The notes under the pieces: model-generated | Told to the model about the DNA's origin: nothing | Seen by the model: the letters and a program-made list of their open reading frames with translations, nothing else | The model's database searches: none | Part shown: positions 1 through 64,000 of the stretch, one piece after another | Numbering within the stretch: the first letter of the stretch is position 1 | How the letters are laid out: the number at the start of each line of letters is the position of its first letter | Assembly: GCA_020002185.1 (NCBI GenBank) | Contig: CM034532.1 | Location: forward strand, 52,347,944-52,411,943 | Origin: Paraescarpia echinospica | Lineage: Eukaryota; Annelida; Polychaeta; Sabellida; Siboglinidae | Direction of reading: 5' to 3' | Length of the DNA: 64,000 bases | Position numbers and translations under genes: made by a program

Positions 1-118
1 CTTAAAAAATTACACAATAATACCACAACCTGGCTGCAAAACAGCTCTCACTTTATAATGTTAAGCATGCTTAAAAAATTACACAATAATACCATAACCT
101 GGCTGCAAAACAGCTCTC

Positions 119-1344
119 ACTTTATAATGTTAAGCATGCTTAAAAAAATCTTAACCTTATCATGTGAAGGGTGGGCCTTCACATAGTCCCATGTAGTAGA
201 CTTAGCAGATTTCAGCAGCTGAACTGAAGGCTGGAATTCAAAACATGAATGATCAGTATTCAGCTTGCAGCTGAGCAGTCCACAGATTGTGGACTGGCTA
301 AGTTCTGACCTACAGTCTGTCTCTATTTTCTTTACCATAGAAAACACCCTCTCGCTGTCTGCATTGCTGTTCGGGAGGCTCAACAGTGGCAGCACAACAC
401 CACACAAGGTGGCAAACCGATGGCTCCCCATGCAGGTCGTTGATCTTGCCATGTCCCCCCCCAGAAGGAGTCGATCCTTGTCTCGCCTGGACTGAAGGGT
501 GGTAGCTCGGCTGATGGGCTCAGTTGGTAGTCTAGGAACTCGTCCTCCAGTGTAGGGAGATCACATTCCTCTACCAGTGAGAAACGTTTGGCAAGGTTGA
601 CCACTGAAAAAATTAATGAAAATTTATTTATTTCAAATTCATCTTAAAAGAGCCTGCAAAAAATACATGTGTAATCAAATCACAAATGTAATCAACTTCC
701 TTCCTTTCAAACTTACACACCTTGATACCTTGCAAGATGTTCTCTACAATATATGCTTCCACCTATCCTGGTTTTCTGCGATTTCTTATTACTTAATTTC
801 CTATCTTAATTTTTAACCTAAGTAAGCATGTACCAAATAATTCTGGTAATAATTACCTGAGGACACATTGCATCCTTCTCTGATCCCCTTGCTCGGGTTG
901 AGGATGGCCATGTCCGTGAGCGTCGTGTCGCGGAATGGGAAGCGCTGCAGCATCTTCTCCACAACTGCTACATAAAAGCCTCGAACACTCCTATAAACAG
1001 AACGTTAACATATTAAATATAGTGCAAAAAAAGTAAAACCTGAAAATTAAAAGGTGAAAAGAAACAACATATTAAGCAATGCATTTTCATCCTAATTATG
1101 TTTTTAAAGACCTGAAGAATTTCTTTTCATCGGCAGATTTCAGGGCAGCATCAGCCAGCAGCGCTCGAGCCTTCATTCCGACGGCGACGTATTCAGCCGT
1201 CAGCTGGTTGTCCAGGCATATGTCAACCTTTGTGAGGCCATTGTTGCAGTCTTTGATGACGGCAACCCTCACAAACTTTCCCAAGAACTTTCTCAGGAGT
1301 CTTGTCATCTCCAGTATTAAGGCACCAATGCGAGCTTCATCCGC
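119..1344 (-). pseudogene. hAT transposase remnant (three exons, C-terminal part)
   Basis: Three minus-strand exons with good splice sites read as the C-terminal half of a hAT transposase: 1344-1112 (acceptor ttctgcag, donor gtcttt), 990-857 (acceptor gtttatag, donor gtaatt) and 603 down to about 119 (acceptor ttttttcag). The last exon carries the hAT dimerisation block, with LPLLSLPNSNADSERVFS followed by a CALLSCKLN-like motif (here CGLLSCKLN). This region normally holds the final catalytic residue and the dimer interface. A frameshift near position 455 separates the residues ending DSFWGG from the dimerisation block, so the copy is broken. The N-terminal zinc finger and the start are not visible in the window. 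The family call is confident; whether any transcript survives is unknown. Confidence 0.8.
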
Positions 1345-1386
1345 CTGCAGAAATGAACGTAAAAATTAATGTCAAGTCATCATCAT

Positions 1387-3544
1387 TTAATGTACAGCAA
1401 GTTGAATCAGCTGTCTCCATATCTCTCCATCAATGAGACGCATCTTCCCAGAATAGGTTCCCTCGGCTAAACCCAGGGGACTCACTCTGTATAGGGGGAA
1501 GGGGGGTGTTTGGAATGGGCCTACCAAAAATCCTTTCTTCACTTCTGTATTGATTAATTGGCTGACTATTTTGGGCTGAGCTTTTGCCGATAGATTATTT
1601 GGGCATTCTAAACTGACCACTGGCGGATTACCTATTCCTGTATAGAATCCGTCCCTTAAACCTGTAATCAAATTTGTCACAAAGGGTCTATTTGGGTGTC
1701 CAAGTAGCTCTCTCCAGTCTGTCAATGTCGATGGGAGTTGATGTCACAGTCTGTCCGCCAAGTGTGTTCGTTGCTACTACATGTGTATGTGTCACAGTGT
1801 GTCCAGTAGTGTCTGTCACCCCTAGTCACTGAGTGGGCCTTGGTGGGTTGTGATTTGGTGTTTTGGCCCGCTGTCCCTCTGACCTGCTTCTAATGTCGGG
1901 TCTAGCTCTGCAGGAAATACTAGCGTGTGGTGCTTTGCAAATCAGACAGGAGTGCAGGAATCTACAATTCGGCCTCGAGCAGCCGCGCTCCGAGTTGAAA
2001 TTGTTGCATATTTCTCGATGTCCTATGCTAACCCTGGGCCTACCTTGTATGTCTGTTAGTTCTGGGGAGTTGTTGGTTGGAAGTTTTTGGATTAGCCAAG
2101 AGGGGACAGAAATTGCTCAAATGTGTTACGCTGCCACAGAGAGAACAGACATTTGCCTTCTGGCCAACAAACAGCGAGCAGAACAAACCGTTATCCCGGA
2201 CCCCCCAGTCTACTTTGATTCTGCTGTTGAATGAGAGCGGCTGTTCGGGCAGAAAAAGATCGGTGGTATTCATAGAATGCGGTGCCATCAATCCGCGATG
2301 CAATACCCACTATGATGGCCTCATATGCATCTAGCTCCTGGCGCCGGTTCCACACCTCACACATGATGTTACGGAATTTGTTAGGGAGGGTTAAATTTCG
2401 ATTAAGACGTGGATCAGATGACAAGGGGCACAAAAGATGGTCAAGGCCGTCCACACCGGCGTAGCGGCTATACTCGCCGAGGTCAGAGTGTGGAATTAAC
2501 AAAGAAGCTAAATTAATGTCTACCGAGGACGATCGCAGCACGAACCGCAGGTGACACAGTCTCCACTGCTGGCAGATTTTCAGACGGAATTCCCGCCGTC
2601 GTACATCGTGGCCATCGCTGGTCATTGCAGTAGGCGGCAGTCGAACGTAATGACGTTCCCGTAGCACGCTCGATAGCCGGTAACGGCAACAACAGGCGGG
2701 TCGATGTGAGATTCCGTCCGAGCTGGCATCAGTGGTCCGGTCGCAGTGCAGGTCGTCGATGGGGCGGTTCTCTGTCCGGTGCCGAGGGGTCGTCCTTCCA
2801 TGAAGTCGTGCAGCTTTGTCGTAATCGCGGACATGGACGTTCGAAGCGCGCGTACAACATCGACGAGTGGCTCCATCTCGGGGTTAAGCTCGGGTGAATG
2901 TTCGTATGTGTCGCGGTCCGCTGGTGTTCCGTAGCCATATGGTGGCCTCACCTGTGTCCCAGTCTGACCCACGTCCGAGACAGACACTGTAGATCTAGAC
3001 GCTGGATGTCGTTGACGAGCTCTAGTCGCGACTCTATTTAAATCTGCTACAACATTCCAACGGCAGCGAGTAGTGGTTGGAGGAGCGGATGGTCGAGTTG
3101 ACACTGAAGTTGGTGGTGGCATCACACGGGCAGCGGTGGCGTCAGGCATGTCGCAGCTGCATTCATCGTTGTTATGAAAGTTATCTACATAAATCCGCAA
3201 AAGTTGGGATTTTTTTTTATACCTGCCGGAAGTATAATTCCCCGTTCCTCAATGTGATGACGCAATGAAGCCACAGACCAGTTAGCAGGGCTTCCAGCAT
3301 CCCAGCGAGGATGTGTCGAGGCAGAACTTGCTTCTTGGTCAGGTAACTCGACGTTGACGTTGTCGCTTACAGTTACATTGTCGAATACAGCCACACCCCC
3401 TGCCCTGTGACTGTGTGGGACGGCATCAGGCTCAGCAGCTGATTCTCTACTACGATGAGCTACTGGCGTGTATCGTTGTCCAGTGGTCTGCCGTTTAGGT
3501 CGACCCTTACAAAAAAGAGCCAATGGTATATCATTGAATACCAT
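1387..3544 (-). pseudogene. DIRS / tyrosine-recombinase-type retroelement remnant (gag-like plus start of RT)
   Basis: Read on the minus strand, 3544-2040 is a series of frameshifted segments resembling a gag-like protein. It has a short SAP-like stretch (NWSVASLRHHIEERG), a Ser/Thr/Pro-rich middle, and an alpha-helical segment ending in a zinc knuckle CSLCGSVTHLSNFC (CX2CX4HX4C) near 2200-2150. At 1725-1387 follows the region just before the RT palm, with KGFLVGPFQTPPFPLYRVSP and then GLAEGTYSGKMRLI. This is the signature of RTs in DIRS-like elements and related retroelements with tyrosine recombinases. The sequence stops before the catalytic YxDD, so RT, RNase H and recombinase are all missing. 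No terminal repeats were recognised. The superfamily is inferred from the RT segment only. Confidence 0.6.
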
Positions 3545-4115
3545 TCAGTACCATTGGACCATTCAATGGTAAATAAGTAGGACTCAGTGGTATTTTCAAT
3601 GGTATTTCAAAATACCATTCAGTACCATTGGACTATTCAATTATATATTATTAGGTCTCAGTGGTACTATCAATGGTATTTGAAAATACCATTCAGTACC
3701 ACTGGACCATTCAATGATAAATCAGGTTTCAATGGTACTCTCAGTGGTATCTGAACATATCATTCAATACCATTCAATGATAAATCAGTTTGTCCCAGCG
3801 GTACTCTCAATGGTATTTGAACATACCATTCAGTACCACTGGACCATTCAATGAAAAAAAGGTTTCAATGGTACTCTCAGCGGTATCTGAACATATCCTT
3901 CAATACCATTCAATGATAAATCAGTATGTCTCAATGGTACTCTCAATGGTATTTGAACATACCATTCAGTACCACTGGACCATTCAATGATAACTAAGGT
4001 TTCAATGGTACTCTCAGTGGTATCTGAACATATCATTCAATACCATTCAATAATAAATCAGTATGTCTCAATGGTATTTGAACATACCATTCAGTACCAC
4101 TGGACCACTGAGTGT
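3515..4115. repeat. Tandem ATTCAATGGTA-type repeat block
   Basis: About 600 bp made of diverged copies of a unit containing ACCATTCAGTACCACTGGAC, CATTCAATG and AATGGTACTCTCA. Copies alternate between about 60-bp and 105-bp spacing, and each unit is partly self-complementary (ACCATT with AATGGT). It lies 3' of the CACTA-like transposase at 4869-7127 and may be the element's subterminal repeat region, where transposase binds in CACTA elements. No matching block was found on the other side of the transposase, so this role is inference. Confidence 0.7.
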
Positions 4116-4868
4116 AGTCATCAGCTCAGGTAAGTATAAATAATGTAGTATAAATAATGTATATATATAATATATATATACATTCTTTATATTTATCTGA
4201 ACCATGCAGAGCTGATTGAGGACCACACTGGAAATAAGCGTACTTTTATGTACTTTCATGAGTAGGTCTAAGTAGAACTCTCAATGGTAGTTGAAAATAC
4301 AATTCATTGCCTTTGAACGGTTACAAAGTACCACTGGACACCATTTAATCTTCAACTGAAAGGTACATTAAAAAACTGTAGGGAATGACACAGTAGATTG
4401 AGTTAGGTCAGATACTTAGTTACCATACACAAAGTGTGAAAGCATTTAAAAAATAATTTATGCTACCGATGCTACATATGACACAAAGAAAATGTTGTGA
4501 TGCTTGATATATTTAATTAATGCATTCAAGTACAAAGTTGTAGAAGACATACATTGTAAGTGACACTAAAGCTAACTTGCAGGTACATGTCAATGTTTAG
4601 TTACCAAAAATTCATATTATACAAACATTGGTTGTCCATACCGATATCAATAGCACTATGAGAAGTGTCAAAATGTTTGACAATTGGCAATACATTCAAG
4701 AAAATGTTTCACTGTACATAATACACATCATAATTCAGATGGCACTTATACAAAATAATTTAAACTCAGACAAACTAACTATGCAAATAAAGTTGTAGAT
4801 AATTCTTCAAGCCACAAAAAACAACAGATTATCAATCTGCTTAACATCTGAACTGACTATGCATGGAC
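4116..4868. other. Anonymous AT-rich spacer
   Basis: AT-rich sequence with a short TA microsatellite around 4158-4182. I see no coding or RNA feature. It is probably the 3' flank of the neighbouring transposase. Confidence 0.5.
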
Positions 4869-7127
4869 TTAGTCATTTTCCAAAGAATTAGGCAGTGGAA
4901 TTGCGTACTCTTTGTTGCCAACTGACAGTAAAATGCACTTCTTTGCAATGTGTTCAGCCTTAACAGCTACAGTTGCACCTGTTGTTTGAAATCCATGAAT
5001 ATAGTCAGAGACCACACCAACTTGTTTGTCAGTGAACAAGTGCCGGTTGTCTGACTCACACTTTAACAATAGCACAACACAGCTAACCTGACATGCGCAA
5101 GTACCATGCACACAGTGGCAAGGTAGCTTCATAACAACCAGTTTCTTCACGATGAAGATATTGCCACAGTCACCTTGAATTACATGATCTATTCGTTTCT
5201 TAAGTTTACCATGTCGATAGTCTAGGGATGAAAACATGATTGTACTCATCGAAAAGCGATCATAATGGTCAGCGACAGTGCCTACTTCGATCTGAACTTG
5301 AAAGGAACGCTGAATGGCAAGTCTATCAACCATGGCTATGCGCCCTTACTTTGCTTGCCCATACGTTCTCACTCTTCCGATTGTATGGCTGCTCTTTCTC
5401 ACATACCTACCATGATGAGACAATTTACTGTGCAACTGTGATACCTCTGGGGAAGCATTGGGGATACAGATTCTTTGTAGTGATGGAATGCACCGCATGG
5501 TGAGATACCTGTCTGCTATCTGTATGGCAGTATGCTGTGTTCCATGCTTCATTTTGAGAATTACATGGTTCATGCTTTCAAAATGAAAACATGACTGAGC
5601 CCAAAGCGGTCCCCAGCTTCTTACTGTATCTGGCAAGTGTACCAGCTGGTGAACATTGTAACTAACATGCTCTTTTCCATAGAGGTGAGCTGTATAGATG
5701 ACAAATTTCTCCAGAGCTACCTGAGCCTTTCTGACAGACTCTGGAGATACAATCTCCTGCAGAAGTTGATACACTGCCCAGGACAGCAACATCCAATGTT
5801 TAAGAAATTCACCAGGCAAAACTGCATTCAAAATGAAAGGTGAATAGTACAACAGGAATGAGCGCCACTCAGATGCCTTCCAAAATTTACGCATCTTGAG
5901 GCTTCTTGGGATTCGTGTTACCTCAGCTGGTGGATGGAAATTTAACATGTTATCAACTTCAGCAATATTTGTCCCAATATACCATGGATCATTGTGATAA
6001 GAACTGTCAAACCACATTGTGACAAACTGACGAGTGACACCAAGTAATACGCAATGCATATAGTTAATTGCAAACCCAGTGACTATGTCAAAATTTGGTA
6101 ACAACATCACAGGTGATGGCCCTTTGACACCACGATAAGGCTGTTGGTCATGACCCAATGTGCAATCTTGCAAGTGTGTTTCACTGGTCCTAATCTCAGG
6201 CTCAGGCACTGTGAAAGGGTAGCAATTCACATAACCACGTCCCTTTTCCACACGTTCTCCAGTATGATAACACTTCCAGCACCCATATTTTCCATTAAAC
6301 TGAATGCAGTTCCTGATCATAGGATGTGCTACTGCATCACATGTGGCTGCCACAAAAAACACCCTACTGTGGACATTTGTCTGATCTACAGGATTGACCC
6401 AGTAAAAGCCAGTTGTTGACAATTCAATCAGTTCATCAATTATGGGCTGCATATATGGTTTGACAGGTTTATCACTACCAAACCACAGACCACACATCAG
6501 GATGTTTTCTTTCCTGTCAACATAAGATAATTCATTGACAGTTAGGAAACATGGCCAATATGCAAAATTTGAAGAATGGAATGCCTGTGCACCATCTATG
6601 TTCCACAAAATTGTGAAATCATCGTCACATACCATACCATCCCTCACCAGATCGTGTATACCGTTTCCACTCAAGATATCAGTGTAGTTCTCTTGTGAAC
6701 ACATGGTAGACTTTAACAGCAGCCTATCTGCCACTTGGTGATTTTCAAGTAGATCCTTTAACTGTTCCATTATCGGAAACACAATAAAGAATTTGTTCTC
6801 CTCAATCAAAGTTTTCCTTACAAAGGGTGTGTCACACAAAGGACACTGGCCTTAATTTTCTGTTTTTTCAAGACAGCCTTTGCAGAAGTGACAATAAATG
6901 TAAATGTCATAATGCAAATGCATTGGAAACTCTTTTTTGAATAGGTACTTTGACTTTGGTAGAACACTGGGTAGATGTATGTCAAATAGTCTGCACGAGT
7001 GTTTTAACTGTTCACCGCTGATATTGTATTTCATAATATATTGCAGAAACAACAACAGACTTTGACCTTTTGTGACCTGTGCACCTTCGTAAATGGGCTC
7101 ATGTGGAGGGTGTTGTCCAGCCTGCAA
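4869..7127 (-). pseudogene. CACTA/EnSpm-like (Tnp2-type) transposase with in-frame stops
   Basis: A single reading frame runs from 7127 to 4869 (about 750 codons), interrupted only by TAA codons at 6854-6852 and 5348-5346. The N-terminal part has a CXXC-rich segment (YCHFCKGC ... CPLCD). The centre has the DGAQAFHSSNFAYWPCFL block, NELSYVDR and LMCGLWFG, then GCWKCYHTGERV, NYMHCVLLGVTRQF and, further down, YNVHQLVHLPDTV and FESMNHVILKMKHG. These are the conserved blocks of the Tnp2/Transposase_21-like proteins of animal EnSpm-type transposons. The second stop lies in a gtaagg context, so it could be a splice donor rather than a mutation. The C-terminal 155 codons after it contain a Cys-rich segment. 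Catalytic function would be transposition; as it stands the copy looks inactivated. Confidence 0.75.
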
Positions 7128-7778
7128 ATTAAATATAATTTATTAATTACATGGAGTTATCAGAAAGGCCAAATACTTGGTAACAGCCATGTAGCAGTAA
7201 ATGCTATAAACAGCTGACAATATAACAAATATAACTAGGCTGATAAGTTTATGATTCAGAGATTTTGTTTAATGATACAATGCAGAGGTAGTGAGCTAAT
7301 TATTTCCTTGTGTTGGCAATACACAATAAGTTTAGTATAGATTTGAACCAAAAAATTATTATAGTACAAATACACATGTCCAAATTCTGATTACAAGGAT
7401 TGTCTGCACACCAGGAAATACATGCCATTGATAGGCAAATATAGTAGGTCGACCACGGGGCATTGTAGCGCCGTAGTTGTGTAGATAAGAAGAAAATTGT
7501 CAAACTGACGTGCTACTTTGTTCGTGCTAGAGACAAAGATGGCATGAGCGTGGAAGTTGTTCTTCCTATAACCCTGGGCAAATGTAGATGATTGGGTAGC
7601 TTTACTTCCCATGCCCCAGGGAATATGTTATGATTGGGCAGCTACCCCCTGCATAGAGGAGGTAGAGTAAGTTTCAGAGGGTGCCAATGTTGTGATTGGT
7701 TAGCCACCCCTGCAGAGAGGAATGCTGTAATACGGCCTCCTGACCCTGCTGTGACTTGTTGTTGGTGAATGCCCCTTA
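7128..7778. other. Spacer between two transposons
   Basis: No gene seen. The last 45 bases (about 7733-7778) resemble the sequence just right of 21435, which flanks the far end of the large element. Confidence 0.5.
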
Positions 7779-8100
7779 CCCAGCTAACAAAATAACGTTG
7801 CAGCAATGTTGCCACAACGTTACACTTTGGTTGTGGCAACGTTTTGACAAAACGTTGCAGCAACGTTCAAACGGATGGTCCCAGTTACGTTGCCACAACG
7901 TTTTATCAAAACGTTATGCATAAGATTCCCACAACCTTCCTTACAACATTCCCACAACTTTCCAGCAACATTCCCACAACCTTCCTACAACATTCCCGCA
8001 ACATTCCCACAACCTTCCTACAACATTCCCACAACCTTCCAGCAACATTCCCACAACATTCCCATAACCTTCCTACAACATTCCCACAATATGAAGGGGT
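7779..8100. repeat. Left subterminal repeat region of the large element
   Basis: First come several CAACGTT/GCAACGTT copies (7794-7915). Then follows an 11/22-bp tandem array built on ACATTCCCACAACCTTCCT (about 7925-8088). Similar motifs (AACGTT, ACATTCCCACAAC) reappear at the right end. Such arrays are the usual transposase-binding regions of large DNA transposons. Confidence 0.75.
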
Positions 8101-8178
8101 CATAATATGATGTCGATAAGAACAGAATATAAAGCTTTTTTATAACATTTAATCTGTTTTTATTACACAGGTATCGAT

Positions 8179-11100
8179 TTAAATTTCATCTTCATCAGAA
8201 GTCAAGTCCATCGAAGGCATCTGACTTGGCTCTGTTGCGCTAGCATTCCCTGCAGCTGCCTTCTGAAACAGGATCACAAAGTTTCCATAGATTAGCGGGA
8301 GTTAATTAATACTAATTTTCAAAAACGTTCAACTTTAGTAGCTCAAAAACATTAATAATTTATCATCTCTGTTAGGGGCTGTTCAGAATTTCTGATTGGG
8401 GATGAGAGGGGTAATACTTGTTTACAAGGGGTATTAACTTTTGACAAAAATTCAAGGGGGTAATAACTTTTGATGGGTTCTCCATATCAAATCTTCCACC
8501 CCATCCCCAAATCAGAAATTCTGGAACAGCTCCTAATGCTGTAATATTTTTAATGCACCTGTCCAATGTGACGCCCCAGGGAGCACCACAAGCATAGGTG
8601 TGTTCTGATAAATCACACGTCGTAATTTTGGGGTTGTACTTTCCGACACATAATGTGACCTTTAAATTTGACTATGTAAAATCAAAGACAGTGGGGATAT
8701 TTATACTAAGGGGGCCATCATTATTTCCGGAAGGGGGAGATGAAAGAAATCATGCAACCTCTGATGGGTGGAAGGGGGTGATAACAATCAACTTGTCGGT
8801 AGTGGATAAAAATCAACTTGTTATTAGTGGTCAAAAACAGCATATTATACCATAAATGAGAAATTTTTTACTAAAATGTTTGGCGCTACACACCATCTTT
8901 CTCAGCTTAACAAAACATTCATACTTCCACAACCATTAAATCAACATTTATACAAAATTTATAAGTTTTAAGTATATTTTCTGATCCTATTAACTAATAA
9001 ATACGTCAATAGTAGTTTTATAAATCCAAATATCAATGCTATTAAAACAGTGATTTGGTCATTATGATGCAAATCAGTAAATCAAGCTCGCATGTCTGAC
9101 AGGAAGGGGGGTGCGGTGTGTAAAAGATATTGTGTGTGTTCAATGGGGGGGTGAAAGATACCCGGGGCATCCGATGGGGGAGGGGGGTGATAAAATTCAC
9201 ATTATCTTATTTCCCTAAATCGTCGCCCCCCCATTCCGTAAATAATGATGATGACTCCATAAATGGAGGTGTTTTCTAGTGTCACACCTTAAAACATGCT
9301 TTTCACCATGTAACATACACCAACATTTGTGTTTGTATCTAAGTCTCTCTCACCTTGTTCTTTCCTCCCACTTTGTTGGGTGCGTGCTTTAACGTCTCCC
9401 CAATCTCCAACTCTACATCCCCAATCTTCGCCCTGGGATGGTTCTTCAGACATGCCCCTAAAATAAAAGATAACAAAATTTTATTTAATATATGAAATAT
9501 TGTAGGGTAGTCTACATAATAGATACATATAATTTGTTATAAAATAGTTTAATCTACAAACTTATTCAAATCCTGTCCTAAGATTTATATCTTTAACCTG
9601 TCACCATCCCCTGCTTTAAAGTTGAGAAACATTTGCTCCAATGCCAAAACATATTTATATTGAATTTGTTCAGCTGCTGAGTATTTCCCCGATTTATGTT
9701 GCTATATAATACTTACTAATCACAAGATTGCAGATAGACATATCAGCAAACTTCTTCTTGCCCTTCCTCCCCTTAAGGGAATAGAGGGACCAAAGTGAGT
9801 TTGTCCCCACCTTCCTTAGCATGGTCCGGACACTGGTCCCCAAGTTTACTGCTCCCAGGGATGTGAGGTAGGCAAGCTGAGGAAGAACAAATATAAATGT
9901 AAATATACTGGTAAATGTAACTGTCAGCAATCTTTGTAATGTTTTTCAAAGATTCAATGAAATATTTAAAGAAAGAAATCTAGCCAAGTTTAATATTCAA
10001 ATATAAAAATGTGTAAATCATGCAGATGTTTGTTTAATATGTAATACTACCAGTATTTGTAATTCTGTTTTGTTGATGATAGTTTATATATGTAACTATT
10101 TTTAGCTATTTTATTTAGTAGGTGGCACTAGACCGAGCTAACCCTTTTGGGTTCCTATAAATATAATATACAGTAAAAGTATTTTCTTCACTAAAATTGG
10201 AACATTCAATCAAATTTCACCACCCTAATCACATGACCCACAGTACCACCTACTAAACAATATTATAGTTGCACAGACTATCATATAATATATTAAATTG
10301 ATTGCACACCAGTTGTTTTCGGAACAGCTGTTCCTTGGTGACCTTTTCGCAGAACGCAAGCAGCTGCTCCTCCCCATCCACAGGCGCTGGCAAGACATCT
10401 TCATTGCCATCGACATTTGCCGCCCCAGTTGTGATGACTAACTTCTTCAGAAGTGTTGTCTCCTCACTCTGATTTTGAATTATCTTGTCCAGTTTCATTA
10501 GAACTCGAAACTGAAAGCCTGTTTCAATAATCATACGTACATTAGTACATATTAATTAGTACATGTACCAATATTTATGTTCCTATGTTTAATACTGTTT
10601 TAAATTCATGGGTGTTCCAGAAAGAAATGTACCATTTTTGATGTCCACCCCACCCCCACGTTGAAATATTTCAGTTAAAATGTCATGCCCACACCCTACA
10701 TTAAAATTTAACTCATGTAAACACTTTTTGTCCCTCCCATATAAATTATGTTAACCACCCCAGATATAAATTATTTTACCTGCCCGATTTAAACTATGTC
10801 AACCCCCTTTAAATGTTTTTCTACCCCCCCCTTATTGCTAGGAAGTGCCGTACATACTTAATAGGGACATACTTATGTACAAAATATTCCCTTTTAACAT
10901 CAGATTAGCCCGAGTCTGTAGAGGTCTACCATGCCCCTTCTTACTCCACTTACAAGGTTGCAACAACAAAAAGCTTATGGCTGTTTAAGAAAAAAATGTA
11001 AGGAGGTCACAGGCTGGAAGTCTATTTAAATTGCTGGGAGGGGGTGACAACATAATTCAGTTTGAGGAGGGGTAAAGGGGTTGATATTCTATTTGGGAGA

Positions 11101-13513
11101 AGGGAGGTTGGATTTGAATTAGGGGGAGGGGGTCCCACCGTATTTCAATTTGGGGGAGGAGAGGATGTTACCTATTTGAATTTGGGGGATGGGGGTAAAA
11201 AAGTTCCAGCCTGTGACCCCCCACGTTTTTTTCTGGAATAGCCCTTACCAGAAGATGGGGTGTCGGAATCAGATTCTGTCCTATTCTGAGGTGAGAATGA
11301 TTGTCCCCTTTCAGTCTCTGTGCTGACTGAGGATACAGGCGACAGATGTGAGGTTGTCTTGTTCCTTGTTAGAGTTCTGTTCCGTACAGTTGAATATGTT
11401 CCAATTCCCATGGGTGAAAGTATTCTCTTATCATTGGTAGAACCTAAAAAGATAGGAATACCCATATTTATCTTTTGTTTCATGTTCATCTGCATCTTTG
11501 TTCATAGAGTTTCACACCTGAATGTTCCCACATGTCAAATATATTTATCAAACCAAACTACTTTTTCTAGGACACTTTGGTTTTGAATTACAATAATAAC
11601 TGACAATAATAACTGGATTAACAAAGGATTGAAACCTTACATGTGGTTCGATAAGTAGATGATGATGGTGTCACATATGCAGGTGCAGCTGGCAAAGAAA
11701 CTGCTTGCATCTTTTTCTTTTTCTGAGGCCTCTCCTTCGCTGTCATCACTTTCATCTATAAACAGTAATAAACACAAAATAACCACACATATATATAAAA
11801 TGCAGAGCAGTCCTTTATGGTTTTAACCAAACTAATGATGAAACCCATTTTACTGGGTCAATATGCTAAATTGGACATTGTGCTGCCTTCAACTTAGGTT
11901 AGTCACTGTAATTGGAGTACTACCACCTACCTGTACCATTGAGACAAAACTATTTGCACCCTCCCTATTTTAAAATGAAACCACCCTTGCTATTCTACTT
12001 ACCATGATCATTGGCGCTGTCATAGCGTGCAGGTCTCTTCGTCTGTCTCCCACCAATCTCTTCCTCTGTCCCACTCACGATATTCGATGTATCTTCTGCC
12101 CTTTTCAGATGCTCATGTGCCTTGACGTACATATCTAGATTAATGTGCAAAGGTATGCAAATTACAAAGTTACATGTACAGAAAACTGATTTCAGCCAAT
12201 TAAGATTTTTCTATCCTTATCAAATTAGAATATCTATCATACTATTTAACTTAAACATTTATTAAGTAAACATGAACTGACAAAATTGTTTCTTTATTTT
12301 CATTTATATATTCACTTTATAAATTCCTTAGACAAACCTCAATCACTTTTCTATGAACTTGGGAACCACTTAGAAATTATCTGAGTTTTGGGCAATTCAA
12401 AACGTCCACTCCTCCCTCCTTCCCCATAATGATTCCTGAATAGTCTCCAGAATGGTGTGATGGATGTGACACAAATATCATGTTTAGCTATTTTAAGGCA
12501 GTTCCACTTAAGAAATATGTAAGTGAGGGGCACAGGAAGATCCCCCTACTCTTTCAAACTTAGAAGTATTTAAACCTACCTACCCCACCATCTTACATTC
12601 CTTATCAACAATGTATATATTGTTCTTGACCTCCACATTTCACATTACTTGACACCCTCCATAGATTTCAAATTATTTTCTTGTCTCCCCCACATACTTT
12701 TAAGTGAAACTGCATCCTGTGACCACTCCCTTACCCGCTGAACTAAGTATCCTGACTTCATAAGGTTTCCAGTTCTTCTTGTCTGGGATTTCCATGGACT
12801 TTGCACGCTTTGCTGCATCATGCTTTGGAAAGAAGCAAATGAGTTCCTGAAAATACACAAAACATGCAACAGTAAAATAGATTTTCGGGCATAATTGTTA
12901 AAATGTTGATTCAACAATCTACAACTCAAGTGCAGCAAGTTAGGCGATGGCGACATGAAAGTAGTTTATCAGAATATGAATCTACAACAGTCAAATTGAA
13001 TACCATCAGCTGAATACTGTACATCACGAGCCTATATTTAGGTTAAGTTACATGGTAAGAATAAACTATATGTAATATCTATCAAATCCCTATAAAAATG
13101 GCTTCTCGTCTTCTTCAGCAGGAAATCTTGTGCATTGTGAGAATCTTGTGCCCATGCAAAAGAGCGGAAACATGTACTTCCCATGTCAGAAAAAAATGAC
13201 GATCAACTTTTCAACACTGCCTACCATAAAAGATGTAGACTTCATGCACTTTTAAAGTATTTCGGCCTGAAAACGTATCAAAATTAATATCGAATGGACA
13301 AGAATGGAATACCGGTTCTAATATCGAAGCTATTAGTAATGGTGTAACAATGTTATGGTAATACCGTGTACTTGTCCAGAGCTCCACTAATATCCACATG
13401 AAACAGATTTGACTTACACCGGTAGGTACCACCTTCGAGAGCCATGACTGATGGGCCACTGCCACAGACTTCTCACCATCAAACTCTACCACAACAAATT
13501 CTTTGACAGGCAT
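8179..13513 (-). CDS. DUF4806-domain protein, nine exons, apparently intact
   Basis: Nine minus-strand exons join without a stop: 13513-13418, 12846-12735, 12134-12003, 11739-11641, 11443-11249, 10518-10310, 9876-9717, 9457-9354 and 8262-8179. They total 1191 nt (396 residues plus TAA) and all phases match. Exon 4 uses the internal acceptor gatgacag; the stronger acceptor at 11756 breaks the phase. The N-terminus MPVKEFVVVEFDGEKSVAV with a downstream NWKPYEVRILSS is the usual opening of DUF4806 proteins. The middle is basic/Ser-rich, presumably a linker. The DUF4806 domain lies in exons 6-8: FRVLMKLDKIIQNQ, LAYLTSLGAVNLGTSVRTML, GRKGKKKF and LEIGETLKHAPNKVG. The tail ends in an acidic DLTSDEDEI. 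The molecular function of DUF4806 is unknown; such genes are multicopy in many invertebrates. Here it sits inside a transposon directly downstream of a transposase exon, suggesting an accessory role in transposition. Its intactness contrasts with the broken neighbours. Confidence 0.8.
8372..8540. repeat. Small inverted-repeat (MITE-like) element
   Basis: About 170 bp bounded by arms of about 30 bp. The left arm has TTAGGGGCTGTTC then AGAATTTCTGATTGGGGATG; the right arm is its reverse complement, ending GGAACAGCTCCTAA. It lies in the last intron of the DUF4806 gene and would fold into a hairpin. Confidence 0.7.
8693..9260. repeat. MITE-like element with G-rich ends
   Basis: The left arm GGGGCCATCATTATTTCCGG (about 8700-8730) is mirrored by CCGTAAATAATGATGATGAC at about 9235-9255. 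Both arms adjoin a run of G or C. The interior is non-coding with several G-rich stretches. It lies in the last intron of the DUF4806 gene. Confidence 0.55.
10978..11245. repeat. MITE-like element with 40-bp terminal inverted repeats
   Basis: The arms at about 10978-11018 (GGCTGTTTAAGAAAAAAATG then GGTCACAGGCTGGAA) and about 11205-11245 are reverse complements with a few mismatches. The interior is a G-rich imperfect repeat of GGGGGA...ATTTGAATT. A complementary C-rich stretch lies at 10640-10840. The element sits within an intron of the DUF4806 gene and its right end almost touches exon 5. Confidence 0.65.
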
Positions 13514-13767
13514 CTACAACAGCAACATTAAGAGAGCAGAATTAGATTCTGCAATTTTGTAATAGTGTGAGGTGTCACTTCATATAATTTACACATTGTT
13601 AGACAGTGCAAGTACATGTACAGTGTGTTCCACAAAAAGGGAGACTGTGTTCAGTGGACCATATCTTTCAAAATTGCGTCCCCCCAAGTGTTCATCAGAG
13701 CTGAAAGCTGCAATGGCTATTTACATAAAATATAATACTGGTCCTTCCATCTGAATTACCACTATAC

Positions 13768-14940
13768 CTGAGCAATTTTCTGGGCAGACATTCTTACAGA
13801 TTTTGGTCCTTTCTTCCAGAGCAGAATAATCCGTTTCTGAACTCCAAGGCATGCCTGGTGCATGTAATGAAGGGGGAATTGCTTAACCATATTCATTTGT
13901 AGATCGCAAAAGAGAGACACACCATGATGGTGTCCCACTTGAACCTGATTTCTAAATGAATGATCCGTCTGATGATCAAAGTTAATTTCTTGATAGGTCA
14001 TCCTACCTTACCACACACCTTTCTGGTCACATTTGTCACAGCCAAAGTAGCCAGAATATTTGGTCACCTTTACTAGTGACTTTGCAGGTGCATCACAAAC
14101 AACACACCTTAGCTTGACTGGGATTATCCTGTAATCACACTCCAAACCATTGTTCAGGACTTCATTTAAGTCTCGAATTGTATCTTGTAAAAAATCTAAG
14201 TTGCTTGGTTTAGTTTGTCCATATGTGAGTGCCACTACAAACACTGTTACTGGATTCAGGTGAATGGCACACAAAACTGGCCAAGTTGAATATTTTGTAC
14301 TTTTAAACAAGGGCACACCATCTACGTTGATAGAAATTTCTAGTTCTTGAATATTTCTTCTAGTTTCCAAAGAGTAACTGTCCAACTTTGTCAGCAGTTG
14401 TTCTTTCACACCTAAATATATATATTCCATTCTATATTGTAATTGTGTTGGTACATGTTTTGTAGTCTTTAGTAATGTTCTAGCTGTTGCTGGCAAGCTT
14501 TCATGACCATGTGACTTCAACAATTTAAGGAGAGCATCAGTTGCATTGTGTTTTACTTGGAATTCATTCACCCAGGAGGCTACACCTTCTTCCAGTAATA
14601 CATCAGAGTGTTGTCCGATTCCATCATCTGATTCTGAGTCAGAAAACAGGGTGGAATGTTGATCAATGCAATCCCAGTTCCAATCTCCATTCTCATTATC
14701 ACTGTCTGGCTGTGTATTGCTTTGGGAGATGCTGTTTGATTCTTCAAAATCATCGTCATAGTGATTACTATCAGATCCTGTGAAGTTTGAATTTAGACTG
14801 TTGCCTGCAGATGCTTGATCCTGGTCACTTTCATCATCGCTATATATGTGTAAATTTTGATTTACTACAGCGGAGATCGATCGCTTCCTCTTTTTCCACT
14901 TTCTGTTATAGTCATACTTCTTCTTTCTGCCTTCATCCAT
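13768..14940 (-). pseudogene. Tnp2/EnSpm-type transposase, N-terminal two-thirds
   Basis: An ATG at 14940 opens a frame with a basic start ([20 protein letters not shown]), an acidic Ser/Asp-rich region, then the catalytic-region block [20 protein letters not shown]. This is followed by zinc-ribbon-like CVVCDAPA ... [11 protein letters not shown] and [20 protein letters not shown]. One TAA (14010-14008) interrupts the frame exactly where family members have a coding residue between GVW and GRMTYQE. Reading continues to KIAQ, which ends in a perfect donor (CAG followed by gtatag, exon end 13768). The C-terminal transposase exon, with the VHxLxHL-type blocks seen in the copy at 4869-7127, is not found downstream; the DUF4806 gene begins there instead. 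The protein is therefore truncated, and inactive unless spliced to something else. Confidence 0.75.
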
Positions 14941-16105
14941 TCTGGAATTAACAAAATATTACAACTACCAATTTGTTCTGATGTTTTATTTTATGCATAC
15001 TCTTTTGAAAACGAATGAACATAATCTTTATCCCTTAAAATGTTCATCAACTGTGACCTTAATCCTAGCTCCTTCTCTTCGTCCTCAGACATTTCTGATT
15101 AACAAAAATGGGCTGCAAAATGCCAAAAAGCCTTTAATTTAGGCCGAATTTACATTTGTCACTGCCACTGGTTCTGTTATCACTGGTTCTGTTATCACTG
15201 CAGACTTCAGTTAAACAATGACAATTACAAGTCCCAGCACAATAGGCATGAATAGCCATACTATGACTACCGGTACTCTAAATAGTCCTAATCAATGACC
15301 TATGTCCGAGATATCAAAACACACCACCAAGTTGCATGCAGAATTGGACAATTCCCGAAGTTAGGGGATGCAAATAAAGGCAAAGATGATTGTGAACGAT
15401 CGAATGCCAAACCCGAAACAACTGAGAGAGTGAGAACGGGCAGACCACTATTAATTAACCTGATGAACCCTGAATTTCTGGAGGAGCTATTTTTGTTTCA
15501 ACCTATGTGGTTATGTAATGCCTTGTAACATGTAAACTCTTCATCAAAACCCTTACAATATATACATATTCTGAATCACAGAAGATTTATCTTTCCAATG
15601 GTTGTAAAATTATCAATGTTGTGACTGTGTGGCTAATTAGCATATAATTAGTATATGTAAACAATCGCAAAATGAAATACAAAATCTTGTTTTATTGTGT
15701 CACTCATGTACGAATGAAAGCACAAAATGAGACAAGTTTGATACTGCAAGGTAGGCCTATATGTCCTCTATGAGCAGCAAGAAAAATTACAATAATATGT
15801 GCATTTACCTGTGAAATATTACAGTTAGCATGCAAGTATGATGATTTTGGTTGACCGCATGTATAAATATGAATCGCAAAAAATGTTCCCAAAACTGTTT
15901 ACAAAATGCATAGTAGTAAATGTTTTATATGTACATGTAATCTACTGACATATATGTATCGGACAATATATGCATTTACACATAACAGCTTATGAAAAAA
16001 ATATAAAAAATAAGTAGTTTTTGTGAAATGTCAGGTGACAAAAAGTAATGTCAATGTTTATTGACACAGCATGGTTTTGACACAGCAGTGTTCATCACCT
16101 CCAGT

Positions 16106-17567
16106 CAGAGTTCATACAGAAAGTATGAAGTCAAATTCAAGAACATTCAAGAACATTTGGGGGGGAAATAGTACTTTTTCAAGAACATTTTCAAGAACCT
16201 TTTTAGGAGTGAACCGCTTGAAAGTTGTACAATAAAAACTTCAAACATGTTAGTTCAACAGTTTATTGATAGAGAACAGTTGTGGTACATAACACTGGCT
16301 ACCAAATACATTAACACAAGGTAACTGCAGGCCAGTGGTCACATCAGTGTGATTCACAGCTCACACTCCCTTGAGTGTGGCAAGTTTGGTTTCAAGGTCC
16401 TGCTTAACTGCAACCAGTTCACTGCCCTTCAGTTTTGCCGACTGTCGCAGAGCATTGCTTTTGGCAACAAAGCTGAAGTCTCTTTTTCTCTGCAGTGATG
16501 ACAAATTCATCAGCGCACTTGGTGAGTTCACTGATGTCTGTTTTCAGCTGATGGCGCTTGGCTTTGAGGTTGTCAACCTCATCAATCACACATTTTCTCT
16601 TCTTTGACCCGACTTCACCCAGCCTCTTCTGGCGAGCCTCCTCAAGATACGCTGTGTACATTGAGCGTGAGGCACGGCACGATGCCAGCAGTTCCTTGTT
16701 GATGTCAATGGCCATGATGCCACCGACTGAGGTGAGATGGTCATTCACAAGACGTTCTGCAAAGAATGTCTCATGGCACATGTTGGTCCGCTCCATCTGC
16801 TTGTTTATGGAAAATCCTCGCTCGACACTTGCTTGCCCGTGCGACAGCATTAAGACTGGGAGACGACATCCCAGAGATTGCAATACTCCCTCTTCATCAT
16901 GTGTTGTCTGCAAAAAAAACTGATGTAGGAGTGTTGCGCTTGCGCTAGATCGCTGCTGCATATGCTTCTTGTGTTGGTCGGATTTCGAGTGGCTTTCCAA
17001 AGCGTTCTTGCCGGCATTCGCAATGTTCAGTCGTTTCTTGCAAAGATTGCACATTGCGACCTTGTCATCTGTCCGATCTTTTGCTACCCAATCTTTAAAT
17101 TTTGCATGAGGCATGATCACAAAGGTCGTAACATGTGCAAATTCAAAAGCCGAAATGAGTTTCGAAATGAAAAATGATGGCGTAGTGTAGAAAATAAAAA
17201 GAGAACACGGCTCTAATTGGTCAATCACTCCTGAACGAACCAATAGCAAACGTTGTAGGCTTGTAGCACTAGCCTATTTCATGTGACGCCATCTACCGAA
17301 TCAAGTAACCACCAATTTGTCATCTCCGCCATTTTGATTTACAATCCGCCGATTTTTAAGACAAACATTAGTAAGTTACTGTAACGATTGTTTGACAAAA
17401 TGCTAGTAAAGATTATATCGTCATACAACTCGCTATCAATGTGCTTGAAAATTCGGGAAAATCGGATTCAAGAACATCCAGTCAAATTCAAGAACATTCG
17501 AGGGTACTTGAACGAAAAAACGAAATTCAAGAACATTCGAGACTTTCGGCGACCTGTGCGAACCCTG
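16106..17567 (-). mobile_element. 1462-bp deleted hAT element with perfect 8-bp target duplication
   Basis: The ends are CAGAGTTCATACAG (16106 onward) and CTGTGCGAACCCTG (to 17567), imperfect hAT-type terminal inverted repeats. CCTCCAGT is duplicated exactly on both sides (16098-16105 and 17568-17575). An 8-bp duplication and CAG...CTG ends are the hallmarks of hAT. Both subterminal regions contain TCAAGAACAT motifs. The target is the last codons of a piggyBac transposase gene. Confidence 0.92.
16419..17114 (-). pseudogene. Internally deleted hAT protein: BED-like finger joined to C-terminal dimerisation domain
   Basis: From MPHAKFKDWVAKDRTDD at 17114 the frame encodes a BED-like finger (MCNLCKKRLNIANAGKNALE ... 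SHSKSDQHKKHM). It then passes directly to the hAT C-terminal block (LPVLMLSHGQASVERGFSIN) and a coiled-coil tail (KKRKCVIDEVDNLKAKRHQL). The catalytic core of several hundred residues is absent. A small frameshift near 16480 diverts the last 40 or so residues; in the other frame the coil continues to a stop near 16372. A protein with the DNA-binding and dimerisation modules but no catalytic core could act as a repressor; that is inference. Confidence 0.7.
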
Positions 17568-20202
17568 CCTCCAGTATTCCACATTGCTGTGCCACACATA
17601 GAAACAGTTCGAAATGTTCTGTCCACCTTCTGACATCTCTCCGATGCACAGCGGAACGTCACACTGGAGACAGTAATTGTTACTGCACTTGATGTGTGGA
17701 ACTCTGCCTCTAGCACCGGCCGTTCTCTTGCGCAGTTCACTTGCCTTGCGAGCACACACCCTACAGTTTCGATTGCTCTGCTTGCCTGGTTTGTGAACAG
17801 GCATGTGCTGCCCCACATTCATCAGACGTTTGGCTTCGGTCAGACGGGGCCGACCGACACGACGCTGTGTGGCCGATGCCCTGAACGGCGCAACCAGCAG
17901 CTCAGCTAGCTCAAGTCTGAACTGAAGGGCACCCCGCCTCTTCCTGCCAGCTTGCTGGTGGGGCACAACAAAGTTCTCAACAGTGAATGCATTGTGGATG
18001 CACAGTTCGATTCCGTAGAATAGGATTCTTCTGTATGCGCGGAACGTCTTCCGGCCGATACTGTAGTGCTTTATGATGTTGTCGGCCAAGTCCACTCCTC
18101 CCGGTTGTAGTTATGGAGGAGTGGTGGCACGGCAACATCAGTAGCACCAGCAGCAGAGCGGCGGCGTACAGTGCGGTCGGCAGCAGGTGTTTCAGCAGAG
18201 TAGTTGGCCGTGTGGATAGTACTGAGGAAGTAGACCCCCTTGCTGTCAAACCAGCTTTGGGCAAGCAGGCACCCACAGCTCAGGTAGTCGGCGGTGCCTC
18301 GCTCATGTCGTCCACGGCCAAAGTACAGTTCCTTGGGGAATCCTAATCTCCCTTTTCGCACGGTGCCGCATGCGTAGATGTGCCTGTCTTTCAACCATCT
18401 GAACAGCGCTGGAGACGTGTAGAAGTTGTCGACATAGAGATGATGGTTCAGGTTTTCTATGCCGACAACCAGCTGGTGAACGACCCGTGTGCTGAGCGGC
18501 ACGTCTTGTTCAGCGTTGGCGTCTCGTCCTGTGTATACACAGAACCGAGAAACAAAGTTGTTTGCTGCATCTGCCAGCACCCAGCACTTGATGCCGAAAC
18601 GCGCTCGCTTGCTGGGGATGAATTGGCGGAAAGACAGCCTCCCCTTGAAGGGGATCAAACTCTCGTCGATCGAGATTTGGCATCCCATGGTGTATTTTTC
18701 AGCAAAGTTCATGTTGATGTGGTCGATGAAACTGCGAACCTTGTACAGTTTATCATTGTCTGGGTTGCCGAGGGCTTCATCGTTCACGTGAAGATAACGC
18801 AATATCTGGCCAAAGCGATCTCTCGACATGACGTTGCTGAAGCCAGGTGCGTTGGTAAGCGGATGACTTGTTTCCCAGTGCATGGCCAACCTAGGCATAC
18901 GAGCAATGCCTGTCACAATCGTGAGTCCGAAAAACGCTTGCATCTCGGGACGATCGACTGGCTGCCACACTCCCTTGTGATGCCCGGCCAGTCTCTTACT
19001 TACAGTGTTCCTGTTGGTCATCTCAACAAGCAACTCCCACATGGCATCATCCAAGAACAGGTCAAGGCAGTCTTTTGGTGTGGCCGTCTGAGGTAAGCGG
19101 ACACGCAGTCCTTGCGTGCCTCCATAGGGGGGGACCTGATGCTGCACATCCCTTTTCTCCCACACGGCAGCTGCAGCGGCAGCACCAGGCGCAGCTCAAC
19201 CCATCACTCCACGAGCCTGCACGGCACGTCCTCGCACCTGCCCTCGTCCTCGCACCTGCCCTGAAGTGCTAGGCTGTGGTTCATCACTGCTATCTACAAG
19301 AGAAAGTAGTTTATAATGTTATATTTGTATGTACAGTGGCTGTATACATTAATGTTTGCCTAATATTCATGTTTGTATAACTATTTCAGTAAATTTATTC
19401 ACTTTTCATAGCACGAAAACAAATTGAATAATAATAATCAGAACATATATAAGCCTAAAATAAAGGCTACAATATATATATATAATATATATATACATAT
19501 AATGAATATAAAATAGGCAATAAAAATACAATAGCAGTGAGTTTTTGACTAGGTGTCAACAATAACAACAAGTAATTGACCTACATATGCGCCACGTAGG
19601 CGTGGCCGTGTTGACTTTTCTATTCATCACGAATCCATTATATCATTCAGTGAATCATTGTCAACAACCGAGTCGGTGTTTACTAAAATTGTCTCTATGA
19701 TTTGATGTGATTTTGGCTTATTGAAATTGTACATTATAATAAACTATACGTAGCAGTGGTTGGCAATTCATCAATTGTACTCTCGTTGTTTACATGTAAT
19801 TTTCACTAAAATCGCACCTGTAAGAACAAAATTTACCTGAATCTTCGTTTCCCGATGACCCAGATTGCACACTGACATCGACGTCGCTGTCCTGTCCGCT
19901 ACTAATATCGTTTACATCCGAATTATCGGATGCATAGCCCATCATATACAACGCCCGCTCATAGTCATCGTAGTCACGAATTCTAAAATGTTGACGAGAC
20001 ATCCCCAACTTTCAAAAAATCGCAAAAATACTAATAATTCACGGATCAAATTGAGTAATGGCTGAAAATGTCCGCGAATGTGTCGTCGTCATCCGAGCAC
20101 CAACGGCATAGCCAATGCTAACGAAAGTGGCGCCATACGACGATCAATATGAACACTATACGCCAACACCGAAATTTCGGTGTTCAGGGTCCATGAGGTT
20201 AA

Positions 20203-20960
20203 TAGAAGATTTCACAGATTATAATTATATAAAAATTATGTGTATAACAATGTAATTATGGGCGCGCCTAATTATGTTCTGATAAATTAATTATTGGCAA
20301 CAAATATAAATATTGTTGGTCGAGGTACAGTAGATCGAGACTGTCTATATAGTGCATGAAAACGCTCCATCATCCATCATGTCCCCATGTCCATGACGCG
20401 TAAACAATGTTACGATGCTAGCCGGGATTTGGCAGAAAATAATCGAAATGTGTGCTTACGGAAACATGCCAAAATTACTATATTTCATATGTACCAAATA
20501 TTCACAATTTAATTTCTAAAGATGTACCTTGTCTTGTGAATAGATGTAAGGAACATCACATATTAGTGCTCCGGCATCCCTCGGTCCGAGGACAAATAAA
20601 TCACCTCCCGCTAACGGGATCGCCTCATGCGCGGCTGGCATCAAGCGGGCTGTTATCGGCAAACGTCCGGCGCATTCCTCCGCCTGCCAGCCGCTCAGAT
20701 CCGCCCGCGGGCCGAGAGTGGCGTGCTGGCTGCGGTGGGAAGGGGTGTTAAACATTCATTTTTGGACCCCTAGCTCTGATGTGGTGGTTTTTTTTACCCC
20801 TTCTGTGTGTTCAGGTGTCTCACTGACCTACTTTAGTTCTAGATATAACATTTCCTGGGGGGGTTTAAATTTCAAGGAGGGGTCAAACTTGTTTGGACCA
20901 GTCTTTGTGGGGTCAGAATTTATTTTAAAAGCATTTTGCAAAGTACTTTATAACTGAAAC
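20203..20960. other. Non-coding part of the large element with a CpG-rich island
   Basis: About 20570-20745 is markedly GC/CpG-rich (CGTCCGGCGCATTCC, CCGCCCGCGGGCCGAGAG) in otherwise AT-rich DNA. It lies about 5.6 kb upstream of the transposase ATG, or about 0.9 kb if the piggyBac is removed. It may be the element's promoter region. No convincing protein is seen in either direction. Confidence 0.4.
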
Positions 20961-21435
20961 ATTAAAAAAAGTTTTTAAAACGTTTTTGCAACGTTATAAT
21001 TGATATTAAAAAAAAATGTTTTAAAAACGTTTTTGCAACATTGTTCATAAATATGTTTATATTAATGAGGAAGATGGGCCATAAAAATGTTGCATGAAAT
21101 TAACTATTTATTTTTTTATTTTTCATTAAACTTGTGGATTTAAAAAAAATTACCAAGTTTAAACGTTTTAAAAACGTTTTCCCTGAGACGTTTTTGAAGA
21201 ACATTCCCACAACATATGGATAACGTTTCATAACAACGTTTAGAAAACGTTGGACTGAAACGTTTTAATAAAACGTTTTTAAAACGTTTTTGCAACGTTA
21301 TACAGAAACATTCTGATAAATGTGGAAGATGGACCATAACAAAAACGTTGCCACAACATTGCCACAACGTTATTTCTGACATAACCTTAACACGACATTC
21401 CAGCAACGTTGTGAAAACGTTATGTGTTAGCTGGG
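20961..21435. repeat. Right subterminal repeat region of the large element
   Basis: Dense AAACGTTTT, GCAACGTT and CACAACGTT copies, in both orientations, end in the terminal inverted repeat TGTTAGCTGGG. They match the motif content of 7779-7915. Confidence 0.75.
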
Positions 21436-21542
21436 TAGGTGACCTCTTGACCCTGTAGTGACTTGCTGTTGCTATTCTGGCATAAACCCTGCACAGTGAT
21501 AAACACTATGCCTCAAAATAAATCTGGCTTCTTACCCAAGTG

Positions 21543-22563
21543 ATTCACTGATCGTGTTGAAGATCAATTCGCCTGTGCCGATATTGCACATCGAGGAATC
21601 TGGTCACAGCCTTGCCTACGTCTCGGTCGAAATACCACACTAGGATGACGAGGTTTTTCGACGAGGAGCTGTCGTTGCTTTCGTCCGTCATCAGGGAAAA
21701 ACGACTTGTCTGGCACTGCTTGATGACACACTTGTTTCGTTCTGGGGTGATAGCGCTTCTCACAATCATGGTCGTCTTCTGCCGCCCACAGGAAAACTTC
21801 TTCGCGGTTTCACTGTCGGGGAACATCTTTTTCACGACTTTCGTGAAATGGTCTGCGAGCAGAAACGACAGGTTATGCTCCGCAACCATATTCGCAAAGA
21901 GAGTCCCGGCAACGATGACACGCCTGGTGATCTCCTGGTCTTTTGGGGTTGACGAAAAACGATGTAACGCGATCGTTTGTCTGTGAAGCACGATCGAGAC
22001 TCACGTGTTGTGATGTTGTTGCATGGCGAATGACATCGTATTTCCCTCCCGCGGCAACACTAAAATGCGAGTTGCACACACGGCAAAATGTATGAGACAA
22101 CCCTCTGTCACTACAACTTATCCACTGTAGATCGGCGACCCATGCCTGCAAGAATTTCGCTGCGTATTTCTTCTTTGTTCCCTTTCGGTGGCGCCATATC
22201 GATCAGAGCAGTGGTCGCACCTGATCGCGGGCTTGCTTATATAGGTCAAATGGCATTCAAATGTTTTGATAGAACGGATGCGATTCGCTGTTTCGAGACC
22301 ACGTGATAATTTTCATCCAATTAAAATGTCTGTTGCGCATTTCCGGAGTGTCGGGTAAATAAAACAACACTAGTAACCGAAATAAATTTCCACGGAAATA
22401 TTTACCTATCAAAACGGGGCATATTGTTTGAAATTTGGGAGGTAAAAAATGAAAAGCGGGAGGAGGAATGATATACTGGAGATTTCGTCTCACGCGCGGG
22501 AGAACGGGAGATGGGTGCCAAAAGCGGGAGTCTCCCGCAAAAAGCGGGAGACTTAACAGGTCT
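21543..22563 (-). pseudogene. hAT element, 5' part (BED finger plus start of transposase)
   Basis: A probable 5' terminus at 22563 reads CAGACCTGTTAAGTCTCCCG inward, followed by repeated CTCCCGCTTTTxG motifs. From about 22151 a BED-like finger is encoded (FCRVCNSHFSVAAGGKYDVI, RHATTSQH). After a frameshift near 21990-21880 comes FANMVAEHNLSFLLADHFTK, VKKMFPDSETAKKF and SLMTDESND, typical of ZBED/hAT transposases. After another frameshift, MCNIGTGELIFNTISESLG runs to a donor gtaaga near 21543. The rest is missing. Confidence 0.75.
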
Positions 22564-22795
22564 GGCTAGTGTATCTGTACGTGTTCATGTTGAAAGTCGT
22601 AAGAATAGCAAGATGCAGCCATTGTTGGTTTTTTGTACATGTGCATTAATTTGGGTGTTCACAGTGAATTTTATTACTGGTATAAGAAAGTATTTACCGG
22701 ACAGAATCATATGGAGTTTGTGGCACATGTATTTAATGTGAACAAAGACTACTTCCTTGTGTTGTGTACCTGTTGTATTATTTTGTTATCAGTAG

Positions 22796-23038
22796 ACAGT
22801 AAGAAAAGTTGAGACAACCATCATTACATTTATCTGTCAGCATCTCATTAACAATGACATTTTCAAGCAATTGATATGGAGTTCAATATCACAAGTGTGC
22901 TCGATTTGGCGACAAATAGATGGAATGTTATATGATCCAATGAACGACTACCAGACTATGCTCAGATGCAGTGCTGTAGAAATCAATCCACCAATTGAAA
23001 AGAAGCTCGTGCAACACTGGGTACCTGCAAGACGCTAA
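22796..23038 (+). CDS. Possible terminal exon of an unidentified plus-strand gene
   Basis: A pyrimidine-rich acceptor (ttttgttatcagtag) precedes an 80-codon open stretch to TAA. It contains ICQHLINNDIFKQLIWSSIS, WRQIDGMLYDPMNDYQ and EKKLVQHWVPARR. Composition looks protein-like, but I do not recognise the family and no upstream exon was matched. It is one of the few plus-strand candidates in the transposon-rich part. Confidence 0.3.
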   Translation, partial: TVRKVETTIITFICQHLINNDIFKQLIWSSISQVCSIWRQIDGMLYDPMNDYQTMLRCSAVEINPPIEKKLVQHWVPARR

Positions 23039-23311
23039 TGACAATGGATCATTGTTTACTAGCAAAGACTAGCCAATAATATCTTAATCGTCATGTGACT
23101 TGATAAATGTGGTATATTTTATTCATGCAATTTTGTATTCTTTTATGTATATATATGAGCAACACACCTCTCTGCATCCTTTGGGAATCTGAAGAATAAT
23201 AAATCAGGCCATTTGCCTCTGGAATTAGAACAATTACACACCGAACTAAAAAATGCGCAGACTTTCCCATGGCTGGTTTTGCCGTTCGCGCCCAACCGCA
23301 CGAGGGAGGCA
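23039..23311. other. Spacer
   Basis: AT-rich, with an ATATAT run at about 23148. Nothing supportable. Confidence 0.4.
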
Positions 23312-23728
23312 CTATCGATATATTTCACCCAAAATCATCGAGTGGCACGTCTTGTTATACATAGCATTGATCTGAGTCTGGTTCGTCGCCATTGCCACAC
23401 ATATACTCCTCCCGTCTTTTTTCGGGTTGCTTAGATCATTAGTTCCGATATCTAGGAAGACAATTGATGGTGCCACCCAGCGAACAAATGGCAGTTGCTG
23501 GTACACGCCGGATGCCCACATACCATCAATGCCCCACACCTCGATTCGTTCAACATGATCTCCTAAATCAAGGCCCTCCCGGTTGAAATAGACTAAACTC
23601 AATAAATACACTAACTTAGTCTTAGTACAGTCACTTGGCCTAACACTACAAGTACAACACTCACTAAATTTTTGCATTACACGTTTCTTTTTGGTTGGCG
23701 GTGGCGTCGTTTCACTGTCAGCCATCAT
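23312..23728 (-). pseudogene. SGNH/GDSL-hydrolase-like fragment
   Basis: The frame contains GIDGMWASGVYQQLPFVRW followed by PSIVFLDIGTNDLS, the block III (GxND) motif of SGNH hydrolases. Before it is an unrelated-looking basic N-terminus (PPPTKKKRVMQKF). Block I (GDSxS) is not clearly present and the end runs out of homology after about 140 residues. SGNH-like fragments often accompany invertebrate retroelements, so this may be TE cargo rather than a host enzyme. Confidence 0.45.
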
Positions 23729-24647
23729 TTCGTGCCGCGTGACTTCGTTTTGTTTGATCGCAGAAATGCGAATTTGTCATTACGCTGTTTCCTATTGGTT
23801 AGATTACGACCAGACCCAGCGAATGAAAAAACCATGTCACAACATGCTGCATACATATGCTGGCACCTGTTGAATATAGTGGAAGCTAAATTGGAGGAAC
23901 ACGGAAGTGATTGGCGAACATGGGGACAGTCCGTAATATTTTTATCCCTCGCCGTAATACCGTAATTTGAGGTGACTTTCCGGAATGATTCCGGACAATC
24001 CGGAATGGTAGGCAGGTCTGCTATCCTCAGCCTTGTCCAGTTTGTCATTGTTTAATGTCTATTGGCATGGGAATGTAATGGCTGAATGCATTCCTGTTCC
24101 ATGACTGGATAGTCACGCATTCTCGTCTCCATTGTAGACCGATAGTCGTTATTTGGACGTACTATTAATCATACGGTTTTTTTTTTAGATTTAATTTACA
24201 CTTTTTTTGCAGAAAAGACCATCTACCCGAAAGGACTAAACTGATTTGATGAGATGTCAGGGTTTAGGGTTCATATGTGCAACCTCTACTCCATTGCCAG
24301 TGCATTAGAACAAGAACAAAAATATAACACAATAATAGCACAATAAACATGTCAGGTATATGCATTACCACAAATAAAATAAATATGCATATATGTTATA
24401 CACCATTTCTTGAAGGCAGAAATGATAAGTGACTAAAGCAGAAAAATATACCTTTTGTTTTAAGATGCACAAGGGGGTCAGTGGCTCCCACTAAGACATG
24501 CTATTTCTATCATGGGAGCCACGGTAGTTATAACCAATTATAACTTTTTTTTCTTTTTTAACATATGTTGTCCTTTATATCTTACATATCAGCTGATATA
24601 TTCAAATATGTGCATATACTTAAATAGTAGTTTTCATCCATTTTGCA
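23729..24647. other. Anonymous AT-rich sequence
   Basis: Contains a poly-T run near 24178-24190. No coding feature is recognised. The right part may be the 3' UTR of the LINE on the minus strand. Confidence 0.4.
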
Positions 24648-25616
24648 TCATTGAATTTGGAGACAAGAATAACAATTTGTAACTATTTTTAGCATAGATT
24701 GCAAAGCCTCGCAGGCTATGGGTAGATATCTTTTTTCCACAATTTCAGGAGTATTGTTTATAGTGTGGGGCAAGATATATTTAAGACATTGTTTTGCAAA
24801 TTCATGTTTAGTTCTGACGGTAAGTATATTTTTAGATTTCCGATTATCATGATGATGTATATTAGCAATGGAAATAATCTGCCAGTTTAATAAATAAACA
24901 GGTAGGTTTTTGTGAATGTATTTAAAGTAAAATTTCAATTCTTGTAATTTTAATTGGTCTTCTATTTTTAACAAATTAAGTTGCTTAAACAGTGGCTAGG
25001 GGTGTGAATTATATCCACTTAACATTATTATATTTTTTAAATTTTCATTAATCTGTTTACTTTGCATCCCCATGCCAATATACAATAGTTTATATGTGAT
25101 AACACTAAAGAATCATACAATTTATTTAAAAAAAATTCTAATGGTAATACATATTTTAGCCTATTTAATATGCCAATCATTTTTGCACATTTATTAGAGA
25201 TTTTTTCAGTGTTTTTTTCAATTTAAGTTTGTATCAAGAGTTAACCTGAGAAAATTAAATTCATCCACTTTTTCAATAGCTCTATTGTCTATTTTAAGTA
25301 TAAAGGTTTGTGTACTTTTGGTGAGGACATGAAAAAACATATTTAGATTTGGTTTTATTTAGTGATAGTTTATTTATATTTAGCCATTTTTAGCACATAA
25401 CTTTGGAAAGTTCATAGTTTATTAAAGATTCAGTTGTGTTATTTTGTATATTATCACTAAAAGATGTTCTAAGTACTAAGTAACGTAGTGTCATCTGCAT
25501 ATATCATAAACTTAAATATACTACTAGCTTGTGAAAAGTCATTTATATATATATGGTAAATAGCAATGGCCCAAGGATTGAACCTTGTGGGACGCCAACT
25601 ACTATTGTAAAACTTC
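24648..25616 (-). pseudogene. Non-LTR retrotransposon (LINE) RT remnant
   Basis: On the minus strand, GVPQGSILGPLLFTIYINDF (around 25593-25535) and MIYADDTTLL (25505-25480) are RT motifs B and C. Downstream, 24974-24648 encodes the post-RT thumb/connection region of non-LTR RTs (LKLQELKFYFKYIHKNLP, FAKQCLKYILPHTIN). Stops and frameshifts separate the two. The 5' side (endonuclease and RT N-terminus) is missing, while an ORF1-like remnant follows at 25.9-26.6 kb, so the copy is deleted internally. The clade is not resolved. Confidence 0.8.
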
Positions 25617-25916
25617 AGACTTTATTTCTTCAGTTTTGACATACTGTTTACGCATATAAAAACAATAACTACCACAAAACATACATTGACATTGTTATAC
25701 ATTGACATTGTTATACATAGTCTCTGTGGTCTACCCTCTCTTGCTTAACAGTTCAGTAATGTCCATACTGTCAGCAGCGTTTCAGGAATGTTCGCTAAGT
25801 CGACGCGATACAAGTGTCAATGCTCGTCGGACGGCACACCTTGAGACATGTGTCCCCGTTTGTCTTCGGCGTCTGCTCTTGCGTAACACAAACATCAAGT
25901 ACGGCGTAACTTGAGA

Positions 25917-26637
25917 CATGCATCTTGCTTACATCCTATTGGGTGGACCACACCTTGTTTGTCTTTACATAGTATGTTCCCATTAAAGGGCCAACAGGCC
26001 ATAATCTGTCCATCCTTCTTTTGTTTTCGGAGTTCATATAGCAGCTCTGAACGAGTCTTCGTAAGGTCTTCACTTATGAATAAACGAAGGTTTCGATCCG
26101 CAGTTTTATTATGGTCTTTTAAGTTGTTTCTGGCCATGTAGATAACATCTCTCAGCCGTTCACCTTTAAATCTGACAGTGGTAGTACGTGGTCATCCACC
26201 ATCCGTTTTGGGGCGGCCAAGTCTGTGCGCTCTCTCAATCTCGTGAAGTTGTAGGACTGGGCTTAACTTTATTTTGTTATTAACAATGTCAAGGATCGCA
26301 TTTTCAATTTCGGCAGCACCCACAGACTCGGGTATTCCTTCTATTCTTCAATTAGATCTTCGAGAATATTGCTCTACATTGTCACTTGCCGATTCTAACA
26401 ACACAATTCTTGTTTCTAGTTCTGTGATTTTTTATCTTTCACGGCTTGTTTTAGTAGCTGGGTTTGAGCTGATAAATGGTCTAGTTTAACAGCGATTTCT
26501 TTGGGAAACAATGCACTTTTCAACTGTTTTATCACTTCATTATCACTAAGGATTTCAATGAAGGTTATTTTTAAAAGTTCAGTGACAGTACCTTCTAAAC
26601 GAGTTGCCTCCATCGAGCTCTTTCGAGATCTCGGCAT
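25917..26637 (-). pseudogene. LINE ORF1-like protein remnant
   Basis: Starting MPRSRKSSMEATRLEGTVTE at 26637, a coiled-coil-prone segment follows (KLDHLSAQTQLLKQAVKDKK). After frameshifts comes the ORF1 C-terminal region, with ERAHRLGRPK, TTTVRFKGERLRDVIYMARN and NLRLFISEDLTKTRSELLYE near 26230-26040. This is the layout of L1/CR1-type ORF1 RNA-binding proteins. It shares strand with the RT remnant just downstream and is probably the same insertion. Confidence 0.65.
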
Positions 26638-26911
26638 GTTGTCTTGCTGTCGTGTGTTATTCGTCCGATGGGTGTATCATCTACGGTGTGTTCACTGTGG
26701 CGTGTCCAGTATGGAGGCTCACCATGCCAGCAATTTGAGTTTGAAGGACCCGCCAATCATGTTCGAATCCGTCTCCATCCTGGGCACCAGGAAGCCTTAT
26801 CTCACCAGATCACTTGCATAGGTCATCCAGAGCTTGATGCCACTGTCGGGATGAGTGCATATATATTCTAATATCGACAAAATACGACAGCCATATTGAA
26901 TACAGAATACA

Positions 26912-27262
26912 TTAGTATGTGATATTCAAGTATCCTCTTAACAGCGGATACTTGAACCCAGTACACCCATTTTCCTCAAATAGATACCTAAATGCAATCG
27001 CTTTGAGGATGTCGTCTTGCTCCTCAAGAACGTACTTGGGCAATGCCTCAGCCCGTGCGATGGCAATGTCCACGTCGTTTCTTAGTATATTGAAGTCCTC
27101 CACATCTTCCATGTCACTAGTAACTTTGCATTCGTCGGTCGATTCGCTGTCACTGTCGCTGTCCTCATTGCAATGCGACACATCATACTGTTCCCACAGT
27201 TGCACCAGAGCAGTGTCATCACCGACTGGTGCATTGAGCACACGTAGGAACACATCTGTCAT
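26912..27262 (-). CDS. Hypothetical acidic protein, 116 aa
   Basis: Open from MTDVFLRVLNAPVGDDTALV through an acidic Ser/Asp stretch (CNEDSDSDSESTDECK) to a hydrophobic end. The acidic style resembles first exons of transposase genes. No domain is recognised and no partner exon is evident. The 27300-27500 flank is relatively CpG-rich (GATATCGTGCAC, CTTCTCCGGGTGG). Confidence 0.25.
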   Translation of the reverse strand: MTDVFLRVLNAPVGDDTALVQLWEQYDVSHCNEDSDSDSESTDECKVTSDMEDVEDFNILRNDVDIAIARAEALPKYVLEEQDDILKAIAFRYLFEENGCTGFKYPLLRGYLNITY

Positions 27263-27869
27263 TATACAACAAACAAATTAACAACAGGGAAACAACACTT
27301 ATACTAAAAACACTCCGGAAAACACAGCTAACTTGGAAATGACAATTCGAAAATGGATACTTGTTTTGATTTTGCACTGCGGTACTGCGCATGTGCGTAG
27401 GCGATTGTCCACTTGAAAGCACGATATCGTGCACATGACACAGGATTGAGCTCATTAGTATGCAAAAATCTTCTCCGGGTGGCTGCCCATTGGTCGGCTT
27501 TGAGTTATTTCTGTCCACTTGGGCTAATGTGTGTGAGAGAGGATGAAATGCCCTCTCCGACGATACCCGATATAAGGTGGTGACCCCACAGCAACATGAT
27601 GAATCTCATCGAAGAAAACCAACCAAATTCCTTTTGTTTTATTATTTCTATGGTAGTTGATCAACAGGGCTCGCTTTAGATTGCATTAAAACACAGGTAG
27701 AAATCATCAGATAATTCCACTTGTAAGTGTCCAAGGTTGGTGTACCTGATATATGTTGCACAGGATAATTGCACAAAGCACTTATCTCACTTCTATGTCG
27801 ATCCCCAAACAAACCTTCCAATCCTTCTGTCGATTTGGGCAGGCAAGACACTGGAGCTCGTGATAACTG

Positions 27870-28452
27870 AAGAGGAGGATAAGACCAAAGAGGTGGAGCA
27901 CGTAAAGAAAGTCCTAAAAATGAACGGTTACAAACCTTGGATGTTTAACATCACACAACCAAGGAGAAATAAGGAGAATGTCAACACCAAAGATACCAAT
28001 AGAAGACAACACGCTATAGATCTACCCTATATCGGTAAGCTGTCTGAACTATTGGCAAGGATTTTCAACTCCTATGACATACCTGTGTACCACAAACCGA
28101 TCAACACCCTGAGGTCCCAAAAGACAAAACAAACAAGGCAGCACAGTGTGGGGTGGTATATGACATACAATGCCCAGAATGCAACCAACACTACATAGAA
28201 GAAACAGCGAGGGCACGGGGCACATGATTTAAAGAACATCTATCGTGTCGCCAACCCCTATCAGCGATAAGTGAACACGAGTTGAACACAGGCCACCAGT
28301 GTTCAATGAAAGATATAAAAATCTTGGACCTCGAGGAGAACTGGCATAGGAGAAAGATCAAGGAGGCCATTAACATCTACAGGGGGAAGCCGTCACTGAA
28401 CAGAGACATTGGCCAGGAGCTCCCGCCAGTCATGCTCCAGCATGTCACATGA
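27870..28452 (+). pseudogene. Penelope-like element C-terminal region with degenerate GIY-YIG nuclease
   Basis: Plus strand: EHVKKVLKMNGYKPW, then HAIDLPYIGKLSELLARIFN, DIPVYHKPINTLR. After a frameshift near 28155 comes VVYDIQCPECNQHYIEETAR (GIY-like VVY and YIG-like YIE), LEENWHRRKIKEAINIY and SLNRDIGQEL. A TGA lies in the frame near 28228. The layout matches the C-terminal part of Penelope-like retroelements: linker, then GIY-YIG endonuclease. The RT is absent, and the YIG glycine is replaced by glutamate. Confidence 0.7.
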
Positions 28453-28455
28453 CGC

Positions 28456-29165
28456 AGGTCATGTGACACTACCATAAATTCAGTCTGTTGGAGAAGGCCA
28501 CGAGATGCGGCTGAAAGTATACAGAAGAAAAACAAAAAAAAGTTTCTTGAGAGGTAAATACACTAAACAGGCATATGGTATGGTCAGTAGGTCATGTTTG
28601 CAAAAAAACCAGATACTTCAGTGTCACTGGGTACGAGTCCTCATTCATTAATCGGTCCTGTTCAGACATGCGCACTCTTCTCAACAAGTGGATGTGTACT
28701 TTGGAAGTTTCTGTGAAGAGCTTTCACATCTCTACAACTATGCGTCTTGAATTTTGTGGTCTGTAATGACTGTATACTCTGCAGCTCACTTATCTTGTTT
28801 CTCTCATGTCGATGATTTTGATCTTCTTCATATAAGTGCATAATCCCACTCTGGAGCATTGTCGCACTGAAAATTTCAAAGGATTCAGTTGGGAAATAGC
28901 CAAGATCTACGCAATAGGAGAAGTCAGTTCAGTGAAACAATTGCATTGTAGAAAAACGACATCAAACTTTGTGAACATTTCAACAATGAATTGTATAACA
29001 ACAGATAGACACAGAGTCCTGAAATTACACACATGTCTCCTCCAAATTATGTTCTTTCTGAGGAGGTAAGATGATAGACTGAAAAGTAAAAATGTTATCA
29101 AACATATACTTTGTGAAGCACAGATAAGAATTATATTTGAAAAACGTCACTATTGATGTAATGTT
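28456..29165. other. Anonymous sequence
   Basis: No convincing exons, RNAs or repeats recognised. Confidence 0.4.
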
Positions 29166-30729
29166 CATAGTTCATCAGATACCAACAAATGTGCACCTGA
29201 TGGCACCTGCATCACCTCGCAGAGGTTCCTCATCGTCACCTCGATGCCAGCATTGAATTCCGAGACTGTGCTGCAGGTGACAGAGACAATGCGCTCGACT
29301 CCAACGAAGCTCGTCTTTGGGCACTTGATCTACACCACTGAGTGGACGCTTTCATTCGCATCCTGTGTCTTCCCCAGTGGGCAACACTTGAGGAGGTCTA
29401 CATGGGCCACCCGGGTGTAGACGTCCATGACATGCTCAGCGACGTCGAGTGCAAGCGGCGTGCCCACATTCGTCCGGTGTGGGCCTGGCTCCTGCCCGGT
29501 GGTGAGTGCCTTCTGGTAGAACCACCAGCTGTCAGCTCCCACCGGGCAGCGGTCATGCTGGGGCCTCTCATCAATGGAGACGGCGTGCTCGAATGTCGAC
29601 AAGATTGTATCCCGCATCCCGTTGACATCATGGGGATGGGCTCGCACTGCCTTCCCATAGTAGGCAGTGAGTTTGTTGATCGTGGCCTGCGTCAACTTCC
29701 CGAAGCCCCGGCCTCCGAGGGTGATGCCAGCCTTCTTCCCAGATGCCGCCAACTTGCGCAGTGCTGTGCCAAGTCGTTTGGCGATGTGGTTGATGCACTC
29801 TTCCTTCTGTAGTTCCACGTCGCCATACACACGCAAGCTGGTGAGGTGGTTGAAGGTCCTGGCATCTCAATTGGCGAGCATGGTTGTGTAGCGGAAGTTG
29901 CAGTTGGTGGAGCAGGTCCACAGCAGCTCTGCAGCCTTCACCTCCATGCTGCCCGACGCCCCCTCGTAGTTGCGGTTGCACTCTGGCTCGTGCGTCCTAA
30001 ACCAGTCCTTGAACATTGCTGTGTTCATGCCGCCATGCTGGGTGCTTGCGTAAGCACAACGCTGGCAGTACAACGACATCACCTGGAGGTCAATCACCAG
30101 GCCCGTGATCACCTCAATGACACCTGATCCCGTAGTGCGACTTGTGGCCGTGGGTCATCCACGACCCATCGTAGCTGACGGTCAAGTCGATGACGTCATC
30201 TTCCCCGATCGACAAGTCGATGTCCCGGTAGACGCGACGGACAACGCTGGCAGCATCGTTGGCATTGCAAATGGCGTGTGTGTGTTTGGTGAAGGAGGTG
30301 TGTCGGTGGCTTCATGTCGAGGAATCTACACAATTTCACCAACCCGGCATGGCCAACTCCCATGTCCATAGATGCAGCTACTGCCTGGCGCACAATGGAG
30401 AAAGGCACATTTCCTGCAATTGACCCCTCGATGCGGTCAGACGTGAGGGTGGAGTTGAGCATGGTGTCACACTCTGTGCACACAGTCTCCATCGCTGCAA
30501 CGAGGCCAAGTCGGTGGTCGGTGACACGGATCACCAACGACGCTGCACCTCATTCCAGACACAGCAGACTCTTCACGAGTGTTGACAGCATGCTGGATCG
30601 AGTGATGACAGACGTGATGTCACTCGTTGTCTCGGGCGCATCCTCAGTGTCGCTGCCATCATCTCAGAAAGTCGTCCTGAAGGAGAACTTCCTCTCTGTT
30701 GCCGAAGTTGATGGCTGGGGTTCAGTAAC
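29166..30729 (-). pseudogene. Mutator-like (MULE-type) transposase remnant
   Basis: The exon starts at 30729 after acceptor ttttttttgcag. Frames in order give: a leader (TEPQPSTSAT); zinc-ribbon-like CTECDTML; VSYDGSWMTHGHKSHYG near 30190-30140 (the DG-x-W block with the first catalytic aspartate); TGLVIDLQVMSLYCQRC; GASGSMEVKAAELLW; YGDVELQKEECINHIAKRLG; KLTAYYGKAVRAH; KCCPLGKTQDANESVHSVV; and IKCPKTSFVGVERIV, ending with TGA at 29166. This is the animal Mutator-like transposase domain architecture. Stops (a TGA after IRCH, a TAG in place of the usual Trp after HSVV) and frameshifts show inactivation. Confidence 0.8.
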
Positions 30730-31175
30730 CTGCAAAAAAAATTATATATTATAATAACATAATGGTTGGTAAATATACATATATATATATGTATATATAT
30801 ATATAGATATACATATATATATTCAGTTCACAGTAAATACTATATTTGAAAATGCATTTTTTTTGGAGTATAAACAAATGTGATTTTCCAAATATTCCTG
30901 CATTTTATAACAGCCTATATAACTGGCCATTGGTGTGACATAAAGCTAGTACATGTCCGTACCATAAATTACAAGAATAATTCTAGTCTAGCCTGCCTGC
31001 CGGCAAACTTGTAATTCCATTCACCACTGAAAATAGCAGTATTATTTTTATGACATGGTGGAACATTTGTATTCATAGCCTGGGTACATTAGCCAAATAT
31101 AATGTGATAAAAATGTACATGCACACAAAATTATATTTTGTCAGCTAAACGTAAAAGTAAAAAATTAATAATACC
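30730..31175. other. Intron-like spacer with TA microsatellite
   Basis: ATATATACATATATAT-type microsatellite at about 30774-30822; otherwise AT-rich and featureless. It lies between the acceptor at 30729 and an exon-like segment that ends with donor gtatta near 31173. Confidence 0.5.
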
Positions 31176-32222
31176 TGGCTGACAGGAGAGTGACGGGTGT
31201 TGCTCGCGTCACTGTCCGAGCTGACTTGAGCAGTGTCTTCGTTGAGCCGCCTCTTCTTAGCTGCCACCTTCTCCGCTTGATTGGCCTCTAGCTTTCACTT
31301 TCAGTTGCTTCTTGTACCCTGCTCTGTATTCAGTGGTTTTTTAGCTTTCAAGTACGCCATGTACTTTTGTTGTGCTCCCTGTGCATAGGAAAGCATTGAT
31401 TTGGTCACTGGCACTTCACACACGCCACCAGCTGTTGAGATTGCATCGTGCACAATGCGCTGTGCCACAACGGATTCCTCCTTCAGGTTCTCAACAGCCA
31501 CATGTCTGTTGATTGAGAAACCACATTCGACAGTGGCTTGCCCCACCCACAGGTTCTCATACTGTGTACACTTGAGGTAGACCGCAAGGAAAATGTCCAG
31601 TCTCTCCTCAGCTGGGTTGAAGTCCTGAAGATGTGCTGCAGTTGGCAGGAACCACCTCATTCATGAAGGACCAGAACTGCTGCTGGAAACATCGCAATCC
31701 GCATCTCGGATTTGGTTAAGATCTGACAACTTGTATAGCACTCTGCCAAACTTCAAAATCCTCTTTGCTGCCAGCCATCAGCCGAGGGTCAAGATACATC
31801 AAGTTTCTTGTCATCATGTATGTGATAGGACAATTCTCCATGAGTGTCTGTGTAGCACAGACAAGCCCTTTCTTGCATTCCATTCAAAATGCCATTTGTT
31901 CTCTTTCACTGAGCTTCTGCTTGACCAATGTGACAGCTGCCAACTCCTTTAGCTTCTGCTTGACCAATGTGACAGCTGCCAACTCTTTTAGCTTCTGCTT
32001 GACCAATGTGACAGCTGCCAACTCCTTTAGCTTCTGCTTGACCAATGTGACAGCTGCCAACTCCTTTAGCTTCTTTGCAGCACAGAATCCTGGGTCAATT
32101 TGGGAGTGAGGCAAATGTGATGCAACATCGTCAATGTTAAGCTTTGCTAGCTGTGCTGTAGAGGTGGCCTCGTCCAAGACTGACTGCTTCATGAAGGAAT
32201 GGCACCAGTCTAGGGAAGCCAT
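31176..32222 (-). pseudogene. hAT transposase remnant with internal tandem duplication
   Basis: From MASLDWCHSFMKQSVLDEAT at 32222 the frame runs into four copies of KLKELAAVTLVKQ. It then gives CPITYMMTRNLMYLDPRLMA and, in a shifted frame, GQATVECGFSINRHVAVENL with KEESVVAQRIVHDAISTAGG (dimerisation region). A coiled-coil tail (AAKKRRLNEDTAQ) follows near 31250. Several stops and frameshifts interrupt it. The end of the tail passes into SSDSDASNTRHSPVSQ and a donor, followed in phase by the MULE exon at 30729, so the two remnants may have been spliced together. Confidence 0.7.
31912..32075. repeat. Four 39-bp in-frame tandem repeats
   Basis: Near-identical 39-bp units (TTCTGCTTGACCAATGTGAC...) each encode 13 residues on the minus strand. 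The period is a multiple of three and keeps the hAT frame open. Confidence 0.9.
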
Positions 32223-32749
32223 TATATTCTTGTTAATCTCATTTCCAGACTTTAACTGAGAAACAATTAAACGGGAAAAGTAGCAAAATTTTCTAATTTA
32301 TTACAGAAGTTCACTCTAGAAAGCAAATGTGAAATGTGTTTGAGATGTGTGTAGGGCAGATTAATTACCATAGTTTGGTTGCATGGAACACCCCCTCGTT
32401 TGTCGAGTTTATGAGCTTGATAATGTAAAGGTTTGCATATATGTGACACGTACGACTATTTTGTGACACAAGTTCATGACTTGAATGACTAAAAAACAAG
32501 CAATAGTTTGGTTTCACAATTTTATTATTACGGTGTAGTAGCATTCGATTCGACTATTTCGCTGGCAACTGTTACATACTCAAGTTAGAATCACAGTAAA
32601 GTTCATGTTACCTTTGTATTAAATACATATTGGGCTGGAGCAATCTCGATTCGCATACATTTAGACACTTCCTGGCTTAGAGTCACAGCGTGAACAACAC
32701 TACTGACAATGCCACTAAGAAACTCATTAACTTAGCGGATCTATTTAAC
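32223..32749. other. Spacer
   Basis: AT-rich, no supportable feature. Confidence 0.4.
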
Positions 32750-33395
32750 AGCTCACACTTAACCCAGTGGAGAGTCCAACAATACTGGAAGTGCCAGCAA
32801 GAGGCGTCGTCTGGGCATTCATTGTCCGAACTGTTATGTGTCTGATTGGTGGTGTGTGTCGCTGGGTCACCTATTGTTATCCGGGGCCTGCCTGTCTCTT
32901 GCATCTGTCAGTGAACAAGTAATACTTGAGAAAGAAGTTCCACCAAGACAAGGGAAGCCAATTTGACAACACACGACAAACATTATAAAAGATGAACCAG
33001 TGTTGCGCATTAGCTTTTACAAATCCACAAAGCGTTTCTCTGAAGGTACAAATAACCATCTCCTTTTTGGAGAGCCACTCCGCAGTATCCGGCTAGAGTA
33101 CCCATCCGGCTAACACAATCGAGGCAACATCACAACAATACTCGCTGTGCAGGCAAGAGGTGTCTGAACCGTTACCCGTCTGAATGGTGCATGCTAGGTA
33201 ACCTATTGTTGTTGGTGAACATTGGGAAATACTTAAGAGTTAAATTCGTCCAAAGCAAGGGAAGCCAACTTGAAAATACTCAACAGACAGACAATATAAT
33301 AGACGAGTCGGCGTATCGCATTAGCTTTTACAAATACATACAGTGTCGCTCTGACGGTAAAAGCCATCCCATTAAACACAAACTCAGGCCGATTT
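32750..33395. repeat. Diverged tandem duplication, unit about 320 bp
   Basis: The segment at about 32790-33065 and that at about 33110-33385 align in the same order: TCACCTATTGTTATCC / TAACCTATTGTTGTTG, then AAGGGAAGCCAA in both, then GCATTAGCTTTTACAAAT in both. On the minus strand both encode a similar peptide (FVKANAQHWFIFYNVC / FVKANAIRRLVYYIVC). The unit is probably the 3' flank or UTR of the Harbinger fragment. Confidence 0.7.
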
Positions 33396-33399
33396 TTTG

Positions 33400-33718
33400 T
33401 TAACGGTGAGCAACTGTCCGCCTTTTCATTTCCCCGGTGAGCAACTGTCCGGTGAGGAACTGTCTGTGATTCGTCAATGCACCCCACCATGTTGGGGAAT
33501 CCTGCCAGCCAGAGAAATTTCGCCTTTTGCAGGTCGGCTTGTTGCTGCATCGGCAAATGTACCCACTCGTGCATCCGAGCGACCAAAGTGTTGGTAACAC
33601 AGTTAATCATTCTAGACGCTGTCGACTGGTCTATCCCGATTGTCTCTGCCTCCAAGTTCTGAAAATATCCCGTGGCATACATTCGCAATGCTACCATGAC
33701 TTGCAGAGCAGCTGGCAA
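33400..33718 (-). pseudogene. Harbinger/HARBI1-like nuclease fragment
   Basis: LQVMVALRMYATGYFQN, IDQSTASRMINCVTNTLVAR and AGFPNMVGCIDESQT form the N-terminal helix-turn-helix-like region and the first catalytic aspartate (GCID) of DDE_Tnp_4 (HARBI1-like) nucleases. Homology stops right after GCID. The remaining frame belongs to the duplicated sequence at 33110-33395, so the catalytic D and E further on are lost. Confidence 0.75.
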
Positions 33719-34204
33719 GGAGCCTTATCGCATTTCGGGGTTTTCCAACTGGTTTCTGAGTTCATCCATGATTGTCATATGGATTTAGTTTCACAGGCTC
33801 ACTAGAACTGGTCTGGTTCATTGATAAAATACCTGACTCAACAACTGAAGAAACGTCTGGCCTAAAAAAACATTATGCACAGCAGATGTAGCAATTGTTT
33901 ATCATAAAATAGACAGAAGATTTCGTTTAGCCAGCATCCATAGGTTTTCCACATTTTGGGTGTGTACGTCACGATGTAGTGGATCCACAAAGTTTTGCTG
34001 GTGGACCACTACATCATGAAGATACACATAGATACATTCAGCCGTGCCACGTTGTGTAGGCAGCTCAGTGGTCTTTGGCAACATCGGCAGATGCCAAACG
34101 ATGGGGTGCATGGGTATTTCAGTCACCCTGGGGTGCATGGGTATTTCAGTCGCCCTGGGGTGCATGGGTAGTTCAGTCGCCCATGAGAACAGAAACCACA
34201 CCAC
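33719..34204. other. Spacer with short direct repeats
   Basis: Three copies of GGGGTGCATGGGTATTTCAG-like 23-bp units lie at about 34104-34172. No gene recognised. Confidence 0.5.
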
Positions 34205-35040
34205 TTGACAGGTGACATCTAGAAGTTGTCTACGTACAACTGGTAGTAGAGGTTATCCAAGCCCTGAACGGACTGACGGACAACGCGACTGCTTAGCGGG
34301 ACATCTGATGCAGCATTCTCCCCATGGCCCATGAACAATGATGCAAAGCTGTTGGCTGCATCTGCTAACACCCAATACTTGATCCCAAACCAAGCTCGCT
34401 TTCTGGGGATGAACTGCCGAAATTACATTCTGCCCTTGAACGGGATGAGACTCATCGATAGAGATTTGGCAACCCATTCTGTACTTGGTACTGGTAGAGA
34501 AGTTCTTGTTGATCCGCGTGATGAACTCCCACACTTTATACACCTCATCGTCCACATGAACCTGTCCCTGGACATCACCGCCAGGCAGGTCACACAGTGG
34601 GTTACTGGTCTCCCAGTACATCGGCAACTCGGAAGCCAAATGATTCTAGTAATGATGGTGAGCCCGATAAACACCTGCATCTTAGGAATGTTGACTGGCT
34701 GTCACAACGCCTTGTCATGCCCTGTCACAATCCCTTGTCAAGCCATCAACCTCTTGTGAGTGGCGTCGCGGTTGGTCATGACCACCAGCAGGTGTCACAC
34801 CTGGTAGTCCATGAACATATGCAGGTAGTCTGCAGGCATTGATGTCACAGGTATACGGGTGCGTGGCCCCTGCATGCCTCCGTATCCACGGATACAACAC
34901 TGGACATCATCCTCACACCGCACATCACCGGCTACAGCAGCTGCTACTCGATGGCGACCGCGTCCACGACTGCTACGAAGAGGTCGAAGTTCAATGTTAC
35001 AACTTGCCCTCACACAGACTCGCTCATGTAACACACTTCA
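34205..35040 (-). pseudogene. piggyBac transposase, central fragment
   Basis: Frameshifted but clear: MQVFIGLTIITRI, MSRDRF, DDEVYKVWEFITRINKNF, MGCQISIDESHP (first catalytic Asp) and QLYVDNF (second catalytic Asp) just before a stop near 34210. It is close to the copy at 16-20 kb but from a different insertion. The C-terminal part does not follow; a matching C-terminal fragment instead lies upstream, at 35960-36485. Confidence 0.75.
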
Positions 35041-35327
35041 AATCCTGCTTAACGGTTTATGAAAGAGTTGCAACATTATGATTCCGGTGTTCAACATTTA
35101 TCGGATTATCTAGGCCAATGAAACTGCTTTGCTGGCCCATGTGGACGCATGAAGTTTATATTGAAGCCACAAAATTAATTTGAGATTTCGTCCACCATTC
35201 CTATACTATATATGGTATAAGTGACGACACCAGCATAGAAATTTGCGTAGACAATGCGGACACTGAGTGGGCGAGTTGTCTGTAGGATTCATCAGTGTCA
35301 CACTGTTTATTTTTGTATAGAATGATT

Positions 35328-35606
35328 TCATGAAGACATATCTACGTGATTAAAATCAATGCTTGGCAATTTACCAATATCACGAGCGACATATATAGAA
35401 ATATTGTCCGGATCGATTTTGTCAAGAAGTTTTGAGATGTCGTCGACGTTGTGTTTATTCTTGTCAGATCCTTGTCGTTTAATATGAAGATGTTTCGTTG
35501 GCACGGAGGTGTGAGCATATAAAACGTCTTTGGCAGTTGCAATGTCATCATCTATAAAATTTTCTAAAACAATGCAATTTAGGACAGATCGAGGGAAAAT
35601 GTCCAT
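35328..35606 (-). pseudogene. Retroelement-associated conserved fragment
   Basis: The 92-codon frame contains LENFIDDDIATAKDVLY, KRQGSDKNKHNVDDISKLLD and DNISIYVARDIGKLPSIDF. This block is common in multicopy invertebrate proteins linked to LINE first ORFs. It starts and ends abruptly and lies between two piggyBac fragments. The family assignment rests on memory of similar sequences and is tentative. Confidence 0.4.
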
Positions 35607-35959
35607 TCGGTTGATTATAGAAGCATAACAGTTCGTTCATGACGATGTTGTCGATCGCCATGACAACGAGCGATAATATAAGTCAAATCTGAAATTGTAT
35701 ATATAGTCTATAAAAACCGTAGATAACTCCGTAGACCAGACACACAATATCCGATTTCTTCGATATCTAAGTATAGGAGTGTGTATTATCAGAATATATT
35801 TGCCTACATTGTGGTGGCAAAATTATGGTGACCAACTGAACATAATTAGTATATATAATTTGCATATGCTTGAAATCCAAGGTGGCCACCATATAATATG
35901 AAGTAATTCATCAATCTTTTTAGCAAGGTGTAAAGGTAGCAAACTGTCAAGACTGCCAG

Positions 35960-36485
35960 TATTCTACGTTGTGGTGCCACACCAAGAAACAGTTGCTGAC
36001 ATTCTGCCACAGCTCTGACATTTCACTGATGCAGAGATGCACATTGCATTTCATGCAGCAGTAGTTTGATCACTTGATGTAGCCTACTCTGCATCCACCT
36101 GCATGGTCTCTCTTTCGCAGCTCTCTGATTTTGCGAGAGCATGCCTTGCTGTCCTGATTGTTTGACTTGCCAGGCTTGAACGCTGGCATATGTTGACCGA
36201 CGTCATCAAGCCTCTTGGCTTCTGTGATCCATGGCCTTCCAACATGACGGTGTGTGGTCATGGCACGGAAGGGAGTGACAAGTTGCTCAGCCAGCTGCAT
36301 CTGGAACTGCAAGGCACCACGCTTACACCTGCCTGCTTGCTGGTGTGGCACGATAAAGTCATCCGTCAGGTAGGCGTTGTGGATGCACAACTCGATGCTA
36401 TAGTAGAGTATGTGTCTGTACGCATGGAAGGTCTTTCGGCCGATGCTGTAATGTTTGATTATGTTGTCTGCCAAGTCCACCCCTA
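35960..36485 (-). pseudogene. piggyBac transposase, C-terminal fragment
   Basis: After acceptor-like ATCTTTAG the frame gives VDLADNIIKHYSIGRKTF (third catalytic Asp), VPHQQAGRCKRGALQFQ and a basic linker. After a stop it continues into the C-terminal Cys/His finger (CCMKCNVHLCISEM, CFLVWHHNVEYW). It is closely related to the C-terminus of the copy at 16-20 kb. The fragment lies 5' of the central fragment at 34205-35040 on the same strand, i.e. in the wrong order for one element. Confidence 0.8.
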
Positions 36486-36669
36486 AAGATTACCTTTACA
36501 TCAACTCTGTTGAATTAAATTGGTCTATAACACAATAAAAAATAATTCCTGACCTCTTTGTACCGGCAGTGATACAGAATGACATTAAGAACACATATAC
36601 CTAAAAAAAGCAGATAAACCATTTGATAAAGCCCTAAAAATATAAGCCAGTTAAGTAAAACTGGCGTAC

Positions 36670-36783
36670 CTCCATTATTGCCTGTGTCGTGTTTATCTCT
36701 GATTCCGACACGCCATGGAATATTAGACAGTTGCGCCTAATGTACAGTTGGAGCTCATCTAGCTTGTTACCAAGTTGTGGCAA
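36670..36783 (-). pseudogene. LINE ORF1-like exon-sized fragment with splice-like borders
   Basis: A 38-codon block (NKLDELQLYIRRNCLIFHGV, SESEINT) resembles the coiled-coil/RRM junction of L1/CR1-type ORF1 proteins. It is bordered exactly by an acceptor (gtgctgcag) and a donor (gtacgcc) with phase 0 at both ends. It may be an exonised retroelement piece; it could also be coincidence. Confidence 0.4.
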
Positions 36784-36822
36784 CTGCAGCACAAAAACAT
36801 GAATATAAGAAGTGTTAACATG

Positions 36823-39230
36823 AAACCTCCTTTGACGTCATCACGCTTGAAGCCGGGTACTCGGCCAGGTAGAACAAGACTATGTTGCTCGGCATAGTGG
36901 AGAATGACGCATGTCACACGCCTGATGTCTTCGAGCTGTCTTCCACCTGGCAACAGCTAATCAAACTAAGCCACGGCCAAAAGCTCAATATTATTATTAC
37001 ATAACAAAGGAATCTACCACGCTTCTTTTGGAATGTAAAAACTTGTACACAATGAATGAATGAATATATACAACCCTTGCCATTATCAGAATCAGTTTAT
37101 TTGACCTATAAATACGATATATACACAATGAATAACATGAGTACTAGATAAGGTCGGGAGACTCTCATTAAGATATACAATGTCGCTTGCACAGGAGCCA
37201 CCCCATAAATATAACCAACATCAAAATTTACATGTCACAAATCAGAATAGCATATGCCTTGTTTTACAGTTGATAATTACTCAGTGTATCAACATACATA
37301 CATAATACAAGGACTGATTAAATGTACTCTTGTACAAATAATTGACGTATATATGGATACTTAGGTATACATTTCAATACGTATTACGAATTACAAATAA
37401 AGCAATTATGAATACGACAACAAGATTCACATTTTAAAATAAAAAAGTTTGTTACGTTAGTATTATCATTTTAATATTAACACAGTTAGGCAATTATATA
37501 TTTCACTATGGCCAGTTGCTTTAAACTTCCTTTCATCACAAATAATTATTGCAAAATTAATTTTTTTAATGACTTCCCTGTTTCTATAGAATGAATCTCA
37601 GCGAGAAATAAATAAAAAGATATAGTACGTGAATATTGCATGATGATGGGGCATACCTGACTTCTTCTTCCTCGGAATAAGGCCGTTCTCCTTAAAATGC
37701 TTCTTCACAGCATTTAGGTGATTGTTGCTCATGTTGAACAAGTAGAGGAACGTGTCTCTACAAATCCTCCGATGACAATAGGAAAATGACCAGATGCGGT
37801 TCTTCTTCCTCTCTGCAGCCTGCTGCGTCTTTGACAGAGTAATGTCCGCAGTGTTGGTACTGCAGGAAATGATACCGAGCAACACCAGATCATTTTCATA
37901 AGGCGTCATTTCCGTAACATTCAGCCTAAAAACAGATGCATTCTAGGTTTTAACATTCAATATATAATTATCATAATACGATGCCATGCAGAGGCAGGAC
38001 AATCTTGCCATCATTATTTTGTATGACAAAACGTTAGACTGTTGCATTGGTGAGAACAATAAATATTGATCATAAACAAACATACGGGGCTGAATAAATG
38101 GCCTCCTGTCGTTGACACAGGTAATTAGTAATAACCCAATTAGTAATTACACAAGGTCAAGCAAGTGAAATGTACATGATGTAAAATTGTGCATTGACTG
38201 TTGATTGTAATATCTTGCTCAACCTAATCCACAGATAATAATATAATTATTTCATATTAATATGTAATTTTTTTTAATGTATTTAGTAGTAACTTTACTG
38301 CATTGAAGAGTAGTAATCATTACACATTTGTAAAACATATTGTTAATGTCTTTGACTTCCAAATCATCAAATTGCTGAATGCAAGGCTTGCCATCCCAGA
38401 GTTGGCAATTGCAGTGTCATCGACTTTCTGGTGAATCTTTGCATTCGTACAGAGTTGCTGCACGTCGTATGGCATCTTTTTCTGCATAAGATTTGCTCTT
38501 CAGTGACTGATGCCTCAGCGACAATTGGCATTTCCTCCTCCTTACCCTCTCAAACGCTCTCCTCGTCTTCATTGTCCTAAAAATCATAATATCAAACATA
38601 CAATTTTAAGAAAAGAGACAAAAATAGCAAAGCTGGATGCTTTTTAAGTGTTTTCATTGATAATTATTATCTTTCATTCTTTATTTTAGACTTGCCCAAT
38701 ACCCCAAAATAAAATTGGCCATAACATGTACATCAAATATATAATAATTATGCTAGTTTACAGCTGTGCTTATAGCCTATGGCCCATCTACACAGTATGG
38801 GCAGCACCAATACAATAGCAAGGCATAGGCCATAGCCATGACACTGAGACGAGAGTGACTGGTCAGATGTAAACATGGGAAGTGACAGTTAACCTTGTTC
38901 AGCTGTCTGCGTATTTGAAAAGTTTACGCAATGCGTTTTTTATAATCAAAATAATGAATAATTGACGCATTCAGTATATTACTAATCATTTGACCACTCT
39001 ACGTGATTGCTGTACATATCGCATCTTTATAATGCTTAATGGTGAGGGAAATGAGGGGTACCAACTCCGGGTTCTTGCGTAGAACTAGTAGAAGTGCCAA
39101 AAATACTTACCCCGTCACTGTCATGCATGAAATAATCGATCACCACATCTCTAAGGCTTGTGTCGCGAAGTCCACAGCGAGATGCTTCATTTAGCAGATG
39201 GGAGACTAAATTCTCTTTGCTCAAATTCAT
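36823..39230 (-). CDS. Partial gene of a conserved invertebrate multicopy family of unknown function
   Basis: Exons that fit are: 39230-39111 (MNLSKENLVSHLLNEASRCG to donor gtaagt); probably one near 38576-38414 (acceptor tttttag, frame uncertain); 37925-37657 (MTPYENDLVLLGIISCSTNT, CRDTFLYLFNMSNNHLNAVK, KENGLIPRKKKS); and 36946 to about 36823 (LEDIRRVTCVILHYAEQHSL, VLPGRVPGFKRDDVK). The last two join in phase across gtatgc and a ccag acceptor. The blocks CRDTFLFL, NGLxPR and LPGRxPGxxRDDxK recur in a large uncharacterised protein family of marine invertebrates that behaves like a transposon gene. The downstream catalytic-looking part of those proteins is absent, so this copy is probably truncated. 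Confidence 0.5.
36947..37656. other. Intron-like AT-rich sequence
   Basis: Between two exons of the preceding gene. AT-rich; no other feature seen. Confidence 0.4.
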
Positions 39231-40070
39231 GTCATATCAATTTAATAGTTTGTTTATCAGTCAACTGTCAGATGAAAACACATGTAACCAAAACACCGGA
39301 AGCTGATCTGACGGGCTGTGAATGGCAGTTGGCCAATCGGAGAACCAGATTGTGGTCACGAGGTGATGCTTAGCCGTCTGGAAAGCCTCATTAACATTCA
39401 GTTTATGGAAAGTCTAACGAAAATGCTGTCCGTGCTTAGAATAGAAATCCCGCTTTCCGGTGGTATCAAACATGGCGCGGTCGAAGAATGTTTACTTGGA
39501 TTATTCTTGAAGAGAAAGTAGGTCATTTTCATGCCTAAAACAATGACCCTCATTAAACAAAGTTTGATAGGTGTCATAAAACATCCAAATAAACACATTT
39601 GCACATCATACATGACATTTACACAACTAACATATGAAAGATTAGACTATGTGGGACCATTTCCCGATGGAGTCATTTAAAAAAAAAAATTCAGTGCCGT
39701 GTTGTTGTGGCACGTATCTGATAACGAACTCCATCGAGAAGCGTCTCATTTTGGCATCCTGGGTCACATATGTGTTAGCTTTGCAACACTGAATTATAAA
39801 ATTCTGACGGTTATTTTTTAAGTTACACCATATTTTTCAAGAAAAATATAGAACTAAAATTTTCGAGATGACCAACCATTGTGTTTTACAACATGTTATA
39901 CAGGCATGGATTGAACTATCTCTGTGATCAGTACATTGAATCAATAAAATGAGTTATAACAACTGTGTTTAGTCACAATGAAAAATGATAAGAAAGTCAG
40001 AAAAGAGCTGTTATGTCTGTTGGTGGCTGTTGGAGCCGTTGTTCATTCTGGCAACCTAGAGACCATGGTG
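39231..40070. other. Spacer
   Basis: No supportable feature. The 39240-39480 stretch is moderately CpG-containing and could be the promoter side of the minus-strand gene starting at 39230. Confidence 0.3.
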
Positions 40071-42196
40071 CTCTCGGAAACAGGGGTCAGACTTGCACAG
40101 GGATACCCTACACAGCGAGCACCCATATGAAGTTTCCACACAATTTTTCTTTGGAGTGGGTCTGTTAGCGCAAATGCATACCTGGCACGCTTTCTTTCGA
40201 CCTTCAAACAGGACAAGGTCGTGTCCCTGAATGATGTTCCTCTCGAGGACTTCTGCGACTTCATGAACCGATTCCATGGCAGCTCGCTTGCGAGAACAGA
40301 AGTTATCGCACATCTGGTGCATCACCGCCATCCTGAAGTTGAGCAGTGACCACTCCCGGTGGTTGCTTGGTATTGGCCTGTTTGCCACACACTTCAGAAT
40401 GTATGCATTGACCATCGCGAAGTTGAAGAGGCAGAACAGAATGTATTTCCACCATTTCCTCCCGGCTCAGCCGACTTTGTTGTAGGACCGGAACTGGTCC
40501 AGATGGTCGACACCTCCCATGTTCTGGTTGTAATCCACAACCATCTTCGGCACTGTGACCATGACATTGAGGGCAAAGCGGGTCCGGGGTTTCACTGTGT
40601 CCCCGCCATCTGTGTTCGTTGCAACAACAAACACGTCGCGTCTGTCGTACCACCGACAGAACACGATGTCGTGATCGGTCGACAACTTCTCACTCTCCCC
40701 CTCTGCAGTGGGATGTTGGAAATCTGCTGTGGCAGGCCGCGACTGTTCTTGCATATCATACCACAGTTGTACGTATTAGCATCATGCAGGTCATGGATCA
40801 GGGCGAAGGAAGAGTAGAAATTGTCGGCATAGAGGTGGTGGTTGCGGAGGACGTAGTTGGATGTCAGCTTCATAATAATGTTGTATGTCTGCCAAGCGAT
40901 CGTTGCGTACAGTACACATGTCAAGGGCCAAGCAGTAGCCTGTGTGTGCGTCACACAACACCCACAACTTGACCCCCCACTTAATGGGCTTCTTCGGCAT
41001 GTATTGTTTCCAGTGTAGCCAGCCGTTGTATTAGATCATGGCCTCAACAAGTGAGAGTCCAACACTGGGCGCGAAGAGAAGAGGAAAGTTCTGCTGCAGT
41101 GTCGACAGGAATGGTCGAACCCTCCTCAAGCTTGTCTGCACGATCCTCGGTCGCTGGGTGTGTCACGTGCAAGCAGTGCGTCAGCTGCTCGTACCGGTTC
41201 CTCGAGATCCGGGATCCAGTAATCTCTGTACTGGAGCCGCTCGTTCACCCCCATCAGGATCAGGAGCCGAAGAAGAAGCGCATCTCCTCTGTCGTATCTG
41301 TCCACAACTGACCTCCGTGCAGTGCAGCATATGCATTCGTCAATGTTGCCATGTCTGCGAAGAAATTACGACCAAGGACCGCCGAGTTCCGGCGAATCAA
41401 AGGGGATGTCGTGCAGTGGTCCAGAATCTACATGAAACGGACGAATCCGCGGAGTGGGCATCGCCATCAACCAACCCGGTGGTGGATATCCTTGGGCTGG
41501 ATGTTCCATACCTCTGCCACGACCTCGGCCAGGAACTTGATTGACTTCCTCGCTGGACGTGCTGGAATCGGATGGTTCTTGGGAGTCGGGAGACTCATCC
41601 GAACTTGACATGACAGACGGCTCGTCCTCCTGCAATAAATGACACAAAATAAATAAAAAATAAATATGAAAAGTGGACAATATGATAACAAGATAAAATA
41701 AAACATAGTAGCTGGTTGCAGAGGTTGCAAACCGTCATCACATCAACAGAGCAGAACAGCGACAAGCACTGAAGCAAGCTGCAAGATACTTAACAACTGT
41801 CAGCTGGTCAGGACAAAGGAAGTTGTACAAATACAGCAGACAAATATATTATTATTATTATATATATATATATATATATATAAGTGAATTATACACACCA
41901 TTATGTAGTTGAAACAGGTCATATATCCATATTATATCAACATAATTATATATCATGACTGTCAACATCACATCAGTGGTGAAATCGATGTACACCGAAC
42001 GAGCATAATCCAGTTCAGGCCAAAGCATCAGACTGACAGCTGAGTGACATGATGTAAACAACAATAAAATTCCTACAGCAGAGTACAGAAAAACTGCTTA
42101 CATGATCGTTGACTTGCACGTCGGATCCACCATCCATTTCCCAATCATAACTGCCGCTATCCCACATCATCTCAGCTACATCAGTTGCCGAAAACA
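40071..42196 (-). pseudogene. piggyBac transposase, third and distinct lineage (two exons)
   Basis: Exon 1, 42196-42105 (MFSATDVAEMMWDSGSYDWE, donor gtaagc), joins exon 2 from 41629 (acceptor tttattgcag; EDEPSVMSSSDESPD, then an RGRGRG motif). Frameshifted segments give LLILMGVN and YRDYW, KPIKWGVKLWVLCDAHTGY, NHHLYADNFYSSFALIHDLH (second Asp) and NQNMGGVDHLDQFRSY (third Asp). The end is a Cys/His finger (CQVCICAN ... CSLCRVSLC) and a TAG at 40071. It differs strongly from the other two copies (GGVDHLDQ rather than MDLADN), so it is a separate family. At least three frameshifts make it a pseudogene. Confidence 0.85.
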
Positions 42197-42349
42197 TGCC
42201 ACTAGCTAATAAAGTTGTACGAACATACATGATCAAAACCAGTGAAAATCAAGATTTCCAAAATGGCAACCCATGCACGTGACGAGCTAATGCTGTTGCA
42301 AAATGCATCCGCTAGGGTGTGGCAAAATTTGGTAACGTTTAGTGCACTA

Positions 42350-42600
42350 GTTAATCGCCAGGATTTGTTTTAATAGAGGGTCCTGTATGTGGCCGGCGGC
42401 AGCCGTTCCAATAACTTGTTTGTGCAAGTAACTTGTTGATGACTGCAGCCGTCTTTGTCGTTGAGCAGGAAAACCTCTGCGCAGTCTTGCTGTCGGGGAC
42501 ATCTCCTTCACCAGTTCCGTGCAGTGGTCACCGACAGCAAAAGCAAGGTTGTGTTCGCACACAAATTCACATAAGAGAAGTTCGGCTTTTGCAACCTAAA
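42350..42600 (-). pseudogene. hAT/ZBED transposase fragment
   Basis: FVCEHNLAFAVGDHCTELVK with KEMSPT corresponds to the NLSFLLADHFTKVVKKMFPD block of the copy at 21.5-22.2 kb, in a different family. It ends abruptly at both sides and has frameshifts. Confidence 0.6.
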
Positions 42601-43215
42601 AAGAATGACAGTAAATTATATTGTGTTCCCATATTGTCTATCCTATACATGGTTGGCAAAACGTCAAAAATATTGTTTATGTGTGCGTCATGCTTTAGCA
42701 AGATATTTAGTGGGTATGTACACATTAACTCAATTGGGCTGCATTAGGACATTGACATGCGAACTTAAACATAATGTCAACCTAAAATGTGCAGACAGCA
42801 GTAGTAATTTATAGTGTGTTGTGGTGTCAGACAAACACAAAATGTGTTTTCTCATTATGGTGTGCTTAGAAATTACCTGAACTCACTGAAGTAACATTTT
42901 CCACTCTGCAGCAGGGAAAAAATGGATTTAATTTTGCTAATTCGTAGGCTCTGTTGTAGGTTTCTTTTCAACGGTTCCGTCTATCCACTAAGACATGTGG
43001 CAGCACCTGGTGGATAGGTAGAGATCTTAATCTTATGGTGGTCCGCTATTTTTATCTGAAAACGTAGAATTCAAGGCTTTCCATGTCAGTTATAAAATTC
43101 CATGGTTTCAAGGCCTTGATTTTTAACTAAAGAAATTACATAATATTAAATGATTTCCATGTCCTTTTAGACATGTTGTCTCCTGATGTTGTTTAATTGA
43201 GAGTGTTTGTTGCAG

Positions 43216-46200
43216 GAGGACAAATATGATGCTGTTTGCAAGGCGCTGAAGGAAGGAGACATTGCATGGCAGAAGAGAGGACCACCCAACAAGCGGTCAG
43301 TATACAGTATACTTACTTTTACTTTGTACTGATACTCCTTGGACCTGGGTATATCAAAAGCTACCATGCTATGGGGTCCAACTGAATATATTTGCTGGAC
43401 TACCAGAGCAGGTCTGCAGACTGAGTGACTTTGTGTACTAAGCCTTCAGGCAATTAGGTTTATTATTACACTGTACTATGTTTTAGAGACCACTTTTAAT
43501 TATGTATTTGTTTGCTTTATGAATGCTGAATGTGCACACAAATTTTCCTTCTTTTTATTGTAATCCCTTCATATTCTCCCAATGTATGGGGTTGTACTGA
43601 CTGTATCCCTGAGGTTGTACTGACTGTATCCATGGGGTTATACTGACTGTATCCATGGGGTTATACTGACTGTATCACTGGGGTTGTACTGCCTGTATCC
43701 ATGGGGTTGTACTGCCTGTATCCCTGAGGTTGTACTGACTGTATCCATGGGGTTATACTGACTGTATCACTGGGGTTGTACTGCCTGTATCCCTGGGATT
43801 GTATTGACTGTATCCCTGGGGTTGTACTGACTGTATCCCTAGATTGTAGTAACTATGAGAGGACAGGGGACGTCTCCCTTCCCTCTGTACTCTCCCAGGG
43901 TATGGGGTTGTACTGACTGTCTCCCTAGGTTGTAGTAACTATGAGAGGACAGGGGACGTCTCCCTTCCCTCTGTACTCTCCCAGGGTATGGGGTTGTACT
44001 GACTATCTCCCTAGGTTGTAGTAACTATGAGAGGACAGGGGACGTCTCCCTTCCCTCTGTACTCTCCCAGGGTATGGGGTTGTACTGACTGTCTCCCTAG
44101 GTTGTAGTAACTATGAGAGGACAGGGGACGTCTCCCTTCCCTCTGTACTCTCCCAGGGAATGGGGTTGTACTGACTGTATCCCTGGGGTTGTACTGACTG
44201 TATCCCTGGGGTTGTTCTGACTGTATCCCTGGGGTTGTTCTGACTGTATCCCTAGATTGTAGGAACTATGAGAGGACAGGGGACGTCTCCCTTCCCTCTG
44301 TACTCTCCCAGGGTGTGGGGTTGTAATGACTGTATCCATGAGCTTCTACTGACTGTATCCCTAGGTTGTAGGAACTATGAGAGGACAGGGGACGTCTCCC
44401 TTCCCTCTGTACTCTCCCAGGGTGTGGGGTTGTACTGACTGTATCCATGAGCTTCTACTGACTGTATCCCTAGGTTGTAGGAACTATGAGAGGACAGGGG
44501 ACGTCTCCCTTCCCTCTGTACTCTCCCAGGGTGTGGGGTTGTACTGACTGTATCCATGAGCTTCTACTGACTGTATCCCTAGGTTGTAGGAACTATGAGA
44601 GGACAGGGGATGTCTCCCTTCCCTCTGTACTCTCCCAGGGTGTGGGGTTGTACTGACTGTATCCATGAGCTTCTACTGACTGTATCCCTAGGTTGTAGGA
44701 ACTATGAGAGGACAGGGGACGTCTCCCTTCCCTCTGTACTCTCCCAGGGTGTGGGGTTGTACTGACTGTATCCATGAGCTTCTACTGACTGTATCCCTAG
44801 GTTGTAGGAACTATGAGAGGACAAGGGACGTCTCCCTTCCCTCTGTACTCTCCCAGTGTAATAATAATAGTAATAATAAAATTCTTTAGCTCCAGTATCT
44901 TTGAAAATCGAGCTCCGTGGCACAGCAAGACCAAAGCATTACGCAATCTCATCCCTGTATCATCCCTGTATAATCCCTGTATCATCCCTGTATCATCTGA
45001 CTGTATCCCTGGGGTTGTAGGAACTATGAGAAAGCAGGAGAAGTCGCCCTACCCCCTATACTCTCCCAGTGTGTGAGGTTGTACTGACTGTATCCCTGGG
45101 GTTGTAGGAACTATGAGAAAGCAGGAGAAGTCGCCCTACCCCCTATACTCTCCCAGTGTGTGAGGTTGTACTGACTGTATCCCTGGGGTTGTAGGAACTA
45201 TGAGAAAGCAGGAGAAGTCGCCCTACCCCCTATACTCTCCCAGTGTATGCAACTGCTGCAGTCAGAAGCAATGTTCCTCATCCTGTCAAACCTCACCGGC
45301 CTCACCCTCCACCCACTCGCGACCCAGCTCTCTGCCTCGTCCAGCGATACGGAGACAGCGCTGCCACCTGATGACAGCGGGGAGGGCAGCAGCACGGGGC
45401 GGTGCAAGCCGAGAACAAAGAGGCGGAAACTGAGCAGCGACTGCGACGCAGGCGACGGAGACTGTCACATGACTCAAGGTGATACCTGGTGGAGCGTAGA
45501 GGAAACGTCAGTGCTCAGATGTGGTGGTTGCTGGAAATGTAGTCTAAGAATTCATTGAAATTAAATGTGGCAAGTGTAGCAATGTTTTTGTCGTTGAAAC
45601 TGTAAATGAGATTGCTGTGTGGAGTTTGTTGTCAGTGCATCGGCTCAGTTGTAGCATTTGGCATGTATCGTTTAATCTTATTTTATAGTCATATATATAT
45701 ATAACCTGCCACAGCGAACCAGGTATTAAGTGATACAGGCCTATTCTGCACACGAGCCAAAAATAGCTGTCTTGGTCATGTCACATTTCAGATTTTCGCA
45801 GATCTGTCAATGTCCAACTCGACAACTAATCCCAAACTAATAAAATGCCTGCATTTGTGAACCGACGTATTAAAAAAACATAGACAATACATGTCAAAAT
45901 GAGCGCATTTCTCAAAATGTCACTTAAAATCATATGTAGTCGCTGAATTCAGTGTCTGCTGTTACAGACGCCGACTCGAGTGCGCGCTGTAGACTAGAGT
46001 TGAGGCGGTGGACACATGGCTGTTACACGCTGCTCCACGACACAGACAATGAGGCGTGTGAACTCGCTCTCGACGCTATGTTCTTTTGCCTCTGTAAAGG
46101 TGGGTCATAACATGTTCTTAACTGTGATGTTAGTGTAGATGTTAGATGTAAGGACATCACAACTCTTGTATTCATGAATAATGTGCTGCCTATGACTTCA

Positions 46201-49200
46201 TGAAGAGAAAGTAAAGTTCTGTATGCAAGATGTTCTTACTGGGAGCCAGGCCACTTTAGTCACATGACTGTTCACTAGGTGTTAACACATGTTACAGTGT
46301 CACCTATTTACAGTCACCCACATAACTACATCATTAATCATTTTGTATTGATATAGGTGCTGTCACCATGCATCAAGATGTGTAGCCCTAGTTACACACT
46401 TCGAAGAAATGTTTACATTACTGATGATGGTACATTCTCTTGGTGGTACCTTTGGTAATGGTACCATTGGTGGTACTCTCTATGGCTGGCACTAAAATGT
46501 GCATATAGCTCCACTTAATGAAAGGTAAAGGTACTTTGTGTAAATGGTATGACTGATTGTCCCATGATGTCTAGCTGTGTACCTGTATTGAGGAGATGTG
46601 CCTGACAGAGTGTTGTCATTTCAGGTTGGCAGGCAGACTACGGCGGTCACACTACCTACATTGCTAAGGGGGAAGACGAGGAGGTGGGTTTACACACTGG
46701 ACACTGTCATGCACATGGACATTGTTAGACATGCGGGACACTGTTAGGCACACTGGACACGGTCATACACACGGACACTGTCAAATGCACGGGACACTGT
46801 TAAATACACGGGACACTGTCAAACACATGGGACACTGTCAAACAAATAGGACACTGTCAAACACGGGACACTGTCAAGCACATGGACACTGTCAAACACG
46901 TGGGTATTGTCAAACACACGGGACAGTGTCAAACACACGGGACACTGTCAAGCACATGGACACTGTCAAACACGCTGGACACTGACAAACACACGGGACA
47001 CTGTCAAAGACATATGAACTCTGTCAAACACGGGACACTGTCAAACACATGGACACTTTCAAACACACAGGACAGTGTCAAGCACATGGACAATGTCAAA
47101 CACACGAGACACTATTAAATACACGGGACACTGTCAAACACACGGGACACTGTCAAACACACGGAACACTGTCAAGCACACGGGACACTGTCAAACACAT
47201 GGACACTGCCAAACACATGGGTACTGTCAAACAAATAGGACACTGTCAAACACACGGGACACTGTCAAACAAATAGGACACTGTCAAACACACGGGACAC
47301 TGTCAAGCACATGGACACTGTCAAACACGTGGGTATTGTCAAACACATAGACATTGTCAAATACACGGGACACTGTCAAGCACATGGACACTGTCAAACA
47401 CGCTGGACACTGTCAAACACACGGGACGCTGTCAAAGACATGGACACTGTCAAACACACGGGACAGTGTCAAGCACATGGACAATGTCAAAAACACAAGA
47501 CACTGTTAAATACACGGGACACTGTCAAACACACGGGACACTGTCAAACACACGGAACACTGTCAAGCACACGGGACACTGTCAAACACATGGACACTGC
47601 CAAACACATGGGTACTGTCAAACAAATAGGACACTGTCAAACACACGGGACACTGTCAAGCACATGGACACTGTCAAACACATGGGTATTGTCAAACACA
47701 TAGACATTGTCAAATACACGGGACACTGTCAAGCACATGGACACTGTCAAACACGCTGGACACTGTCAAACACACGGGACGCTGTCAAAGACATGGACAC
47801 TGTCAAACACACGGGACAGTGTCAAGCACATGGACAATGTCAAAAACACAAGACACTGTTAAATATACGGGACACTGTCAAACACACGAAACACTGTCAA
47901 GCACACGGACACTGTCAAACACACGGGACACTGTCAAACACACGGGACACTGCCAAACACATGGGTACTGTCAAACAAATAGGACACTGTCAAACACATG
48001 GGACACTGTCAAACACATGGGACACTGTCAAACACACGGGACACTGTCAAGCACATGGACACTGTCAAACATATGGGACTCTGTCAAACACATGGGATAC
48101 TGTCAAACACATGGGACACTGTCAAACACACGGGACACTGTCAAACACATGGGACACTGTCAAAACATGGGACACTGTCAAACACACGGGACCCTGTGAA
48201 ACACACGGGACTCTGTCAAACACATGGGACTCTGTCAAACACATGGGATACTGTCAAACACACGGGACACTGTCAAACACACGGGACCGTGTCAAACACA
48301 CGGGACACTGTCAAGCACATGGACACTGTCAAACACGCTGGACACTGTCAAACACACGGGACACTGTCAAAGACATATGAACACTGTCAAACACGGGACA
48401 CTGTCAAACACATGGACACTGTCAAACACATGGACACTTTCAAACACACGGACAGTGTCAAGCACATGGACAATGTCAAACACATGAGACACTATTAAAT
48501 ACACGGGACACTGTCAAACACACGGAACGCTGTCAAGCACACGGGACACTGTCAAACACACGGGACACTGTCAAACACACGGGACACTGTCAAGCACATG
48601 GACACTGCCAAACACATGGGTACTGTCAAACAATTAGGACACTGTCAAACACGGGACACTGTCAAGCACATGGACACTGTCAAACACATGGGTATTGTCA
48701 AACACATAGACATTGTCAAATACACGGGACACTGTCAAGCACATGGACACTGTCAAACACGCTGGACACTGTCAAACACACGGGACGCTGTCAAAGACAT
48801 GGACACTATCAAACACACGGGACAGTGTCAAGCACATGGACAATGTCAAACACACAAGACACTGTTAAATACACGGGACACTGTCAAACACACGAAACAC
48901 TGTCATGCACACGGACACTGTCAAACACACAGGACACTGTCAAACACACGGGACACTGCCAAACACATGGGTACTGTCAAACAAATAGGACACTGTCAAA
49001 CACATGGGACACTGTCAAACACACGGGACACTGTCAAGCACATGGACACTGTCAAACACATGGACACTGTCAAACACATTGGACACTGTCAAACACATGG
49101 GACACTGTCAAAGACATGGACACTGTTAAACACACGGGACACTGTCAAACACACGGGACAGTGTCAAGCACATGGACAATGTCAACACATGGGACACTGT

Positions 49201-51075
49201 CAAAGACATGGACACTGTCAAAGACATGGGACACTGTCAAACATATGAACACTATCAAACACGGGGCACTGTCAAACACATGGGACACTGTCAAACACAT
49301 GGGACACTGTCAAAGACATGGACACTGTCAAAGACATGGGACACTATCAGACACATAGACACTGTCAGACACATGGACACTGTCAGACACATGAGACACT
49401 GTCAAACACATGGGACACTGTCAAACATATGGGACACTGTCAAAAACATGGACACTGTCAAACACATGGGATACTGTCAAACATGGGACACTGTCAAACA
49501 CACGAGATACTGTCCAACACACGGGACACTGTCCAACACACGGGACACTGTCAAACACATAGGACACTGTCAAACACATGGGACACTGTCAAACACATGG
49601 GACACTGTTAAACACATGGACACTGTCAGACATATGGTACACTGTCAAATACATGGACATTGTCAAAAACATGGACCCTGTCAAACACATGGGATACTGT
49701 CAAACATATGGGATACTGTCAAACAAAAGGGACACTTGTCAAACACACGGGACACTGTCAAACACATGGGACATTGTCAAAACATGGGACACTGTCAAAA
49801 CATGGGACCCTGTCAAACACACGGGACTCTGTCAAACACATGGGACTCTGTCAAACACACGGGACACTGTCAAACATACGGGACACTGTCAAACACATGG
49901 GACACTGTCAAACACACGGGACCCTGTGAAACACATGGGACTCTGTCAAACATATGGGACTCTGTCAAACACATGGGATACTGTCAAACACACGGAAAGT
50001 AAGTGGTGAACCAGTGGTGGTGCTTTAGTTTTACCAAGAAGAAAACTGTTTATAGTAATAAAATATTACAAAGTGTGTGTATTCATTCATCGCCTGCTGC
50101 CTGCTAACCAGGGTAATGCACTAGTCAGACTCATCCAATGTGTCAGATAAATAACAACAGAAATTTTATTGTAGACATTTTATGGCAAAAAACACAGAAT
50201 GCCTGACATTCAACAACATAAGATGCATTGTAGTGAAAGCCATCTGTGCAAAGGTCTACTGGTATTTATAGAAGTGTGATTAATTACTAGGTTAAAAGAG
50301 GTATCATGAATCATACAGATATAGGTAATTGAACCAGGCTGTCAAAGTACTGAAAAAAGACTCTTAAAATTACTCCTTAAATTAGTTTTTATGCTTCTCA
50401 CATTTCAGATTCATTTCACCAAAAAGCAAACCTGCCAAATATGTTCTATGACGTGCTAGTTCATTTGTGCATATATTTTTTCATTTTGGTGAAATTAATA
50501 AAGTATAAAAAGGTAAAGGTAATTCTTATATCGCACAGTATCCAGTCTTCAGGACTGCTCAAAGTGCTTTACATTTTTCTCCCTGGCAGACCTGCTCAAT
50601 TGAACACCATTAATTTTGACCCAGTGAGTTCAAAACTAGTTATAGGATTGAGTTGGGAAATGCTATTTAGCTAAATGTGTCAGTCATGTCAACTATGTTG
50701 TTGCTTACAGCGGCTGACAGTGTCGGTCATGTCAACTATGTTGTTGCTTACAGCTGCTGACGATATCAGTCATGTCAACTCCGTCATTCCTTTTACCTGC
50801 TGACAGTGTCAGTCATGTTAACTATGTCATTGTTTACAGCTTCCGACAGTGTCAGTCATGTTAGTTATGTTGTTGCTTACAGCTGCTGACGGTGTCAGTC
50901 ATGTCAACTCTGTCATTGCTTACAGCTGCTGACAGTGAGTCCGGCAGACAACTCACTGGCTCTTGTCTACCGAGACAAGGAAACACTCCGTTTTGTGAAA
51001 CACATCAATCACATGATCAAAGACATGTCAGCTGACGCAACCTTCTATGACTTCTCAGCCGTCTACTTTGAATGA
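43216..51075 (+). CDS. OGFOD1: OGFOD1 (prolyl 3-hydroxylase of ribosomal uS12), 3' five exons
   Basis: Five plus-strand exons with consensus splice sites join in phase to TGA at 51073: 43216-43295, 45195-45478, 45968-46099, 46625-46683 and 50926-51075. They encode [40 protein letters not shown] followed by an acidic low-complexity linker; [54 protein letters not shown]; and an end [10 protein letters not shown]. This matches the C-terminal half (Ofd1 C-terminal domain) of OGFOD1/Tpa1. That enzyme is a nuclear 2-oxoglutarate/Fe(II) dioxygenase that hydroxylates a proline of ribosomal protein uS12 (RPS23) and affects translation termination and stress granules. The catalytic N-terminal domain would be encoded upstream and was not found. 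The introns carry unusual tandem arrays (43.6-45.2, 46.7-50.0 and 50.7-50.9 kb), two of which include exon starts. No frameshift is seen in the assembled exons, so the gene looks functional. Confidence 0.93.
43570..45250 (+). repeat. Tandem array of an OGFOD1 splice-acceptor/exon-start junction
   Basis: Thirteen copies of a module consisting of intron end (GACTGTATCCCTAGGTTGTAG) plus the first 49-50 bases of the OGFOD1 exon that truly begins at 45195. Copies start near 43851, 43937, 44023, 44109, 44263, 44372, 44481, 44590, 44699, 44808, 45020, 45108 and 45195. Spacing is 86, then 109, then 88 bp. Between and before them (43590-43850, 44160-44260) the intron part alone is repeated every 23-24 bp. 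Copies 1-10 would encode [16 protein letters not shown] (last residues as in the exon); copies 11-13 encode [16 protein letters not shown]. Only the last copy continues into the full exon. Confidence 0.92.
45700..45870. repeat. Dispersed repeat, copy 1
   Basis: About 170 bp (AACCAGGTATTAAGTG, GCCTATTCTGC, AGCCAAAAATA) resemble 53310-53520 in the same orientation. It lies in an OGFOD1 intron and the family is unrecognised. Confidence 0.55.
46690..49999. repeat. 3.3-kb minisatellite in an OGFOD1 intron
   Basis: About 175 copies of an 18-19-bp unit, consensus CACTGTCAAACACACGGGA with ACATGG and AAGCAC variants. The 18- and 19-bp versions alternate, and larger blocks (for example about 340-350 bp seen around 47075-47420, 47466-47770 and 47819 on) are re-duplicated, showing higher-order structure. 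It fills the intron that starts at donor 46684. Long apparent reading frames here are products of the repeat, not genes. Confidence 0.95.
50000..50667. other. Rest of the last OGFOD1 intron
   Basis: Unique AT-rich sequence between the minisatellite and the acceptor repeats; nothing else seen. Confidence 0.5.
50668..50937 (+). repeat. Tandem array of the acceptor/exon-start junction of the last OGFOD1 exon
   Basis: About six copies of a 43-bp unit: GTCAGTCATGTCAACTATGT, then TGTTGCTTACAG, then CTGCTGACAGTG. The last 12 bases equal the first 12 bases of the terminal exon (50926-50937). Acceptor-like TACAG occurs at about 50706, 50749, 50835, 50878 and 50921. The copy near 50798 has lost the AG. 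Confidence 0.88.
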
Positions 51076-52500
51076 CAATGTCAATGGTATCAACACCAAC
51101 TGTGTGACATGGCTAAAACTGAGTGGAGTCTGTCAAAAAAAATAACTCGCCATGTGTGCATCAGTTTTACAGGTGCACCTACATACATTGTAAAAACACT
51201 GCAAAGTATTGGCTAAATGAATAATGTGTGTGTGATTAGGAGAAGTATCAAAGTAGATAGTATGTCTGCCACACATGCAGTCTACAGAGTATGCAGACCT
51301 GCCTACCATTCCTGTTTGTCCGGTATTTCTACGGATCTGGCGAGCGATAGACAATAGTACGGAATTTTACTTTGTTACAATGATTGCCAATCATTTTCTA
51401 ATTATTAAGTGGTCTTAATGCTCACAGCTGTGTCGACTGTCACAAACCAGAGTTCTATTTGGACCTCAAAAATACCATAAAACAATATTGTGTACCATCA
51501 TATACCTAAAATGATGTGAAATTATTGCTATAGGGATGACCTGTCTCAGTGTTATCACTATTAAAGCTAGACACCCCAGGTGAAATGGTGTTTTTGTGAC
51601 AAAAATTACTCAAAATGGTATTCTGCCAGATTATTCTACTAATGTTTTTATTTCAGACAAGGATGGAGTCCATATAGTAAAAAGTACATCGATTAAAAAC
51701 ATCCATATAAAATATTTTTTAAATACACAAATAAATATATCAGTTACAACAGGATATTAAAAAATTATACAAAGCCTTGACCCACTGATGCTGCAACTGC
51801 GACGTACTGTCTATGTTACTAGTAACAATACTCTGTGCAATTGTATTGACAGACCTGTAAATCCTAGTGATTAAGCTACAAATAGCTGTTCTGTTTACAT
51901 TAGCTGTAGCAAACATATGGCTAGTGCTACATCTCAACATGTTCAATATCCTGTATGAATTGTTATAGGCAACAATAAATTGCTGAAAATGACCTTTTCA
52001 ACAATTAACCTATAGCGCACACATATAAATATTACTGAAATATGCAGTAAACAGCTTATTCTTTATAGCAGTGGAGCAAAAATGAAATTTTTATAACAAT
52101 TATATACCTCTAAGTGAGTTTTAGTCATGGATCAAGCATGCCAAGTAATCAAATCTGTTAAATGCAATCTTTGACGGCCATTTTCTCAAAAACATTTCTC
52201 AAATTTCTGCATTTTTAAACGGGATATCTCTTGGAGTAATTATGCTATACAAATAAGGTTTTCAGTGTTGCATCCAGCATACTGTGCTGTGTAAAAATGA
52301 TCCGACAGATTTTTTTAAATCCTCAATAGTTTGAAAGATATAAGCATATTTGTTGACACAGTTTTGAACCATTACAGACTGCAGGCATGTATTTCTAAAA
52401 ATTAGTATAAAAGTAAACTTGGATTAGTTACCGGGTACATAAAATGTTTGGGTAGGCATGTCTGTGTATGTACGGACTGTCGTACTTATGATGTTGATGC
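51076..52500. other. 3' flank of OGFOD1 and anonymous DNA
   Basis: AT-rich. No gene or clear repeat recognised. The 3' UTR and polyadenylation signal of OGFOD1 should lie in its first part. Confidence 0.4.
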
Positions 52501-52514
52501 TTGAGTCTATGAAA

Positions 52515-52610
52515 TGTAGGATGTTGTAGTACAGTCGGAATGTTGTAGTACAGTCCGGATGTTGTAGTACAGTCGGAATGTTGTAGTAGTCGGAATGTTG
52601 TAGTACATTC
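52515..52610. repeat. Short tandem repeat, 20-bp unit, about five copies
   Basis: Units of AATGTTGTAGTACAGTCGG with small variants and one 5-base deletion. Confidence 0.85.
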
Positions 52611-53309
52611 CAGTGTTCACAACTCGACCAACAACGTGCTTCAATATCTGCTCACTGCCTGCAGACGACACAGTAACTTTTATTCTCTCCGATTGATATT
52701 TGTGTATTATGCATTTAAATATATTTATTTTGGGGATATTTATTAACGTTTCAGCCATTTTGAGTAAATGTTGTATGCATGGTGATATACTTCTTGAATG
52801 ACACTATTTTAAATTTGTCAACCAATGTATAACCTCATAAGTTGAAAATGTGTTCCCGAGGCCTAAATCTGAACACGGACACACTTCATGTTATTCTCAA
52901 GTCCTTATACAGTCTGTTCTTTGTGAACTTATGTAAACCGTTTATTTAATGTATTTAGACTTATGCTCTTTTGTCTTAACCTCGTATGTTGTTGAACAAG
53001 GCATATTCTTGTTCTTTTTATAATAAGTTTATTTTCTAAATTGTTTTTGAAACTTAAAAATAGAGAATGCCATACTGTTACCAATGGTTAGTAACGCCAT
53101 TGATAAATATGAAATATAAACTGTAGTGACAGTAATAACCTTGCCTCACCCGAGATTTATGAGTCGGCCATCACATGTATCGGTGCTGTATATGTTTGTA
53201 TCTAATGGATAATAAGATGCAATACGTTCTGCTATAGAACCAAACTGCAGTGGTTTTTCTCTGGTTTCTTCTCACATTTCATTACACTCAGATTAATATT
53301 AAACACATG

Positions 53310-53520
53310 TGATCTGCCAGAATGAACCGGGTATTTAGTTTCATAGGCTTATTCTGCTAACCGGCCAAAAATACCTGTTGAGGTCATAACTCGTCAATTT
53401 TGTGATTTTGTCAGAAATGCACACCTTATAGTCTCAACTTTCAATGTGCAGTTTATTTTCCTCAACAATTCACCAAAAACCGATATAACACATGCATTTA
53501 TAAACTGTGTGTATAATTTT
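53310..53520. repeat. Dispersed repeat, copy 2
   Basis: Same family and orientation as 45700-45870: AACCGGGTATTTAGTT, GGCTTATTCTGC, GGCCAAAAATACCTGT. Confidence 0.55.
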
Positions 53521-55109
53521 GTAAGCTGCATTTGCAAAACCAACATTTGCTAAAATGTAACAAAGTATTGGCCGATTCACTGAAATGTGAAACAAACTCT
53601 GAGAAGTAGTAACACCACGAAGACCTGGTGCTACTGTATGGATATAACTGTCAAAACCCTGATGAAATATTAACTTGCGCATTGTCCAGTCAACAGGTAA
53701 CGTGCTTCCTGCCGGGTTCACTGGACAAGTGTTGTTAAGACAACAGCGAAGTGCTCAAAAGTGCAACACAGAGCTCTGGCAGATCTTACTGTGACATATC
53801 GCATCAAACGCCTTGAATACATAACATTGTAACAACAGCATTTTTATTGTACATCATTACTGTTATGACATACAAGTAACATATACTCAAGAAAAACGAC
53901 AACTTTTAGTGAAATTGTCCACATAAAAAGTCGTAATGACAAGGCACTTGGCAGTATAACTTTGATAACAGAGTACTAGTAAGTTCATAATAAAATAAAC
54001 AGTACCATTTTATGTTTTATAACTGATAATCATTTCTACATAACATTTTGCGTATGTACATGTTTATCTGTTTACACTTATGTGTAACAAACTTATCAGT
54101 TAACAATCTAGTTGAATCATATAATACCATACAGTTAAAAATCTAGGTGAATTGTATAATAGCATGCCTCTTCTATCTCACTTGGTCCCTAAACTCCCTA
54201 TATACTGGCAGGAATGCAGGAAGGAAGCATTAGATAATGCTTTAATACTCCGTGACATGTCAACCCACACAGAGGTTTGTGTGAGCTGTGTAAAGTTATA
54301 TATGTGCCTGATGATGTAAATCATCTAAAAAGTTGAAAGATTGACATTACAATGACAGGATGAATGCTCTAATAGTGCTCAGATAATAAATAATGCAATT
54401 ATACCACAGGTAACAGCACTTAGCTGGTTGTAATAAATTGCCAAGCAAGCAACTACAGCTTGCCATGCCTGCCAGAGCCAAGTGATGTTGGCTAGCATGC
54501 TGTTTGGGGATTATATTAATTATTAACCACTATATCGCAGAAAGAGACCAACTATATACTACATCATTAATTTGTTGCCACATCATTTGTGGCACAATAT
54601 GTGGTAGAAGTGCTTTCAAGATAATTTGATCAGCCTCGAACTCCATCGCACAGTGGCCAACTGTTTTTATAAAATATACATTTTAAAAGTTGCACTAAAT
54701 ACCCAGTAATTATCACTTTGACTTGGCATCAAACTCAATTCTGCCTAACATCATCTGAACCAACAACACAACATCTAGACAGTTTTAATGTCAACTGTCA
54801 TTAAATCTGCTTATTTGCATATACACCTGTATTGTAAAACATTCTCAAAATGTTCATCATAACAAAATATATACATACAACATAAATGTCATACTAAAAT
54901 AATGACCTTCAGATGTGATCTTTGGATTGAATGTTTGGCATATCAGGTTTCAACAAGTGCTACGAGCCATCAATCACTTCAATTACATGGGTTCCATCTT
55001 TGCCCCTCATTCAAATTAATATCTTAACAATATCATACAGTGATATGTGTAAATTATACCTACATACTGACTAATAGCTGTGTAACAGTATCATGGTTGA
55101 AGTGTGTCA
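53521..55109. other. Anonymous AT-rich intergenic DNA
   Basis: No genes, RNAs or recognised mobile elements. Confidence 0.4.
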
Positions 55110-55116
55110 ATAGCAG

Positions 55117-56022
55117 TGGCTTGTCGCTGTATGTATTTGCTTGTAGCTGTATGTATTTGCTTGTCGCTGTATGTATTTGCTTGTAGCTGTATGTATTTGC
55201 TTGTAGCTGTATGTATTTGCTTGTAGCTGTATGTATTTGCTTGTAGCTGTATGTATTTGCTTGTAGCTGTATGTATTTGCTTGTCGCTGTATGTATTTGC
55301 TTGTAGCTGTATGTATTTGCTTGTAGCTGTATGTATTTGCTTGTAGCTGTATGTATTTGCTTGTAGCTGTATGTATTTGCTTGTAGCTGTATGTATTTGC
55401 TTGTAGCTGTATGTATTTGCTTGTAGCTGTATGTATTTGCTTGTAGCTGTATGTATTTGCTTGTAGCTGTATGTATTTGCTTGTAGCTGTATGTATTTGC
55501 TTGTAGCTGTATGTATTTGCTTGTAGCTGTGTGTATTTGCTTGTAGCTGTGTGTATTTGCTTGTAGCTGTATGTATTTGCTTGTAGCTGTATGTATTTGC
55601 TTGTAGCTGTATGTATTTGCTTGTAGCTGTATGTATTTGCTTGTAGCTGTATGTATTTGCTTGTAGCTGTATGTATTTGCTTGTAGCTGTATGTATTTGC
55701 TTGTAGCTGTATGTATTTGCTTGTAGCTGTATGTATTTGCTTGTAGCTGTATGTATTTGCTTGTAGCTGTATGTATTTGCTTGTCGCTGTATGTATTTGC
55801 TTGTAGCTGTATGTATTTGCTTGTAGCTGTATGTATTTGCTTGTAGCTGTATGTATTTGCTTGTAGCTGTATGTATTTGCTTGTAGCTGTATGTATTTGC
55901 TTGTAGCTGTATGTATTTGCTTGTAGCTGTATGTATTTGCTTGTAACTGTATGTATTTGCTTGTAGCTGTATGTATTTGCTTGTCGCTGTATGTATTTGC
56001 TTGTAGCTGTATGTATTTGCAG
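55117..56022. repeat. 20-bp minisatellite, about 45 copies
   Basis: Very homogeneous array of TTGTAGCTGTATGTATTTGC, with occasional TTGTCGCTG and GTGTATTT variants. Because 20 is not divisible by three and the unit has no stop on the minus strand, all three minus frames stay open and give the same 20-residue repeat. These frames are not credible genes. Confidence 0.97.
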
Positions 56023-56159
56023 AGTGTCTGTCCACTTGCTCTGTTTGCATGTTTCGGTACCATGTGCATTCATATGCAATGTTTGCTTGCAACTTGCTTT
56101 GCTGTTTGATTTATGCATAATGTGTTGTCATGATGATTAGCACATCAACATACAGTGTA

Positions 56160-56830
56160 CGACACTCGGTCCTTGCCTGTCTGCTTGACATACACCATTA
56201 TGCAAGACTGCCTAGATATGTCGACTAAAAGACACCACTAATGCTTACCTGTCTGCATGAAGTATGCCTTTATGCAGTATTGCCTAGATATGTTGGTTTA
56301 CGGTGACACGACTTCTATATGACAACCATTATTGATACACAGTGCTTGCCTGAATCACACCATTATGCAAGACTGCCTAGATATGTCGACTAAAAGACAC
56401 CACTAATGCTTACCTGTCTGCATGAAGTATGCCTTTATGCAGTATTGCCTAGATATGTTGGTTTACGGTGACACGACTTCTATATGACAACCATTATTGA
56501 TACACAGTGCTTGCCTGAATCACACCATTATGCAAGACTGCCTAGATATGTCGACTAAAAGACACCACTAATGCTTACCTGTCTGCATGAAGTATGCCTT
56601 TATGCAGTATTGCCTAGATATGTTGGTTTACGGTGACACGACTTCTATATGGCAACCATTATTGATACACAGTGCTTGCCTGAATCACACCATTATGCAA
56701 TATAGCCTAGATATGTTAACTAACAAGACACAACAGTCTGTACAAGAACCATAATTGACACATAGTGCTTGCCTGTCTGCATGAAGCACACCATTATGCA
56801 ATATTATCTTGATATGTTGACTAATGCTGC
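56160..56830. repeat. 165-bp tandem repeat, about four copies
   Basis: Repeated order of GTGCTTGCCTGAATCACACC, ATTATGCAAGACTGCCTAG, GTCGACTAAAAGACACC and GGTTTACGGTGACACGAC. Copies lie about 165 bp apart from about 56190; the second and third are nearly identical and the outer ones are diverged. Within each unit the TGCCTAGATATGT half is itself duplicated. Confidence 0.9.
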
Positions 56831-56985
56831 GTTCCAATCACCTCGTGTATATCGTGCATATGACTTGGTGAACTCGAAAGCCCGTAAATTTATGCAACTG
56901 ATTCAAGTAGGCATAACAAAGGTGTGTTTACAATAAACATGAGCCCACTGGAACGCTGCATTACAAGACACCCCAGTGACACGTA

Positions 56986-58113
56986 TCAGTGCAGTGAGAA
57001 GCTAAGACATATCATGATCACAAGTCCGATGAACAGAAACAACACCTTCAGCAGTCGGTTCCGTGGTTCGTTCATCTCGGCTGGGAGAATCTCGACAAAG
57101 ACGACGTAGACGAATGTTCCCGCAGCCACACCCTGTATGAGCACTGAAGCCAGCTCCCCTGCCTTATTGTGCACGATCCCGATAGTCATGCCGACGTACA
57201 TGCCGACTGGGATCATGGCACTAAGTGTGAGAGACAGCTTGAGGACATTGGCCATGCGGAAGTGTTGCTTCGCGAGACTGATACCCATTGCGAAGGCAAC
57301 AAACACCTCATGTAGGAGGACGCCGATGAAGAGGTTCGTCAGTTGATGGACGTCCTCCTGTAGGCCCAGGGCCAGACCCTCAAACACTGAGTGGATGCTG
57401 AGGGCAGCCAGCAGTAGCAGGCAGCGCAGGCCAATGTTGTCCTCTACAATGTCCAAGAGGTGAGAGTGACCCTCGTGGCCTGATTCGCAATGGGTGTGGC
57501 CATTGCTCGAGTGGGCATGGCCATTGACAGAATGAGCGTGGCCATTGCTGGAATGGGTGTCGCCATTGATGGAATGGGCGTGGGTGTTTTCCCTTGGAAT
57601 GTGTCCATTTTCTGTGGGTGTATGTTCACTGCCTTTGTCGGAAAATGACGCAGCTGTGTCATTATGTTCAGCTGGGTGTCCATCTAGCAGAGCCACATTT
57701 TCCAGACTTGTCACCATCACCTCCCCTTCACTGCTGTTGTTAGGGACCGTGGTGTAGTCGGTCTCTGGGTGTCGCTGACACTTGTGCACCAAGACATCCA
57801 CGAGCAGGACAAAGAAGAATCCGACCATAAGAACAAGCTGTGTCAGGCGACAACTCATGTCCGCACTGAGGTGGGCCAACTCGAGCACTCGCGAGAACTT
57901 GGCCTCGATGTAAGGCACCATCTGTAGGTTGCACGTGCCCAGGAAGATCCCCCCGGAGAGACAGTTGCAGAGGGAGACAGCCTGTTGCACCCGCTGGCTG
58001 AGCACCACCTGGGAGTCCTTGGGGATGAGGCGGGAGGGCAGGAGGGTGAAGAGGAGTGTAGACAGGAAGATGACCACGCTGAAGATGACCTGCAGCAACG
58101 TCACCGTCTCCAT
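56986..58113 (-). CDS. SLC39/ZIP1-3-type zinc transporter
   Basis: A single coding exon of 375 codons runs from METVTLLQVIFSVVIF (ATG at 58113) to TGA at 56986. An acceptor (ttcttcttccag, exon start 58152) lies just upstream, so 5' UTR exons are expected beyond. About eight hydrophobic segments are visible, with the long cytosolic loop between TM3 and TM4. The metal site is in TM4 (LSIHSVFEGLALGLQ) and TM5 (GVLLHEVFVAFAMGISL), the signature of ZIP subfamily II (ZIP1/2/3). These proteins import Zn2+ across the plasma membrane. The loop holds a His-rich stretch of four to five SNGHAHS-like repeats and then GHEGHSH, a likely zinc-sensing region. Length matches family norms and no defects are seen. 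It converges with OGFOD1. Confidence 0.93.
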   Translation of the reverse strand: METVTLLQVIFSVVIFLSTLLFTLLPSRLIPKDSQVVLSQRVQQAVSLCNCLSGGIFLGTCNLQMVPYIEAKFSRVLELAHLSADMSCRLTQLVLMVGFFFVLLVDVLVHKCQRHPETDYTTVPNNSSEGEVMVTSLENVALLDGHPAEHNDTAASFSDKGSEHTPTENGHIPRENTHAHSINGDTHSSNGHAHSVNGHAHSSNGHTHCESGHEGHSHLLDIVEDNIGLRCLLLLAALSIHSVFEGLALGLQEDVHQLTNLFIGVLLHEVFVAFAMGISLAKQHFRMANVLKLSLTLSAMIPVGMYVGMTIGIVHNKAGELASVLIQGVAAGTFVYVVFVEILPAEMNEPRNRLLKVLFLFIGLVIMICLSFSLH

Positions 58114-58159
58114 GGCGATGGACAGTTTGGTTGGAAACACAACGAAGACACTGGAAGAA

Positions 58160-59185
58160 GAAAAATAATTTAATGAGAATAATAAATTCTTTAAAATATT
58201 ATTTATATTAATATGCTAAATTTGGAGCTTTGTAAGTGCATCGCCAGGTCTAATCTGCCCATCTGGTGGTGCAGTAATGAGGTAATTGGTAGATTAACTG
58301 AGCTACATATGAACACGCAACTAATCTGCCAATTATGATGACAACCTTAGTGCTATATTAGAATGGCATGTAACGTTGGACATGTATCAGCTATTTCAGA
58401 CATGTAGCTGGCTTTATGATTTAAAGTGATTGTTTGAGAATTTTAATCTATGTAATGTTTGCATTTGTTAAGTAATATGATTATTTCGTGTAATTCTATA
58501 CCTTTATTTCATTAGAATTATGTTTATTTAATCACTAATGACACTGACAATACATCGAAAAAAATAACTCGGCATACGCAGTTTCTAGTTTGGGCCCCGC
58601 CTACACTATCCACATAAGGCATGCTCATGAATATTCAGTACCGCCTGTCAGAATTCAATTTTTATGGTGCAAGAAATACGTGTTCCACGTCATCAACAAG
58701 TGTGTGTTTTGATCAGCTACCGCCATGCAAGTAAACCATGGCTGAGGTGGGTCAATTTCTCAAGAGAACACATGGGCCGGCTGCCGTATATGTGTGATTC
58801 TGTAAAGAAGAGTCAAAAGGGAAAGGGACAATTTGTGGAACCAACGCTGAATCAACACAGCGGCAGCCCACGACCAATGGGTTTGTTTAAAAGAAAACTA
58901 CCATCTTCCACTCACGAATTCGTCGCTTTGTTTTTGTAGGACAACTTGGTAGTCTACAGTCAACATATTTTGGCTAATAAGTTTTTTAAATGTTAATAAG
59001 AGTGACAAATGATGTCAAAATTTGCTGCAGTTGTGTACATGGTACGTGTTGACTGGTACTATCGGGAGTATTGCACTGAGGTGTCAAATTTAGGAATAAA
59101 TATGGTTATAACAGCAAAATGGAGGTGTGTCCGGATTAATTTATTGTACTAGTCTGGAGCAACTTTCCGAAAAAGTGAACCCTGT
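58160..59185. other. Upstream region of the ZIP gene
   Basis: Intron/5' flank. A 91-codon plus frame at 58664-58939 is open but unrecognised and probably chance. Confidence 0.35.
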
Positions 59186-60140
59186 AGGCATTTCATAGTA
59201 GAATATGTCAACAAATGTTTTTAGGGTAATTTGAGTGTGCTGAATCCCAAAACCCATGTTGGCAATCTGGAAAGGGTCCATAACCCCCTAAATTTGAAGA
59301 AAAAAAAATTACGTCCGATTATCCACCAAATGAAAACCAACACTTCTAATTAGCATAATACTGTCACGTAATAAAACTAACATATGGGAGGGGTCCACGA
59401 CCCCCTCAATTACAAAAACACAAAACTACGTCGGTTTTACACCCGAAAACAAACAGACAAATGCTTGTGAAAACAGGGTGTAAATGTAAAGTGATCGATG
59501 GATACCTGCACTGCAATTGAAAGAAATGATGACTCCTAATCGACGTTTTTAGGAGTCAGCATTTCCGACATATATTTTGGTTCATGGCTACGTACTGAAG
59601 TAAATGTCAATAAATATATCTTCTATTTAATGCGATTAAAGATTGTAACACAATGTCTTAGTAATAACTAGTGAATGTTACATCATAGTTATCAATGTTA
59701 GTTAATCCTAGTTGGTTTTTTAGACAGTGTTAATCAGTGTTGGTAAGTGTGAGCTGTAGGTAGAGATGTTATACATTTTAGTTATTTATTATTCTGTTCT
59801 TGTATTTCAAGTTGTGATCAGTGATTACTTTTGTGTAATTAACATTGCACTGGTGGCTGCATTGTTGGCCTGTATGTCGGTGATCTTTCAGTTTGAGTGC
59901 AAGTCTCTGCAGCTCACCCTCCCACATATTGCAAACATGGACTAGTTGTATTATGTGACCAGTATTATGCTAATTAGAAGGGTGTTGGTTTACATTCGAG
60001 GGGATAATTCTGACATCATTTTGTATTTTTTCAAATTTAGAGGGGTTACCCCTCACAGATTTCTAACATGGATTTTCAGATTCAGCACACCCAAATTATT
60101 CTAAAAAGCATTGTTGGCATATTCTACTAAAAGATGCCTA
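59186..60140. mobile_element. Non-autonomous element with about 200-bp inverted terminal arms
   Basis: The arm at about 59186-59390 (GTAGGCATTTCATAGTAGAA, GTGTGCTGAATC, CCCCCTAAATTTGA, CTTCTAATTAGCATAATACT) is mirrored at about 59940-60140, where the same motifs appear reverse-complemented. The core of about 550 bp is non-coding. Such long arms are typical of fold-back or MITE-like elements; the superfamily is unknown and no clear target duplication was found. Confidence 0.8.
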
Positions 60141-60686
60141 AGGAACGTTTTAAACGCACTTATTTGGATTTGTGCTCCTGTCTATACACAAGTCACCACT
60201 GTTCATTTAATTACGATTCGGTCCACGGTGACACACTGACAGTTATATGCAGCCTACAGGGAGGAACATTTCGCAAAAAGGAATTTTAAACGAGATGACC
60301 AACAAAACTGATTTGAGGAGGCAGTTTCAAACATAAGATTAATTTAATTTCCGACTTGAGAAACTGAAAGACAGTCAGCCTCTGCTGGATGCAAACCTCC
60401 AGTCATCATCAAAGAAAGCACTGTTTAACACACCAGCCTAAAACACCACAAAGGTAAGTAGTTTTTCATGGTCTACAGGATACAATTATCAGACAGTTTA
60501 TTTCTTACTAGATGAGACATAACCAACTTAAGCCTGGGGTTTTTTTTTTTACTCAGATGAAAATGTGATTTGCTGTTTATTTTACTGGATTCCGTATTAT
60601 TAGTAATTAACCTTTTTTATCATTTGTATGTGTACATGTATGACAAATTTGTGTATTTCAGCCCATCATTTGCCCCATCACCCATC

Positions 60687-61466
60687 ATGGCCAGTGGAGG
60701 ATTGCCGTGCCTTGCTGAAGAAGCAGTTCCAGAAGATTGCTGCGAGAGTGATGCCAGTGAGAGTGATGCCAGAGAGAGTGATGCCAGTGAGAGTGATGCC
60801 AGTGAGAGTGATGCCAGTGAGAGTGATGCCAGAGAGAGTGATGCCAGTGAGAGTGATGCCAGTGAGAGTGGTGCGAGTGAGAGTGGTGCGAGTGAGAGTG
60901 GTGCGAGTGAGAGTGATGCGAGTGAGAGTGATGCGAGTGAGAGTGATGCGAGTGAGTGATGCGAGTGAGAGTGGTGTGAGTGAGAGTGGTGCGAGTGAGA
61001 GTGATGCGAGTGAGTGATGCCAGTGAGAGTGATGCCAGTGAGTGATGCAAGTGAGAGTCATGCCAGTGAATACGAGTTTGGAAAACAGGTCTCGAATATT
61101 GATGATGATGAGTAAGAGATAAGCATGTTGTCTTTTGGTGGGTAGATATTACTTAGATTGGTAGCCATGATGGTTGATGTTGCTTCCATGTGTATGTTAT
61201 ACCTCACAACATCCGTATCTCATCTTATACATTGACATAAACAGCAGACACCAAACTGTGTCTATGAATAACAGTATAACTGGCATAGTATAAATTGTGT
61301 TGTCAAATTTCTGTGGAACGGTGTGTCTTTACATGTGAGGCACTTGGTGTCTGAGTGTTTGCATGATTTGTGGTTATTTACAGTAAGGAGGAATTGTCTA
61401 CCTACGAGGAGAGTCTTACTGAGGAACTTGATGTTTCTTTATATATAGAGCAACCAAGTCAAAGGT
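60687..61466 (+). CDS. Candidate acidic Ser/Asp repeat protein (probably degraded)
   Basis: After acceptor gtatttcag, ATG at 60687 opens MASGGLPCLAEEAVPEDCC and then about 15 pentapeptides of SDASE/SGASE type from a 15-bp repeat (60735-61060). The frame closes at 60957. Three 2-base losses inside the repeat together restore the frame before YEFGKQVSNIDDD and a donor (gtaaga, near 61111). A possible next exon, 61380-61461 (acceptor atttacag), would read KEELSTYEESLTEELDVSLY in phase. Acidic first exons are typical of piggyBac and similar transposase genes, but no transposase follows. Confidence 0.3.
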
Positions 61467-61626
61467 TTTGCTTGAAGATATCATGCTTGAGAAAAAGTAA
61501 TTTTATGGTTTTGGTGAACCAGTTTTTTGGGTAAAGAAAAAAGTATATATTATTTACAAATGACAATTCCTGTGGTAATATGACAGTATGACTACAATAT
61601 ATCTAAAAATTGCTGGTCTAGTAAAA

Positions 61627-61685
61627 CCTGTCTTGAGCAACCACCCTTTCTGCACAGCCAGTGGTCGCTCGAGACAGGTGGTTTT
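61627..61685. repeat. Short hairpin (inverted repeat)
   Basis: ACCTGTCTTGAGCAACCACC and the later TGGTCGCTCGAGACAGGTGG are imperfect reverse complements separated by about 18 bases. It is likely a small MITE relic. Confidence 0.6.
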
Positions 61686-62009
61686 CTGTAGCAGGTTGCA
61701 CATAAAACAGTAAATCATGTATGTTTTTATGATTGTATGTGTGAGATAAGATACAAAGACAAGGTACGTGGCAGACGTATACACCTGTGTTGTGTTCATT
61801 TAATATTTATTGGCATTTTTGTTTCCTTATATGTACAGTGCATTGGAAGCATGAAGATCTTGATTAAAATGTCCTAAACAATGCACGTTTGCTTGTACAT
61901 CGTAACATAAATCGGTGGACCAACGTGGCTTTCTTTCCCATCATCAGTGTGTTTCGGACGTTCGGTCACTCATAAGAGGCCAAAATAATGTTGAAGTGAT
62001 GGTCATTGT

Positions 62010-63020
62010 TCACATTTGCCTGCCTTCTCCGTCTTCCCGACACCCTCGATCACCACATCGCATGTGGCCACGGCCATTACCTCGTCCCCGGGCCCCTCCA
62101 CCAGTTTCTGCCACAAACTGAAATATTAACAAACATCCAATTTAAATTACCATTGTAATATGAATGACTACATGTGTTCAAAATTCAGAATAATTCAAGT
62201 ATGTATGCTACTATTTAGTGTACTAACTATCCTGTTCACAAGATTATTTTCTTTGCACCTCTCTTTTTAAAAACATCTGGAGATTTGAGAAACCATGGCC
62301 AAGGAACATTTTTTTAAGGTATCTCGTGCGCACAGATTTAATGTATGCAATCCAGCTCTGCTCATACGAAATGTACATATTTACTGGCTATGTCTAAAAA
62401 ATCAGGTTTTGCCTATAGTAGGCTATATGACATTTGCTCAAAACACTGAATGCACAATGGCTTATCACTTTGCTGTAAATACCCTGCTCCACCAATTACT
62501 AATTAAGACAAAGGATTTTAACCAATACAACACAAGAGAGGGTAATCTCACAAACAGGAACTACCCTGTCAATTGTGGCATTTTACCATCCCTGGTTATC
62601 ACATTCCAAGGACGGCGCGAAAATCAGAAATATGTCCCAAGTCCCAGATTTAGGCAAGAAAATAACATCCACGACCAGGTTAATCCTCTTGCTATCGTTG
62701 CATATACTGATATTGTCGTGTGCATTTTTGTTCAGTGCATGCTAAATACTGTGCAATGCAGTTTTACTAACTGGAAAGGCTCGACACAGACCCAGTCCCC
62801 GCTGACACCGACTACAGCCGTCGCCGTCGGCAGACGTTATAATTCTACTAAATCAAAACATTGTTCAGCTGACGGCATTGGGAAGCAGAATAAATAAACA
62901 ATGCATACGCTTCCTACACTTATAAAAAATAACTGTCAATAATAACTCAATATACATATGTCTACAAATTGCTTATTTAAAATGCCATTGGTTGAATCAA
63001 CTCACCTCGGAATCTGACAT
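62010..63020 (-). CDS. Two-exon 40-residue RGG-like frame, possibly a transposase first-exon relic
   Basis: Exon 1, 63020-63006 (MSDSE, donor gtgagt), joins exon 2, 62117-62010 (acceptor taatatttcag; FVAETGGGARGRGNGRGHMR ... stop), in phase 0. The acidic start followed by Gly/Arg repeats resembles the N-termini of the piggyBac proteins in this window (GRGRGRG, VRGRGQVRGR). No downstream transposase is present, so it may be a relic or chance. A 200-codon plus-strand frame in the intron (62295-62897) is unrecognised. Confidence 0.25.
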
Positions 63021-64000
63021 GTTGGCTGTGTGTGTCAATGGTCTTTGCGTGCTTCACTGCACGTGCATGAATATTCATTATACTCAGGCTGCATAATTAA
63101 TCATCCACGTGGCAGCAAGCTCAAAATGATTCGCGTAAACATAATTATTAATCGGCTTTTTGCGCAGATAACACCCAAATGATGCATAAACATGCACAGA
63201 AAGTACTTATGGGAAATTATCACGTTTTGATACAGTACAGTTAAGGTGCACACGGCAACCAACACTCCAGTCCACAGTGCATGCGTTACCTATACACCAA
63301 ACTATTGACGTAATGTGATAATTGCTATGCATGTGTTTTTCTCTGTGCATGACAACAGTGTAGTATCAACTGTAAATTTAAATATTGACAGTTATCGTTG
63401 ATCATCACACATTGAACTATTGGTAGTAACAAATGAGCAGGACTATTTGTGTACCAAAATAAAATGTTTGTAAACGTGTTTTCGTTTTACTTTACCAACC
63501 TAACAGCCTAACAAATATTAACATTAATTTATTTTGCTAGTTAAAAATAAGCATATTTTGCCTGCTTTGTGTTATTATTACAGAGATTTAATTTTTCAAC
63601 TAATTTTGTTTTATTATTTGTGTTGTTTTATTCCATTTTAATGGTTTCATTTATTTTAATGTATTTTATGTATGCCAACACTGCTTGTTAAACGGATATG
63701 AATCGTGGCTAGTTTGCTGAATATCACAAGGCAGATATAAGTTTGTATAAGAGCTTTATACATAAAGCCACAATCATTATGCATGAATATATTATGCAGA
63801 TTACATAATTAAAATGATCATTTTTAATGTATTTTACTTCTATTTGTATTATGTTTAGTGCCTCTGGTAGGTATTTTACCCAGACTCATGGCTCATTATA
63901 AATGTTTAATAATAAATAAATAAATTTTTAGTCCAATGAAAAATATAAACTCTAAATCACAATCCTTATGTTTGTTAAATACGTTGTCGATTGGTAGATC
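63021..64000. other. AT-rich sequence
   Basis: No supportable feature. Confidence 0.4.

Follow-up and report, generated by a model that had tools for sequence, protein, structure and literature searches.

A mirage minisatellite at a splice acceptor of the OGFOD1 gene in the tubeworm Paraescarpia echinospica

Mirage minisatellites were named in amphioxus, where tandem units cross an exon/intron boundary and many of them carry splice signals; examples have been described in Adh3, troponin C, the globins BflGb6 and BflGb9, and PGBD5 (PMC3087553, PMC3902484). In BflGb6 the 3' end of an intron and the 5' part of an exon are duplicated, one haplotype having 6 units and another 3 (PMC3087553, PMC3902484), and regular splicing of amphioxus mirages is reported despite the repeats (PMC3087553). 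Boundary-spanning repeats are also known under other names, in human CBS (PMC2630376). There, 844ins68 duplicates the intron 7/exon 8 junction and the distal copy is strongly preferred (the source text says 'donor', though that junction is an acceptor), and a 31-bp VNTR of 16-21 repeats bears a name, c.1444_1467+7, that spans an exon end and an intron start (PMC2630376). The literature searched returned nothing on the mechanism of the 844ins68 preference, and no mirage outside the cephalochordates under that name, a result that holds for the terms used.

The P. echinospica genome comprises 1.09 Gb in 14 pseudochromosomes (PMC8476170). The window (the whole 64,000-nt stretch of DNA that was analysed) contains the 3' exons of an OGFOD1 gene, in which an acceptor and the start of its exon are repeated 13 times. 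The features of the locus are listed below; a slash marks a splice junction.

43216..43295, + strand: OGFOD1 coding exon 5' of the array, ending ...NKR in phase 2, donor GCG/GTCAGT (exon stitching)
43587..43840, + strand: 23-nt units like TGGGGTTGTACTGACTGTATCCC, eleven of them, equal to the branch-point-like/pyrimidine part of the boundary unit (TRF period 23, unit scan)
43817..44193, + strand: class A 86-nt units, acceptors 43850, 43936, 44022 and 44108, first exon base T
44207..44856, + strand: class A 109-nt units (86 + 23), acceptors 44263, 44372, 44481, 44590, 44699 and 44808
44949..44997, + strand: 11-nt array TCATCCCTGTA, separating class A from class B (TRF)
44997..45246, + strand: class B 87-nt units, decoys 45021 and 45108 and the real acceptor 45195
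45195..45478, + strand: real OGFOD1 exon, the first 49 nt of which are the amplified part, donor AAG/GTGATA
45968..46099, + strand: OGFOD1 coding exon
46625..46683, + strand: OGFOD1 coding exon, donor GAG/GTGGGT
46692..49995, + strand: 19-nt minisatellite of 3.3 kb and about 177 units, filling most of the next OGFOD1 intron and beginning 9 nt past the exon end at 46683 (TRF)
50677..50937, + strand: second OGFOD1 acceptor mirage, 43-nt unit ...gcttacag/CTGCTGACA, 6 copies including the real one (TRF, copy listing)
50926..51075, + strand: last OGFOD1 coding exon, with stop

The boundary array (43850-45243) lies in the intron between the exons at 43216-43295 and 45195-45478. Each of its 13 tandem copies holds the acceptor and the first 16 codons of the downstream exon, the unit running from CTGAC to TTGTAG and on through 49 exon nucleotides (G or T, then the 16 codons). 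The first exon bases lie at 43850, 43936, 44022, 44108, 44263, 44372 and 44481 (copies 1-7) and at 44590, 44699, 44808, 45021, 45108 and 45195 (copies 8-13). The acceptor AG is intact in all 13 copies, as is CTGAC, a branch-point-like motif that lies 19-20 nt 5' of the acceptor. The first exon base is T in four copies and G in nine, and it follows ...CG in every one and is therefore silent. The outermost copy, 45195, is the sole one continuous with the exon. A first-pass annotation of this DNA had described the 13-fold amplification of the acceptor and 16 codons, the invariant AG, the silent first base, the joining of the last copy alone to the exon and two sequence classes, and all of these were borne out.

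The two classes, reading NYERTGDV... (A, ten copies in 86- and 109-nt units) and NYEKAGEV... (B, three copies in 87-nt units, of which the real exon is the last), differ at 9 of 48 exon nucleotides, or at 10 for the class A copy at 44808, which reads NYERTRDV.... By comparison of the copies, the three on the exon side form the separate class; the exon parts are identical in all three class B copies and in eight of the ten class A copies, a pattern that would fit homogenisation within the cluster with the boundary copies set apart. Between the classes, 6 of the 9 nucleotide differences are nonsynonymous by hand count, which is near the neutral expectation, and the amino-acid changes are not claimed as a sign of translation. 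The first two class B units are 100% identical over 87 nt. The 23 nt by which the 109-nt units are longer (109 = 86 + 23) repeat the branch-point/pyrimidine sub-unit once more; this sub-unit is also amplified alone in the 11-copy array at 43587-43840. Every class A copy contains an extra AG, 12 nt 3' of the branch-point-like A, that is absent from the three class B copies. When the 87-nt class B unit was searched against the 1.08-Gb assembly, with simple repeats and very common words skipped by the search, all 11 reported matches fell inside the array, and a dispersed repeat as the nature of the unit was not supported.

By its sequence anatomy, this feature is a mirage minisatellite: an exon/intron boundary lies within the unit, splice signals are present in the copies (AG in 13/13), and the outermost copy alone joins the exon. 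It shares with the amphioxus mirages, as characterized in the sources cited above, the tandem units across a boundary and the splice signals in many of them. It differs from them in its annelid host, its 13 copies, the mixture of 86-, 109- and 87-nt units with a separate array of the 23-nt sub-unit, the extra AG in every class A decoy, and the presence of three acceptor mirages in one gene. Human CBS 844ins68 resembles the array in its duplicated acceptor junction, but is a single 68-bp duplication and not an array; the CBS 31-bp VNTR also crosses a boundary, but on the donor side, and is not called a mirage in the relevant part of PMC2630376. The earlier interpretation thus stood as regards the gene, the anatomy, the classes, the silent base and the poison read-through, but not in treating the locus as a unique oddity, as amphioxus mirages had already been described. 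What is new is an annelid example of the class that recurs in several genes, with two further acceptor mirages in OGFOD1, a donor mirage in a second gene, a probable acceptor mirage in a third, and an orthologue model in Ridgeia that translates similar copies.

The identity of the gene, on which the first-pass annotation had staked its reading of the exon at 45195, is firm by sequence comparison: it is the OGFOD1 orthologue of a siboglinid tubeworm. The five window exons, when stitched, encode an open C-terminal half of 234 residues, with a match to human OGFOD1 (4nhx, E 1.6e-64) and an Ofd1_CTDD domain (2.7e-23). Residues 53-538 of Lineus OGFOD1 give ten collinear matches over about 91 kb (C2:52307683-52399015). 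Ofd1_CTDD and the N-terminal oxygenase exons are therefore present in the order of a TPA1-type prolyl hydroxylase, and about 12 OGFOD1 coding exons were located by tblastn in the window and the upstream locus L013. The possibility that the window holds a C-terminal gene fragment was rejected once N-terminal exons had been placed about 76-84 kb 5' of the exon at 43216. Lineus residues 1-52 were not located in the assembly search, and among the 12 candidates scored with the Lineus query none at E 10 placed OGFOD1 elsewhere in the 1.08-Gb assembly. One OGFOD1 intron, between C2:52315021 of the assembly and window position 43216, measures about 76 kb. The models from Ridgeia and Lamellibrachia start near the exon after this intron and both lack the oxygenase domain; they are perhaps split models.

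The consequences of using an upstream copy were examined by reading each one. Read-through from all 12 upstream acceptors leads to a stop, as had been claimed, and use of the extra class A AG leads to an immediate stop in 10/10 copies; the upstream acceptors could thus act as decoy or poison sites. The suggestion that the GT dinucleotides following the copies could serve as donors for 50-nt micro-exons fared less well. A GT stands at the 50-nt place after nine of the ten class A copies, but not after copy 44108, and every 50- and 52-nt cassette tested breaks the frame. The donors were scored with a human matrix, and the scores serve only as a guide; on this matrix eight of the class A 50-nt donors score 6.0-6.1 and the one after 44808 scores 0.9. 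The suggestion had also overlooked an in-frame option in class B, in which the best donor, CA/GTGTGT, closes a 48-nt cassette and outscores the 50-nt donor (4.15 against 2.04 on the human matrix). Such 48-nt CA/GT cassettes keep the frame at 44808, 45021 and 45108, with a donor at 44808 that scores below zero on the same matrix, and those at 45021 and 45108 preserve the full frame whether used alone or together. Nine of the ten class A copies have no GT at the 48-nt place. A recursive (ratchet) splice site consists of YAG directly before a strong donor, GTRAGT; the class A copies read CTAG/GTTGTA (8/10) or CTAG/ATTGTA (2/10), without GTRAGT.

How a cell would choose the correct acceptor among 13 had been raised as a real question, and it proved sharper than was claimed. 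An identical stretch of 163 nt (111 of intron and 52 of exon) is shared by decoy 45108 and the real site, and one of 76 nt, 52 of which are exon, by decoy 45021 and the real site; around the junction, the class A decoys match the real site over no more than 19 consecutive nucleotides. The junction itself therefore cannot mark the real site, and whatever decides the choice has to be located past exon base 52 or farther upstream. Local acceptor signals do not favour the real site, with pyrimidines at 10 of 17 positions against 10-11 in the decoys and a branch distance of 20 nt against 19-20. Concealment of the decoys by RNA structure was not supported: among seven folded pieces, the six decoy pieces gave z of +0.4 to +1.3 and the real site -1.1, and two longer stretches gave +2.3 and -0.5, with no special structure in the decoy pieces.

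Donor strength was considered on the same human matrix, by which two real exons score 5.42 and 6.65, the latter being the array exon. The best class B decoy donor (4.15) is weaker than this on that scale, but the eight class A donors at 6.0-6.1 are close to the real ones, so that skipping is not accounted for by poor decoy donors alone, and what distinguishes the last copy is not its acceptor. Splice-site choice can follow exon definition, and the likeliest cue for the last copy would be the full exon with its donor. Two decoys that match a real acceptor over 163 and 76 nt make the locus a natural test of splice choice.

The nearest proteins are those of Ridgeia piscesae and Lamellibrachia satsuma, and the three are about equally distant (87-88%). 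The host is accordingly a siboglinid, probably a vestimentiferan, and amphioxus was rejected as the source of the DNA. In the Ridgeia model P0001 the peptide that links the repeats looks like a translation of intronic sequence from a boundary unit. The joint in this peptide, SQCMGLY, occurs exactly in the P. echinospica array only at the start (IFSQCMGLY, 43571), a short match with an E value of 0.37; other copies have SQGMGLY or SQGVGL (class A) or SQCVRLY (class B decoys). Six residues tell the classes apart; the Ridgeia exon agrees with class B at three of them (K, A, E) and with class A at the other three (S, S, V), as would be expected if each class had changed separately from a Ridgeia-like ancestor. 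The class A copies thus keep ancestral-looking codons. One founding duplication may be common to both species, judged on the Ridgeia side from protein, and an independent origin is also possible. A broader scheme, in which an old vestimentiferan duplication of this junction would serve as an exon nursery, its copies preserving earlier exon versions, exchanging sequence with the exon and in some species being translated as 16-residue repeats through the in-frame CA/GTGTGT donor or by read-through, is speculative and improbable.

The reading that we consider highly probable is that the array is an acceptor-side mirage minisatellite kept as a tolerated by-product, with the last acceptor used and no regulatory role needed. 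An early tandem duplication across the 3' end of the intron and the start of the exon would have expanded by slippage or unequal exchange into units of three sizes (86, 109 and 87 nt) and the 23-nt sub-unit. Splicing would most likely use the last acceptor, because only that copy precedes the exon body and its donor, and the other copies would be tolerated for that reason. Products of upstream copies meet an early stop or, for 50- and 52-nt cassettes, have a broken frame, and so would be destroyed or harmless; the array would then persist as a by-product of a minisatellite-rich genome. It is unlikely, by comparison, that some copies are real cassette exons, each class B segment from TAG/G to CA/GTGTGT adding 16 in-frame residues, so that OGFOD1 forms would carry between one and three repeats. 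The frame-preserving cassettes at 45021 and 45108 are consistent with such exons, as is the Ridgeia model P0001, in which NYEKAREVSFHFLSQ appears two times ahead of the start of the exon, in one case read directly across the intronic portion of a unit, and which belongs to an annotation that drew on RNA-seq among its evidence (PMC9921365). However, the class A copies lack the 48-nt GT in all but the below-zero case at 44808, the class B donor reaches just 4.15 on the human matrix, and the segment is not repeated in the Lamellibrachia satsuma model. Such gene models can also mislead, since an amphioxus PGBD5 model annotated mirage repeats as exon without EST or mRNA support (PMC3902484).

A regulatory poison array, in which decoys would compete with the real site and control how much OGFOD1 is made, by way of nonsense-mediated decay whose extent depends on copy number, is a decidedly unlikely alternative to the tolerated by-product. 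The stops reached from all 12 upstream acceptors and from the extra class A AG count in its favour; yet arrays also occur in other OGFOD1 introns and in other genes, and there is thus no sign that this intron has a role of its own. That the repeat was expanded by the assembly and is absent from the DNA is very improbable. The exact copy number of arrays of this kind is hard to assemble, but the copies are not clones, having three unit sizes, two classes and single-copy variants; the independent Ridgeia model bears copies of the same boundary, and similar structures occur elsewhere in the assembly.

Within OGFOD1, the second acceptor mirage (50677-50937) keeps the AG in 5 of 6 copies. The third, upstream of the window, has eight copies of a 52-nt unit (L013:17-417), with the AG at the exact place in six, or in seven if one copy with a 2-nt shift is counted. 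In the 9.3 kb that surround the 5' exons of the gene, TRF arrays account for about 40% of the sequence. A 36-nt array of 46 units (L013:1708-3351) begins about 12 nt past another OGFOD1 donor; arrays abutting donors recur in the gene.

Mirages were also sought at 60 other exon loci, the best 30 of 135 Pkinase and the best 30 of 149 WD40 profile matches, by a self-match test that took in the domain match with flanks of 60 nt, a span that misses mirages at exon edges further out. Six of the 60 loci gave a self-match, which yielded one donor mirage and one probable acceptor mirage; L060, L067 and L075 were left uncounted after inspection of their sequences, and L054 solely because its match is 16 nt. 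The donor mirage lies in a WD40 gene (L074), whose peptide we take to resemble BRWD/PHIP, and has seven CAG/GTGAGT donors. The probable acceptor mirage lies in a kinase gene (L026), presumably PAK-like, with 27 acceptor-like copies, 25 of which have the AG, and a diverged exon part.

Arrays occupy 14% of the window by TRF, and overlap with splice junctions is by itself unsurprising. Two of nine OGFOD1 junctions fall inside arrays against 1.27 expected by circular shift (P = 0.29), with P = 0.17 for five acceptors and 0.32 when the arrays are placed at random, and the overlap was not supported as a sign of selection. The boundary array itself is far beyond chance. Mirages may simply arise in a minisatellite-rich genome whenever an array begins at the border of an exon and gene function is preserved by one of the copies.

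Elsewhere in the window, a 20-nt array of 45 units lies at 55119-56020 and is 98% matched. A 21-nt array (57489-57583) lies inside a ZIP transporter frame (56986-58215, minus strand) and encodes a His-rich repeat of NGHAHS type; the best match of this transporter, judged by its locus tag (NP493_517), is on the Ridgeia OGFOD1 scaffold. Transposase-like frames are present at 18071-19195, 5346-6851 and 14008-14958 (minus strand), with one match to DDE_Tnp_1_7 (2.7e-76) and two to Transposase_21 that are weak and fall short of the curated cut-off.
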